A stretch of 45,399 nt of DNA, taken from the NCBI GenBank assembly GCA_013389025.1, contig JACAED010000054.1, positions 1 to 45,399 of the forward strand. The letters run 5' to 3'. Numbering within the stretch: position 1 is the stretch's first letter; each line of letters starts with the position of its first letter. Below are positions 1-45,399 of the stretch, piece after piece. The notes under the pieces are model-generated. The model was not told the DNA's origin, did not search any database, and saw only the letters and a list, made by a program, of their open reading frames with translations. Origin of the DNA: Hydrogenophilaceae bacterium (GTDB taxonomy: Bacteria; Pseudomonadota; Gammaproteobacteria; Burkholderiales; Thiobacillaceae). Position numbers and translations under genes: made by a program.

Positions 1-1032
1 ACGCTGACCAACCTGAAGCGTGAGATTGAGTTGGGTCAGGACGGGCTTGTCTCCAGCTTCGGCACGATAGCCTGCTGAAACATCTTCCATGACCAGCAAA
101 GGATTGGGTGCTCGCTCCGGTTCGCGGAACTCGAACGAAAACGCGGCGGCGGCATGAATGGGTGCAAGCTCTTCCATCTTCGCCAGCATTTTCATGCGCG
201 ACTGCGCCTGCTTGGCCTTGGTGGCCTTGGCCTTGAAGCGGTCGATGAAGGATTGCAGGTGGGCGCGCTCACGCGACTGTTTTTCATAGGCCGCCTGCGA
301 CAAGGCAAGATTGGCCGCACGCTGGATTTCAAACGTGGAGTAGTTCCCACCGTATCGTCTGAGCTTGCGGTCATCGATATGCACAATGACATTGGCGATG
401 CCATCGAGGAAATCACGGTCGTGCGAAATGACGATCAGCGTGCCGGGGTAGCGTTTGAGCCAGTCTTCCAGCCAGAGAATGGCATCAAGATCGAGGTGAT
501 TGGTAGGCTCGTCCAGCAGCAGCAATTCTGAAGGGCACATGAGCGCCTGCGCCAGATTCAGACGCATGCGCCAGCCGCCGGAAAAGCTGGCAACAGGTTC
601 ATTTATCTGCCCGTGCGAGAATCCCAGACCGTTAAGCAGGGTTTCCGCACGCGAACGCACGGTGTAGGCATCGGCATCCTGCAGGGCGGCATGCAGTTCG
701 CCGATACGATGGCCGTCATGCGTCGCCTCGGCTTCCGCCAGTTCACGCTCGAGTGTGCGCAGCGTGGTATCGCCATCAATGACATAGTCGAGTGCCGAAC
801 GCTGCAGGGCCGGTGTTTCCTGCGCCACATGGGCAATGCGCCATGAAGCCGGAAAATCGACTTCGCCGCCATCGGCATGCAGCTTGCCGCGCAGCAACGC
901 AAACAGGGTGGATTTGCCCGAGCCATTGGCGCCGACAAGCCCCACCTTTTCACCAGGATTGAGCGCGAGATCGGCCGATTCGAAAATGGATTTGGTGCCG
1001 CGGGAAAGCGTCAGAGACTGAAGACGGATCAT
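1..1032 (-). CDS. ABC-F family ATPase (YheS/Uup-like), C-terminal part beyond window
   Basis: This is the N-terminal 344 codons of a soluble ABC-F protein; the gene continues past base 1. The first ATP-binding cassette is complete. It has a Walker A (GANGSGKST), an ABC signature (SFSGGWRMR) and a Walker B followed by LLLLDEPTNHLDLDA, which is the ABC-F hallmark. A charged linker rich in K, R and Q follows (the P-site tRNA interaction region of the family), and a second cassette begins at the window edge. No membrane segments are seen. ABC-F proteins act on the ribosome as translation factors; the substrate state is inferred from family. The ATG at 1032 lies one base past the tilS stop, so it probably ends an accA-tilS-ABC-F operon. 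YheS is the closest name, but Uup or EttA cannot be excluded from half a protein. Confidence 0.85.
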   Translation of the reverse strand, partial: MIRLQSLTLSRGTKSIFESADLALNPGEKVGLVGANGSGKSTLFALLRGKLHADGGEVDFPASWRIAHVAQETPALQRSALDYVIDGDTTLRTLERELAEAEATHDGHRIGELHAALQDADAYTVRSRAETLLNGLGFSHGQINEPVASFSGGWRMRLNLAQALMCPSELLLLDEPTNHLDLDAILWLEDWLKRYPGTLIVISHDRDFLDGIANVIVHIDDRKLRRYGGNYSTFEIQRAANLALSQAAYEKQSRERAHLQSFIDRFKAKATKAKQAQSRMKMLAKMEELAPIHAAAAFSFEFREPERAPNPLLVMEDVSAGYRAEAGDKPVLTQLNLTLQVGQR

Positions 1033-1033
1033 G

Positions 1034-1996
1034 CTATTCGACCCACGCCTTGCCCTTGTTGCGCACAAGGCGCCTGCCATGCCCCAGGGAAATTTCCAGG
1101 CGGGTGCGCGCTTCCAGCAATTGCCTCAACATTTCGCGCAAGTGAGCAGGCCCGGGCAGTGGCACGCCCTGATCGCGCAGAAAATGTGCAAAGAGGTTTC
1201 GCGCCCGGGTTTCCGGCATGGATTTGAGTTCCGCGCAGTTCAGCTCGTTTAGAGCATGCGCCTGCTTGTCCTGTCCAGCCAGGTTTTCCAAAAGCCCGGC
1301 AACTTCGGCCATGCGCTTCGCAACGCCCGCAAGGCGTTCGCGATAGTCTGGAAAATGCTTTTCGAGCACGGGCAGAATGTCGTAGCGCAATGCGTTTCTG
1401 GAAAGTGAAGTATCCAGATTGCTGTCATCTTCGACCCACTCGAGCCGATACCTCCTGGCATGAGCGTAGAGCGCGCTTTTCGGCACGTTCAACAACGGGC
1501 GCAACAGCTTGATGCCACCCAGCATTCGTGCTTCCGGCATGGCGGCCAGCGCGCGCGGTTCGCCGCCACGCAATAATTGGAACAACACCGTCTCGGCCTG
1601 ATCGTCCAGATGGTGCGCCAGCGCCAGGACTTCAACCCCCGGTTTGGTCAATGCCGCATAGCGGGCCTTGCGCGCGGAAGCCTCAAGGCCTTCCGCGGAT
1701 TTGCGGGCTACCTTGACATGCGCGATCTCAAGCGAAACGTTCAGTTTTCTGCATAAAACCGAACAATGTTCCGCCCATTCATCCGCCCTAGGATTCAATC
1801 CATGATGCACATGTAGGGCGGACAGCTCAAAAGGAAAACGCGGTGTGATTTTTGCCAGCAGGGACAGCAACACCACTGAATCGACACCGCCGGAAAGTGC
1901 GACACGAAGGCGGTCGCCAGACCTCAGATGACGGGAGACGCAGGCTTCGACCTGCCCTGGGAGATCAAGCCTGCTTGTCTTCTTTGTAGCGGCCAT
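1034..1996 (-). CDS. tilS: tRNA(Ile)-lysidine synthase TilS, short form
   Basis: TilS converts C34 of the tRNA-Ile CAU anticodon to lysidine using ATP and lysine, so that the tRNA reads AUA. The N-terminal PP-loop ATPase domain is clear: SGGVDS at residues 35-40, then a [15 protein letters not shown] stretch, and [21 protein letters not shown], which is diagnostic for TilS. The middle substrate-binding domain follows. At 320 aa it is about 110 residues shorter than E. coli TilS, and the usual C-terminal TilS_C domain seems to be missing or reduced; the ORF ends in a basic stretch ([17 protein letters not shown]). The start overlaps the accA 3' end by 32 bases, which suggests translational coupling. 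No frameshift is obvious. Confidence 0.93.
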
Positions 1997-2933
1997 AGGC
2001 CATCAACCGCTCGTAACGCTTGTTGAGCAGGGCATCCAGCGGCTGGTTGCGGACTTCTGCAAGGGTTTCAGCCAGCACCTTGCGGAGCTGGGTAAACATG
2101 TCATCCCAGTCGCGGTGCGCGCCGCCCAATGGCTCAGGGACAATCCTGTCCACCAGTTCGAGCGACAGCAATCGCTCGGCCGTAATGCCCAGCGTCTCCG
2201 CAGCCTGCGGCGCCTTGTCCGCGCTTTTCCAGAGAATGGACGCGCAGCCCTCGGGAGAAATCACGGAGTAAGTCGAGTACTGGAGAATCAGCGCGCGATC
2301 GCCCACGCCGATTGCCAGCGCCCCGCCCGATCCGCCTTCGCCGATCACGGTACAGATGATCGGCGTCTTCAGTTCGGACATGACATAAAGATTGCGGGCA
2401 ATGGCCTCGCTCTGGCCGCGCTCTTCCGCGCCGATGCCGGGATATGCGCCGGGCGTATCGATGAAAGTCAGGATCGGAATCTGGAATTTTTCCGCCAGGC
2501 GCATGAGCCGCAAGGCCTTGCGATACCCTTCCGGGCGAGGCATGCCAAAGTTTCGATACTGGCGCTCCTTGATGTCACGCCCCTTCTGGTGGCCGATGAT
2601 CATCACCGGATCGCCATTGAAGCGGGCAATGCCACCGACAATGGCGGGATCATCGGCAAAGCCTCGATCTCCGTGGAGCTCCTGGAAATCCGTGAACAGA
2701 CCATTGAGGTAATCGAGCGTGTACGGCCGCTGCGGATGGCGTGCAACCTGGGAAATCTGCCAGGCGGAAAGCTTGCCGTAGATATCCTCGGTCAGTTTCT
2801 GGCTCTTTTTGGAAAGCCGCTTGATCTCCTCCGAAATGTCCAGCGCCGAGTCGTCCTGCACAAAGCGCAGTTCTTCGATCTTGGCTTCCAGCTCGGCGAT
2901 GGGCTGTTCGAAATCGAGGAAAGTGGTTTTCAT
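1965..2933 (-). CDS. accA: Acetyl-CoA carboxylase carboxyltransferase subunit alpha
   Basis: AccA forms the alpha half of the carboxyltransferase that moves CO2 from biotinyl-BCCP to acetyl-CoA, giving malonyl-CoA for fatty-acid synthesis. The 322-aa protein has the normal length. It begins [19 protein letters not shown] and carries the core [30 protein letters not shown] and [15 protein letters not shown] segments. It is the first gene of the minus-strand run accA-tilS-ABC-F. The AT-rich 60 bases upstream contain TTGACC and TAAAAT elements, but with a spacer of about 19 bases, so the promoter is not firmly placed. A CACAGAG-type palindromic repeat element lies just upstream. Confidence 0.97.
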
Positions 2934-2980
2934 CGAAAAGGGGTATTTTATGAAATGGCTATTTTAGCAGGTCAAAATAA

Positions 2981-3184
2981 ATGGAACGCAGAGAAGCGGA
3001 GGCGCAGAGTAAAGGCATAAATTTCTTTATCGATCTGCGTGCGGATTAGAGCAAGCCATGATCGCAAACCCCTCTCCAGGCTTGAGAGAGGATGGGCCCG
3101 GCAAATCGGTCACCTGCTTGAAAGATATTTGAACCAAATTGAAAAGAACATGAGAGGTTTACTCTGCGTCTCTGCGTTCATTAT
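2981..3184. repeat. Inverted-repeat element with CGCAGAG ends (copy 1)
   Basis: The gap between accA and slyD is bounded by imperfect inverted repeats. The left end (2981-3014) reads GGAACGCAGAGAAGCGG and then GGCGCAGAGTAAA. The right end (3158-3184) reads TTTACTCTGCGTCTCTGCGTTC. The interior, about 140 bp, has no convincing ORF. Such CAGAG-rich palindromes are widespread as intergenic dispersed repeats in bacteria; a second member of similar design lies at 38816-38955. The right end stops a few bases short of the slyD stop codon. Confidence 0.6.
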
Positions 3185-3187
3185 CCA

Positions 3188-3673
3188 TCAATGATGGTGA
3201 TGCCCATGCGCCCCATGCGCATGTCCATGCTCGATTTCGTGCGGATCGGCCGCGCGCACTTCGGTGATCTTGCAATGGAATTTCAGCGACTGACCCGCCA
3301 GAGGATGATTTCCATCCACCACCACCTTGTCTTCGGCAATGTCGGTGACGGTATAGATATTGATCTCGCCGGATGATTCACCTTGACCTTCAAACTGCAT
3401 GCCGACTTCAATTTCCTCCGGAAACATGGCGCGATCCTCCACGCGCACCAGTTCCTCGTCGTACTCACCGAATGCCTCCTCGGGCTCCATGACAATATCC
3501 ACCGTATCGCCGGCTGTCTTGCCTTCCAGGGCCTTTTCGACTGCCTCGAAGACATTGCCATACCCTCCGTGCAGATAGCTGTGCGGTTCTTCGCTTTCCT
3601 CGAGTACTTCGCCGTCACGGCTGGTCAACCGGTAGACAAAGGTGACGACGGTATTTTTCGCGACGGTAGTCAT
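3188..3673 (-). CDS. slyD: FKBP-type peptidyl-prolyl isomerase, SlyD-like
   Basis: A cytosolic prolyl isomerase and metallochaperone of 161 aa. The FKBP core (VTFVYRLTSRDGEVLEESEE, then the GNVFEAVEKALEGKTAGDTV strand) is interrupted by an insert-in-flap chaperone domain (about residues 70-130), as in SlyD. It ends in a short His-rich tail (HGHAHGAHGHHHH), the usual Ni(II)-binding feature, shorter than in E. coli. A longer reading frame continues upstream, but the ATG at 3673 is chosen because it overlaps the bcp stop as ATGA and has AAGGAA at the right distance. It is co-transcribed with bcp. Confidence 0.92.
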   Translation of the reverse strand: MTTVAKNTVVTFVYRLTSRDGEVLEESEEPHSYLHGGYGNVFEAVEKALEGKTAGDTVDIVMEPEEAFGEYDEELVRVEDRAMFPEEIEVGMQFEGQGESSGEINIYTVTDIAEDKVVVDGNHPLAGQSLKFHCKITEVRAADPHEIEHGHAHGAHGHHHH

Positions 3674-4137
3674 TTCATTTCCTTGACGAGTTGCAGGATT
3701 TCCCCGGCGTGCCCCTTGCTCTGCACGCCGTAGAGCGCGTGACGGATCACGCCTTTTTTGTCGATTACAAACGTAGAGCGCACAATGCCCATGCGCTTGA
3801 CACCATCCTTTTCCTTCTCCTGCCACACGCCATAAGCCTCGCAGGCTTCGCCTTCCTTGTCTGCCAAAAGGCGCACCGTAATGCCATGCTTGTCGCGGAA
3901 CACGCCATGTGAAATACAGTCGTCGCGCGAAATGCCCAGCACCACGGTATCCAGTTTGGCGAAGTCGCTTTCCAGTTCGGAAAACTCGATGCTTTCCGCT
4001 GTGCAGCCAGGCGTGTCATCGCGGACATAGAAATACAGCACGACATTCTGCTTGCCTTTGAAGGCTTTGAGCTCGATCAGGTTCATGTCGGCATCCGGCA
4101 GGGAAAAATCGGGGGCTTTGTCTCCAGCTTTGAGCAT
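3670..4137 (-). CDS. bcp: Thioredoxin-dependent peroxiredoxin, Bcp/PrxQ type
   Basis: A cytosolic thiol peroxidase of 155 aa that reduces H2O2 and organic hydroperoxides. The peroxidatic cysteine is C45 in the DDTPGCTAES motif, and the thioredoxin fold is complete (VVLYFYVRDDTPGC; VVLGISRDD; GVIRHALYGV). The resolving cysteine found five residues later in E. coli Bcp is isoleucine here. C74 and C99 are the remaining candidates, so it may be a 1-Cys or an atypical 2-Cys enzyme. The gene diverges from roxA and overlaps slyD by 4 bases. Confidence 0.94.
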   Translation of the reverse strand: MLKAGDKAPDFSLPDADMNLIELKAFKGKQNVVLYFYVRDDTPGCTAESIEFSELESDFAKLDTVVLGISRDDCISHGVFRDKHGITVRLLADKEGEACEAYGVWQEKEKDGVKRMGIVRSTFVIDKKGVIRHALYGVQSKGHAGEILQLVKEMK

Positions 4138-4210
4138 GGTTTCTCCGGTAAGCTATTTTGCCGGGATTGTAGTCCGCAATTCGTGGCTTTCATACTGGCA
4201 TAATGCAGGA

Positions 4211-5320
4211 ATGACATTACAGCTTCTGGGCAGCCTGACGGCACGCCAGTTTCTTCGCGACTACTGGCACAAGAAACCATTATTGGTGCGCGATGCCCTG
4301 CCCGGATTCAAGGGGCTGCTCGACCCTGCCAAGATGATGGAACTGGCCAGCCGGGACGAAGTGGAATCGCGGCTGATCGTTCGGGGCAGTGATTGGTCAC
4401 TGGAACATGGCCCCTTCGCGGCCAGCCGCTTCAGAAAGCTGCCCAAAAGAAACTGGACCTTGCTGGTTCAATCCCTGGATCACCACTTGGCCAGCGGCGA
4501 GGCGCTGCTGGAACAGTTCACCTTCATCCCCCGCGCGCGGCTGGATGACCTCATGGTGAGTTACGCCGTCCCCGGAGGCGGCGTCGGCCCGCATTTCGAT
4601 TCCTATGATGTGTTCCTGATCCAGGGCATGGGGCACCGGCGCTGGCGGATTTCCGCGCAGGACAACCTGGATCTGATCGAAAATCTGCCATTGAAGATCC
4701 TCAGCCATTTCGAGCCCGAGGAGGAATATGTCCTGGGCCCCGGGGATATGCTGTATTTGCCGCCGCGCTATGCCCATGACGGCATCGCGGTAGACGAGTG
4801 CATGACATATTCAGTCGGTTTTCGCGCCCCCTCGTTCGAAGAACTTGGGCAGGCATTCCTCAATTTCCTGCACGACGAGCTGGAACTGCCAGGCCGATAT
4901 GCCGATCCTGATCTTGCATTGCATAAGCACAGTGGCGAACTGCCCAAGGCTATGCTTGCGCAAATCGCCGACCACTTGAACCGGATACGCTGGGATGAAG
5001 ACTTCATCACTGCCTTCAGCGGGCGATACTTCTCCGACCCCAAGCCCCATGTATTTTTCACCGCCCCGGACAAACCGCTGGCCAGGAAGAACTTTGCTCG
5101 CCGGGTTGCCAGCCGGGGACTGCACTTGAGCGCCAAAACCCGGCTGCTCTTTTCGGGCACACAGTTTTTCGTCAATGGCGAGGATTTTGTCGCTACGGGA
5201 GCGGAGCGCAAACACCTGATGCAGCTTGCCGACAGCCGCAAACTTCCGGCTGGAGAGTATGGCGAGGCGCTAATCGGGCTGTTCTATGACTGGTATCTGG
5301 CGGGGTGGCTTGATGTCTGA
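4211..5320 (+). CDS. roxA: Ribosomal oxygenase RoxA/YcfD (JmjC-type 2OG-Fe(II) oxygenase)
   Basis: A 2-oxoglutarate- and Fe(II)-dependent hydroxylase; E. coli YcfD hydroxylates an arginine of ribosomal protein L16. The 369-aa length matches YcfD (373). The JmjC iron ligands are visible as H128-x-D130 (GGGVGPHFDSYD) and H189 (PPRYAHDGIAV), and the FLIQGMGHRRWRI strand is typical. A winged-helix-like C-terminal region follows. The ORF is open upstream to 4052, but that would overlap bcp; the ATG at 4211 gives the family N-terminus (GSLTARQFLRDYWHKKPLLVR). The downstream gene overlaps its stop by 8 bases. Confidence 0.93.
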   Translation: MTLQLLGSLTARQFLRDYWHKKPLLVRDALPGFKGLLDPAKMMELASRDEVESRLIVRGSDWSLEHGPFAASRFRKLPKRNWTLLVQSLDHHLASGEALLEQFTFIPRARLDDLMVSYAVPGGGVGPHFDSYDVFLIQGMGHRRWRISAQDNLDLIENLPLKILSHFEPEEEYVLGPGDMLYLPPRYAHDGIAVDECMTYSVGFRAPSFEELGQAFLNFLHDELELPGRYADPDLALHKHSGELPKAMLAQIADHLNRIRWDEDFITAFSGRYFSDPKPHVFFTAPDKPLARKNFARRVASRGLHLSAKTRLLFSGTQFFVNGEDFVATGAERKHLMQLADSRKLPAGEYGEALIGLFYDWYLAGWLDV

Positions 5321-5792
5321 AGCCGCATGGTTCAATACACCGGTGGAATATGCAGAGGCGCTCGACAGGCTGCTTGGCCAGGCATCGCGCGACATCCGGA
5401 TCTACGATTGGGATTTATCGGATGGCGGATATGAACAGCCGATGCGCATCAGGCTGCTCAACGATTTCTGCAAGCAAGGCAATCGAAGACAAATCCGGAT
5501 TCTGCTGGCCGACGATGCCTGGCTGACCCGTCATGCCGGACAGCTCATGCATCTGCTGTCTGTTTGGGGACATGTCATGGAAATCCGCATCCGCGACAGC
5601 GAGCCACCACCCGAACAGGACTGCTTCGTTCTGACCGATGACCATGGCGTACTGAAACGCTTCGACAAGGACAATACAAAGGGCGTCATGCGCTTAAACT
5701 CGCGTGGGGACGTGGTTGACCTTGGCATCCGCTTTGACAGCGAATGGGAACGCGCACCGGGGAGAGTGGCCCCGCGCGCGCTTGGGCTCTAA
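5313..5792 (+). CDS. Small protein translationally coupled to roxA (possibly DUF7931-like)
   Basis: I do not recognise a characterised family with certainty. The 159-aa product is soluble, acidic and has no signal peptide. It contains DIRIYDWDLSDGGYE near the N-terminus and RIRLLNDFCKQGNRRQIRILLADD in the middle, a pattern that resembles one half of a phospholipase-D-like fold but without an HKD motif. The ATG at 5313 is preferred because it overlaps the roxA stop (ATGTCTGA) and follows GGGGTGG. The coupling suggests a role related to roxA, but the function is unknown. It converges on the DUF455 gene and overlaps its end by 4 bases. Confidence 0.8.
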   Translation: MSEAAWFNTPVEYAEALDRLLGQASRDIRIYDWDLSDGGYEQPMRIRLLNDFCKQGNRRQIRILLADDAWLTRHAGQLMHLLSVWGHVMEIRIRDSEPPPEQDCFVLTDDHGVLKRFDKDNTKGVMRLNSRGDVVDLGIRFDSEWERAPGRVAPRALGL

Positions 5793-6583
5793 TTCAAACT
5801 TTCCAGCCAGCCCAGTTCCTCCTGGCTGAATCCGCCCGCCCTTCTGCCCGCGTAATTGAATGGCGGCCTAAGTGGCGGTGCGTCATATTCCTTGAGCAGC
5901 GATTTGAACGTAGTTAGCGGGTCGAGTCCGCGCTGTTCGCACAAATACCGATACCAGCGGCTGCCGATGGCAACATGACCGATTTCATCGCGCTCGACGA
6001 TGGCGAGGATTCCCACTGCCTTTGTGTCGTTCACGGATTTGAGTTTTTCCACGATGGCGGGTGTGGCGTCCAGCCCTCGTGCCTCCAATACGCGCGGCAC
6101 CAACGCCATGCGTACCAGGGGGTCGTGTGCGGTCTTGACTGCCATCTCCCACAGGCCATTGTGCGCCGGAAAATCGCCATAGTCATACCCCATGGAACGC
6201 AGATGATCGCGCAACAGATTGAAGTGCAGTGCTTCCTCGGCTGCCACTTTCAGCCAGTCGCCATAAAAATCCTTTGGCATGTCGTGAAAACGATACGCCG
6301 CATCCAGCGCCAGGTTGACGGCATTAAATTCGATGTGCGCCAGCGCATGGATCATCGCCGCGCGGCCCGCCGTCGTGGTCATCTTGCGGCGCGGCACCTG
6401 TAGCGGCGGCACCAGTTCTGGCCTGGCCGGACGGCCGGGCTCACTGATGGGCAAGACCGGCGCATTGCCATCCACTTTCGCCTCACCAGATTTCCAGGCC
6501 AGGTAAAGCGCATCCGCCAGATGGCATTTGCGCGCGGTATCCGGTTCCATCAGCGCGTCGATGCAGCCAGCAAATATATCCAT
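5789..6583 (-). CDS. DUF455 family ferritin-like protein
   Basis: A 264-aa soluble protein of the DUF455 family, ferritin-like four-helix bundles with a probable di-metal centre. Candidate ligands are E in HALAHIEFNAVNLALD, the pair in AAEEALHFNLL (EExxH) and the E and H in IVERDEIGHVAIG. The proline-rich segment RPARPELVPPLQVPRR before the bundle is also typical of the family. The biochemical role is unknown; relatives are often annotated as rRNA- or tRNA-associated only because of a distant similarity to MiaE. It converges with the roxA partner gene. Confidence 0.85.
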   Translation of the reverse strand: MDIFAGCIDALMEPDTARKCHLADALYLAWKSGEAKVDGNAPVLPISEPGRPARPELVPPLQVPRRKMTTTAGRAAMIHALAHIEFNAVNLALDAAYRFHDMPKDFYGDWLKVAAEEALHFNLLRDHLRSMGYDYGDFPAHNGLWEMAVKTAHDPLVRMALVPRVLEARGLDATPAIVEKLKSVNDTKAVGILAIVERDEIGHVAIGSRWYRYLCEQRGLDPLTTFKSLLKEYDAPPLRPPFNYAGRRAGGFSQEELGWLESLN

Positions 6584-6619
6584 GTAGAGATGGTAAGCCG
6601 TAAGAAATAAAATCAGGTC

Positions 6620-7507
6620 ATGCTGACCCGTACCGACATCCGAATCAACCGGCTGTTGTTTGCCACCCTGGCAGCACTTCAGCTTTTTATGATTTTACTT
6701 CCGCTGACGGGCTTGTCCCACGCATGGGCACTCCTGCCCGCGCTGTTCACCAATACCTTCTGGTCGCTGATCCACGAAGCCATCCACGGCCATCTGTTTG
6801 CCTCCAGAAAAACCTCGATACTTGGGGGTCGCGTGCTTGGCATCCTGTATGGCGCGCCATTCCATGTGCTTCAGCGTGGCCATCTGTTGCACCACGCATA
6901 CAGCCGTACCCCGCGCGAGCGCACCGAAATCTATGACAGCAGAAAGCAAAACCGCCTGGCGGCTTGCTTGCGGTACTACGCTCAAATTCTCGGTGGCTTG
7001 TATATTGCCGAGGTCCTCACCGGGTTGCTGCTCATGTTGTTGCCCGCATCCGGGATCCGCTGGCTGTCGAGGAAGCTCGAGTCGCCCGATTCGGTTGTGG
7101 GGCCGCTCCTGGATGCCCAGTCACAGCCCGATAAAGCACTGTCCAACCGGCAGGATGCCCTGGTCATTTTGCTGCTTTTTGTTGCCGCATTCTGGCTATA
7201 TGAAGAAGCCTGGCCGTGGCTAACCGCGGCATTGATGCTGCGGGCATTTTTGATTTCATTTTTTGACAACAGCTACCACTATGCCACGCCGCTCGATGCA
7301 CCCCAGCACGCATTGAATCTTGATGCGCCCCCCTGGCTGGACCTCGTGCTGCTGAATTTCAATCGCCATGGCACGCATCACCAACACCCCTCGCTGGGTT
7401 GGCGGGCGCTGGGCAACCAGGCCGACTTGCGGTCACCCCGCCTGGGCCTTGTTACCGCCCTGCTCCGGCAATTGAAAGGCCCGGTCGATATAACGAAACT
7501 GTCATGA
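6620..7507 (+). CDS. Membrane fatty-acid desaturase family protein
   Basis: A 295-aa integral membrane protein of the fatty-acid desaturase/hydroxylase superfamily. The three histidine boxes for the di-iron site are present: HEAIHGHLF, HLLHHAYSR and HGTHHQHPS. Hydrophobic segments flank them (about residues 10-45, 115-140, 185-215). It would insert a double bond or hydroxylate an acyl or carotenoid-like substrate; the substrate cannot be told from sequence. The downstream small gene overlaps the stop by ATGA, so the two are probably made together. No strong Shine-Dalgarno precedes the ATG. Confidence 0.88.
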   Translation: MLTRTDIRINRLLFATLAALQLFMILLPLTGLSHAWALLPALFTNTFWSLIHEAIHGHLFASRKTSILGGRVLGILYGAPFHVLQRGHLLHHAYSRTPRERTEIYDSRKQNRLAACLRYYAQILGGLYIAEVLTGLLLMLLPASGIRWLSRKLESPDSVVGPLLDAQSQPDKALSNRQDALVILLLFVAAFWLYEEAWPWLTAALMLRAFLISFFDNSYHYATPLDAPQHALNLDAPPWLDLVLLNFNRHGTHHQHPSLGWRALGNQADLRSPRLGLVTALLRQLKGPVDITKLS

Positions 7508-7932
7508 CGATACAGCAACGCATTCTGCTCGAATTGAACCGGCTTGAGCCTTCCAGATTGCTGGCAACCGATGCGATGGCGCGTGAATTCGCCCGCGCTT
7601 ATGTGGCCGGACACCCGCAATGCGGTATTTTAGAATCGGTACAAGAAAACGCAGACTGCGTGTTAGCCGCCGATATTCTCAGGGACATGGACAAACAGTC
7701 TGCGATTCGCCTGCTTGGCCGATTGATCAGGCAATCGCCGGTTGTTCTGGCCATTGCCCGGGAGAATCATCCTCTGGATTTAAACGATTTCCTTTCCCTC
7801 GGCATGCACAGACTCGCCGAAGCCGATGCCGAAGGCAGGACGTTGTATGGATTCGATTTGCATACCTACAAAACCGTGCCGGACTGGCTGAACGCGAAAT
7901 ACTGGGCGCATCCTGAACGCTGGAAACCTTAA
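7504..7932 (+). CDS. Small protein coupled to the desaturase (DUF6231-like)
   Basis: A 142-aa soluble protein without signal peptide or membrane segments. The pattern (LLELNRLEPSRLLATD..., then VLAADILRDMDKQSAIRLLGRLI, and a C-terminal YGFDLHTYKTVPDWLNAKYWAHPERW) looks like the small DUF6231-type family of gamma- and betaproteobacteria; I am only moderately sure of that. It starts within the desaturase stop (ATGA). Its own TAA stop at 7930-7932 lies at the outer end of a palindromic repeat element that begins here. Confidence 0.75.
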   Translation: MTIQQRILLELNRLEPSRLLATDAMAREFARAYVAGHPQCGILESVQENADCVLAADILRDMDKQSAIRLLGRLIRQSPVVLAIARENHPLDLNDFLSLGMHRLAEADAEGRTLYGFDLHTYKTVPDWLNAKYWAHPERWKP

Positions 7933-8208
7933 GTAACCTCTGATTAAGTCCTCCATGAACCGCGTTTACACGAAAAATGCCAAGCTGCAAGGCGCGCGAC
8001 GAAGGTCGTATTAGACATATGAGGCCGAGGAGCGCAACGCCGCAGAGGGGCATTTTTCGTGTAAACCCTTCGGAGCGGAGCTTTCCGGGCGGTCTGCTTT
8101 GTCGCACTGCTTGCAAATGGTATCGCCATTTTCTGCACATCACGTCGCGCATCCCATCCCTGAAAGCCGACGCCGCGGGCATGAGGGGCTTAATCAGAGG
8201 TTCCTTAA
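7929..8208. repeat. Nested inverted-repeat element (MITE-like) between convergent genes
   Basis: A 280-bp element with terminal inverted repeats TTAAGNAACCTCTGATTAAG (7929-7948 and 8189-8208, one mismatch; the 14-bp core is perfect). Inside it is a second, perfect 18-bp inverted repeat, GTTTACACGAAAAATGCC (7964-7981) with its complement (8049-8066). There is no transposase ORF. The same-orientation sequence CCTTAA flanks both ends (7927 and 8203) and could be a target-site duplication. The TAA stop codons of both flanking convergent genes lie within these end sequences. The nested hairpins could serve as a bidirectional terminator. Confidence 0.75.
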
Positions 8209-8807
8209 AGTTTCCGGCAAGTTTCTTCCATTGTTTTGCGACGCCGTACACCCTGTCTATCTTTGCAATACCCCACTGCAAGCACCAGCGCCGGAGCTTC
8301 GCCTGACGGCAGGCCCAGCGCAGCAACCAATGCGGCTTCATCAAAACCGCCGATCGGGCAGGTCGCCAGACCAAGCGAGCTTGCCTGCACCATCATCTGT
8401 GCGGCGGCCAAATTGCATTGGCCAATAGCCCAGTTGCGGATATCTGATTGTTCATAAAACCCTCGGTAAGCTGCTTTCAATTCATCGGGCACGGGGCCGC
8501 CACCTGCCTCTGCCTTGAGCCTTGCCTGCACATAGGCCGAGTCCGGGTGCAAAGCCTCCACCAGCGCAATGACAGCGATCAGCAAGGGCGCGTTGACAGC
8601 AGGTGGCTGATTGAAACAGGCAGCAGCCACTGCCGTTCTGGTTTCTGCCGATTGCACCACGACAAATTGCCAGGGTTCCATGCCGAAACCCGACGGTGCG
8701 ATAAGACCCGCTTCCAGAATTGTCTGCAAGTCAGCATCCAAAACAAGCTGGCCGGTAAACGACCGGCATGCAAATCGCGCAGCCAGCGCAGAGAGCAAAT
8801 CCGCCAT
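8205..8807 (-). CDS. Nitroreductase family flavoprotein
   Basis: An FMN-dependent NAD(P)H nitroreductase-fold protein of 200 aa. The start motif ALAARFACRSF has the R-x-S phosphate-binding pattern, followed by ILEAGLIAPSGFGMEPWQFVVV, the dimer/FMN motif, and ASSLGLATCPIGGFDEAALVAALG near the C-terminus. The open frame extends to 9281, but that part lies antisense to the SseB gene. The ATG at 8807 has GGAG six bases upstream and gives the family N-terminus; an ATG at 8819 is the alternative. Substrate unknown. The stop codon lies in the end of the repeat element at 7929-8208. Confidence 0.9.
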   Translation of the reverse strand: MADLLSALAARFACRSFTGQLVLDADLQTILEAGLIAPSGFGMEPWQFVVVQSAETRTAVAAACFNQPPAVNAPLLIAVIALVEALHPDSAYVQARLKAEAGGGPVPDELKAAYRGFYEQSDIRNWAIGQCNLAAAQMMVQASSLGLATCPIGGFDEAALVAALGLPSGEAPALVLAVGYCKDRQGVRRRKTMEETCRKL

Positions 8808-8858
8808 CTGAATCTCCATTCGGTTAAACTCTGATTTGTATTTAAGCATGGCTGCCAC

Positions 8859-9296
8859 ATGGATACTTCTGTTTTCGCTCCCCACAACGATCTGGAAAAA
8901 TTGCTTGTCGAAGTCCATCAGGGCACTGTCGACGTGGAAGACTTTGTAGGCCGGCTGCTGGCAGGCGAGCAGGTTTTCATGCCGGTTCAGGATGAAAAAC
9001 ACGCGATTGCCGGCTTTCAGCTCTCCACCAAGGCACAACCACTGGTCATCGAAGACGACGAAGGCACGCAGATTCTGGTGCTGTTTACCAGCCCGGAACG
9101 TGCCAAACCCTTCGCGGAAATGTTTCCGGACTTCAAGGGGGGGTTGCTGGCAGAATTTCCCTGGATATTGCGTCGCATCGGCGGCGGTTTTCCGGTTTCC
9201 ATCAACCCCGGATGGGATGTCGGCATCGACTTCGATGCCGAGACCGTTGCAGCATTCATCGGCAGCCTGCCGGACGACCATGAAAATCCAAACTGA
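8859..9296 (+). CDS. SseB family protein
   Basis: A 145-aa acidic soluble protein matching the N-terminal SseB domain: NDLEKLLVEVHQGTVDVEDFVGRLLAGEQVFMPV, then LVIEDDEGTQILVLFTSPERAKPF and FPDFKGGLLAEFPWILRRIGGGFPVSINPGWDVGIDF. The domain is found in E. coli SseB, implicated in rhodanese-linked serine sensitivity; its molecular function is unclear. It diverges from the nitroreductase across 51 bases that must hold both promoters. Confidence 0.82.
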   Translation: MDTSVFAPHNDLEKLLVEVHQGTVDVEDFVGRLLAGEQVFMPVQDEKHAIAGFQLSTKAQPLVIEDDEGTQILVLFTSPERAKPFAEMFPDFKGGLLAEFPWILRRIGGGFPVSINPGWDVGIDFDAETVAAFIGSLPDDHENPN

Positions 9297-9406
9297 AGGC
9301 TTTTTTATGGATCGTCATGGTCATCACCTCTGCCCTCGCCCGGCGGGAGAGGGGGACGTGGGTGCCGCGTTGCGGCAGATAGTTTGACGATTCCCCCGAA
9401 CTGATC

Positions 9407-10792
9407 ATGCTTTCACACGACGTTCTGCAGGCACTGACAACGGCGTTGGGGCCGGACCGTGTATTCGCCGATCCGGAAACGCGTGCCCTCTACAGCAGCG
9501 ACGAAACGCCCCGGCAGGTCATGCCCGGCGCGGTACTATTCCCGGCCAGCCACGATCATGTCGTCGCACTGATGCGACTTGCCCATGCCCATAAACTGCC
9601 GGTTGTCGCGCGCGGCGCGGGTTCGGGCAATGTGGGCGGCGCGCTGCCGGTTGCAAATGGCTTGGTAGTCAGCTTCGAGTGCATGAACCGGATTCTGGAA
9701 TTCGACCCGCTCAACAGGCTGATGGTGGTTCAGCCCGGTGTCGTGACCGAGGACATCGGCGAACTGGCCCGCACGCAGGGACTGTTTTACGCACCCGACC
9801 CCGGCAGCGGCGCCTATTCCCGCATCGGCGGCAACCTGGCCATGAACGCAGCCGGCCCGCACGCCGTCAAGTATGGCGTCACGCGCGATCATGTGCTGGC
9901 ACTCAAGGCGGTAACCGGCGAAGGCAAGACTCTCGTCACCGGCTGCCGCACATCAAAAGGCGTAACCGGTTACGACTTCACCCGCCTTTTGATCGGTTCT
10001 GAGGGCACGCTGGCCCTCATCACCGAAGCTACGCTCAAGCTGCTGCCCGCGCCAGAAACCGTCGCCACGTTGAGACTCTGCTTCGCCAGTAACCGCAGCG
10101 CTTGTCTGGCAGTCGAACGGGTGATGCGGCAGCCAGTGCTGCCCTGTGCGCTGGAAATCATGGACCGGCGCTCCATCGAGGCCATCCGCCCCACGGGCAC
10201 GGCAGATGACCTGCCCGCCGGAACCGAAGCCTTGCTGATGGTCGAGGTTGACGGAACCCAACGCGAAGTTCCTCACCTGGTCGCAGCGCTGAAAAGCGCC
10301 TTGAATGGAGGAGAAGGCCTGCTGGAAATTCGCGAAGGCGTCACACGCGAACAGGCGCAAGCCCTGTGGGCGGCACGCAAGTCACTGTCGCACGCGGTCA
10401 AACGCTATGCCCCGCTCAAGATCAACGAGGATGTTGTCGTCCCGGTATCGCGACTGGCGGATTTCATTGACTATCTGGACAAACTGGGCAATCTCTACCC
10501 CTTCCCCATTGTCAGCTTTGGCCATGCCGGCAACGGCAATCTGCATGTCAACCTCATGGTCCATCCTGACAACACCCAGGAAATGGCTCAAGCACACGAG
10601 TGTCTGCTGGAAATGATCAGGACCGTTCTGGCTTTTGGTGGAACCCTGTCAGGAGAACACGGCATCGGCACGGAAAAGCGTGATTATGTAGGGCTTGAAA
10701 TCCAGCCGGATACCCTGGCGCTCATGCGGGCAGTCAAACACCAATTTGATCCGATGGGTATCCTCAATCCCGGCAAGCTGTTCCCGGATTAG
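9407..10792 (+). CDS. FAD-linked oxidase, GlcD / D-lactate dehydrogenase type
   Basis: A 461-aa FAD-dependent 2-hydroxyacid dehydrogenase of the VAO family. The FAD-binding N-terminal domain has PVVARGAGSGNVGGALP, MVVQPGVVTEDIGELA, YAPDPGS and GGNLAMNAAG, where glycine-rich loops bind FAD. The C-terminal cap/catalytic domain has GHAGNGNLHVNLM and the GGTLSGEHGIGTEKR motif. Both glycolate and D-lactate oxidising members look like this, and no glcE or glcF follows, so the substrate is open. It is a single-gene unit followed by a tRNA promoter. No strong Shine-Dalgarno is seen. Confidence 0.9.
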   Translation: MLSHDVLQALTTALGPDRVFADPETRALYSSDETPRQVMPGAVLFPASHDHVVALMRLAHAHKLPVVARGAGSGNVGGALPVANGLVVSFECMNRILEFDPLNRLMVVQPGVVTEDIGELARTQGLFYAPDPGSGAYSRIGGNLAMNAAGPHAVKYGVTRDHVLALKAVTGEGKTLVTGCRTSKGVTGYDFTRLLIGSEGTLALITEATLKLLPAPETVATLRLCFASNRSACLAVERVMRQPVLPCALEIMDRRSIEAIRPTGTADDLPAGTEALLMVEVDGTQREVPHLVAALKSALNGGEGLLEIREGVTREQAQALWAARKSLSHAVKRYAPLKINEDVVVPVSRLADFIDYLDKLGNLYPFPIVSFGHAGNGNLHVNLMVHPDNTQEMAQAHECLLEMIRTVLAFGGTLSGEHGIGTEKRDYVGLEIQPDTLALMRAVKHQFDPMGILNPGKLFPD

Positions 10793-10802
10793 CGAACCAA
10801 GC

Positions 10803-10831
10803 TTTACAAGAAATGCCCGGCCCCCTATAAT
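10803..10831 (+). promoter_or_regulatory. Sigma-70 promoter of tRNA-Ala
   Basis: TTTACA (10803-10808), a 17-base spacer and a perfect TATAAT (10826-10831), placed 13 bases before the tRNA 5' end with a GC-rich discriminator, as is usual for stable RNA genes. The -35 box begins 10 bases after the stop codon of the FAD oxidase gene. Confidence 0.85.
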
Positions 10832-10844
10832 GCGCGGCTTCGTT

Positions 10845-10920
<76 letters not shown>

Positions 10921-10937
10921 GTGAATAAAGTTTTGCG

Positions 10938-11117
10938 ATGCATAAATTCGGCGTCATCAGCATCCTGCTTGGCCTGACTTTAAGCATCGTCGGTCTGGTG
11001 GTTGGGTTTGCCTTGGCCATCGGATTTGGAACGGGCGAGCAATGGTTTACGCTGGTTCCGTTTGGTTTTGTGTTTTTGCTGTTGGGCGTGACCCTCACGC
11101 AGCTCGGCAAAAAGTAG
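10938..11117 (+). CDS. 59-aa two-helix membrane protein between tRNA genes
   Basis: A small ORF beginning MHKFGVISILLGLTLSIVGL and ending TLTQLGKK. It has two hydrophobic helices (about residues 5-29 and 38-54) joined by a short GTGEQWF loop and a basic C-terminus. Upstream bases (AAAGTTTTGCG) give no strong Shine-Dalgarno. It lies 17 bases after tRNA-Ala and 38 bases before tRNA-Glu, and is probably transcribed with them. I do not recognise a family. The clean hydrophobic pattern across the full length argues for a real gene. Confidence 0.6.
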   Translation: MHKFGVISILLGLTLSIVGLVVGFALAIGFGTGEQWFTLVPFGFVFLLLGVTLTQLGKK

Positions 11118-11155
11118 CACAAAGAATGCATCAAGCAGTAACAGAAGCCTCTTCT

Positions 11156-11231
11156 GTCCCCATCGTCTAGAGGCCTAGGACACCGCCCTTTCACGGCGAT
11201 AACCGGGGTTCGAATCCCCGTGGGGACGCCA
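11156..11231 (+). tRNA. tRNA-Glu (anticodon TTC)
   Basis: A 76-nt tRNA with encoded CCA. The acceptor GTCCCCA pairs with TGGGGAC; the anticodon stem CGCC/GGCG encloses CTTTCAC (anticodon TTC); the T arm is CGGGG-TTCGAAT-CCCCG. Likely part of the same transcript as tRNA-Ala. Confidence 0.97.
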
Positions 11232-11237
11232 ATACAC

Positions 11238-11297
11238 CATGCCGCAAAATGGCGGCATGAATTCACATAGCGCCACCCTCGCGGTGGCGTTTTTATT
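11238..11297 (+). terminator. Two tandem hairpins, the second a rho-independent terminator
   Basis: The first hairpin is CATGCCGC / GCGGCATG (11238-11259, 6-nt loop). The second is CGCCACC / GGTGGCG with a CTCGC loop (11271-11289), followed by TTTTTATT. This ends the tRNA-Ala / small protein / tRNA-Glu transcript. Confidence 0.85.
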
Positions 11298-11657
11298 GGC
11301 ATGTTTACATGGTTGTTCATCTGGTTGTTTTCCTGAGAGTGCTCAAGCTTTGGAAACTCCAGTTTCCCGGAAACTTCCGGGTGAACAACCTATTGAGAAA
11401 CGACACCTGAGACCAGCCGTAACATAATAATCAGGCAATCTTCTGTTTAATATCCCCGTCAAATTGGCTGCGTATGTTCGTCTGAAAGCATCCGGTCTTG
11501 GATGCAGGTCATCGTGAAGGACGTGGTTTTGTTTTCATGTCAGAATCATCCATCAATGACCTATCAATTAACGACAAGAATCTGGACATAGACAAGAAAT
11601 TACATTAAGTTAATACTTAGACTTAATAAAAAGAATACAAGGAGTGTCGCTTCGAGT
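11298..11657. other. AT-rich non-coding region upstream of the sensor kinase
   Basis: About 360 bases without a convincing gene. It holds a tandem direct repeat TGGTTGTT (11310-11317 and 11322-11329), an inverted partner GAACAACC (11383-11390) and a short palindrome CCCGGAA/TTCCGGG (11366-11381). The final 100 bases are strongly A+T-rich, consistent with the promoter region of the kinase gene, but no clear -35/-10 pair was fixed. Confidence 0.4.
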
Positions 11658-13238
11658 TTGAGTGACATTCTTCCCGGAGAATGCGGCCGATCAAGCGAAG
11701 AATACGGCGGCAAATTGATGGAAACGCAGCAAATCGAGGTCCGTGCCGGAAGCAGCTTGAGCAGGATGCTTCTGACGGGTTCGTTCAATGAAATTCTGGT
11801 TTTCGATGCCTTGACCAGGAAAGTCGTTGAAGCCAATCGCATTGCCAGATCCATTCTCCAGTACACCAGCCAGGAACTCAAACGGCGCGATTTCCGAGAT
11901 ATTTTTCCTGAAGCGGATTTCTCCGCATTCCAGTCCGGACGCCCGGAACTCAAGACATCTGCATGTCTGATACGCCGCAAGGATGGGGCGACGTTTTCCG
12001 CTGAAGCCAGGTTTCTGGCTGCCAGCGAAAATGGCCGCGGCCTGATCGTTGCCATCATCCAGGACTCTGGCAGCCGCATCATGACTCGAAACGGCAGGCG
12101 TCGGAATGAATCCGATTTTCAGGCGCTGGTTTCAAACATTCCCGGCATGGCCTATCAGGCAAGACTTGGCGAAGACGGCAGCGTGATGCTGCCTTTTGTC
12201 AGCGCCAACTCGCGCAAGCTGCTTGGCGTCAAGCCTCAGTCATTGCAGGAAAACCCTGCCCTGTTGCTCGACCTGATCGTACCGGACGATGTGGCTTCTT
12301 ACCGGAAAGCCCTGGATGAAGCCAGCGGTGGTCATCTCACCTTCAACTGGGAAGGCCGTATCTGGGTCGAGGCCTGGAAAGACATCAAGTGGATCAACAT
12401 TCGCACCAGCAGGCGCGAGACTGCGGCAGGTCCAATCTGGGACGGCATCATGCTGAACATCACCCAGAGCAAGCTCGCCAGGGAAGAGCTGGAACGCTCG
12501 AAAGAAGAATTGCGCCGTCTTGCGCTACATATCGAGCGCGTAAAGGAAGCGGAACGCAAACGCATCGCGCGGGAGATCCATGACGAACTGGGCGGCAATC
12601 TGACCGCGATCAAGATCGGTGTTTCCTGGCTGACCAGAAATGCCGAGAAAAATCCTGTCAAAGCACGGGAACGCCTTGATTCCATTGATGAAATTGTGGA
12701 CAGCACGCTGGACGCCATTCATCGTATTTCCTGTGATCTCAGGCCTTCGATCATGGATTTTGGCATCGTTTCGGCCTTGCGCTGGCAGGTTGACCAGCTC
12801 TGTCGAACCACCGGCATCGACTGTCGATTCCTCACCAAACTCAAGCAGGTCCCCCTGGACGATGATGCCTCGATTGCCGTCTTCCGGATCGCCCAGGAAG
12901 CCATGACCAATATCGCCAAGCATGCCAGGGCCACCAGGGCAGAGGTTCATCTGGGCATCAGGAATCGTACGCTTCAGCTTGAAATCATCGACAACGGGAT
13001 TGGCCCGAAACTTGTTAATTCCAAGAACCGGAAACGCTCCCTGGGTGTCATCGGCATGAGTGAAAGGGCATCGGCATTGGGTGGGCATTTTGTCATGGAA
13101 CCCGATTCCGGCGGCGGCACCCGGATCAGGCTCGACATTCCCCTGATGTCGGGTAAAAGCGAGCTGGAGGACCCAAGCGGGGGCAGCAAGCCCGCTGGCA
13201 TCAACTCCACTCAAGTTATCGGCAGGACAAGGCGTTAA
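11658..13238 (+). CDS. Cytosolic PAS-domain sensor histidine kinase (HisKA_3, NarX/DegS class)
   Basis: A two-component sensor kinase of up to 526 aa without transmembrane segments. It contains an N-terminal PAS domain (about 42-138), a second PAS_3-type domain (about 150-272, IPGMAYQARL...), a short coiled coil, a HisKA_3 dimerisation domain with phospho-acceptor H308 (ERKRIAREIHDELGGNLTAIK), and a HATPase_c domain (FRIAQEAMTNIAKHA for the N box; DNGIG for G1; GVIGMSERASALGG for G2). The frame opens with TTG at 11658, with AAGGAG 13 bases upstream; the ATG at 11718 is an alternative start. The cognate regulator follows 23 bases downstream. The signal is unknown. Confidence 0.9.
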   Translation: MSDILPGECGRSSEEYGGKLMETQQIEVRAGSSLSRMLLTGSFNEILVFDALTRKVVEANRIARSILQYTSQELKRRDFRDIFPEADFSAFQSGRPELKTSACLIRRKDGATFSAEARFLAASENGRGLIVAIIQDSGSRIMTRNGRRRNESDFQALVSNIPGMAYQARLGEDGSVMLPFVSANSRKLLGVKPQSLQENPALLLDLIVPDDVASYRKALDEASGGHLTFNWEGRIWVEAWKDIKWINIRTSRRETAAGPIWDGIMLNITQSKLAREELERSKEELRRLALHIERVKEAERKRIAREIHDELGGNLTAIKIGVSWLTRNAEKNPVKARERLDSIDEIVDSTLDAIHRISCDLRPSIMDFGIVSALRWQVDQLCRTTGIDCRFLTKLKQVPLDDDASIAVFRIAQEAMTNIAKHARATRAEVHLGIRNRTLQLEIIDNGIGPKLVNSKNRKRSLGVIGMSERASALGGHFVMEPDSGGGTRIRLDIPLMSGKSELEDPSGGSKPAGINSTQVIGRTRR

Positions 13239-13261
13239 TTATTCGGAACGGAGCAGTTGGC

Positions 13262-13909
13262 ATGCAGGCAAAGGAAATCATTCGCATCCTGATCGTTGAC
13301 GACCATGCGATCGTCCGCGAAGGGCTCAAGCAGATTTTGTCGGATGACGAGAATCTTGTGGTAGCCGGGGAGGCCGAGAATGCCGCGGAGGCCATGCGCC
13401 TTGCGCGCGAAAAGGATTTCGACCTGGTGTTGCTGGACATCTCCCTGCCAGATCGGGACGGACTCGAACTCCTGGAATCCCTGAAAAAGGAACATCCCAA
13501 GCTGGGCATATTGATGCTTTCCATGTATCGGGAAACCCAATATGCCGTTCGCGCCATCAAAAGCGGCGCCAGCGGGTATCTCAACAAACAGAGCGCACCC
13601 GACCAGCTCGTGTCGGCGATCAAGCAGGTGGTGACAGGACGCAAATTCATCACCCCCTCCGTTGCCGAAGCACTGGCCCTCGAAATCAGCGTGGGCAAGG
13701 ATACCCTTCCGCACGAAACCCTGTCTAACCGCGAATTTCAGACACTCTGCCTGCTGGCATCGGGCAAGCCCGTCTCTGCCATTGCCGAAAAGCTTTCCCT
13801 TTCGGTCAAGACCGTCAGCATGTACCGAACCCGTCTGCTCGAAAAAATGCACTTGAAAAACAACGCCGAACTAACGCATTACGCCATTCGGCACGGACTG
13901 GTCGAATGA
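13262..13909 (+). CDS. NarL/FixJ-family response regulator
   Basis: A 215-aa transcriptional regulator. The receiver domain has acidic D14-D15, phospho-acceptor D59 (DLVLLDISLPDRDG) and the conserved lysine in GYLNK. The C-terminal LuxR-type helix-turn-helix is LSNREFQTLCLLASGKPVS through LSVKTVSMYRTRLLEKM. It is almost certainly the partner of the upstream HisKA_3 kinase. Its position just before the cyclase and filament genes makes motility control a reasonable guess, not shown by sequence. Confidence 0.93.
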   Translation: MQAKEIIRILIVDDHAIVREGLKQILSDDENLVVAGEAENAAEAMRLAREKDFDLVLLDISLPDRDGLELLESLKKEHPKLGILMLSMYRETQYAVRAIKSGASGYLNKQSAPDQLVSAIKQVVTGRKFITPSVAEALALEISVGKDTLPHETLSNREFQTLCLLASGKPVSAIAEKLSLSVKTVSMYRTRLLEKMHLKNNAELTHYAIRHGLVE

Positions 13910-14037
13910 CGGGCGCCTGCACATCGGCATTTCCTGAAAATAACGTCCTTTAGCCTGTTTTATTCCCCGATTGCCTTCCTGGCCAGGTCATTAACATTCG
14001 TGCATGAATGTAACCTTGACCTTTGCGGGAGGCAAAC

Positions 14038-15627
14038 ATGCCAGGCAACGAAAAACAGATATATGCCAGTCCTTCGGAAATCGCACGCGAAGCCCTTCGC
14101 CGTCTGGCGCTGAGTCGCATCGCACCGACGCCTGACAATTATCGCAAGCTGTACCACGAAATATCAGGTTCCACGGTCGGCCCCAATCCGGGTTCAGTAC
14201 TGGAAGACCTGATCATTGCCCTGCGCAAATACTTCCCGGATTCAAGCCGCGCCCTCAACGAGCTGGACAAGGCCGTCAAGCAGGCCAACTGGGTACAAAG
14301 CTCACAAATCCTGAATGACATCATTTCACGGGCCGGCAATCAGGCAGCCCCCTCTGCAAAGGTCAATGCCACCGGTTCTGCCGTGCTGACCGCGTCGATT
14401 GACCTGTTGATACAGACCCTGAAGCTGGGTGTCGGGCCGAGACTGGAAGAAGTATCCGAGTTGTCCAGCAATCTTCAGGAAGTCATCGAGGATTTGCGCA
14501 AGGCGGACAATGTGGCGGCCTTTGAAAAGGCCGGTACGGCGCTCAAGAAAATCTGGTTATCCCTCGAACTGAATCATTCCGGCAATATCAGCCAGCAGGA
14601 AGCCCTGAAGAGCCTCCTGCAATTGCTGTTGCAAAACATTGGTGAACTGGTCGACGAAGACAGCTGGCTCAGGGGTCAGCTTGAAATTGTCAGTCAGGTT
14701 GTTGACGGGCCGATCAATATCGACACGCTGCAGGAGGCGGAAAAGCGCCTCAAGGAAGTCATCTTCAAGCAAGGCCTGATCAAGCACAGCCTGCGTGAAG
14801 CGACCAGCACGCTCAAGGACACGATGAAGACCTTCATCAACCGAATGGGCGAAGCGGTGGAATCGACAGGTGACTACCAGGACAAGATCACGTCATATGC
14901 CGACAAGATCAGCCACACGGAAGACGTGCTCGAGCTCAACAAGATCCTGGAAAGCGTACTGAAAGACACCCGCACCATGCAGGCCACCACACAGCGCACA
15001 CATGAGGCCATGCTGACCGACCGCAAGGCGGTCGAGCAGGCCGAGAAGCGGATACAGGAACTCGAAGCAGAGCTGGTGGAGATGAGCGCCCTGGTCAGCG
15101 AGGACCCGATGACGCACAGCCTCAACCGCCGTGGCATGGAACAGGAATATGCCCGCGAGACATCGCGCGCCATGCGCACCGGCAATCCGTTGTGTGTCGC
15201 CATGATCGACATCGACAATTTCAAGAAACTGAACGATACACACGGCCATCATGCCGGCGATGAGGCACTCATCCATCTGGTGCGCACCGCCAGGGAAGAA
15301 CTGCGGGCGACCGACATCATCGGCCGCATGGGCGGCGAGGAATTCATGATCATGCTGCCCAACACCGCACAGGAAGACGCCGTCCTGGTTGTGGAAAGAC
15401 TGCAACGCGCCTTGACGAAGAAGTTCTTCCTCAACAACAACGATCGCATCCTGATCACCTTCAGCGCGGGGGTCGCGGTTTACGAGGCAGGCGAGTCCCA
15501 GGAATCCATCATGGACCGGGCAGACAAGGCCCTGTACGAAGCCAAGCATACCGGCAAGAACCGGGTCTGCGTGGCGGCACCCGGCGCAGTATCGCCCGAA
15601 GCGAAACTTGCTGGAGCGGGCGTGTGA
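14038..15627 (+). CDS. GGDEF diguanylate cyclase
   Basis: A soluble 529-aa cyclase making cyclic-di-GMP from two GTP. The N-terminal region (ASPSEIAREALRRLALSRIAPTPDNYRKLYHEI) is a helical domain common in betaproteobacterial cyclases. It is followed by a long helical/coiled-coil region and a C-terminal GGDEF domain (about 365-520) with active motif GGEEF at 432-436. The inhibitory I-site RxxD is present as RATD at 423-426. The ATG at 14038 with GGGAGG upstream is preferred over an in-frame TTG at 14023. Placed directly before fliC; YcgR, a c-di-GMP receptor, is encoded 5 kb downstream. Confidence 0.92.
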   Translation: MPGNEKQIYASPSEIAREALRRLALSRIAPTPDNYRKLYHEISGSTVGPNPGSVLEDLIIALRKYFPDSSRALNELDKAVKQANWVQSSQILNDIISRAGNQAAPSAKVNATGSAVLTASIDLLIQTLKLGVGPRLEEVSELSSNLQEVIEDLRKADNVAAFEKAGTALKKIWLSLELNHSGNISQQEALKSLLQLLLQNIGELVDEDSWLRGQLEIVSQVVDGPINIDTLQEAEKRLKEVIFKQGLIKHSLREATSTLKDTMKTFINRMGEAVESTGDYQDKITSYADKISHTEDVLELNKILESVLKDTRTMQATTQRTHEAMLTDRKAVEQAEKRIQELEAELVEMSALVSEDPMTHSLNRRGMEQEYARETSRAMRTGNPLCVAMIDIDNFKKLNDTHGHHAGDEALIHLVRTAREELRATDIIGRMGGEEFMIMLPNTAQEDAVLVVERLQRALTKKFFLNNNDRILITFSAGVAVYEAGESQESIMDRADKALYEAKHTGKNRVCVAAPGAVSPEAKLAGAGV

Positions 15628-15679
15628 AGGGCCGACCGGTCCTGTCATGACCGCCAGAGCGGATTTTCCGATGGCCCGC

Positions 15680-15706
15680 TAAACAATCTCCGACCCCCAC
15701 CGATTA
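15680..15706 (+). promoter_or_regulatory. Sigma-28 (FliA) promoter of fliC
   Basis: TAAA (15680-15683), 15 bases, then ACCGATTA (15699-15706), close to the FliA consensus TAAA-N15-GCCGATAA. It lies about 98 bases before the fliC ATG, leaving a long untranslated leader. Confidence 0.75.
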
Positions 15707-15803
15707 CTCAAACAACAGCGGACGAAATGCCTCACACACCAGGCATCCCAATGTTAAGGATTCCCACCCGAGTCAATCGGTTTTAACTTAAAGGAGAAAC
15801 AAA

Positions 15804-16634
15804 ATGGCAGCAGTCATCAACACCAACGTTGCATCCCTGAACGCTCAGCGCAATCTGAGCGCTTCACAACTTTCCCTCAACACTTCCATCCAGCGCCTGT
15901 CTTCAGGCTTGCGCGTCAACAGCGCCAAGGACGACGCAGCCGGCCTGGCCATCGCCGAGCGCATGAATGCTCAGATAAAGGGCATGAACGTCGCCATCCG
16001 CAATGCCAATGATGCCATTTCCCTGTCACAGACTGCCGAAGGCGCGCTGGGCAAGGTTGGCGATGCAATGCAGCGCATGCGTGAACTGGCTGTTCAGGCA
16101 GCAAACGCAACCAACGGCACCAGCGACCTGGCCAACCTCGATGCCGAATATCAGGAACTGGCAGCCGAAGTAACCCGTGTATTGACCGGCACAACCTTCA
16201 ACAGCGTGGATCTGCTGAGTACTGCTGCAACGCTGACCTTCCAGGTTGGCGCCAACAACATCGCGACCGACCAGATTGACGTGACCACCACCGACCTTTC
16301 CGCCGGTGCAGGGGTGACAGCCGTGGTTGGCGGTGACCTGACCACTTCCGCAAACGCTCTCACTGCAATGGATAACCTCGATACCGCCATCGATGAAATC
16401 ACCACCGCCCGTGCAACATTCGGTGCCGTGCAGAACCGTTTTGAATCCGTCATCGCCAACCTGCAGGTTGCCGCCGAAAACCAGTCAGCGTCGCGCGGCC
16501 GCATCATGGATGCCGACTTCGCTGCGGAAACGGCAAACATGACGCGAGGCCAGATCCTGCAGCAGGCTGGAACGGCGATGCTGGCCCAGGCCAACTCGAT
16601 GCCGAACAGCGTTCTGCAACTGTTGCGCGGTTAA
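15804..16634 (+). CDS. fliC: Flagellin
   Basis: The filament subunit, secreted by the flagellar export apparatus. At 276 aa it is a compact flagellin: the conserved N-terminal D0/D1 helices (MAAVINTNVASLNAQRNLSASQ... RLSSGLRVNSAKDDAAGLAIAERM) and C-terminal D1/D0 helices (ASRGRIMDADFAAETANMTRGQILQQAGTAMLAQAN... VLQLLRG) are joined by a short central part, so the D2/D3 outer domains are essentially absent. Strong Shine-Dalgarno AAGGAG nine bases upstream. Expressed from the FliA promoter. Confidence 0.98.
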   Translation: MAAVINTNVASLNAQRNLSASQLSLNTSIQRLSSGLRVNSAKDDAAGLAIAERMNAQIKGMNVAIRNANDAISLSQTAEGALGKVGDAMQRMRELAVQAANATNGTSDLANLDAEYQELAAEVTRVLTGTTFNSVDLLSTAATLTFQVGANNIATDQIDVTTTDLSAGAGVTAVVGGDLTTSANALTAMDNLDTAIDEITTARATFGAVQNRFESVIANLQVAAENQSASRGRIMDADFAAETANMTRGQILQQAGTAMLAQANSMPNSVLQLLRG

Positions 16635-16657
16635 TCATTCAGGTAAGCAGTGATAAC

Positions 16658-16694
16658 TCACCAGACGGCGGTTCCCCGTCCGCCCGTCTGGTGA
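16658..16694 (+). terminator. Strong hairpin between fliC and flaG
   Basis: Perfect 11-bp stem TCACCAGACGG / CCGTCTGGTGA around a 15-base GC-rich loop. No U-run follows, so it may attenuate read-through or stabilise the fliC mRNA 3' end rather than act as a full terminator. It would reduce expression of flaG and downstream genes relative to fliC. Confidence 0.6.
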
Positions 16695-16712
16695 TAACAA
16701 CGGGAGCAGGAC

Positions 16713-17072
16713 ATGATAATAGACAATCTATCAGGCGCTGTGCCTAAAGCGGAGAGAGGTAGTCCCTCTCATCCGCCGCGCCATGCCGATCCTTATCCCC
16801 AGTTCGCATCGCAGCCTGCAACATCTGCAAATAATCATGTCAGGCATGCAGTGGAAGACGTTGAAGAAGCCGTACGCGACATGAATGAATTCATGAGAAT
16901 CTCGTCGCCTTCGATTCATTTCACCCTGGACAATGACACTGGCCGCACTGTCGTGAAAATGATCGACAAGGAAACCAACGAGGTTGTGCGACAGATTCCA
17001 AGCGTGGAAGCACTTGCCATCAGCAAGGCGCTGGACCGGTTGCAGGGCCTGATTCTCCAGGTGAAGGCATAG
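16713..17072 (+). CDS. flaG: FlaG family protein
   Basis: A 119-aa protein with a disordered N-terminal half and a conserved C-terminal FlaG domain: VRDMNEFMRISSPSIHFTLDNDTGRTVVKMIDKETNEVVRQIPSVEALAISKALD. FlaG is linked to filament length control in polar flagella. Shine-Dalgarno GGGAG upstream. The fliD ATG follows 4 bases after the stop. Confidence 0.93.
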   Translation: MIIDNLSGAVPKAERGSPSHPPRHADPYPQFASQPATSANNHVRHAVEDVEEAVRDMNEFMRISSPSIHFTLDNDTGRTVVKMIDKETNEVVRQIPSVEALAISKALDRLQGLILQVKA

Positions 17073-17076
17073 GGTA

Positions 17077-18531
17077 ATGGCCAACATAAGCGCCTCTGGT
17101 GTTGGCTCTGGCCTTGACATCAACAACATCATCAGCCAGCTGATGGCCGTTGAACGCCAGCCGCTTAACCAGTTGGATACCCAGCAGAAAAAATATGAAA
17201 GCCAGTTATCCGCCTATGGCCAGTTGAAAAGCGCGCTATCGACGTTTCAGTCTTCCGTCAATACGCTATCCAGTCTCGACAAATTTCGTGTTTACGGCAC
17301 AAACTCGACTGATGAAACCGTTTTCACGGCCACCGCTTCGTCCAGCGCAGCACCAGCCAGTTACCAGATCGAGGTCACCCAGCTGGCCCAGCAACACAAG
17401 ATCAGCGCCAGTTCAGTCAGCGCAACGACAGATGTCATTGGCACCGGCACGCTAACCATAGAATTCGGCACGCACGATACAGGCGGTGGGACATTCACTC
17501 CAAATGCGGACAAGACTCCCCTGGTTCTGACCATCGACAGCAGCAACAACACCCTGTCTGGCATTCGCGACGCCATCAACAAGGCCAATGCCGGGGTCAG
17601 CGCCAGCATCATCTATGACGGAAGCGGCTACCGCCTGATCGTATCCTCCAATGAAAGCGGTGCAGCCAACAGCCTGAAAATCACTACTGCGGATGACGAT
17701 GGCAGCAATACAGATACCAGCGGGCTTTCCTTGCTGGCTTATGACCCTCTCAGCACAAGTGGCGCCGGCAAGAACATGTCGCAGCTATCCGAGGCTCGCA
17801 ATGCCCTCTTCAGCATTGATGGCATAGCCATTACGCATGACTCGAACTCGATATCTAACGTCATCGAGGGGGTTACGCTCAACCTCAAGAAGCTGAACAC
17901 AGGCACGCCTGCAACATTAACCGTGTCGCGGGATATCGAGGCGGTCTCCACTGCGGTGCAGGATTTCGTCAAGGCCTACAACGATGTAGACAAGGTTCTG
18001 AAGGATCTGACTGCCTATAACGACCAGACGAAGAAAGGCGCCGTATTGCAGGGCGATTCTGTCACACGTCACATCCGTAACCAGCTGCGTGGGATCATGA
18101 CCGGCACACTGGACAACAATGCCTTCACCACGCTTTCACAAGCTGGTGTTTCCTTCCAGCGTGATGGAACCCTGGCCGTCGATGCAAGCAGGCTTGAAGA
18201 CGCACTGAACGACAATTTCGAAGCAGTAGGAAATCTTTTTGCGCGGGACAGCAACATCGCATCCGAAACCGGATTCGGTTTCCGGCTGGACGATTACCTG
18301 GATGACCTGCTCGACACAAATGGAAGTTTGGCAATCCGCACCGATGGAATCAGTTACAGCATCCGTTCCCTTGAACGAACCGAAGAAAGAATGGAAGCCC
18401 GCATGGTTCAGATTGAAGCGCGCTACCGTGCCCAGTTCACGGCACTCGATTCACTCATCAGTTCCCTGAACTCAACCAGCGCTTTCCTGACACAACAGCT
18501 CAAATCCCTGAACGCCAGCAACGATTCTTGA
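17077..18531 (+). CDS. fliD: Flagellar filament capping protein
   Basis: FliD forms the cap under which flagellin folds at the filament tip. The 484-aa protein has the N-terminal FliD domain (ASGVGSGLDINNIISQLMAVERQPLNQL), a central variable region, and the C-terminal FliD domain with long helices (RTEERMEARMVQIEARYRAQFTALD) ending in the typical SFLTQQLKSLN pattern. It is located between flaG and fliS as in most polar flagellar clusters. Confidence 0.97.
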   Translation: MANISASGVGSGLDINNIISQLMAVERQPLNQLDTQQKKYESQLSAYGQLKSALSTFQSSVNTLSSLDKFRVYGTNSTDETVFTATASSSAAPASYQIEVTQLAQQHKISASSVSATTDVIGTGTLTIEFGTHDTGGGTFTPNADKTPLVLTIDSSNNTLSGIRDAINKANAGVSASIIYDGSGYRLIVSSNESGAANSLKITTADDDGSNTDTSGLSLLAYDPLSTSGAGKNMSQLSEARNALFSIDGIAITHDSNSISNVIEGVTLNLKKLNTGTPATLTVSRDIEAVSTAVQDFVKAYNDVDKVLKDLTAYNDQTKKGAVLQGDSVTRHIRNQLRGIMTGTLDNNAFTTLSQAGVSFQRDGTLAVDASRLEDALNDNFEAVGNLFARDSNIASETGFGFRLDDYLDDLLDTNGSLAIRTDGISYSIRSLERTEERMEARMVQIEARYRAQFTALDSLISSLNSTSAFLTQQLKSLNASNDS

Positions 18532-18543
18532 TTGGAGGAAGAA

Positions 18544-18963
18544 ATGTTCACACGACCCAGCCAGTACGCAAACACCTACAAGCAGGTTGGCCTGGAAACG
18601 GAAATCACCAGCGCAGATCCACACAAGCTAGTCCTGATGCTTTTGGATGGCGCTATTTCCGCGATCAAGCTGGGTGCCATCGGTGTACAGAACAGGGACC
18701 TGAAAACCAAATCCACGCAACTGTCCAAGGCCATTTCCATCATCAACGAGGGCCTGCGCGCATCGCTTGACCACAAGCAGGGCGGACAGATCGCCGGCCG
18801 CCTGGACTCGCTGTATCTCTACATCACCAGCCAGCTTCTTGAGGCAAATTTGTCCAACCGGACGGAACCGCTGAGAGAAGCCCTCGAACTGCTCGGGATG
18901 ATCCAGGACGCCTGGAAGGGCATCCGCTCGCCCGCCGGTTCGCCCAACCGCATGGCGGCATGA
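18544..18963 (+). CDS. fliS: Flagellin export chaperone FliS
   Basis: A cytosolic chaperone that binds the flagellin C-terminus before export. The 139-aa protein has the family hallmarks: N-terminal QYANTYKQVGLETEITSADPHKLVLMLLDGA and helical core LDSLYLYITSQLLEAN. The ATG at 18544 is chosen because GGAGGAAG lies immediately upstream; a TTG in frame at 18532 is unlikely. Starts 12 bases after fliD. Confidence 0.96.
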   Translation: MFTRPSQYANTYKQVGLETEITSADPHKLVLMLLDGAISAIKLGAIGVQNRDLKTKSTQLSKAISIINEGLRASLDHKQGGQIAGRLDSLYLYITSQLLEANLSNRTEPLREALELLGMIQDAWKGIRSPAGSPNRMAA

Positions 18964-18985
18964 ACCCACAGAAAAGTCCTGAACA

Positions 18986-19303
18986 ATGAACACGATCGCA
19001 CAATACGAATCCCTTTCCGGTCTGCTGACCACCATGATCAGCGCAGCGGAGAAAGGTGACTGGGACCAGGTGGCCGGCATGGAGTCGACCTGCAAACCCA
19101 TCATCGAACAAATCCGCAACACCACGCCAGAGGAACGCCTGACGGATGACGAAAGGCGCCAGAAGATCCAGGTCATCAAGCAAATCCTTCGCGACGACGC
19201 ACGCCTGCGCGAGCTGGCCAGCCCCTGGATGGCGCAGTTGCAGGATGTCATCCAGCAAACGCGCAAGGGCCGCGATGCCTTGCATGCATACGATAACCGC
19301 TAG
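18986..19303 (+). CDS. fliT: Flagellar protein FliT
   Basis: A 105-aa all-helical protein with the FliT pattern (YESLSGLLTTMISAAEKGDWDQVAGMESTC, then DERRQKIQVIKQILRDDARLRELASPWMAQL). FliT is the export chaperone of the cap protein FliD and interacts with other export components. It sits 22 bases after fliS in the filament cluster. The sequence is poorly conserved in general, so the call rests partly on position. Confidence 0.85.
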   Translation: MNTIAQYESLSGLLTTMISAAEKGDWDQVAGMESTCKPIIEQIRNTTPEERLTDDERRQKIQVIKQILRDDARLRELASPWMAQLQDVIQQTRKGRDALHAYDNR

Positions 19304-19328
19304 ACGCAAATGAGATCGGGCTTGAATC

Positions 19329-20468
19329 ATGGGCATTTCGGATATTTCGGGAAAGCTGGCGTCGATTGTCGCCACGACGCCCAGACTGACCACGCTGGAA
19401 TCCGTGCTACAGGCCTCGCTTTCGCTGACGCACGCCCCTGTGTCATCGCGCATGCCCATGGTCGGCAAGCTGGGCGAGGCTGCTGTTTCACGGCAAGCCG
19501 TTGACTCCCCCAACCAGCCTGTCCTCAACACAGCCCACGATTCGCCCGGTCAGCTACAGCATTCAGCTGCGCCTGTCCTGACGCATCTCAGCAAGACAGC
19601 CGGATTCCTGTCCTCACTCCTGCCGCCACAGGAAAAGGGTATCCCAACGCGCGCCGCGATCCCGGCCACAGCACGGCCCATACTGGACGAACCGCCCAGC
19701 TACCCTGCGCCACTGGCGATAGCCCTGCAATCCAACCTTCAGGAGAGCGGCCTGTTTTATGAGTCGCACCTGTTCAACTGGTATCAGGGCCAGTATCCGC
19801 GTGATCTTCTGTTGAAAGAGCCACAGTCCGGGCTTGCACAATTGCCTCTCCCCGCCAATGCCAACTCTGCGGCGGACAAACTCCTGCAAGGCCTCGCTTC
19901 CACCGCCAGCCCCGACATGCAGGCCCAGCCTGACAGTCATATCTCCGATCAAAGTGACAGGGTCGATGACAACGCCCAGGCAATGAAATCGCTGCCGAGC
20001 CCGATCCAAGAAGCAGCCGACGCGGCCAGGCAGATTCACGAGAAGCCGGAATCGGCAGACAAGCCAGGCTTCGCTGCAAAGGAGCAGCTTGCCCTTGCAC
20101 CACAATCAAGCGAAGCCGCCAAACTGATCACGCAGCAGCTCCTGCTTCTGGACAAACCCAGCCTGGAGTGGTCGGTCAACATGTGGCCGGGCCAGACCGC
20201 AACCATGCTGATCGAGGAAGAACCTGCGCCCATCCGTGAAAATCATTCGTCATGGAGTACCACCATCCAGCTTGATTTCCCCACGCTTGGACATGTGGAA
20301 ATCATGCTCAGGATGGATGCCGAAGGTGTGCGTGTTCGACTGGATGCCGCGAATGAACAGGCATTGCCCGCACTGATGGGGCAGCGTCCGCTGTGCTTGG
20401 AAAGGCTTGCCTCGACAGGCTGCAGGGTGCGCGAGTTGTCGATAGGAAGCAGCCATGCCGACGCATGA
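19329..20468 (+). CDS. FliK-like flagellar hook-length control domain protein
   Basis: A 379-aa protein with a long low-complexity N-terminal region rich in P, A, S and Q, and a C-terminal region resembling the FliK C-terminal (Flg_hook) domain: STTIQLDFPTLGHVEIMLRMDAEGVRVRLDAANEQALPALM, then LERLASTGCRVRELSIG. This is a second FliK-type gene, since a canonical fliK lies at 27824. The pair FliK-like plus FlhX in the filament cluster recurs in betaproteobacteria and suggests they work together at the export gate. The flhX start overlaps its end by 14 bases. Confidence 0.75.
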   Translation: MGISDISGKLASIVATTPRLTTLESVLQASLSLTHAPVSSRMPMVGKLGEAAVSRQAVDSPNQPVLNTAHDSPGQLQHSAAPVLTHLSKTAGFLSSLLPPQEKGIPTRAAIPATARPILDEPPSYPAPLAIALQSNLQESGLFYESHLFNWYQGQYPRDLLLKEPQSGLAQLPLPANANSAADKLLQGLASTASPDMQAQPDSHISDQSDRVDDNAQAMKSLPSPIQEAADAARQIHEKPESADKPGFAAKEQLALAPQSSEAAKLITQQLLLLDKPSLEWSVNMWPGQTATMLIEEEPAPIRENHSSWSTTIQLDFPTLGHVEIMLRMDAEGVRVRLDAANEQALPALMGQRPLCLERLASTGCRVRELSIGSSHADA

Positions 20469-20775
20469 GCCACGGCGCACCGCCGCCGCCGTCCGCTACA
20501 TGCCGGACGACTATGCGCCCCGCATCGTTGCCAAGGGACGGGGGGCCGTGGCCGAGGCCATTATCGAACGCGCGCGGGCAAGCGGCGTCTACGTTCACGA
20601 GTCACCCGAACTGGTTGCCCTGCTGATGCGTGTCGACCTTGACAGCCACATACCCCCTCAACTTTACATGGTGATTGCCGAATTACTGGTATGGCTCTAC
20701 CGGCTGGAGCACGAGCAACACAAGCATGGAGACCATGGCCCCTTGCACGGGCCGGTCACTCGGGAAACCCCCTGA
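20455..20775 (+). CDS. flhX: FlhB cytoplasmic-domain-like protein (FlhX)
   Basis: A 106-aa soluble protein equivalent to the C-terminal cytoplasmic domain of the export gate protein FlhB, without the membrane domain. The conserved core is VRYMPDDYAPRIVAKGRGAVAEAIIERA and VYVHESPELVALLMRVDLDSHIPPQLYMVIAELLVWLYRLE. Its N-terminus reads MPTH, similar to the PTH left after FlhB self-cleavage at NPTH. Stand-alone FlhX proteins are known to substitute for the cleaved FlhB fragment in some bacteria. It overlaps the FliK-like gene and precedes ycgR by 15 bases. Confidence 0.85.
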   Translation: MPTHEPRRTAAAVRYMPDDYAPRIVAKGRGAVAEAIIERARASGVYVHESPELVALLMRVDLDSHIPPQLYMVIAELLVWLYRLEHEQHKHGDHGPLHGPVTRETP

Positions 20776-20790
20776 AAGCGGCACAGACAA

Positions 20791-21585
20791 ATGGACAAAT
20801 CGCCCCCGCCAGAAGCAGACGGAAAGGTTCCGGAGGAAATCTCGGGGGCAGGGGCTTCCCATGCGCACAACCGCTATGCCATCTGGTCCAGGTCCGAGAT
20901 CCTGCACATACTCAACGCCATTGTTGAGCAGAATGTGCTGGTCAGCCTGTCCACGGAAAAATCCGGCGACGTGTTTATAAGCTCGATCATCGATATCGAC
21001 ACGGACAACAACAGGCTGGTCATGGATCCCGCGCAGAACCGCGCCGTCAACGAACGCTTTGCCAGCGGTCAGCAAGTCATGTTCGAAGCCATGCTGGATC
21101 AGGTCCGCGTTTACTTCACTGCTGCCCGTGTCTGGCATTGCATACACAAAGGCGAAGCCGGACTGTGCATGCACATACCTGAATCAATTGTGCGCCTCCA
21201 GCGCCGTGATTATTTTCGCGTGCACCTTCCCTCTTCCCGTCCGGTCATGTGTGCAATACCCATCCGGGAAGAACCGGCAACCGGTGACTGGCTGGCAGTC
21301 ATCGTGGAAGACCTCAGTCTGGGCGGCATGGCCATCGTTTGCAACGAAGGAGAAGTCAAGGCCGACTATGGCACGAAGCTCCAGGGCTGCCGATTCTCGC
21401 TGCCGGATATCGGCGAAATCGATGCCGACCTCGAAGTTCGCAACATCACTCAAATCACGCTGAAAAAGGGTGGCAAGAAAATCCGCCTGGGCTGTCAATT
21501 CGTTTCGCTTGACAGCTCGGTACAGACCAAGCTTCAACGGTACATCATCAAGCTGGAGTGCGAGCGTCGCGCGAAGATGGGCTAG
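20791..21585 (+). CDS. ycgR: PilZ-domain flagellar brake protein YcgR
   Basis: A 264-aa cytosolic cyclic-di-GMP receptor. It has an N-terminal YcgR (PilZN) domain (about 30-130) and a C-terminal PilZ domain with both ligand motifs: RRDYFR at 138-143 (RxxxR) and DLSLGG at 174-179 (D/NxSxxG). When bound to c-di-GMP, YcgR slows the motor by contacting FliG/MotA. Its place at the end of the filament operon, with a diguanylate cyclase before fliC, fits that role. No strong Shine-Dalgarno is seen before the ATG. Confidence 0.92.
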   Translation: MDKSPPPEADGKVPEEISGAGASHAHNRYAIWSRSEILHILNAIVEQNVLVSLSTEKSGDVFISSIIDIDTDNNRLVMDPAQNRAVNERFASGQQVMFEAMLDQVRVYFTAARVWHCIHKGEAGLCMHIPESIVRLQRRDYFRVHLPSSRPVMCAIPIREEPATGDWLAVIVEDLSLGGMAIVCNEGEVKADYGTKLQGCRFSLPDIGEIDADLEVRNITQITLKKGGKKIRLGCQFVSLDSSVQTKLQRYIIKLECERRAKMG

Positions 21586-21607
21586 CAAGAAACCCCCGCC
21601 CTTGGGA

Positions 21608-21684
21608 CACCCCCCTTTATCTAGGGGGGGCTGGTATTTACCACCTTGTCAAAGGGGGTGGCGAGCAAAGCGAGCCGGGGGATT
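21608..21684 (+). repeat. 77-bp palindromic repeat family A, copy 1
   Basis: The general form is: (AAA)TCCCCC, TTTATCAAGGGGG, a short spacer, ACCCCCTTGACAAAGGGGGT, GGCGAGCAAAGCGAGCC, GGGGGATT(T). Here the left part is CCCCCCTTTATCTAGGGGGG, and the right part TTGTCAAAGGGGGTGGCGAG then CAAAGCGAGCCGGGGGATT. It follows ycgR directly and is in the plus orientation like all other copies. Confidence 0.8.
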
Positions 21685-21708
21685 ATGTCCATGCTGTTGG
21701 AACAAAAT

Positions 21709-21854
21709 TTTGACAGTTCAGGAAACGTAGCGAGGATGGTCAGTTACATGGCGCGTGTCGCACAAAAAGCGGAGTGCATATGGCCATACATGAGCATATA
21801 CGGACAACACGCAACGCAGTAAATGCCCCCCGCAGTAGTTTCTTGACTGTCAAA
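21709..21854. repeat. Inverted-repeat element with TTTGACAG ends
   Basis: A 146-bp element with near-perfect terminal inverted repeats: TTTGACAGTTCAGGAAAC (21709-21726) and GTTTCTTGACTGTCAAA (21838-21854). It lies between the ycgR side and fliE. The fliE stop codon (TGA on the minus strand, 21850-21852) is part of the right-hand TTTGACAG end. No ORF inside. Confidence 0.65.
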
Positions 21855-22173
21855 TCTGCATGTTCATGATCTCATGATACGCCTGCACCAGCTTGTTCCT
21901 CACCTGCACCGTGCTCTGGAAGGAAATGCTGGCTTTTTGCAGCGAGACCATGACGTCGTTCAGGCTGACGTTGCGATCCCCAAGTTCAAAGGCCTTGCCG
22001 AGCTGGGAAGCCTCGTTCTGGACCTTGTTGACCTGATCCAGCGAGGTCTTGAGTACCGAACCGAAGCCGGATGTCTGGGTTTCATCCGGTTTTTTGACCG
22101 CTTTGTCGCCCGAGGCATAATCCGCATGCGCTCTGAGCATGGCAACCATGCGGTCGATTTTTCCTGTATCCAT
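21850..22173 (-). CDS. fliE: Flagellar hook-basal body protein FliE
   Basis: FliE joins the MS ring to the rod and is the first rod component exported. The 107-aa product has normal length with the conserved C-terminal half GFGSVLKTSLDQVNKVQNEASQLGKAFELGDRNVSLNDVMVSLQKASISFQSTVQVRNKLVQAYHEIMNMQI (shown as pattern segments GSVLKTSLDQVN, LNDVMVSLQKAS and RNKLVQAYHEIM). The frame stays open far upstream, but the ATG at 22173 gives the family N-terminus and has AAAGGGGG upstream. It is transcribed divergently from fliF. Confidence 0.95.
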   Translation of the reverse strand: MDTGKIDRMVAMLRAHADYASGDKAVKKPDETQTSGFGSVLKTSLDQVNKVQNEASQLGKAFELGDRNVSLNDVMVSLQKASISFQSTVQVRNKLVQAYHEIMNMQI

Positions 22174-22342
22174 GGGTTTCAACCCCCTTTCCTTGAGGTT
22201 TTCCAGCCTGATTGAACGATAGCAGCCGATGGCTTTCGGCGGCTTCTGGAAATGAAGGAATAAACCGCCCCTATTCCAGCGACTGATTTGACCGGGCCTA
22301 TCGATAATCAGCACAAAGACAAGTCTCTTGGAGAAACAGGAA

Positions 22343-23983
22343 ATGAGTGAATCTGCCCAGACTGCCCTCGCACCGCGTCTGCAGATATTCCCCCTGCCTG
22401 GCGCTGGCAGCAAAGTCGTCGCCCTGATCGGTCTGGCCGTGGTGGTCGCACTGCTTGCAGGCATGTGGCTGTGGGGCAAGCAGCCGGAATACCGGGTGCT
22501 GTTCAGCAACGTCAACGACCGCGACGGCGGTGACATCATCGGCGTGCTCACGCAAATGAACGTACCCTACCAGTTTACCGAGGGTGGTGGCGCCATTCTG
22601 GTGCCGGCCGACAAGGTGCACGAGGCCCGCCTGAAGCTGGCCGCGCAAGGCCTGCCCAAGGGTGGCGGCGTGGGTTTTGAACTCATGGAAAACCAGAAGC
22701 TCGGAATCAGCCAGTTTCTGGAACAGGTCAATTACCAGCGCGCGCTGGAAGGCGAACTGGCCCGATCGATGCAGGCCATTTCCGCAGTGCAGAGTGCTCG
22801 CGTGCATATCGCCTTCGTCAAGCAGTCGGTGTTCGTGCGCGACGAGCAGAAACCTTCGGCTTCCGTCATGCTCAACCTCTACCCGGGGCGCACGCTCGAT
22901 GCTTCCCAGGTCAGCGCCATTACCCATCTGGTGTCCAGCAGCGTGCCGGAACTTTCACCCAAAAACGTGACCGTTCTGGACCAGGACGGCAACCTGCTCT
23001 CGGAAAAGCAGGACAAGCCCAATGGCCTCAATCTGGATCCCGGCCAGCTTCAGTACGTACAGCACTACGAGAGCGGCATTGCACGCCGCATCGAAGCCAT
23101 CCTCTTTCCGATCGTAGGCAAGGACAACGTGCATGCCGAGGTCACCGCGGACATCGATTTTTCGCACATGGAACAGGCCGCGGAAACCTACAAGCCCAAC
23201 CAGAAGCCTGCGGATGCCGCTATCCGCAGCCAGCAAATCAGCGAATCGAGCAATGCCGGCAATGCCGCCGCTGGCGTGCCCGGCGCCCTGACCAACCAGC
23301 CGCCCGCACCGGCCACCGCCCAGCTCAATCAACAGGGCGGCGCGACAGGCGCGGGCGGCAATGCGGCTTCCAATACGCGCAAGGACGCCACCACCAATTA
23401 TGAAGTCGACAAGACCATCCAGTACACACAGAAACCGATGGGCGGTGTCAAGCGCCTGTCAGCCGCCGTGGTCGTAAACTACAAGAAGGTTGTCGACAAG
23501 AAGGGAGTGGCCAGTTTCGTACCGCTGACCGCGGCAGAAAAATCCCAGATCGAGTCGCTGGTCAAGGAAGCGATGGGATTCACCCAGGCACGCGGTGATA
23601 CCCTGAATGTGACCAACACGCGATTCACCATGCCGGAAGTTGAAAAACTCCCGGAAGTCCCGGTCTGGCGCCAGCCGGAAAACATCAGCCTGGCCAGCGA
23701 TGCCGGCAAGTATCTGTTGATGGCGGCAATCACCCTGTATGCCTTCCTTGCCTTCATCCGTCCATTGCTGAAAAAGGCCAGCCGCACGGTGAAGACACTG
23801 ACGGAAGAAACCAGCCCGGCAGCCGGCGAAGGGGGCATCAATCCGGCAACCGGCACGCTCTCCCTGCCGCACCAGCCATCGCCGCTGTCAGCGGATGAGA
23901 AGCTTCAGGCAGCGCGCCTGACCGCGCGTCAGGATCCACGCGCCGTGGCCAATGTGGTCAAGAACTGGGTGGACGGACAATGA
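22343..23983 (+). CDS. fliF: Flagellar MS-ring protein FliF
   Basis: FliF builds the inner-membrane MS ring. The 546-aa protein has TM1 at about 24-43, the YscJ/FliF ring-building motifs (EYRVLFSNVNDRDGGDIIGVL, RVHIAFVKQSVFVRDEQKPSASVMLNL), a spacer rich in A, G, Q and N in the middle, TM2 at about 456-475 and a C-terminal cytoplasmic tail for FliG binding (ARQDPRAVANVVKNWV). The ATG at 22343 has GGAGAAACAGGAA upstream; an in-frame TTG at 22328 is disfavoured. Promoter not identified in the 169-base divergent gap. Confidence 0.97.
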   Translation: MSESAQTALAPRLQIFPLPGAGSKVVALIGLAVVVALLAGMWLWGKQPEYRVLFSNVNDRDGGDIIGVLTQMNVPYQFTEGGGAILVPADKVHEARLKLAAQGLPKGGGVGFELMENQKLGISQFLEQVNYQRALEGELARSMQAISAVQSARVHIAFVKQSVFVRDEQKPSASVMLNLYPGRTLDASQVSAITHLVSSSVPELSPKNVTVLDQDGNLLSEKQDKPNGLNLDPGQLQYVQHYESGIARRIEAILFPIVGKDNVHAEVTADIDFSHMEQAAETYKPNQKPADAAIRSQQISESSNAGNAAAGVPGALTNQPPAPATAQLNQQGGATGAGGNAASNTRKDATTNYEVDKTIQYTQKPMGGVKRLSAAVVVNYKKVVDKKGVASFVPLTAAEKSQIESLVKEAMGFTQARGDTLNVTNTRFTMPEVEKLPEVPVWRQPENISLASDAGKYLLMAAITLYAFLAFIRPLLKKASRTVKTLTEETSPAAGEGGINPATGTLSLPHQPSPLSADEKLQAARLTARQDPRAVANVVKNWVDGQ

Positions 23984-24969
23984 ACGATGGCGTGATGAGA
24001 AGCGCGATCTTCCTGCTCTCGCTGGGCGAGGACGAGGCCGCGCAAGTACTGAAATACCTGGGCCCGCGCGAGGTCGAGAAAATCGGCGCGGCCATGGCCA
24101 ATCTGTCAAATGTGTCGCGCGAGCAGATCGACGAGACCATCGATGCCTTCCATGAAACCACGGGCGGCCGCGATGGACTGCATGTGGATTCCTCCGAATA
24201 CGTGCGCAGCGTACTGATCAAGGCGCTGGGCGACGACAAGGCCGTGCATGTCATCAACCGCATCCTGAAAGACAACGACTCGCCCGGCATCGACCATCTC
24301 AAGTGGATGTCGGCCGAGCAGGTCGCCAATCTCATCAAATACGAGCATCCTCAGATCATCGCCACCATCCTGGTTCATCTGGAACCCACCCAGGCGGGCG
24401 AGGCGCTTTCGCTGTTCAATGAAGACCTCAGGAACGACACCATTCACCGTATCGCCACCCTGGACAGCGTGCAACCCGCCGCGCTGCAGGAGCTGAACGA
24501 CGTGCTTGGCCGACTGCTGACTGGCAAGAGCTTCAAACCCAACAAGCCCATGGGCGGCATCAAGGCGGCGGCGGAAATCCTCAATTTCGTCGGTCCGCAC
24601 GAAGAATCCATCATGGACAATCTTCGCGTACAGGACGAGGAGCTGGCGCAGAAAATCGAGGATGAAATGTTCATCTTCGACAACCTCATGGACATCGACG
24701 ACAAGGGCATCCAGCTCATGCTGCGCGAAATCCAGTCCGAATCGCTCATCATCGCCCTCAAGGGCGCCACCCAGGAATTGCGCGACAAGATTTTCAGGAA
24801 CATGTCCTCGCGTGCGGCGGAAATGCTCAAGGAAGACCTCGATTCCAAGGGTCCCGTCAAGCTGTCCGAGGTGGAAAACGAGCAGAAGCAGATACTGGTT
24901 ACGGTCAAGCGCCTGGCCGACGAAGGACAGATCGTGATTGCAGGAAAGGGAGGCGAGGAATATGTCTGA
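23980..24969 (+). CDS. fliG: Flagellar motor switch protein FliG
   Basis: FliG forms the C-ring top, couples stator torque to rotation and binds FliF. The 329-aa protein has all three domains; the middle domain EHPQ motif is present (KYEHPQIIATILVHL), and the C-terminal torque helix contains the conserved charged residues (RAAEMLKEDLDSKGPVKLSEVE). It overlaps the fliF stop by ATGA. Its TGA stop lies at the boundary of a palindromic element (24968-25112). Confidence 0.97.
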   Translation: MNDGVMRSAIFLLSLGEDEAAQVLKYLGPREVEKIGAAMANLSNVSREQIDETIDAFHETTGGRDGLHVDSSEYVRSVLIKALGDDKAVHVINRILKDNDSPGIDHLKWMSAEQVANLIKYEHPQIIATILVHLEPTQAGEALSLFNEDLRNDTIHRIATLDSVQPAALQELNDVLGRLLTGKSFKPNKPMGGIKAAAEILNFVGPHEESIMDNLRVQDEELAQKIEDEMFIFDNLMDIDDKGIQLMLREIQSESLIIALKGATQELRDKIFRNMSSRAAEMLKEDLDSKGPVKLSEVENEQKQILVTVKRLADEGQIVIAGKGGEEYV

Positions 24970-25144
24970 CAGGGTGCTGAAAAACCACTGCGAGGGCGTG
25001 ATGCTGCGTCAGAAGCCGGCTCGAAATGCTGATGAATACCGCATACACATCGCTTTATCTCCGGCTTCTTCCTTGCCTGAGGCCCGCTCGCTACGCTTTT
25101 CAACACCCTGTCTACTGAGGAGCAAGCCATGTCCAGTGCCGTAA
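24962..25144 (+). other. ORF bridging fliG and fliH across a repeat element
   Basis: An ATG overlapping the fliG stop (ATGTCTGA) opens a 60-codon frame that runs through the whole repeat element and stops 16 bases inside fliH. The amino-acid sequence (MSDRVLKNHCEGVML...) resembles nothing I know and is mostly repeat-derived, so it is more likely a translational coupling device or a relic of a former fliH start than a functional protein. Confidence 0.3.
24968..25112. repeat. Inverted-repeat element with GACAGGGTG ends
   Basis: A 145-bp element with terminal inverted repeats GACAGGGTGCTGAAAA (24968-24983) and TTTTCAACACCCTGTC (25097-25112), one mismatch, separating fliG from fliH. It has no transposase. 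The ends look like those of IS-derived MITEs, which is an inference without a database match. Confidence 0.7.
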
Positions 25145-25755
25145 TTCCCAAGGAAAGGTTAACCGCTTACCAGCGCTGGGAACTGGCTTCGTTTGACGAT
25201 GAAACGGACGGGCACGAGTTCGGCAATGACAGGGGCTCCTCGCTCGAAGCGATCAAGGAAGCAGCGAGAGTCAGCGGCCATGCCGAGGGTTTCGCCGAGG
25301 GCCTCAAGGAAAGCCGCGCCCACACCGAGGCCCTGCGTGAACGTCTGAACACACTGTTTCAAAATACTCAACACGAACTGGCCGGGCTGCATGAGCGGAT
25401 ATCCGCCCAAACCCTGGACCTGGCGCTGACCCTGGCCAAGGCCATGCTGCACCAGGCTTTGCATGTCCGGCCAGAACTGATCCTGCCCGTGGTCCGTGAC
25501 GCCATCAGCAGGCTGCCAGCCATTTCCGGCCAGACCCATCTCCTGCTGAATCCGGATGATCTCAAGCTGGTGAATGAACTGATGAAGGACGAACTGGCGG
25601 CATTCGGCATCAAAACCCGGCCCGACGTATCGCTAAATCGCGGCGGATGCAGGATCGAAACACATACCGGCGCAGCCGATGCAAGTATCGAATCCCGCTG
25701 GCAGCGCATCTGCAAGGCGCTGGGCCAGGACAACAACTGGCTGGATGAAGCATGA
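25129..25755 (+). CDS. fliH: Flagellar assembly protein FliH
   Basis: FliH is the regulator of the export ATPase FliI and links it to the C ring. The 208-aa protein begins IPKERLTAYQRWELASFDDE, a typical betaproteobacterial FliH start, and has a GXXXG-like helical stretch (GHAEGFAEGLKES) followed by the conserved C-terminal domain (LTLAKAMLHQALHVRPELILPVVRDAISRL). Shine-Dalgarno GAGGAG upstream. In most genomes it directly abuts fliG; here a repeat element intervenes. Confidence 0.94.
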   Translation: MSSAVIPKERLTAYQRWELASFDDETDGHEFGNDRGSSLEAIKEAARVSGHAEGFAEGLKESRAHTEALRERLNTLFQNTQHELAGLHERISAQTLDLALTLAKAMLHQALHVRPELILPVVRDAISRLPAISGQTHLLLNPDDLKLVNELMKDELAAFGIKTRPDVSLNRGGCRIETHTGAADASIESRWQRICKALGQDNNWLDEA

Positions 25756-25940
25756 GTCAGGGAACCTCCAGGGCAAGAATCGCTCCCCTTGCAAATTGCC
25801 GCCAACCCGCCTTTATCAGGAGGTGGCTGCATTGTTACCCCCTTGTCAAAGGGGGTGGCGAACAAAGTGAGCCGGGGGATTCTTCCGCTATGGAATCCCC
25901 TCACCTCCCCTTAATCAAGAACGGCTTGAGATTCAAATGA
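25752..25940 (+). other. ORF bridging fliH and fliI across a repeat element
   Basis: A 62-codon frame whose ATG overlaps the fliH stop (ATGA) and whose TGA overlaps the fliI ATG (ATGA). It reads through repeat copy 2 in the same frame as the fliP insertion ([13 protein letters not shown]). No recognised domain. It may preserve translational coupling from fliH to fliI. Confidence 0.35.
25804..25881 (+). repeat. 77-bp palindromic repeat family A, copy 2
   Basis: Left arm CCCGCCTTTATCAGGAGGTGG, right arm ACCCCCTTGTCAAAGGGGGT, then GGCGAACAAAGTGAGCC and GGGGGATT. It sits between fliH and fliI. A second fragment resembling the left arm (AATCCCC...CCCCTTAATCAAG) follows at about 25891-25919. Confidence 0.8.
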
Positions 25941-27355
25941 GCACATTGCAACTCGAAGAAAGTGTCACCCGGTTCATCAGGGACTGCGAACAGCTCGTAG
26001 AGATTGCCGAACCCGTGCAGATATCCGGCAAGGTCACGCGCGTTGCGGGTCTGGTGGTGGAATGCATTGGCATCAAGCTTGCGGTCGGCAATAGCTGCAC
26101 CATCATGATGAGCGACGGCAATCAGGTTGAGGCCGAAGTGGTCGGCTTTTCAAACGACCGTCTGTTTCTCATGCCACATGGTCAGATCAACGGCATCGAA
26201 CCCGGCGCGCCCGTCATCGCCGAGGACATTGCCAGCAGCCTGCCCAGGCCTGGCAAGGTCAACCATCCCAGAAAACGCAGCTCGGATCGCGCCAAGCATT
26301 ACCCCGTTGGAGATGAGTTATTGGGCCGCGTGCTGGACGGCATGGGCCGGCCACTGGACGAGATTGGTCCGCTGCATACCCGGCACATGCGACCGCTGCA
26401 CAGCCGCCCGTACAACCCGCTGGCACGCGCGCCAATCGCCGAAATTCTCGATACCGGTGTCCGTGCCATCAATGCGCTGCTGACCGTCGGACGTGGTCAG
26501 CGCATCGGCCTGTTCGCCGGGAGCGGTGTCGGCAAAAGCGTGCTGCTGGGCATGATGGCGCGCTACACGACGGCAGATGTTATTGTCGTCGGACTCATCG
26601 GCGAACGTGGCCGTGAAGTCAAGGAATTCATCGAACATATTCTCGGCCCGGAAGGTCTGGCGCGTTCCGTAGTCGTTGCCGCACCTGCCGACACTTCACC
26701 CTTGATGAGATTGCAGGGCGCCGCCTACGCCACCACCATCGCCGAATATTTTCGCGATGAGGGCAAGAACGTGTTGCTGATCATGGATTCGATCACCCGC
26801 TATGCCATGGCCCAGCGGGAAATCGCGCTGGCCATCGGCGAGCCGCCCGCCTCCAAGGGCTATCCGCCTTCGGTGTTTGCAAAAATTCCGCAACTCATCG
26901 AACGCGCGGGCAACGGCCGTGAGGGCAGCGGCTCGATCACCGCATTTTATACGGTGCTGTCCGAAGGTGACGATCAGCAGGATCCGATCGCCGACAGCGC
27001 CCGCGCCATCCTCGACGGTCACATCGTGCTGTCGCGCGCACTGGCCGAATCCGGACACTATCCCGCCATCGACATCGAGGCTTCCATCAGCCGCGCCATG
27101 ATCAATCTGGTATCGCCCGCCCACCAGGAAGCCGCGCGCTACCTCAAGCAGTTGTACTCGCGTTACCAGCGCAATCGCGATCTGATTTCCGTGGGTGCCT
27201 ACAAGCCGGGTTCCGATCCGTCCATCGACCAGGCGATCGAGGCTTATCCGGAGATCGAGTCATTTTTGCAGCAGGGCATACAGGAATGCGCTACCGTGCA
27301 GGACAGCATTGCAGGTCTGGCGAATGTGCTTGAAACCAGAGGGACACGAACGTAA
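25937..27355 (+). CDS. fliI: Flagellum-specific export ATPase FliI
   Basis: The hexameric ATPase of the flagellar type III export apparatus. The 472-aa protein has Walker A AGSGVGKS at 194-201 (K200), the [16 protein letters not shown] segment with the catalytic glutamate, Walker [13 protein letters not shown], and the [21 protein letters not shown] motif. The N-terminus ([19 protein letters not shown]) is intact, so the repeat upstream did not damage the gene. fliJ begins immediately at the next base after the stop. Confidence 0.98.
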
Positions 27356-27811
27356 ATGAAACGGAGCACACTCACGACCCTCATCCAACTGGCCGGTGAA
27401 GACAGGAACAAGGCCGCAGAGACGCTGGCCATGGCTGTTTCTGACCAGCGTCGCGCCGAAGCCACTCTGAATACTCTGGTCGATTACCTGTCCGGCTACC
27501 GGCAGGCCCTGGAAAACAAGGCCAGCGCAGGCACGACCGCCATCGAACTGAAGAACCAGCAGGCGTTTCTTGGCCAGCTCGACCAGCTCATCGAAAAGCA
27601 GAAACGCCAGATATCCCTTTCGAACCTGAAAGTGGAAACCTGCCGCGATGAGTGGCGCGGCCATTTTCGCCGCGAAAAATCCTACGATCTTCTCGACAAG
27701 CGCCGACAGGCAGCCGAATCCGCACGCCAGCTCAAACAGGAGCAGAAGCTGCTCGACGAACATGCCACTCGCCAGTTTCGAGCCGGGCACCCCTCCAACG
27801 ATCATTCATGA
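27356..27811 (+). CDS. fliJ: Flagellar export chaperone FliJ
   Basis: A 151-aa coiled-coil protein that promotes FliI hexamer function and chaperone cycling in export. Heptad-rich from about residue 15 to 140, with no cysteine-rich or membrane parts. The sequence is poorly conserved in the family; the call comes from length, coiled-coil nature and position directly after fliI and before fliK. Confidence 0.9.
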   Translation: MKRSTLTTLIQLAGEDRNKAAETLAMAVSDQRRAEATLNTLVDYLSGYRQALENKASAGTTAIELKNQQAFLGQLDQLIEKQKRQISLSNLKVETCRDEWRGHFRREKSYDLLDKRRQAAESARQLKQEQKLLDEHATRQFRAGHPSNDHS

Positions 27812-27823
27812 CAGGACCTCACC

Positions 27824-29068
27824 ATGGATACACTAGCCATCAACGCAACACTTCCCGTCGAGTCATCCGCCATCCAGCCGGCGGATAGCAATGCAGAACC
27901 GGGGGAAGGCGCATCCTTTAACGATGCCCTGTCCAGCCTCATCTCGAAACACCGGGGCAAGGAGGACGAAACGGATACCGCCGACTCCGCACCCGCCAAA
28001 CGTTCAGAAGATCCGCTGGCGGCAATGGACCCCGCCACAGGCATCGCCGCCATGATGGTGTCGCTGGATCCGGCTGTCATCGATGCCGCGGGCAGCGAGC
28101 CGGGCGGTGCGCAGGCCAAAACATCCGCGTCAGTCGATGCATTGGCCCTGGCCATGAACGCAGGGGCCAACGGAAAATCAAGCGATCCGGCACGAATGGT
28201 GTCCGATCCTTCTGCCGGGAACCTGTTGGCGGATTTCGGCGAGGATTCCGCAAGGGATGCCAGACCGGTCCTAACCGCAATGCAGGACGTTCATGGCAAT
28301 GATGCAGGTACTGGCACAAACGCATTGTCAGACAAGGGATTCGCCGCCCACACATTGAGCAGGCCGGAAAACCAGACGTCCGGCGCGGAGATGCGATCGA
28401 CGGCACAGTTGCCGATGACGGACCCCCAGGCAGGTCAGAATATCCGCCAGAACGAAGGCTCCGCCCTGAAAGCCATGGCCTCCCTGCACGACTTGAGCAA
28501 GGATGGCCAGAATTCGGCCCGGGATAAACCGGCACAGGCAGGCACGGCCGAGCCCTCCACATTCCAATCTCTCATCAGCCAGACTGGCAATGCGTTTCAG
28601 GCAGGCATTCAGCACATTGATTCCGCTTCGCCTGACTTGATCACCCCCCGCGTCGGCGCATCGGGCTGGTCCGAAGCCATGGGGCAAAAAATCGTCATGA
28701 TGGCCTCGGAAAAAGTCCAGCAGGCGGAGCTGAAACTGAACCCCGAAGGCCTGGGCCCCATGCAGGTGGTGTTGAGCCTGGAAAACGGCGCGGCCAATGT
28801 CCAGTTCCTGACGCATGACGCGCAGGTGAGAGAATCTCTCCAGTCCGCCCTGCCCAGGCTTCAGGAAATGCTGAACAGCGCGGGCTTCAGTCTTGACAAG
28901 GTCAGCATTGACGCCGGTACCGCGCGCAACCAGGACTACCAGGGAAGCAGCGGACAATTCCAGCAACAGCGTCGTGGTTCCGGGCAGTCCGAATCCGAAA
29001 CTGCCGCCATGCCGATCAGCAGGGTTATTGTGCAGACTCAAACGGGGCGGATTGATACGTTTGCTTGA
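27824..29068 (+). CDS. fliK: Flagellar hook-length control protein FliK
   Basis: FliK measures hook length and switches export specificity through FlhB. The 414-aa protein has a long Ala/Ser/Asp-rich N-terminal ruler region and a well conserved C-terminal domain: MMASEKVQQAELKLNPEGLGPMQVVLSLENGAANVQFLTHDAQVRESLQSALPRLQEML split by motif as QQAELKLNPEGLGPM and RESLQSALPRLQEML, then GFSLDKVSID. It lies in the standard fliJ-fliK order. A 438-base gap to fliL follows. Confidence 0.95.
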   Translation: MDTLAINATLPVESSAIQPADSNAEPGEGASFNDALSSLISKHRGKEDETDTADSAPAKRSEDPLAAMDPATGIAAMMVSLDPAVIDAAGSEPGGAQAKTSASVDALALAMNAGANGKSSDPARMVSDPSAGNLLADFGEDSARDARPVLTAMQDVHGNDAGTGTNALSDKGFAAHTLSRPENQTSGAEMRSTAQLPMTDPQAGQNIRQNEGSALKAMASLHDLSKDGQNSARDKPAQAGTAEPSTFQSLISQTGNAFQAGIQHIDSASPDLITPRVGASGWSEAMGQKIVMMASEKVQQAELKLNPEGLGPMQVVLSLENGAANVQFLTHDAQVRESLQSALPRLQEMLNSAGFSLDKVSIDAGTARNQDYQGSSGQFQQQRRGSGQSESETAAMPISRVIVQTQTGRIDTFA

Positions 29069-29197
29069 TTGGTTTATGGAATCACCCGGTATACATGGCT
29101 GAATCGATGTTTCACCGGGGAATGCCCGGCAGAAACCGTCGGAGGTTGCCCGACAGCAAGTCAATTTCTTGCTTCGCCAGGAAAAAAAACCCAAAGC

Positions 29198-29274
29198 AAA
29201 TCCCCCCTTCATCATGGGGCTCAATTCAACCCCCTTGATAAAGGAGGTGGCGAGCATAACGAGCCGGGGGATTT
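29198..29274 (+). repeat. 77-bp palindromic repeat family A, copy 3
   Basis: AAATCCCCCCTTCATCATGGGG, spacer, ACCCCCTTGATAAAGGAGGT, GGCGAGCATAACGAGCC, GGGGGATTT. It is exactly 77 bp, the same length as the copy in fliP, with clear 9-base outer inverted ends AAATCCCCC/GGGGGATTT. Confidence 0.85.
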
Positions 29275-29421
29275 CGGCATTAACCCCTTCCGGTCTGCCT
29301 TCCCTTCACGCCGGCCCCCCGGCCCCTGGCAGTTTGAAACAGAAACATGTGGCGCAATGCGCTGCACTCAGTGCGCCCTGCATTCCCAACCGCAGCAGCT
29401 TTCTTTAACCAAAACTGAGGG

Positions 29422-29448
29422 CAAATATCCCCTCTAATCAACCGATTC
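29422..29448 (+). promoter_or_regulatory. Candidate sigma-28 promoter for fliL
   Basis: CAAA (29422-29425), 15 bases, then ACCGATTC (29441-29448). It matches the fliC promoter in spacing and in the CCGATT core but with a weaker -35 box. It is 58 bases from the fliL ATG. Confidence 0.4.
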
Positions 29449-29506
29449 CACTCCGGGCACAGCATCAATAATTCAACCATGTATTGTTAACCGACAAGGA
29501 GTCGAC

Positions 29507-30001
29507 ATGGCCAAGGCAAAAGCCGCACCGGCAGGGGACAACGCCGAACCGAAATCGAAGAAGAAGCTGATGATGTTTGCCATCGTGGGCGTCGTGGCGC
29601 TTGCCGCAGGCGGCGGTGGGGCATGGTTTTTCATGTCCAAAAATGATGATGGCCACAAGCAGGAAGCCAAGCACGAGCCGCCTGCCCCGCCCGTGTTCAT
29701 GGCGCCGGAGACCTTCACCGTAAACCTTCAGCCCGATGGCGAGGAACAGTACCTGCAGGTCGGGCTGGTCGTTCAGGTCAAGGATCAGGAAGCTTCGGAA
29801 AGAATGAAGCAATACATGCCGCAAATCCGCAGTCGAATGCTGATGCTGCTGTCCAGCAAGAAGGCATCTGAAATCATGGACCTGCAGGGCAAGAACAAGC
29901 TGATCGAGGAAATCATTGCCCAGCTCAAGCAGCCTTTCGTCCAGGGAGAAGAGCCGCTTCAGGTCAGCAGCGTCCACTTCACCGATTTCATCATCCAGTA
30001 A
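29507..30001 (+). CDS. fliL: Flagellar basal body-associated protein FliL
   Basis: A single-pass inner-membrane protein that associates with the stators. The 164-aa protein has a Lys-rich cytoplasmic N-terminus, TM segment about 21-43 (LMMFAIVGVVALAAGGGGAWFF), and a periplasmic domain with the FliL pattern (FTVNLQPDGEEQYLQVGLVVQV and a C-terminal VSSVHFTDFIIQ). Shine-Dalgarno AAGGAG upstream. Heads the fliL-R unit. Confidence 0.96.
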   Translation: MAKAKAAPAGDNAEPKSKKKLMMFAIVGVVALAAGGGGAWFFMSKNDDGHKQEAKHEPPAPPVFMAPETFTVNLQPDGEEQYLQVGLVVQVKDQEASERMKQYMPQIRSRMLMLLSSKKASEIMDLQGKNKLIEEIIAQLKQPFVQGEEPLQVSSVHFTDFIIQ

Positions 30002-30012
30002 CGGTCGATTCG

Positions 30013-31029
30013 ATGGAAGAAGACAAGGAATTTCTTTCGCAGGATGAGGTGGATGCCCTGCTGGGCGGAATCGGCGATGCGGGCATGGATGCCGATTCAT
30101 CGAGTACCGCAGCGGGCAACATACGGCCTTACGATCCCACCAGCCGGCAATTCCTCACGGAAACCCGCCTGCCCGTGCTGGAAAACATCAACGAGAAATT
30201 CTCACGCGCCCTGCGCACTGCCATTTCGGAATTCCTCAAGACCCATTGCGAACTGACCATCTCGCCGGTGCGAATCATGAAATACGCCGAACTGGTGCAT
30301 GGCATTCCCGCCATCACCGGCATCAGCGTGTTTGGCCTGGCGCCGCTGGTCGGCACCGGGGCGTTGTTCATTGACCAGAGCACCACTGCGGTGTTCATTG
30401 ATTGCCTGTTTGGCGGCGGGGGACGCGCCAGCAAGGAAATTGCCAGCCGCGAATACACACCCATCGAAGTCCGCGTGGTCGAGAAAGTCAGCGTGCTTAT
30501 CCTCGAGTGCTACCAGAAGTTCTGGGCGGATGTGCATCCCGTCGACTTCTCCTACCAGAAAACGGAAACGGAGAAGCAATTCGTCAGCATCTGCTGGCCT
30601 GATGACCCGGTCATCATGCTTTCCATCAATATCAAGATCAATCAGTCCGGAGGCGAAGTGCTCGTATGCATGCCATACTCGGCTTTCGAGCCGATCCTGC
30701 CCCTGCTGGGCAGGGCAACGGACGAGGAAAAGGCCAGCGTTGACCGCAACTGGCTCAGGCTGCTCTCGGCCCAGGTACAAAGCGCGGAAATCGAGCTCAA
30801 TGCCAACCTTGGCACCGCCACCATTCCGTTGCGCCAGATCATGGAAATGAAGCCGGGTGATTTCATCCCCATCAGCGTGCCCAATACGGTCAGCGCAATG
30901 GTCGACGGATTTCCCCTGATGGAATGCAATTTCGGCATTTCCAATGGCCAGTACTCTTTGCGCGTTGAAAGAATCATCCCCCAGAATCAACAGGAGACCT
31001 CTTATGGAAGCCACAATGGAAAACGGTAG
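30013..31029 (+). CDS. fliM: Flagellar motor switch protein FliM
   Basis: The C-ring protein that binds CheY-P. The 338-aa protein has the N-terminal CheY-binding segment (FLSQDEVDALLGGIG), the middle CheC-like domain (VRIMKYAELVHGIPAITGISVFGLAPLVGTGALFID) and a C-terminal SpoA domain. It overlaps fliN by 26 bases, so expression is coupled. Confidence 0.98.
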   Translation: MEEDKEFLSQDEVDALLGGIGDAGMDADSSSTAAGNIRPYDPTSRQFLTETRLPVLENINEKFSRALRTAISEFLKTHCELTISPVRIMKYAELVHGIPAITGISVFGLAPLVGTGALFIDQSTTAVFIDCLFGGGGRASKEIASREYTPIEVRVVEKVSVLILECYQKFWADVHPVDFSYQKTETEKQFVSICWPDDPVIMLSINIKINQSGGEVLVCMPYSAFEPILPLLGRATDEEKASVDRNWLRLLSAQVQSAEIELNANLGTATIPLRQIMEMKPGDFIPISVPNTVSAMVDGFPLMECNFGISNGQYSLRVERIIPQNQQETSYGSHNGKR

Positions 31030-31393
31030 CGAAGGTTCGATGACTTCGGATGCGGAATTCGTCCGCGAAGACAACGCACTGGGCCAGCCGCTGTTCAAGC
31101 CGCTTTCCGGACAGGGCGCCGGCGGTGCATCGAACGACATCGACATGATCCTGGACATCCCCGTGCAATTGACGGTCGAACTGGGGCGCACGAAGATCTC
31201 GATCAAGAATCTGCTGCAGCTATCGCAGGGCTCGGTTGTGGAATTGAACGCCATGGCGGGAGAACCGCTCGACATCCTTGTCAATGGCACACTGGTCGCG
31301 CAGGGCGAAGCCGTCATGGTCGATGATCGCCTGGGCATCCGCCTGACCGATGTCATCACGCCTGCCGAACGCATCCGGAAACTGAATCAATGA
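31004..31393 (+). CDS. fliN: Flagellar motor switch protein FliN
   Basis: The lowest C-ring protein. The 129-aa product has an acidic N-terminus and the C-terminal SpoA domain (about 50-118): DMILDIPVQLTVELGRTKISIKNLLQLSQGSVVELN and GEPLDILVNGTLVAQGEAVMVDDRLGIRLTDVI. The ATG at 31004 with AGGAGA upstream is preferred over upstream in-frame starts inside fliM. Confidence 0.96.
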   Translation: MEATMENGSEGSMTSDAEFVREDNALGQPLFKPLSGQGAGGASNDIDMILDIPVQLTVELGRTKISIKNLLQLSQGSVVELNAMAGEPLDILVNGTLVAQGEAVMVDDRLGIRLTDVITPAERIRKLNQ

Positions 31394-31830
31394 GAACTCT
31401 GGGATTGGCGCTGCTTCTGACTGGCCTGTCCTCTCAGGTTTCCCTCGCAGCCGATGTCACGGCACAAACTGCCAGCCAGGGGAGCGTAACGACTGCCGGC
31501 AGCCTGTTCAGCGTGCTGTTCGGCCTGATCGCCGTGATCGCCATGATCGTCGGCCTGGCCTGGATGGCGCGTCGTATCGGCGTGACGCGGCATCAGGAGA
31601 ATGCCCTGATACAGGTTGTTGGTTCGACCTCGCTCGGTGCGCGTGAACGCGTCGCCATCGTGCAGGTGCAGGATTCGTGGATCGTCGTGGGCATTTCGCC
31701 CGCCGGACTCAGTTCGCTTGCCACCCTCCCAAGGGGACACGTGGAACAGTCATCCGGATTTGCCTCGCCTGCTGGATTTGCGGGCAAGCTCAAGGTCATG
31801 CTGGAAGCACGTGCAAAAAATGCTCAATAG
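31390..31830 (+). CDS. fliO: Flagellar biosynthetic protein FliO
   Basis: A membrane protein that helps assemble the FliP/FliR export gate. The 146-aa product has a signal-like N-terminus (about 1-20), one TM segment (about 40-60) and a cytoplasmic domain with [38 protein letters not shown], typical for FliO. It overlaps fliN by 4 bases (ATGA), and its stop codon contains the fliP ATG. Confidence 0.93.
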
Positions 31831-32677
31831 AATTTCCCGACTCGGCTTGTTCCGCATCCCCAAATCCCCCTTTATCAAGGGGGACTCATTCCACCCCCTT
31901 GACAAAGGGGGTGGCGAGCAACGCGAGCCGGGGGATTTTGCATGGAAACCAGCTCTCTTCATGACAGGCCTGCTGCTACCCGCTGTCGCCTTCGCCGCCC
32001 CGGAAGGTCTGCCCGCGTGGACCAGCACCCCCACGCCGGGTGGTGGTCAGACCTATTCGCTCAGCCTGCAAACCCTGCTGCTGCTGACCTCGCTGACCTT
32101 CCTGCCGGCGATGCTGCTGATGATGACCAGCTTCACGCGCATCATCATCGTGCTGTCGTTGCTCAGACACGCCCTGGGCACGCAGACCTCGCCGCCCAGC
32201 CAGGTGCTGATCGGGCTGTCGCTGTTCCTGACCTTCTTTGTCATGGGACCGACGCTGGACAAAATTTATACCGAGGCCTACCAGCCTTATTCCGAAAACA
32301 GGATCGGTTTCAACGAGGCCATCGACAAGGGTGCGGCACCGCTCAAGGCCTTCATGCTGCGCCAGACGCGTGAAACCGACCTCGCTCTGTTCGCAAGGCT
32401 GTCGCGAGCGCCGCAGATGAACGGCCCGGAAGATGTTTCCATGCGCATGCTGATACCCGCTTATATCACCAGCGAGCTGAAGACCGCTTTCCAGATCGGC
32501 TTCGCCGTGTTCATTCCCTTTCTCATCATCGACCTGGTCGTGGCCAGTGTGCTGATGTCCATGGGCATGATGATGGTCTCGCCGGTCATGATCTCGCTGC
32601 CGTTCAAGATCATCCTGTTCGTGCTGGTCGATGGCTGGGCCCTGCTGATCGGTTCGCTGGCAAACAGTTTCTTATAA
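31820..32677 (+). CDS. fliP: Flagellar export gate protein FliP carrying an in-frame repeat insertion
   Basis: FliP forms the core of the export gate. The body is canonical: [57 protein letters not shown] and four TM segments. The expected start is the ATG at 31820, inside the fliO stop (ATGCTCAATAG), giving 285 aa instead of the usual 245 or so. The extra residues come from repeat copy 4, which encodes K15-F40 ([20 protein letters not shown] then REPGDF) in the middle of the signal-peptide region: [11 protein letters not shown] before it and [16 protein letters not shown] after it. Restarting at M48 (31961) would give 238 aa with a very short signal peptide without a basic n-region. Confidence 0.93.
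31862..31938 (+). repeat. 77-bp palindromic repeat family A, copy 4, inside fliP
   Basis: AAATCCCCCTTTATCAAGG then GGGACTCATTCC, ACCCCCTTGACAAAGGGGGT, GGCGAGCAACGCGAGCC, GGGGGATTT. It has the full 77 bp with both outer inverted ends. It is the best preserved copy and is translated as part of fliP without a stop. Confidence 0.9.
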
Positions 32678-32692
32678 CGAAAGGAAAAGCGA

Positions 32693-32962
32693 ATGACTCC
32701 GGAAAGCGTGATGTCACTGGGACGTCAGGGTATGGAAATCATGCTGATGATTTCGGCTCCCATCCTGCTCGTCACCCTGCTCATTGGTCTCGTCATCGGC
32801 ATATTCCAGGCCGCCACCCAGATCAATGATGCCAGTCTGTCATTCGTGCCCAAGCTTGTTGCTGTCATCGCCGCATTCATCATTGCCGGCCCATGGATGC
32901 TCACCATCATGACGGATTACATGCGGCGGCTGCTGACGGATTTGCCTGGTTTGATTGGATAA
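32693..32962 (+). CDS. fliQ: Flagellar export gate protein FliQ
   Basis: An 89-aa export gate protein with two TM helices (about 16-38 and 50-72) and the family start MTPESVMSLGRQGMEIMLMISAPILL. Normal length. Shine-Dalgarno AAAGGAAAAG upstream. fliR normally follows at once; here 108 bases with a repeat intervene. Confidence 0.97.
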   Translation: MTPESVMSLGRQGMEIMLMISAPILLVTLLIGLVIGIFQAATQINDASLSFVPKLVAVIAAFIIAGPWMLTIMTDYMRRLLTDLPGLIG

Positions 32963-32966
32963 AGCC

Positions 32967-33074
32967 ATGCGCAAGGCGACCCCCCACCCACCCCCCTTTA
33001 TCAAGGGGGGCTTGCTTTGTTACCCCCTTGAGAAAGGGTGTGGCGCGAAGCGCCGGGGGATTTCATCGCAATGA
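32967..33074 (+). other. ORF bridging fliQ and fliR across a repeat element
   Basis: A 35-aa frame (MRKATPHPPPFIKGGLLCYP...) that starts 4 bases after the fliQ stop, reads through repeat copy 5 and stops with TGA overlapping the fliR ATG as ATGA. Mostly repeat-derived; more plausible as a coupling ORF than as a functional peptide. Confidence 0.35.
32988..33063 (+). repeat. 77-bp palindromic repeat family A, copy 5
   Basis: CCCCCCTTTATCAAGGGGGG, spacer, ACCCCCTTGAGAAAGGGTGT, GGCGCGAAGCGCC, GGGGGATTT. The inner GCGAGC motif is shortened to a perfect small palindrome (GGCGCGAAGCGCC). Its end GGGGGA lies 10 bases before the fliR ATG. Confidence 0.8.
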
Positions 33075-33859
33075 TCTCCATCACCGACGCCCAGATCAAC
33101 ACCTGGTTGGCCACGCTGCTGTGGCCGCTGGCGCGCATACTCGGCCTGATCATGATCGCACCGGTCATCGGCCATGGCAGCGTGCCCGCGCGCATCAGGA
33201 TTGGGCTGGGCGTATTCATCACCCTCGTCATCGCCCCCGCCCTGCCGCCATTGCCGGAAATATCCGTGGCCAGTCCGGCAGGGTTCTTCATCCTGATCAT
33301 GCAGGTTCTGATTGGCGTTGCCATGGGCCTCGTCATGCGCCTCGCGTTCTCTGCAGTCGAAATGGCGGGAGAGATCATCGGCCTGCAGATGGGTCTGGGA
33401 TTCGCAAGCTTTTTCGACCCGCAAAGCGCCAGCAACATCAATACCCTCTCCAGCTTTCTGGGCTTGCTGGCAGCGCTGGCCTTTCTGGCCATCAACGGAC
33501 ATCTGCTGCTGCTGGGCACGCTGGTCGACAGCTTCACGGCCCTGCCGGTTTCGTCGAACCCGCTTCCCGGCCAGAGCATGTTTGCCATTGCACAGGCCGG
33601 CAGCATCATTTTCAGCCACGGCGTTCTGCTTGCCTTGCCACTCATCGCCATCCTGCTCATGACCAACCTCGCGCTGGCCATCCTCAATCGCTCGGCGCCC
33701 CAGCTCAACATTTTCGCTATCGGCTTTCCCATCACACTGGGCGTGGGGCTGGTGGCATTCGATCTCTCACTGCCTTATCTGGCCGGGCAAACCACAACAC
33801 TGTTTGAGCACGTGTTCGATGCCATACAGCAGACAGTCAGGCTGCTTGCCCGGCTTTGA
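33071..33859 (+). CDS. fliR: Flagellar export gate protein FliR
   Basis: A 262-aa integral membrane protein of the export gate with about six TM helices. Family segments: WLATLLWPLARILGLIMIAPVIGHGSVPARIRIGLGVFITLVIAP, GEIIGLQMGLGFASFFDPQSASNINTLSSFLGLLA and LLMTNLALAILNRSAPQLNIFAIGFPITLGVGL in motif order. The ATG at 33071 gives the family N-terminus; the only Shine-Dalgarno-like sequence, GGGGGA, is the right end of a repeat element. Confidence 0.96.
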   Translation: MISITDAQINTWLATLLWPLARILGLIMIAPVIGHGSVPARIRIGLGVFITLVIAPALPPLPEISVASPAGFFILIMQVLIGVAMGLVMRLAFSAVEMAGEIIGLQMGLGFASFFDPQSASNINTLSSFLGLLAALAFLAINGHLLLLGTLVDSFTALPVSSNPLPGQSMFAIAQAGSIIFSHGVLLALPLIAILLMTNLALAILNRSAPQLNIFAIGFPITLGVGLVAFDLSLPYLAGQTTTLFEHVFDAIQQTVRLLARL

Positions 33860-33959
33860 CCCAGGGAAGCCTGGCGGGCATCCGGAAAGAAGACCGTCTG
33901 GAGAAAGCTCAGGGATATCACACCCTTGAGAAGTCTGATGAATTGTTCAGATTAATATA

Positions 33960-34322
33960 TCAACGCATACACGCGTGAAGAACGCGCCGGAAATCCTCGG
34001 GCATGAAGGGATTGCCGATAAGAAAGGTCGCGCCAGACTGCGTGGCCAGCGAGCGCATTTCGGGGCTGACATCAGTGGTCACGAATCCGAACGGTACCTC
34101 GTTCCCGGAAGCGCGCAGTTCCTGCAAGAACTCGATACCGCTCTTGTTGGGCATGTCCCAATCGGACAGCACAAGATCGGGGGCTTCGATGGTGGTCTTT
34201 TCCAGCGCTTCGACACCATCCGCCGCTTCGACAACCCTGAATCCGCTATAGCCAGCCTGGTGCAACATGTGTCCGATCACCTGGCGCATGGCCTTGCTGT
34301 CGTCCGCAATGAGTATCTTCAT
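33960..34322 (-). CDS. CheY-like single-domain response regulator lacking the conserved lysine
   Basis: A 120-aa stand-alone receiver without output domain. It has the acidic pair D7-D8, phospho-acceptor D54 (LVLSDWDMPNKSG) and T82/T83 at the switch position. The conserved lysine of receivers (KPF motif) is replaced by asparagine: LIGNPFMPEDF, N104. It sits antisense between fliR and flgL. It might be a CheY-type motor-binding protein, a phosphate sink or a phosphorylation-independent adaptor; no che genes are in the window. Confidence 0.88.
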   Translation of the reverse strand: MKILIADDSKAMRQVIGHMLHQAGYSGFRVVEAADGVEALEKTTIEAPDLVLSDWDMPNKSGIEFLQELRASGNEVPFGFVTTDVSPEMRSLATQSGATFLIGNPFMPEDFRRVLHACMR

Positions 34323-34645
34323 CGATCATCCCTCTGCATGCCTGATGGATCAATTCTGTACAGTAAATACGTCTTTCAATTGGCTGATAAGCGCGTGCTT
34401 AAGCACCCATCTTTTTTGATTGCCGCGCTGGCATGCCTCACAAGAAAAAGCTAGTCGCCTGGCAGCGGGACACCACACGCCACCCTCTTTTGAATCGACA
34501 GGAGGGGGTCATTTCCAGGAGGCGTATGGAATCGCGTTATTCAAGGATTGGGGCATGCACCAGGCTATCTTGCCCATCGGCATGGAATCCCCAACCCCTT
34601 TTATCAAGGGTACAATTTAACCCTCCCTGTCCAGGGTGAAAACGG
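34323..34645. other. Non-coding gap between the receiver gene and flgL
   Basis: About 320 bases with no convincing ORF. It holds a perfect 12-bp palindrome GTGCTTAAGCAC (34395-34406) upstream of the receiver gene and a degenerate copy of repeat family A near the flgL 3' end. The receiver gene's promoter must be here, but no clear box pair was fixed. Confidence 0.4.
34586..34638 (+). repeat. Degenerate, truncated copy of repeat family A
   Basis: AATCCCCAACCCCTTTTATC then AAGGGTACAATTTAACCCTCC and CTGTCCAGGGTG. It keeps the left arm and part of the right arm, but lacks the GCGAGC segment and the GGGGGATTT end. Confidence 0.5.
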
Positions 34646-35854
34646 CTAGAGATATTTGAACAGCGAGAGTCCCGCCACCTGCACGAATGACTTCTGCGCA
34701 GCTTCCAGGGTGATCTGCTGCATGGCGAGTCTGGAAAGGGCTTCGTTGTAGTCCAGGTCCTGAAGCTCTGAAAGCCGGGTCTGGTTTTGCAGATGCATGT
34801 AGCTTCCGGTTTCTTCCAGCGCGTCCAGCTCCTTCAAGCGTGCACCCACCGATGCCCGCGTATCCAGTACCTTGTCGATGGCATTTTCTAGCTCATTGCC
34901 TGCCAGGGTCAGCGCATTGCTCAGCTTGGCCGAGTCGGCCGGCGTTACCACCGGGGTGGACAATGCGGAAATCATGTCATTCACCACATCGAACACGCTC
35001 TTGCGTCCGCTGGGTTCAAGTATGAACTGGTCGCCATTGGCGGGGCTGCCCTGGATGCCTAATTGCATGCCGTCCACCACAATCGCGCTGCCTTCAACGT
35101 AGGGATTGCCGGATGACAGCACCATTCCCGTGGTGACATTGGTGACGGTATATGTTGTCGCGGGGCCTGCCACGCTGAACGTGACCTGATAGTCGTCCCC
35201 GGTGATGGCTGACGGATCGACGAGGGTGCCGCCGCTGATCCTGCCGGTACCGGAATTGCCCGGGCTTGCGGCAGCCACAAAGCGGCCATTGCCTTCCGGG
35301 ATGGACATGAACAGGTCCTGCCCCGAGTCACCCACCGCCATTTGCCGCTCTCCCGACACTTGCAAGGCACGCGAACCAGTGTCTCCCGAATAGCTGACCG
35401 TGCTGCCGCTGCGTGCAAACGGCATGGTGAAACTCTGGAAACCGGAAAACAGGTAGTTGCCGTTGCCATCGGTGCTGTTGGCCAGGCCGATGAGCTGATC
35501 GAGCTGCCCGCGAAGCTCGCTGGCCATGAAGCCCCGCTCGACGTTGCCCAGCGTGCCATTGCCCGCAGCAATTACCGTGGTTTTCATGGCCGAGAGCAGG
35601 TCGGACACGCTCTGCAGCACGCCATCTTCGATGCCAAGCCCGTTTCGGGCCAGATTGCGGTTTTCGACATGCTGGCTGATCAGGCCGTCCGCCTGGCTGA
35701 TTTGAAGCGCGCTGGCCGCGCCGGAGGGATCGTCGGCCGGGGTCAGTATCCTGCGGCCGGTGGAAACCTGCTGCTGGGTCCTGTTCAGAGCGCTTTGGCC
35801 TTCCGTCAGGCGGGAAATGCCCATGTCATACATCATGCTGGTAGTAATGCGCAT
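34646..35854 (-). CDS. flgL: Flagellar hook-filament junction protein FlgL
   Basis: The second junction protein (HAP3). The 402-aa protein has the flagellin-like N-terminus (MRITTSMMYDMGISRLTEGQSALNRTQQQVSTGRRILTPADDPSGAASALQ) and C-terminus (LSRLAMQQITLEAAQKSFVQVAGLSLFKYL) with a variable middle. It follows flgK by 11 bases and shares its promoter. Confidence 0.97.
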   Translation of the reverse strand: MRITTSMMYDMGISRLTEGQSALNRTQQQVSTGRRILTPADDPSGAASALQISQADGLISQHVENRNLARNGLGIEDGVLQSVSDLLSAMKTTVIAAGNGTLGNVERGFMASELRGQLDQLIGLANSTDGNGNYLFSGFQSFTMPFARSGSTVSYSGDTGSRALQVSGERQMAVGDSGQDLFMSIPEGNGRFVAAASPGNSGTGRISGGTLVDPSAITGDDYQVTFSVAGPATTYTVTNVTTGMVLSSGNPYVEGSAIVVDGMQLGIQGSPANGDQFILEPSGRKSVFDVVNDMISALSTPVVTPADSAKLSNALTLAGNELENAIDKVLDTRASVGARLKELDALEETGSYMHLQNQTRLSELQDLDYNEALSRLAMQQITLEAAQKSFVQVAGLSLFKYL

Positions 35855-35865
35855 AAGATTCCCCG

Positions 35866-37806
35866 TCAGCCGATTGAAAGTAGCGATTCAAAAAGTTCAC
35901 CCGCCATCTGCATGACCTTTGCTGCAGCCTGGTAGGCCTGCTGATACTGCATCAGACGTGCTGCTTCCTCGTCCAGATTGACGCCGGAGAAACTTTGCTG
36001 GGAATGGCTGGCATCCTCAAGCAGCTTGCCCTGAACAGTACTGGTGATTTCGAGTTCACGTGTGCGGACTCCGATTTCGCTTACAAGCTGACTGTATGAG
36101 CCCGAATAGCTCAACGTACCCTCGCCAAGCGTCTTGGCGGTTTGCAAGCCTGCCATCAACAAAGCATTTCGGTTGTCCCCCACGCCGCCCGTATTGGGCC
36201 GGATGCTGAACTGGTCGCCGTCGGCGGGCGTACCGGAGAGACTGATCTCGATGCCATCGAAGCTGATTGTTGCGCCGTCCGCATACGGCACGGGCGCGCC
36301 TCCTGCATAGGTCGTCACGCTTCCCCCAGCATTGACCGTGACGGTGCTGGTTCCCGGAAAACCGGTAAGCATGCCGGTCGAACCGCTGTAAACGAGCGTA
36401 ACCGCAGAGGCGAGCGGGCTGGACAAATAGGCCGCAGTGACTGAACCCGCGCTGATGGAAGCCGAACCGGTGTTGGAAACGGCAACTCCGGTTCGTACGG
36501 GTGATGCCGCAGCGATCTCTGACGGGTGGCCGATGGCCAGGCCGATAACAGTTGCCCCATCGCGAACCGGGCGCAGAAGAAAGGAATCGCCCGCCGCTGC
36601 AGACCCTGACATGAGACCGAGCTGCAAGCCATCCACGGTAACGGGGAAAGTTGCCGTGGTTTGGGTCGCGCCGTCGGACAGGCGGGTGATAGTGTAATTT
36701 GATCCGTCGAAATCGATCTTGTAATCACTGACCGTCAAGGCATTTGCATCGACGAAGCTTGCAGTGATTTGGGCATTGCCGATATTGCCGGAATTGGCAA
36801 TGGCTTCGGGCGTCCGGATCGAGAAGTAATCACCTCCCAGGTTGCCTGACAAGTCCTGTCCAAGCTGGTGCTGCTGGTTCATGCTCAAAGCAAGACCAAT
36901 TGCCATGCGTCCCAGCGTATTTTGTGCCGTAGAAAGCGAATTCGACCTGAATTCGAGCAGCCCGCCCAGCTTACCGCCATTCAAATCGGCGTCGCGCAAG
37001 GGGAAATTGAGTCCCTCCATCTGATACCTGATGACTGACTGGGTTTTGTCACTGTCGGACGGTTCCACTATCAGCTTTGCCGACTGCTTTCCCAATACCA
37101 GCGCCTGCCCGCCAGCCACATAAACATTGATGCTTCCGTCTTCCATTCGCACGACGGATGCCTTGATTTCCTTGGTAAGGTCAGCCACCAGCACATCGCG
37201 CTGGTCACGCAGATCATTGGCAGGTTGGGGATTGCCCTGACTCTCCGCGCTGACAATCTGTTCATTGAGCCGGGCAAGATGTCCTGCATACTTGTTGATC
37301 GTATCGACACTGACCTTTATTTCGGCCTCGACGTCCGCACGGATGGTATTGAATTGCGAGTCCATGGCATGAAAACGGTTAATCAATACCCTTGAGCCCG
37401 AAAGCATTGATTGCCTTGCTGCCATGTCCGCGGGAGCATTGGTCACATCATGAATGCCGGAAAAAAATTCCTGCAGTACCGGGGAAAGTCCCGCTGTGGC
37501 ATCCGCCAGCAGGTTGTTGATACGGCTGATATGACTGTATTCGGAATCGATATGGCTGGCAGCCGACTGCGCATCCATCACCTGATTGGCAAGGAAGTCG
37601 CTATAGACGCGTCTGACGGTATCAACCTGGACACCCTGACCCATGTAGCCCGAGCCAGTGTACCTTGCAAGACTCGAAGACTGACGGATCTCCTGCCGGC
37701 TGTAGCCGGGCGTGGCGGCGTTGCTGATATTGTGCGAGGTCGTGGAGATGCCTGCCTGCGCGGCCTTGAGGGCAGTCACTCCGATGTTCAATATGCTGCT
37801 GGCCAT
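35866..37806 (-). CDS. flgK: Flagellar hook-filament junction protein FlgK
   Basis: The first junction protein (HAP1), 646 aa. The N-terminal rod/hook helix has the family pattern (SILNIGVTALKAAQAGISTTSHNISNAATPGYSRQEI) and the C-terminus has SGVNLDEEAARLMQYQQAYQAAAKVMQ. The central part is longer than in E. coli FlgK (547 aa) and contains two to three SYxxGS/AGDxFxLRP-like repeats, each resembling a module (DGLQLGLMSGSAAAGDSF, DGIEISLSGTPADGDQFSIRP). A sigma-28 promoter is upstream. Confidence 0.96.
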   Translation of the reverse strand: MASSILNIGVTALKAAQAGISTTSHNISNAATPGYSRQEIRQSSSLARYTGSGYMGQGVQVDTVRRVYSDFLANQVMDAQSAASHIDSEYSHISRINNLLADATAGLSPVLQEFFSGIHDVTNAPADMAARQSMLSGSRVLINRFHAMDSQFNTIRADVEAEIKVSVDTINKYAGHLARLNEQIVSAESQGNPQPANDLRDQRDVLVADLTKEIKASVVRMEDGSINVYVAGGQALVLGKQSAKLIVEPSDSDKTQSVIRYQMEGLNFPLRDADLNGGKLGGLLEFRSNSLSTAQNTLGRMAIGLALSMNQQHQLGQDLSGNLGGDYFSIRTPEAIANSGNIGNAQITASFVDANALTVSDYKIDFDGSNYTITRLSDGATQTTATFPVTVDGLQLGLMSGSAAAGDSFLLRPVRDGATVIGLAIGHPSEIAAASPVRTGVAVSNTGSASISAGSVTAAYLSSPLASAVTLVYSGSTGMLTGFPGTSTVTVNAGGSVTTYAGGAPVPYADGATISFDGIEISLSGTPADGDQFSIRPNTGGVGDNRNALLMAGLQTAKTLGEGTLSYSGSYSQLVSEIGVRTRELEITSTVQGKLLEDASHSQQSFSGVNLDEEAARLMQYQQAYQAAAKVMQMAGELFESLLSIG

Positions 37807-37851
37807 GGCATGTCCAATAGGTTTTAACCGGGTTTACCGGTATTCAATTGG

Positions 37852-37878
37852 TAATCGGCAGATAATTTGATTTTTTCA
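37852..37878 (-). promoter_or_regulatory. Sigma-28 (FliA) promoter of flgKL
   Basis: Read on the minus strand: TGAA (37878-37875), 15 bases, then GCCGATTA (37859-37852), seven of eight matches to the FliA -10 box GCCGATAA. It is 46 bases from the flgK ATG, between the flgJ stop and flgK, in keeping with flgKL being late genes. Confidence 0.7.
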
Positions 37879-37879
37879 G

Positions 37880-38788
37880 TCATCCGATTTGCGGCCCGAT
37901 CTGTCTTATCAAAGCCAGGAGTTTCTGCGCATAGGCGGGATCGGTCGCGTAGCCCGCGCGCTGCAGCCCGCCCGCGAATCCGGCCGCATCCTGCGCGTCG
38001 TTCAGAACCTGCTGATAGCGGGGATTGGATTGCAGCAGCCTGGCGTAATCGGCGAAGGAGTCGGCATGGGAGTCATAGGCGCGGAATCGGTCCACCATTT
38101 TCACCGGGTGGCCATTCACGTATTCCGTTGTGGTGATATCGACTGTCTTGCCGGACCAGTTCGCACCGGCCTTGATACCAAACAGGTTGTAACTGGGCTG
38201 ACCGTCCGCGCCGCGGATGTCGCGCTTGCCCCAGCCGGTCTCCAGCGCTGCCTGTGCGATCATGAACGAGGCCGGAATGCCCGTGGTTTCGCTCGCGCGC
38301 TGGGCATGGGGCATCATGGCCTGGACAAACTCCCTCGGACCGGCGAATGCCTTGTCGTTTTTAACCCCTTCTGCGGTTGACACGGCGGATGAAGCGTCAC
38401 CAGACAATCCAGGCACGGAAATGTTCGTCCTTTCAATCCCGGCGTCCTGCATCAAGCTGGCAACGCCGGTTTGGGCAGCGTTGCCCAGATGCCCGCTCAG
38501 CTGCCTGACCATGGCATCGGCCAGGCCGATCCCCCTGCTGGACAGGGTCTGCGACAGTTGCTGATCCAGCATCGAGGTGTAAAGACGGGTCTGGTCGCTG
38601 CCAAACACATCATCCTGTGGCGTTGCCTCGCGCATGCTTTTCAGCATCATGTTCATTAGCAGCGCTTCGAACTGCTGTGCGACTTTCTTCAGCGACTCGG
38701 GCGAGTTCTGTCCGGCCCCGGATTTGAGGCTGCCAACGGCCTGGACGTCCAGCGCGAAGCGGGAGGCGAGATCGGAACGATCAATCAT
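37880..38788 (-). CDS. flgJ: Flagellar rod assembly protein / muramidase FlgJ
   Basis: FlgJ caps the growing rod and cuts peptidoglycan. The 302-aa protein has both halves: the N-terminal rod-scaffold domain (LKKVAQQFEALLMNMMLKSMREATPQDD) and the C-terminal glucosaminidase domain with catalytic E183 (IAQAALETGWGKRD) and NLFGIKAGANWSGK. The ORF is open further upstream, but the ATG at 38788 gives the family start (MIDRSDLASRFALDVQAV). Followed by the flgKL promoter; separated from flgI by a palindromic repeat. Confidence 0.96.
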   Translation of the reverse strand: MIDRSDLASRFALDVQAVGSLKSGAGQNSPESLKKVAQQFEALLMNMMLKSMREATPQDDVFGSDQTRLYTSMLDQQLSQTLSSRGIGLADAMVRQLSGHLGNAAQTGVASLMQDAGIERTNISVPGLSGDASSAVSTAEGVKNDKAFAGPREFVQAMMPHAQRASETTGIPASFMIAQAALETGWGKRDIRGADGQPSYNLFGIKAGANWSGKTVDITTTEYVNGHPVKMVDRFRAYDSHADSFADYARLLQSNPRYQQVLNDAQDAAGFAGGLQRAGYATDPAYAQKLLALIRQIGPQIG

Positions 38789-38815
38789 GCTGCCATCCGT
38801 TGGGGCCGGGAAAGG

Positions 38816-38955
38816 AATTCCACCACAGAGGCACAGAGACACAGCGGGTGGAAAACATCTACGAGACAGCCCCCGGCTATCCTGGCTGATGCCTTCCATG
38901 TGATACTTGTCCTGTTTTGCATGTCTCCGTGACTCGGTGTCTCTGTGGTGTGAAT
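38816..38955. repeat. Inverted-repeat element with CACAGAG ends (copy 2)
   Basis: The left end reads TTCCACCACAGAGGCACAGA then GACACAGC (38817-38844); the right end reads CGGTGTCTCTGTGGTG then TGAAT (38935-38955). The interior of about 90 bases has no gene. It lies between flgI and flgJ and is similar in design to the element at 2981-3184. Confidence 0.65.
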
Positions 38956-38960
38956 GGGTC

Positions 38961-40085
38961 TTAAATAATTTCCAGATCAGCCCGCAACGCGCCGGCCGCC
39001 TTCATGGCCTGGAGAATCGCCAGCAGATCCTGAGGCGTGGCGCCAATTGAATTGAGCGCCTTGACCACATCCGAAAGTTGCGCGCCACCCTTGAGCAGCA
39101 TGACCTGGCCGGGTGACTGGCTGATTTCGATCTGCGAGCTGGTGGTGGCCACTGTCTGGCCCCTGGAAAATGCTCCCGGCTGGCTGATGACAGGTTCGGT
39201 GCTGATGACCACGGACAAGTTGCCGTGCGACACCGCGCAATTCTCCAGCGTCACCGGCTGGTTCATGACCACCGATCCCGTGCGGGCATTGATGATGACC
39301 TTGGCGGCGCTCTGCGCGGGGCTGACGTTCAGGCTCTCTACGGCGGCGATGAACATGACCCGCTCATCGCTGCCCATGGGTGTTTTCACGCTGATGACGC
39401 GGCCGTTCTTCGCCCGTGCCGTGCCGGCGCCAAACTGTTTGTTGATGGCTTCGACCACGCGGCGCGCGGTGGAAAAATCCATCTGATTCAATTCGAGCTG
39501 AATCTCGCCATTTGCACCCAGATCGCTTGCAACCTGACGTTCGACTGTCGCGCCGGCAGGAATCCGGCCCACGCTCAGATGATTGACCTGGACCTTGCTG
39601 CCGCTGGCCGCAGCACCCGCGCCACCCACCAGCACATTGCCCTGGGCCATGGCGTAGATCTGGCTGTCCGCGCCTTTAAGTGGCGTCATCAGCAAGGTAC
39701 CGCCACGCAAGCTCTTGGCATTGCCCAGCGACGATACGGTTACATCGATAGTCTGACCTGGTTGCGCAAAGGCCGGCAGACTGGTTGTCACCATCACCGC
39801 CGCGACATTCTTCAACTGCATGGTCGCGCCTTGTGGCACGTTGACGCCCATTTCCGTCAGCATGCTGATCACGCTTTGCACCGTAAAAGGCGTTTGCGTG
39901 GTCTGGTCGCCGCTGCCATCGAGCCCTACGACCAGGCCATAGCCGATCAGCTGATTGGCGCGCACGCCCTGTATGGAGGCCAGATCCTTGATACGGTCGG
40001 CCTGCACGGCCATGGACATCAGGGCTAAAGCCGCGACGCCGGCCAGTCTGGAAACACGTTTGCAAATCTCGGTGCAATTCATCAT
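38961..40085 (-). CDS. flgI: Flagellar P-ring protein FlgI
   Basis: The P ring, a bushing in the peptidoglycan layer. The 374-aa precursor has a signal peptide (KRVSRLAGVAALALMSMAVQA) before DRIKDLASIQGVRANQLIGYGLVVGLDGSGDQTTQTPFT, the family signature. It ends in the conserved VVKALNSIGATPQDLLAILQAMKAAGALRADLEII pattern. The double ATG at 40085/40082 is preferred (GGGATC upstream) over the ORF start at 40136, which would overlap flgH. Confidence 0.97.
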   Translation of the reverse strand: MMNCTEICKRVSRLAGVAALALMSMAVQADRIKDLASIQGVRANQLIGYGLVVGLDGSGDQTTQTPFTVQSVISMLTEMGVNVPQGATMQLKNVAAVMVTTSLPAFAQPGQTIDVTVSSLGNAKSLRGGTLLMTPLKGADSQIYAMAQGNVLVGGAGAAASGSKVQVNHLSVGRIPAGATVERQVASDLGANGEIQLELNQMDFSTARRVVEAINKQFGAGTARAKNGRVISVKTPMGSDERVMFIAAVESLNVSPAQSAAKVIINARTGSVVMNQPVTLENCAVSHGNLSVVISTEPVISQPGAFSRGQTVATTSSQIEISQSPGQVMLLKGGAQLSDVVKALNSIGATPQDLLAILQAMKAAGALRADLEII

Positions 40086-40096
40086 GCTTGATCCCG

Positions 40097-40792
40097 TCAC
40101 AATGGCAGTACGCTCAGGAAGAACCGCGCCAGCCACTGGGTCACTTCCGCCGCATCGATATTGGTGCTGGTGCGGTATTCGATGCGCGCATCGGTGACCT
40201 GGGCGGACGAAACCCTGTTGCCGGCCTGGATCATGTCCGGGTTGACGACGCCGGAGAATCGAACGTACTCGATGCCCTTGTCCAGCGCCACCTGTTTCTC
40301 GCCCGCCACCACCAGATAGCCATTGCTCAGCACCTCGACCACCGTCACCGCCAGACTGCCGCTGAAGTTGTTGCTGGAACTGATATTGGACCCATCCTCG
40401 AACTTGAGATCGGAATTGGCGCTGAGCTCCAGTCCTTGCAGCGGTTCGAGCAACAGCTTGGTCAGAGTCGGAATGCCGGCCTCGGCGGTGGCTTTCTTGG
40501 AGCTGTCACTGGAAGCCGCCTTGCCCGCCGTGGTTTTTTCCTGAATGGTGATGAACAGCATGTCGCCCACGCGCCGGGCTAGCCGATCCTCGAACAGCGG
40601 CTTGTAGGCGGCAGCGTTGAAAATGGCGCCATGGGCGGGGGCCGGCACTGCCCTGGCCGGTTCCGGCCTGGCCGACGTCGGCTTTTCAATGATGCTGGAA
40701 GGCTTGGGCAGCGCACATGCCGCGAGCGATCCGGCCAGCAGCAATACCATCATCCGGCGTGCAGTGGTGATCATTGCGTTCAGGTTCTTCAT
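40097..40792 (-). CDS. flgH: Flagellar L-ring lipoprotein FlgH
   Basis: The outer-membrane L ring. The 231-aa precursor has a lipobox LAAC with acylated C26, followed by the conserved regions DRLARRVGDMLFITIQEKT, GSLAVTVVEVLSNGYLVVAGEKQVALDKGIEYVRFSGVVNP and SSAQVTDARIEYR (motifs in order). There is no clear Shine-Dalgarno before the ATG at 40792; internal ATGs at codons 7 and 14 are alternatives that still keep a signal peptide. Confidence 0.96.
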   Translation of the reverse strand: MKNLNAMITTARRMMVLLLAGSLAACALPKPSSIIEKPTSARPEPARAVPAPAHGAIFNAAAYKPLFEDRLARRVGDMLFITIQEKTTAGKAASSDSSKKATAEAGIPTLTKLLLEPLQGLELSANSDLKFEDGSNISSSNNFSGSLAVTVVEVLSNGYLVVAGEKQVALDKGIEYVRFSGVVNPDMIQAGNRVSSAQVTDARIEYRTSTNIDAAEVTQWLARFFLSVLPL

Positions 40793-40806
40793 GCGTGATT
40801 GTTCAA

Positions 40807-41589
40807 TCAGATCTGTGTCAGCCGCTGCAGCATCTGGTCCGATGTCTGGATCGACTTGCTGTTGATTTCATAGGCGCGCTGGGTCTGGATCATGTTCACC
40901 AGTTCTTCCACCACGTTCACGTTGGACGTTTCCACATAGCCCTGATTCAGCAGGCCCGCGCCATTGGTGCCCGGGGTGGCCACGTTCGGCGTGCCGGAAG
41001 CGGCGGTTTCCTTGAACAGGTTCTCGCCCATGCTGAGCAGGCCGGCGGGATTGGTAAAGGTTGCCAGTTGCAGTGTGCCGACCTGGGTGGGTGCCACATT
41101 GCCAGGCTGCAGCGCGGACACCGTGCCATCCGGCGCGATGGTGATGGAGAGCGTATCCGCCGGGAAAGTGATGCCGGGCTGAACCAGATAACCGCTGGAG
41201 GTGACGAGTTGTCCTTGCGAATCGGTCTGGAAGGACCCGTCGCGCGTGTAGGCCGTGGTGCCATCCGGCATCTGGATCTGGAAGAAGCCGACGCCCTGAA
41301 TCGCCACGTCCTTGGCGTTTCCGGTCTGTTGCAGATTGCCCTGGGTAAAGACGCGCTCGGTGGCCACCGGCTTCACGCCCGTGCCGATCTGCAATCCCGA
41401 GGGCAGCTGCGTCTGCTGCGAAGACTGCGCGCCCGGCTGGCGCAGGGTCTGATACAGCAGGTCCTCGAACACCGCTCGGGCGCGCTTGAATCCGGAGGTG
41501 GACACGTTGGCAAGGTTGTTGGAGATGACGTCCATCTGCGTTTGCTGCGCGTCGAGTCCGGTTTTGGCGATCCAGAGTGAGCGAATCAT
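40807..41589 (-). CDS. flgG: Flagellar distal rod protein FlgG
   Basis: The distal rod subunit, 260 aa, normal length. Its N-terminus is [44 protein letters not shown] and its C-terminus is [31 protein letters not shown], both diagnostic of FlgG. It contains the central GLQIGTGVK and [20 protein letters not shown] stretches. It sits 20 bases after flgF. Confidence 0.98.
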
Positions 41590-41609
41590 GGTGTTTTCCT
41601 TTCAAATAT

Positions 41610-42341
41610 TCAGCCAAGCGACAAGGTCTGATCAGCCTTGCCTGCGTTCTGCTCGGCGTTTTGCAGCAGTTTCATCTGCATGTCATACAACCGCGCCTGG
41701 GCGATCATGTCGACCATTTCGTTGACAGGGTTGACGTTGCTTGATTCCAGCGCACCGCTGACCAGCACGGCATTGATATCAACCTCGGCCGTGCCGCCAT
41801 CCTTCAGCCGGAACAGGCCGTCTTCGCCGCGTACCAGTTGATCCTCGGGCGGATTCACCAGCTTGATGCGGCCCACGCTTGACGTGGCACCGGTATTCGA
41901 GCGGATGGAGAGGGTGCCGTCCTTGGCAATGGCGATTTCGCCATCGGGCGGCAGGCTGATTTCGCCGCCATCTCCCATCACGTTGAGCCCTTCGCGGGTT
42001 TGCAACTGCCCCGATTCATTCACCTGCAGGCTGCCATTGCGCGTATAGGCTTCGCTGCCATCCGCGGCCTGCACCACCAGCCAGCCCTGGCTTTGCAAGG
42101 CCACGTCCAGCTCGCGGCCGGTCTGCTGAATCACGCCGGGACGAAAATCGGAACCCACTGTCGCATCGACGACGAAGGCTCTTGTGGGCAGGCCGTCGCC
42201 CTGAACCTGCACTGCGCGAAAACTGTTGAGCTGCGCGCGAAAGCCGGTGGTATTGATGTTGGCCAGATTGTTCGCCGTTGCCGCCTGCTGCTCCATCACG
42301 TGCTTGGCGCCGGTCATGGCAGTATAGATCAGCCTGTCCAT
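41610..42341 (-). CDS. flgF: Flagellar proximal rod protein FlgF
   Basis: A 243-aa rod subunit. It begins MDRLIYTAMTGAKHVMEQQAATANNLANINTTGFRAQLNSFRAVQV, typical for FlgF, and ends with the rod/hook C-terminal helix NPVNEMVDMIAQARLYDMQMKLLQNAEQNAGKADQTLSLG. Located between flgE and flgG as in the classic flgBCDEFGHIJ order. Confidence 0.97.
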   Translation of the reverse strand: MDRLIYTAMTGAKHVMEQQAATANNLANINTTGFRAQLNSFRAVQVQGDGLPTRAFVVDATVGSDFRPGVIQQTGRELDVALQSQGWLVVQAADGSEAYTRNGSLQVNESGQLQTREGLNVMGDGGEISLPPDGEIAIAKDGTLSIRSNTGATSSVGRIKLVNPPEDQLVRGEDGLFRLKDGGTAEVDINAVLVSGALESSNVNPVNEMVDMIAQARLYDMQMKLLQNAEQNAGKADQTLSLG

Positions 42342-42368
42342 TGTGTTCCCCAGTCAGCGTAATTCCGG

Positions 42369-43592
42369 TTATCGCATGTTGACGAGGGTCTGCATGACCT
42401 GGTCCTGCGTCTTGATGGTCTGTGCATTGGCCTGATAGACGCGCTGCGCGGTAATCATTGCCACCAGCTCTGCCGTCAGGTCGACGTTGGAATCCTCCAC
42501 CGCAGAGGATTGCAGCACGCCCAGCGTGCCGGTGCCCGGTGTGCCTACCAGCGGCGTGCCCGATGTGCCGGATTCCGCAAAACCGTTATCGCCCAATGCT
42601 TCCAGGCCCTGCGGGTTGGCGAAGTTGACAATCACGACCTGGCCAAGCACGGCTGATTGACCGTTGGTATAGCGGCCCTGGATCACGCCGTCCGGCGAAA
42701 TGTTGAAGCCGGTCAGACGGCCGGATGCGAAACCATCCTGGTCTACCGCATTGACACTGAAATTGGAACCGAATTGCGTGGTGCCGGAAAACCCCATGTC
42801 AAAGGCAAAGGGACTGGTAGCACCCGTGGTTACCGTAGCCGAAATGGTGAACGGCAGTGAGGTGGTGCCAGTATCAATGAAACCATCCGTCCCGAAGTTG
42901 ATCGTGCCGACCGGCCCGGCTCCCGTCTGCACACCATCCACCGCGCCGAACACATCCCAGGTGCCGGCTCCGGTTTTCATGTAATACGTGGAAAACACAT
43001 GCGGGTTACCCAGGCTGTCAAAAATTGATACCGAAGTCGAGTGATGAAATGTAGTTGGATCATTGATATCGAAGCCGGCCGATGGCAAAGCAGACTGACG
43101 TGAATCCAGATTCAGCAGCGCATTGACCTCAGTGGTAATTTGCGGCGAGCGGTCAGCGGTTGATAGCTGAAGTTCTCTGGGTGCAGAAGTATCCAGCGCA
43201 CCCGTGACATTTGCTGAATAGCCCGTGAGCCGCTTTCCGGTAGATGTCACGATATAACCGCTGCTATCAAGGTGAAACTGGCCATTGCGCGTATAGGTGG
43301 TGGCGCCATTGTTGCTGAGCCTGAAAAAACCATTGCCGTTAATCGCCACGTCCAGCGGATTTTCGGTGGAAGTGATCTTGCCCTGCGAGAATTGCTGCAC
43401 CACGGCTGCAAGCTGCGTACCGATGCCGACCTGCGATCCGCCGGTTCCGCTGAGAGATGTTGCATACACATCGGAAAACTGCGCTTCGGCGCGCTTGAAA
43501 CCCACCGTATTCGAGTTCGCCACGTTGTTGCCAATCACGTCCAGCTGATCCGCCGCCGCGCTCAAACCGCTCAAACCTTGCTGAAAACTCAT
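42369..43592 (-). CDS. flgE: Flagellar hook protein FlgE
   Basis: The hook subunit, 407 aa. It has the N-terminal helix (SFQQGLSGLSAAADQLDVIGNNVANSNTVGFKRAEAQFSDVYA) and C-terminal helix (DLTAELVAMITAQRVYQANAQTIKTQDQVMQTLVNMR), with typical hook domains between (GFFRLSNNGATTYTRNGQFHLD). Normal length for the family. Confidence 0.98.
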   Translation of the reverse strand: MSFQQGLSGLSAAADQLDVIGNNVANSNTVGFKRAEAQFSDVYATSLSGTGGSQVGIGTQLAAVVQQFSQGKITSTENPLDVAINGNGFFRLSNNGATTYTRNGQFHLDSSGYIVTSTGKRLTGYSANVTGALDTSAPRELQLSTADRSPQITTEVNALLNLDSRQSALPSAGFDINDPTTFHHSTSVSIFDSLGNPHVFSTYYMKTGAGTWDVFGAVDGVQTGAGPVGTINFGTDGFIDTGTTSLPFTISATVTTGATSPFAFDMGFSGTTQFGSNFSVNAVDQDGFASGRLTGFNISPDGVIQGRYTNGQSAVLGQVVIVNFANPQGLEALGDNGFAESGTSGTPLVGTPGTGTLGVLQSSAVEDSNVDLTAELVAMITAQRVYQANAQTIKTQDQVMQTLVNMR

Positions 43593-43617
43593 GTCTTGCT
43601 CCCGTCATCGATCACTG

Positions 43618-44283
43618 TTAATGGATTTGCCTGACATCCGAGTAGGCTGTCCTGCCCAATCCCTGCACATTCAATTCAATGCCGCTGTCACCGCGCGACA
43701 CACCCTGTACCAGCCCGCTGCTCAGGGTCTGCACGGCAATCAGGTTCTTGCCGCTGCCGGTGGTGGCTTCAAACCGGTAATTGCCATCCGGCATGGCCAT
43801 GCCGGCATCATTCAGGCCATCCCAGTCGAACAGGTGCTCGCCCGCCGGCAACACCCCCGTATTGACGGTGCTGACCAGCTGGCCAGACTGATCAAATATG
43901 GAAATCTGCACCGAGTCTGAAGTGTTCTCCAGATTGATGCCAAACACACCTGCGCCATCGCTCAGGTTGACCGTATTCCCCGGCACCAGAACGCTGTGTC
44001 CGATGAGGTTGGCCGCCTGTGCGAGCTGGTCCACGCCCAGGCTGTCCGCCAGTGCCTGCAATGTCCGGTTCATGTTCTCGATGCCCTCGACCGTCGAGAG
44101 CTGCGCCATCTGCGAAGTTACCTGGGCGTTGTCGAGGGGATTCAGTGGATCCTGATTGCGCATCTGCGCCACCAGCATGCTGAGGAAACGGTCCTTGGTT
44201 TCCTGGGTCGAGCCCTTGGTCGAGCTGGCCGGGGTCACGCCGTTCATCGTGGAAAGCAAAGACGGATCAATGGCTGTGGTCAT
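43618..44283 (-). CDS. flgD: Flagellar hook assembly protein FlgD
   Basis: FlgD is the hook cap. The 221-aa protein has the N-terminal FlgD domain with RFLSMLVAQMRNQDPLNPLDNAQVTSQMAQLSTVEGIENMN and the C-terminal FLIN-like/fibronectin-like part with FDWDGLNDAGMAMPDGNYRFE. It sits between flgC and flgE as expected. Confidence 0.97.
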   Translation of the reverse strand: MTTAIDPSLLSTMNGVTPASSTKGSTQETKDRFLSMLVAQMRNQDPLNPLDNAQVTSQMAQLSTVEGIENMNRTLQALADSLGVDQLAQAANLIGHSVLVPGNTVNLSDGAGVFGINLENTSDSVQISIFDQSGQLVSTVNTGVLPAGEHLFDWDGLNDAGMAMPDGNYRFEATTGSGKNLIAVQTLSSGLVQGVSRGDSGIELNVQGLGRTAYSDVRQIH

Positions 44284-44295
44284 TCATCTATCTCC

Positions 44296-44700
44296 TTACT
44301 GACCCAGGGTCAGGGTCTTCAACAACAGAGTCTTGGCGGTGTTCATCACTTCCACGTTCGACTGGTACGAGCGAGAGGCCGAGATCATGTTCACCATTTC
44401 TTCCACCACATTCACGTTGGGCATGGTCACGTTGCCATTTTCGTCCGCCAGCGGATGCCTGGGGTCGTACACCGTTTTCATTGGCGAGGGATCGTCGATC
44501 ACCCCCACCACCTGCACGCCGGCTGCGCCGGATTCATCCACCGGCGTTGCGCTGAACACCACCTGCTTGGCGCGATAGGGCTCGCCGGTGGCACTGGTCG
44601 CGCTATCTGCATTGGCCAGGTTGCTGGCCACGGTATTCAGCCGCATCGATTGCGCATTCAACGCCGAACCCGAAACCTTGAAAATGTCGAACATGGACAT
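44296..44700 (-). CDS. flgC: Flagellar proximal rod protein FlgC
   Basis: A 134-aa rod protein beginning [36 protein letters not shown] with the characteristic [11 protein letters not shown] and [56 protein letters not shown] pattern (given as family motifs). Shine-Dalgarno GGAGAAC upstream. Confidence 0.98.
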
Positions 44701-44722
44701 GAAAGTTCTCCTGTTCCCTTAA

Positions 44723-45136
44723 TCAACCCTGGATCGCCGCCAGCATCATCCTGATTTCGTGCGATAGCACGGTCAGGCTGGTCTGGTAATGGATCGCGTT
44801 GTCGGTAAACTGGGCGCGCTCGGTGTCCATATCGACGCTGTTGCCGTCCACGCTGCCTTGCCGGACGGTTCGATATTTGAGCTCCACGCCGCTGGTGGTG
44901 CGTTCCATCGATGGCGTGCCGTTCATGTGGCCCGCCGAAGTGGTTTTCATGGAAGGTGAAACCGATGCCGAACCCGATGTCGCCTGGCGTAATGCAGCGG
45001 CAAAATCGAAGTCCCGCGCCTTGTAGTTGGGCGTGTCGGCATTGGCAATGTTCGAGGCCAGCACCTGCTGTCGCTCGCTTCTGAGCGATAGCGCCTGCTG
45101 GTGAAACCTGAACAGATCATCTAATGAATTCGTCAT
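44723..45136 (-). CDS. flgB: Flagellar proximal rod protein FlgB
   Basis: A 137-aa rod protein, first gene of the minus-strand flg run. It has the conserved QQALSLRSERQQVLASNIANADTPNYKARDFDF and C-terminal DMDTERAQFTDNAIHYQTSLTVLSHEI motifs. Shine-Dalgarno AAAGGAG upstream. The promoter lies in the 165-base gap shared with the divergent gene, but neither a sigma-54 nor a sigma-28 site with correct spacing was found. Confidence 0.97.
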   Translation of the reverse strand: MTNSLDDLFRFHQQALSLRSERQQVLASNIANADTPNYKARDFDFAAALRQATSGSASVSPSMKTTSAGHMNGTPSMERTTSGVELKYRTVRQGSVDGNSVDMDTERAQFTDNAIHYQTSLTVLSHEIRMMLAAIQG

Positions 45137-45301
45137 TGGCTGACTCCTTTAATCACAGGGCGCCACGTATCGCCCTTGTTCATGCATTGCATCGTAGGTC
45201 CGGCACCGTCAAATCAATCGGCCAATAAAGGGCAAAAATCCGTCTTTATTCAACCCTTAGCCACCCTGTTCCGATTCGGACAATTGCGCGTTAATAAGGT
45301 C

Positions 45302-45399
45302 ATGAATACGCACATGAAATACACGACTGCCGTTTTACTCGCGCTGACAGCCAGTGCGGCGGCCACGCCTCCAACAGAGGATGCCGCGCGCCTGCGCCC
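45302..45399 (+). CDS. Start of a secreted protein, probably FlgA (cut by window edge)
   Basis: The first 32 codons of a gene divergent from flgB. The product starts MNTHMKYTTAVLLALTASAAA, a clear signal peptide, followed by TPPTEDAARLRP. Position (divergent from flgB) and the signal peptide fit FlgA, the periplasmic P-ring assembly chaperone, whose mature N-terminus is usually variable. Start choice between ATG 45302 and 45314 is open. Confidence 0.6.
   Translation, partial: MNTHMKYTTAVLLALTASAAATPPTEDAARLR

Follow-up and report, generated by a model that had tools for sequence, protein, structure and literature searches.

How a palindromic repeat came to lie within the open frame of fliP, and whether FliP carries its translation, is the question raised by the 45.4-kb stretch of DNA analysed here (the window), which is one whole contig of a draft assembly (G000; 1.84 Mb, 109 contigs, 75% complete). 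The source of the window is a metagenome-assembled genome (MAG) of Thiobacillus, a sulfur-oxidising bacterium, of which G008 (a draft of about 60 contigs, 96% complete) is a congener; the closest named relative in a scan of relatives was QR_Bin.5, a MAG of Thiobacillus sp., whose fliP sequence is the same as that on contig C54 of G008. An explanation that we regard as fairly probable is that the insert in fliP belongs to a palindromic mobile-element family, as one of its short copies without the nuclease, and that the family is translated within host proteins and spread by DUF559 proteins. An earlier interpretation made from the letters of the window (the sequence-only reading) had described the insert, overlooking the left arm of the element, the rearranged copy of the congener and the link to DUF559 nucleases.

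The repeat at the fliO-fliP junction

The fliP frame begins inside the fliO stop (ATGCTCAATAG) and stays open, from 31820 to 32677, across the repeat at 31862-31938 (Table 1), as the sequence-only reading had stated. That reading had also taken the repeat for a complete 77-bp unit; the core is indeed in frame, but the element extends further, a probable left arm at 31828-31861 adding to its length. When this stretch was aligned with the reverse complement of the element's GGCGAGC..GCGAGCC arm, its score was equalled or exceeded by 2 of 2000 shuffles, and 32 of 2000 shuffles scored as high as its alignment with the left arm of the G008 fliP copy. Because the stretch resembles the element arms, the 11 residues that it codes are mostly non-native, and the proposal that the 11-residue stretch ahead of the repeat is the native N-terminus of FliP was rejected.

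Table 1. Features of the window referred to in the text.
Feature	Position	Strand	Basis or remark
fliO	31390..31830	+	NCBIfam FliO TIGR03500; stop overlaps fliP start
fliP frame with N-terminal extension, 285 codons plus stop	31820..32677	+	NCBIfam fliP TIGR01103, 302 bits, residues 88-284
ATG within fliO stop, favoured fliP start (codon 1), kept in G008	31820..31822	+	sequence
Probable degenerate left arm of element	31828..31861	+	local alignment versus shuffles
In-frame TTG, alternative fliP start (codon 10)	31847..31849	+	sequence
Element core, two hairpins, in frame in fliP	31862..31938	+	blastn, hairpin pattern
In-frame ATG (M48, codon 48), alternative start, very short signal sequence	31961..31963	+	sequence
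Further element copy	21611..21684	+	blastn; intergenic by simple ORF score
Further element copy	25804..25881	+	blastn; intergenic by simple ORF score
Further element copy	29198..29274	+	intergenic by simple ORF score; between ORF ending 29068 and fliL
Further element copy	32992..33063	+	between fliQ and fliR; includes GTG at 33038, a possible fliR start

The claim of an in-frame insertion is borne out by the other relatives, as the window element is missing from all 28 of their fliP loci that were read. In the fliP 5' ends, whose comparison had been suggested as a check, 19 of the 27 measurable relatives have an in-frame ATG 43-55 residues ahead of the conserved FliP motif, and the remaining eight have GTG/TTG starts only, or ATGs at 29, 33, 61, 82 or 88/35. 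FliP proteins of the relatives without the element are predicted to carry ordinary short signal peptides. For 80 further fliP loci, the element was present in QR_Bin.5 alone among the matches listed (24 starts and one unusually long match). At the fliO-fliP junction of a genome from another genus of the family (G029, L060), a different palindromic repeat (CCTGTAGCGCAGGCGTCCCGCCTGTGCTACAGG) lies in frame in the n-region of the signal peptide.

In QR_Bin.5, the repeat occupies the same place in fliP, rearranged but open, and the G008 copy aligns best to the window element on the opposite strand. We read these copies as one old insertion with a right arm that was exchanged afterwards; the element would have entered between fliO and fliP in a common ancestor of G000 and G008, its partial exchange coming later. 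FliP is under purifying selection while carrying the element, as seen in the 237 codons of the core (G000 versus G008; dN 0.047, dS 0.79, dN/dS about 0.06), and over 40 aligned codons of the extension dN is 0.54 and dS 0.70.

The in-frame ATG, GTG and TTG codons of the extension are codons 1, 10 and 48 in G000 and codons 1, 25 and 45 in G008; M1 and M48 had both been recognized as candidate starts, and the TTG at codon 10 had been missed. If translation of FliP began at M48 or at a different internal codon, the repeat would be a mere leader between fliO and fliP, a reading with which the ATG at codon 48, the almost free evolution of the extension codons and, in G008, a TTG (codon 25) inside the element and preceded by AAGGAG are all in keeping. 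We nevertheless judge it improbable. M48 lies 39 residues from the conserved motif (M1 lies 86 residues from it), short of the 43-55 residues of 19/27 relatives, which weakens this codon as the main account of the start, and it would leave a signal sequence without a basic residue; moreover, the ATG at the fliO stop is present in both G000 and G008, its frame surviving a net difference of seven codons (285 versus 278), and an internal start in fliP leaves the inserts in PurL, PpsA, ValS, TrpC, RecJ and LipB, described below, unexplained. Translation of fliP most likely starts at the ATG that overlaps the fliO stop. The extension would then be a long n-region ahead of a normal signal-peptide core, and signal peptidase would remove it together with that core. 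Two more FliP-like genes are found in G000 (C17:4319-4870 and C33:19568-20179, with 55% and 49% identity to the window FliP), so the window fliP need not be essential.

The repeat family and its copies inside genes

The window repeat is not a product of chance: comparison with its own genome gave 55 blastn pieces (E <= 10), and searches for the hairpin pattern CCCCTTNNNNAAGGGG gave 35 hits in G000 and 53 in G008, with 0 and 0 for the reversed control pattern. At E 1e-4, G000 and G008 have many matches each, G005 has two and G004 a single one; the remaining five genomes of the genus have none. The merged pieces correspond to 31 repeat places in G000 and 31 in G008. The copies suggest the layout AAATCCCCCC-AA-CCCCCCTTTATCAAGGGGGG-spacer-ACCCCCTTGATAAAGGGGGTGGCGAGC..GCGAGCCGGGGGATTT, in which two hairpins would be flanked by inverted ends (AAATCCCCC..GGGGGATTT). 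Copies are frequently half units or mosaics, including tandem mosaics and exchanged arms, and 205 of 372 frames of element copies are without a stop. Across the window, Rfam at the gathering threshold returned two tRNAs and nothing else.

REP/REPIN sequences with their RAYT enzymes also combine short palindromes, mosaics and a dedicated single-domain enzyme matched to the repeat type, and the present elements, being similar in size, hairpins and mosaic arrays, could be imagined as REP/REPIN-like and moved by a RAYT (Y1) transposase. This is very unlikely, since Y1_Tnp had no match in either G000 (75% complete) or G008 (96%), both of them rich in copies, although 7 of the 12 genomes searched have one.

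In the rest of the window, the sequence-only reading had placed the repeat between genes. This agrees with a simple ORF score for the window copies starting at 21611, 25804 and 29198, but the copy at 32992-33063 extends over a GTG that may be the start of fliR, and beyond the window the same element lies in frame in PurL, PpsA, ValS, TrpC, RecJ and LipB. With such hosts, removal with a signal peptide, which had been offered to explain why the fliP insert survived, loses its place as the main reason. The fli operon of G008 contains element copies also upstream in the operon and downstream of fliP. Elsewhere in the window, two inverted repeat pairs were observed, one of 39 nt (7919-7957 / 8180-8218, 85% complementary, 222 nt between) and one of 33 nt (2996-3028 / 3143-3175, 73% complementary, 114 nt between).

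A genome-wide count, which had been recommended, puts 13 of the 62 places of G000 and G008 in frame in genes, ten different ones: FliP, PurL, PpsA, ValS, LipB and MutL in G000, and FliP, MutL, TrpC, RecJ, an MmeI-like methyltransferase and an FGGY kinase in G008. MutL of G000, identified by alignment to its G008 counterpart, is split over two contig ends, the frame across the gap not being covered. Among the places listed, we saw none in which a copy interrupts an ORF out of frame, the other 49/62 being classed as not gene-breaking by a crude codon score and not by gene calls.

Congener alignments covered purL, ppsA, valS, recJ and trpC, leaving out the MmeI-like and FGGY cases, and in these five genes the empty sites are clean. 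PurL, PpsA and ValS contain the element in G000 only, the other six aligned genomes being empty in each case, and PurL and ValS gave one strong match each in G000; RecJ contains it in G008 and G005 and is empty in five other aligned genomes; and loop A of TrpC is empty in G003, G030, G001, G023 and G010. On PDB homologues, the inserts map between residues 358/359 of PurL, 532/535 of PpsA and 151/152 of TrpC, with a looser alignment for ValS and RecJ. mutL is under purifying selection with the element present (dN 0.063 and 0.114, dS 0.83 and 1.00 for the two halves). The element codons of RecJ differ between G008 and G005 at 1 of 39 nt, compared with 26% divergence for the gene (P about 1e-4), so this site would have been re-entered or converted.

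Judging from sequence, the inserts are likely to be translated, unspliced mobile elements. That they are assembly artefacts of draft metagenome genomes is hardly credible: G000, G008 and G005 (about 190 contigs) are drafts and some copies terminate contigs, but the same sites are filled in separate assemblies (fliP in G000 and G008, recJ in G008 and G005), and in G214 a contig as long as 3.8 Mb has a DUF559 unit (see below) within the YgiQ frame.

DUF559 nucleases and the repeats

One DUF559 gene of G008 sits between two copies of the window's element. The family (PF04480) is represented by 11 genes in 6/12 relatives and has a match in 129 of 300 genomes of the order. Ninety-nine DUF559 loci were compared (39 returned by searches, 20 picked for long frames and 40 from the rest of the list), a sample that is not blind and leans toward high-scoring, long-frame cases. 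C/G-run palindromes are present within 400 nt at 71 of the 99 loci and absent at 28, versus 0 of 105 fliP flanks, and a control region 600-1000 nt off the same loci contains them in 4 of 89 cases. In a motif-free test, inverted 11-mers were shared between the flanks of 16/37 DUF559 loci versus 2/105 controls. Repeats of the window's type (type A) accompany 14/14 DUF559 genes with an F[YNK]RQ[KR]P-like motif, which was chosen after inspection, versus 0/85 others. In the DUF559 tree, which is based on few columns, the type-A label requires 2 changes (shuffled mean 13.3; 0/500 shuffles as low), and 13 of the 14 type-A genes are on one branch (SH-aLRT 93), L246 being separate on a long branch. These counts show that DUF559 genes are flanked by palindromes of the window's general kind and that one clade pairs with the window's repeat type.

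Foldseek searches with the AF2 model of a type-A partner (pLDDT 89.8) retrieved a putative endonuclease (3hrl, E 2.2e-5), which we take to be a DUF559 protein, and I-Bth0305I (3r3p, E 4.7e-5), followed by two mitoribosomal chains and by Vsr (1cw0, E 0.04); the DUF559 partner is predicted to have a Vsr-type homing endonuclease fold, like I-Bth0305I. A Caulobacter DUF559 protein is described as inducing the SOS response in cells without cytosine methylase (PMC12907096). In G000 and G008 (L238/L239), a DUF559 gene is located between what appear by eye to be trpG and trpD. An E. coli DUF559 gene (L335 1821-2050), presumably ycjD, has a TMECO-pattern match 195 nt downstream, none being expected. 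A plasmid collection contains 31 records with a relative of the nuclease, and in each of the five inspected by eye, the E. coli one among them, the gene has repeats with C-runs or G-runs beside it, on one side or both, which is a lead and not a count.

DUF559 is also found in one frame with host families (NCBIfam, Pfam), namely AsnB-like (L275, L270), YgiQ (L277 and L264, the upstream part of the latter host gene lying beyond the available stretch), MetG (L285, L286, L287, L290), MnmG (L288, L291), LipB (internal in L279, at the end in L289), HsdM (L281), TrpC (L242), HODM-like (L292), DnaG (L280), TatD (L276, at the end) and BioA (L241, the upstream part of the gene being off the contig), and it forms an N-terminal extension of SdhE (L236, L237), PrmC (L283) and MiaA (L293). 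Inside metG, mnmG, lipB, ygiQ, the asnB-like gene and trpC, the in-frame units comprise DUF559 plus repeat. The domain scans of long-frame loci left out L278, L284 and L294, and no fusion rate is derivable from them because many DUF559 loci were chosen for long frames. The long frames of L273 and L282, in which the scan gave DUF559 alone, were treated as spurious fusions. At L236/L237 (G004, G007), the DUF559 unit lies between the end of an sdhB-like ORF (by eye) and SdhE.

Some inserts lie midway in well conserved enzymes, and one could think of their removal at the RNA or protein level, or of their bypass by the ribosome, in the manner of an intron, intein or bypass element. We give this only a slight chance, as the ORFs read stay stop-free and in frame through the inserts, which removal would not need, and as the scans of DUF559-bearing ORFs (NCBIfam, Pfam) found host domains and nuclease families only, with no intein or splicing family beside DUF559.

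Short repeats and DUF559 units occupy the same loops in two enzymes: in loop A of TrpC, G008 has the window element, G000 has another C/G repeat and G004 has a DUF559 unit (about 199 residues), and one loop of LipB is occupied by the short element in G000 and by a DUF559 unit in L279. In the mechanism that we favour, the DUF559 protein would nick or cut DNA at the target, and repair of the break would copy in the element, whether or not it carries the nuclease gene; gene-breaking copies would be lost, so that the copies surviving in genes would be those in frame in loops, linkers and ends.

These common landing loops, as well as the match between nuclease clade and repeat type, speak against the palindromes having spread otherwise (by gene conversion, template switching at hairpins or an unknown transposase) with DUF559 genes as passengers that settle in or beside them. 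We think such passengers somewhat unlikely, and several observations do fit them: the half units, tandem mosaics and exchanged arms, the 28/99 DUF559 loci without such repeats, and the many type-A copies of G000, a 75% complete assembly in which DUF559 of another kind only, and no type-A nuclease, was found (G008 has one). Returning to spread by DUF559 proteins, a wider proposal may be made, tentatively: DUF559 nucleases and clade-matched C/G-run palindromes may together make up a single, widespread class of mobile element in bacteria, one that homes into coding sequence and is retained, translated and unspliced, in essential proteins, and the triplex-motif repeats that abound in many bacteria may be its nuclease-less offspring. 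Our confidence in this class is lowered because the DUF559 sample was not blind and 28 of its 99 loci are without repeats.

Comparison with known systems

The likeness to the in-frame palindromic elements of Rickettsia that the sequence-only reading had drawn holds for behaviour. In a review, Rickettsia palindromic elements (RPE) are likewise described as short palindromes that sit within the frames of unrelated protein genes and give stop-free peptides, and their frequency in Rickettsia genes is called unusual (PMC10969869). The element described here differs in belonging to free-living Thiobacillus, in its shorter C/G-run hairpins and in its candidate nuclease partner, and it is likened to RPE by behaviour, not sequence. 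Intrastrand triplex motifs (TM, TMECO and PIT elements) share with it a C-run/G-run hairpin plus a third G-run, the run order seen in our copies, and are linked to variable loci; TMECO is reported to lie between genes in every case in E. coli K-12, without a tie to mobile elements (PMC4666352), whereas the present element is often inside genes.

Among free-standing and Vsr-type homing endonucleases, I-Bth0305I has the catalytic domain that the predicted DUF559 fold matched. Similarly, the ShiLan insertion element of a phage methylase gene is unspliced and stop-free and comes with a nuclease, which in its case is out of frame (PMC11855218), whereas DUF559 is read in the host's own frame. DUF559 differs from both in being flanked by palindromes, which in many copies also occur alone. 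In-frame MITEs, e.g. QMITE of Coxiella, are short non-autonomous repeats sometimes fused in frame as well, with other sequences and, in the pages available, no DUF559 partner described (PMC5896051). Among the open-access papers listed by our searches, none was seen to describe palindromes together with DUF559, or Thiobacillus repeats that lie in frame, and none of the DUF559 papers listed is, by its title, about repeats or mobility.

In-frame palindromes in core genes were known from Rickettsia. Those described here belong to a free-living bacterium whose sister species have empty sites, and a candidate enzyme goes with them. Should the link to the enzyme hold, it would explain the spread of abundant C/G-run palindromes, give DUF559 proteins a role and make the question of selfish DNA in proteins testable at the bench. 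Annotators should bear in mind that an unusual stretch in an enzyme can come from mobile DNA. The different inserts that one enzyme loop holds across sister species, in TrpC and LipB, constitute a natural experiment on protein tolerance. TrpC has a second such loop, loop B, which carries in-frame C/G repeats in G008, G000 and G010 (L217, L218; L224/L226 of G010), of differing make-up in the three genomes.
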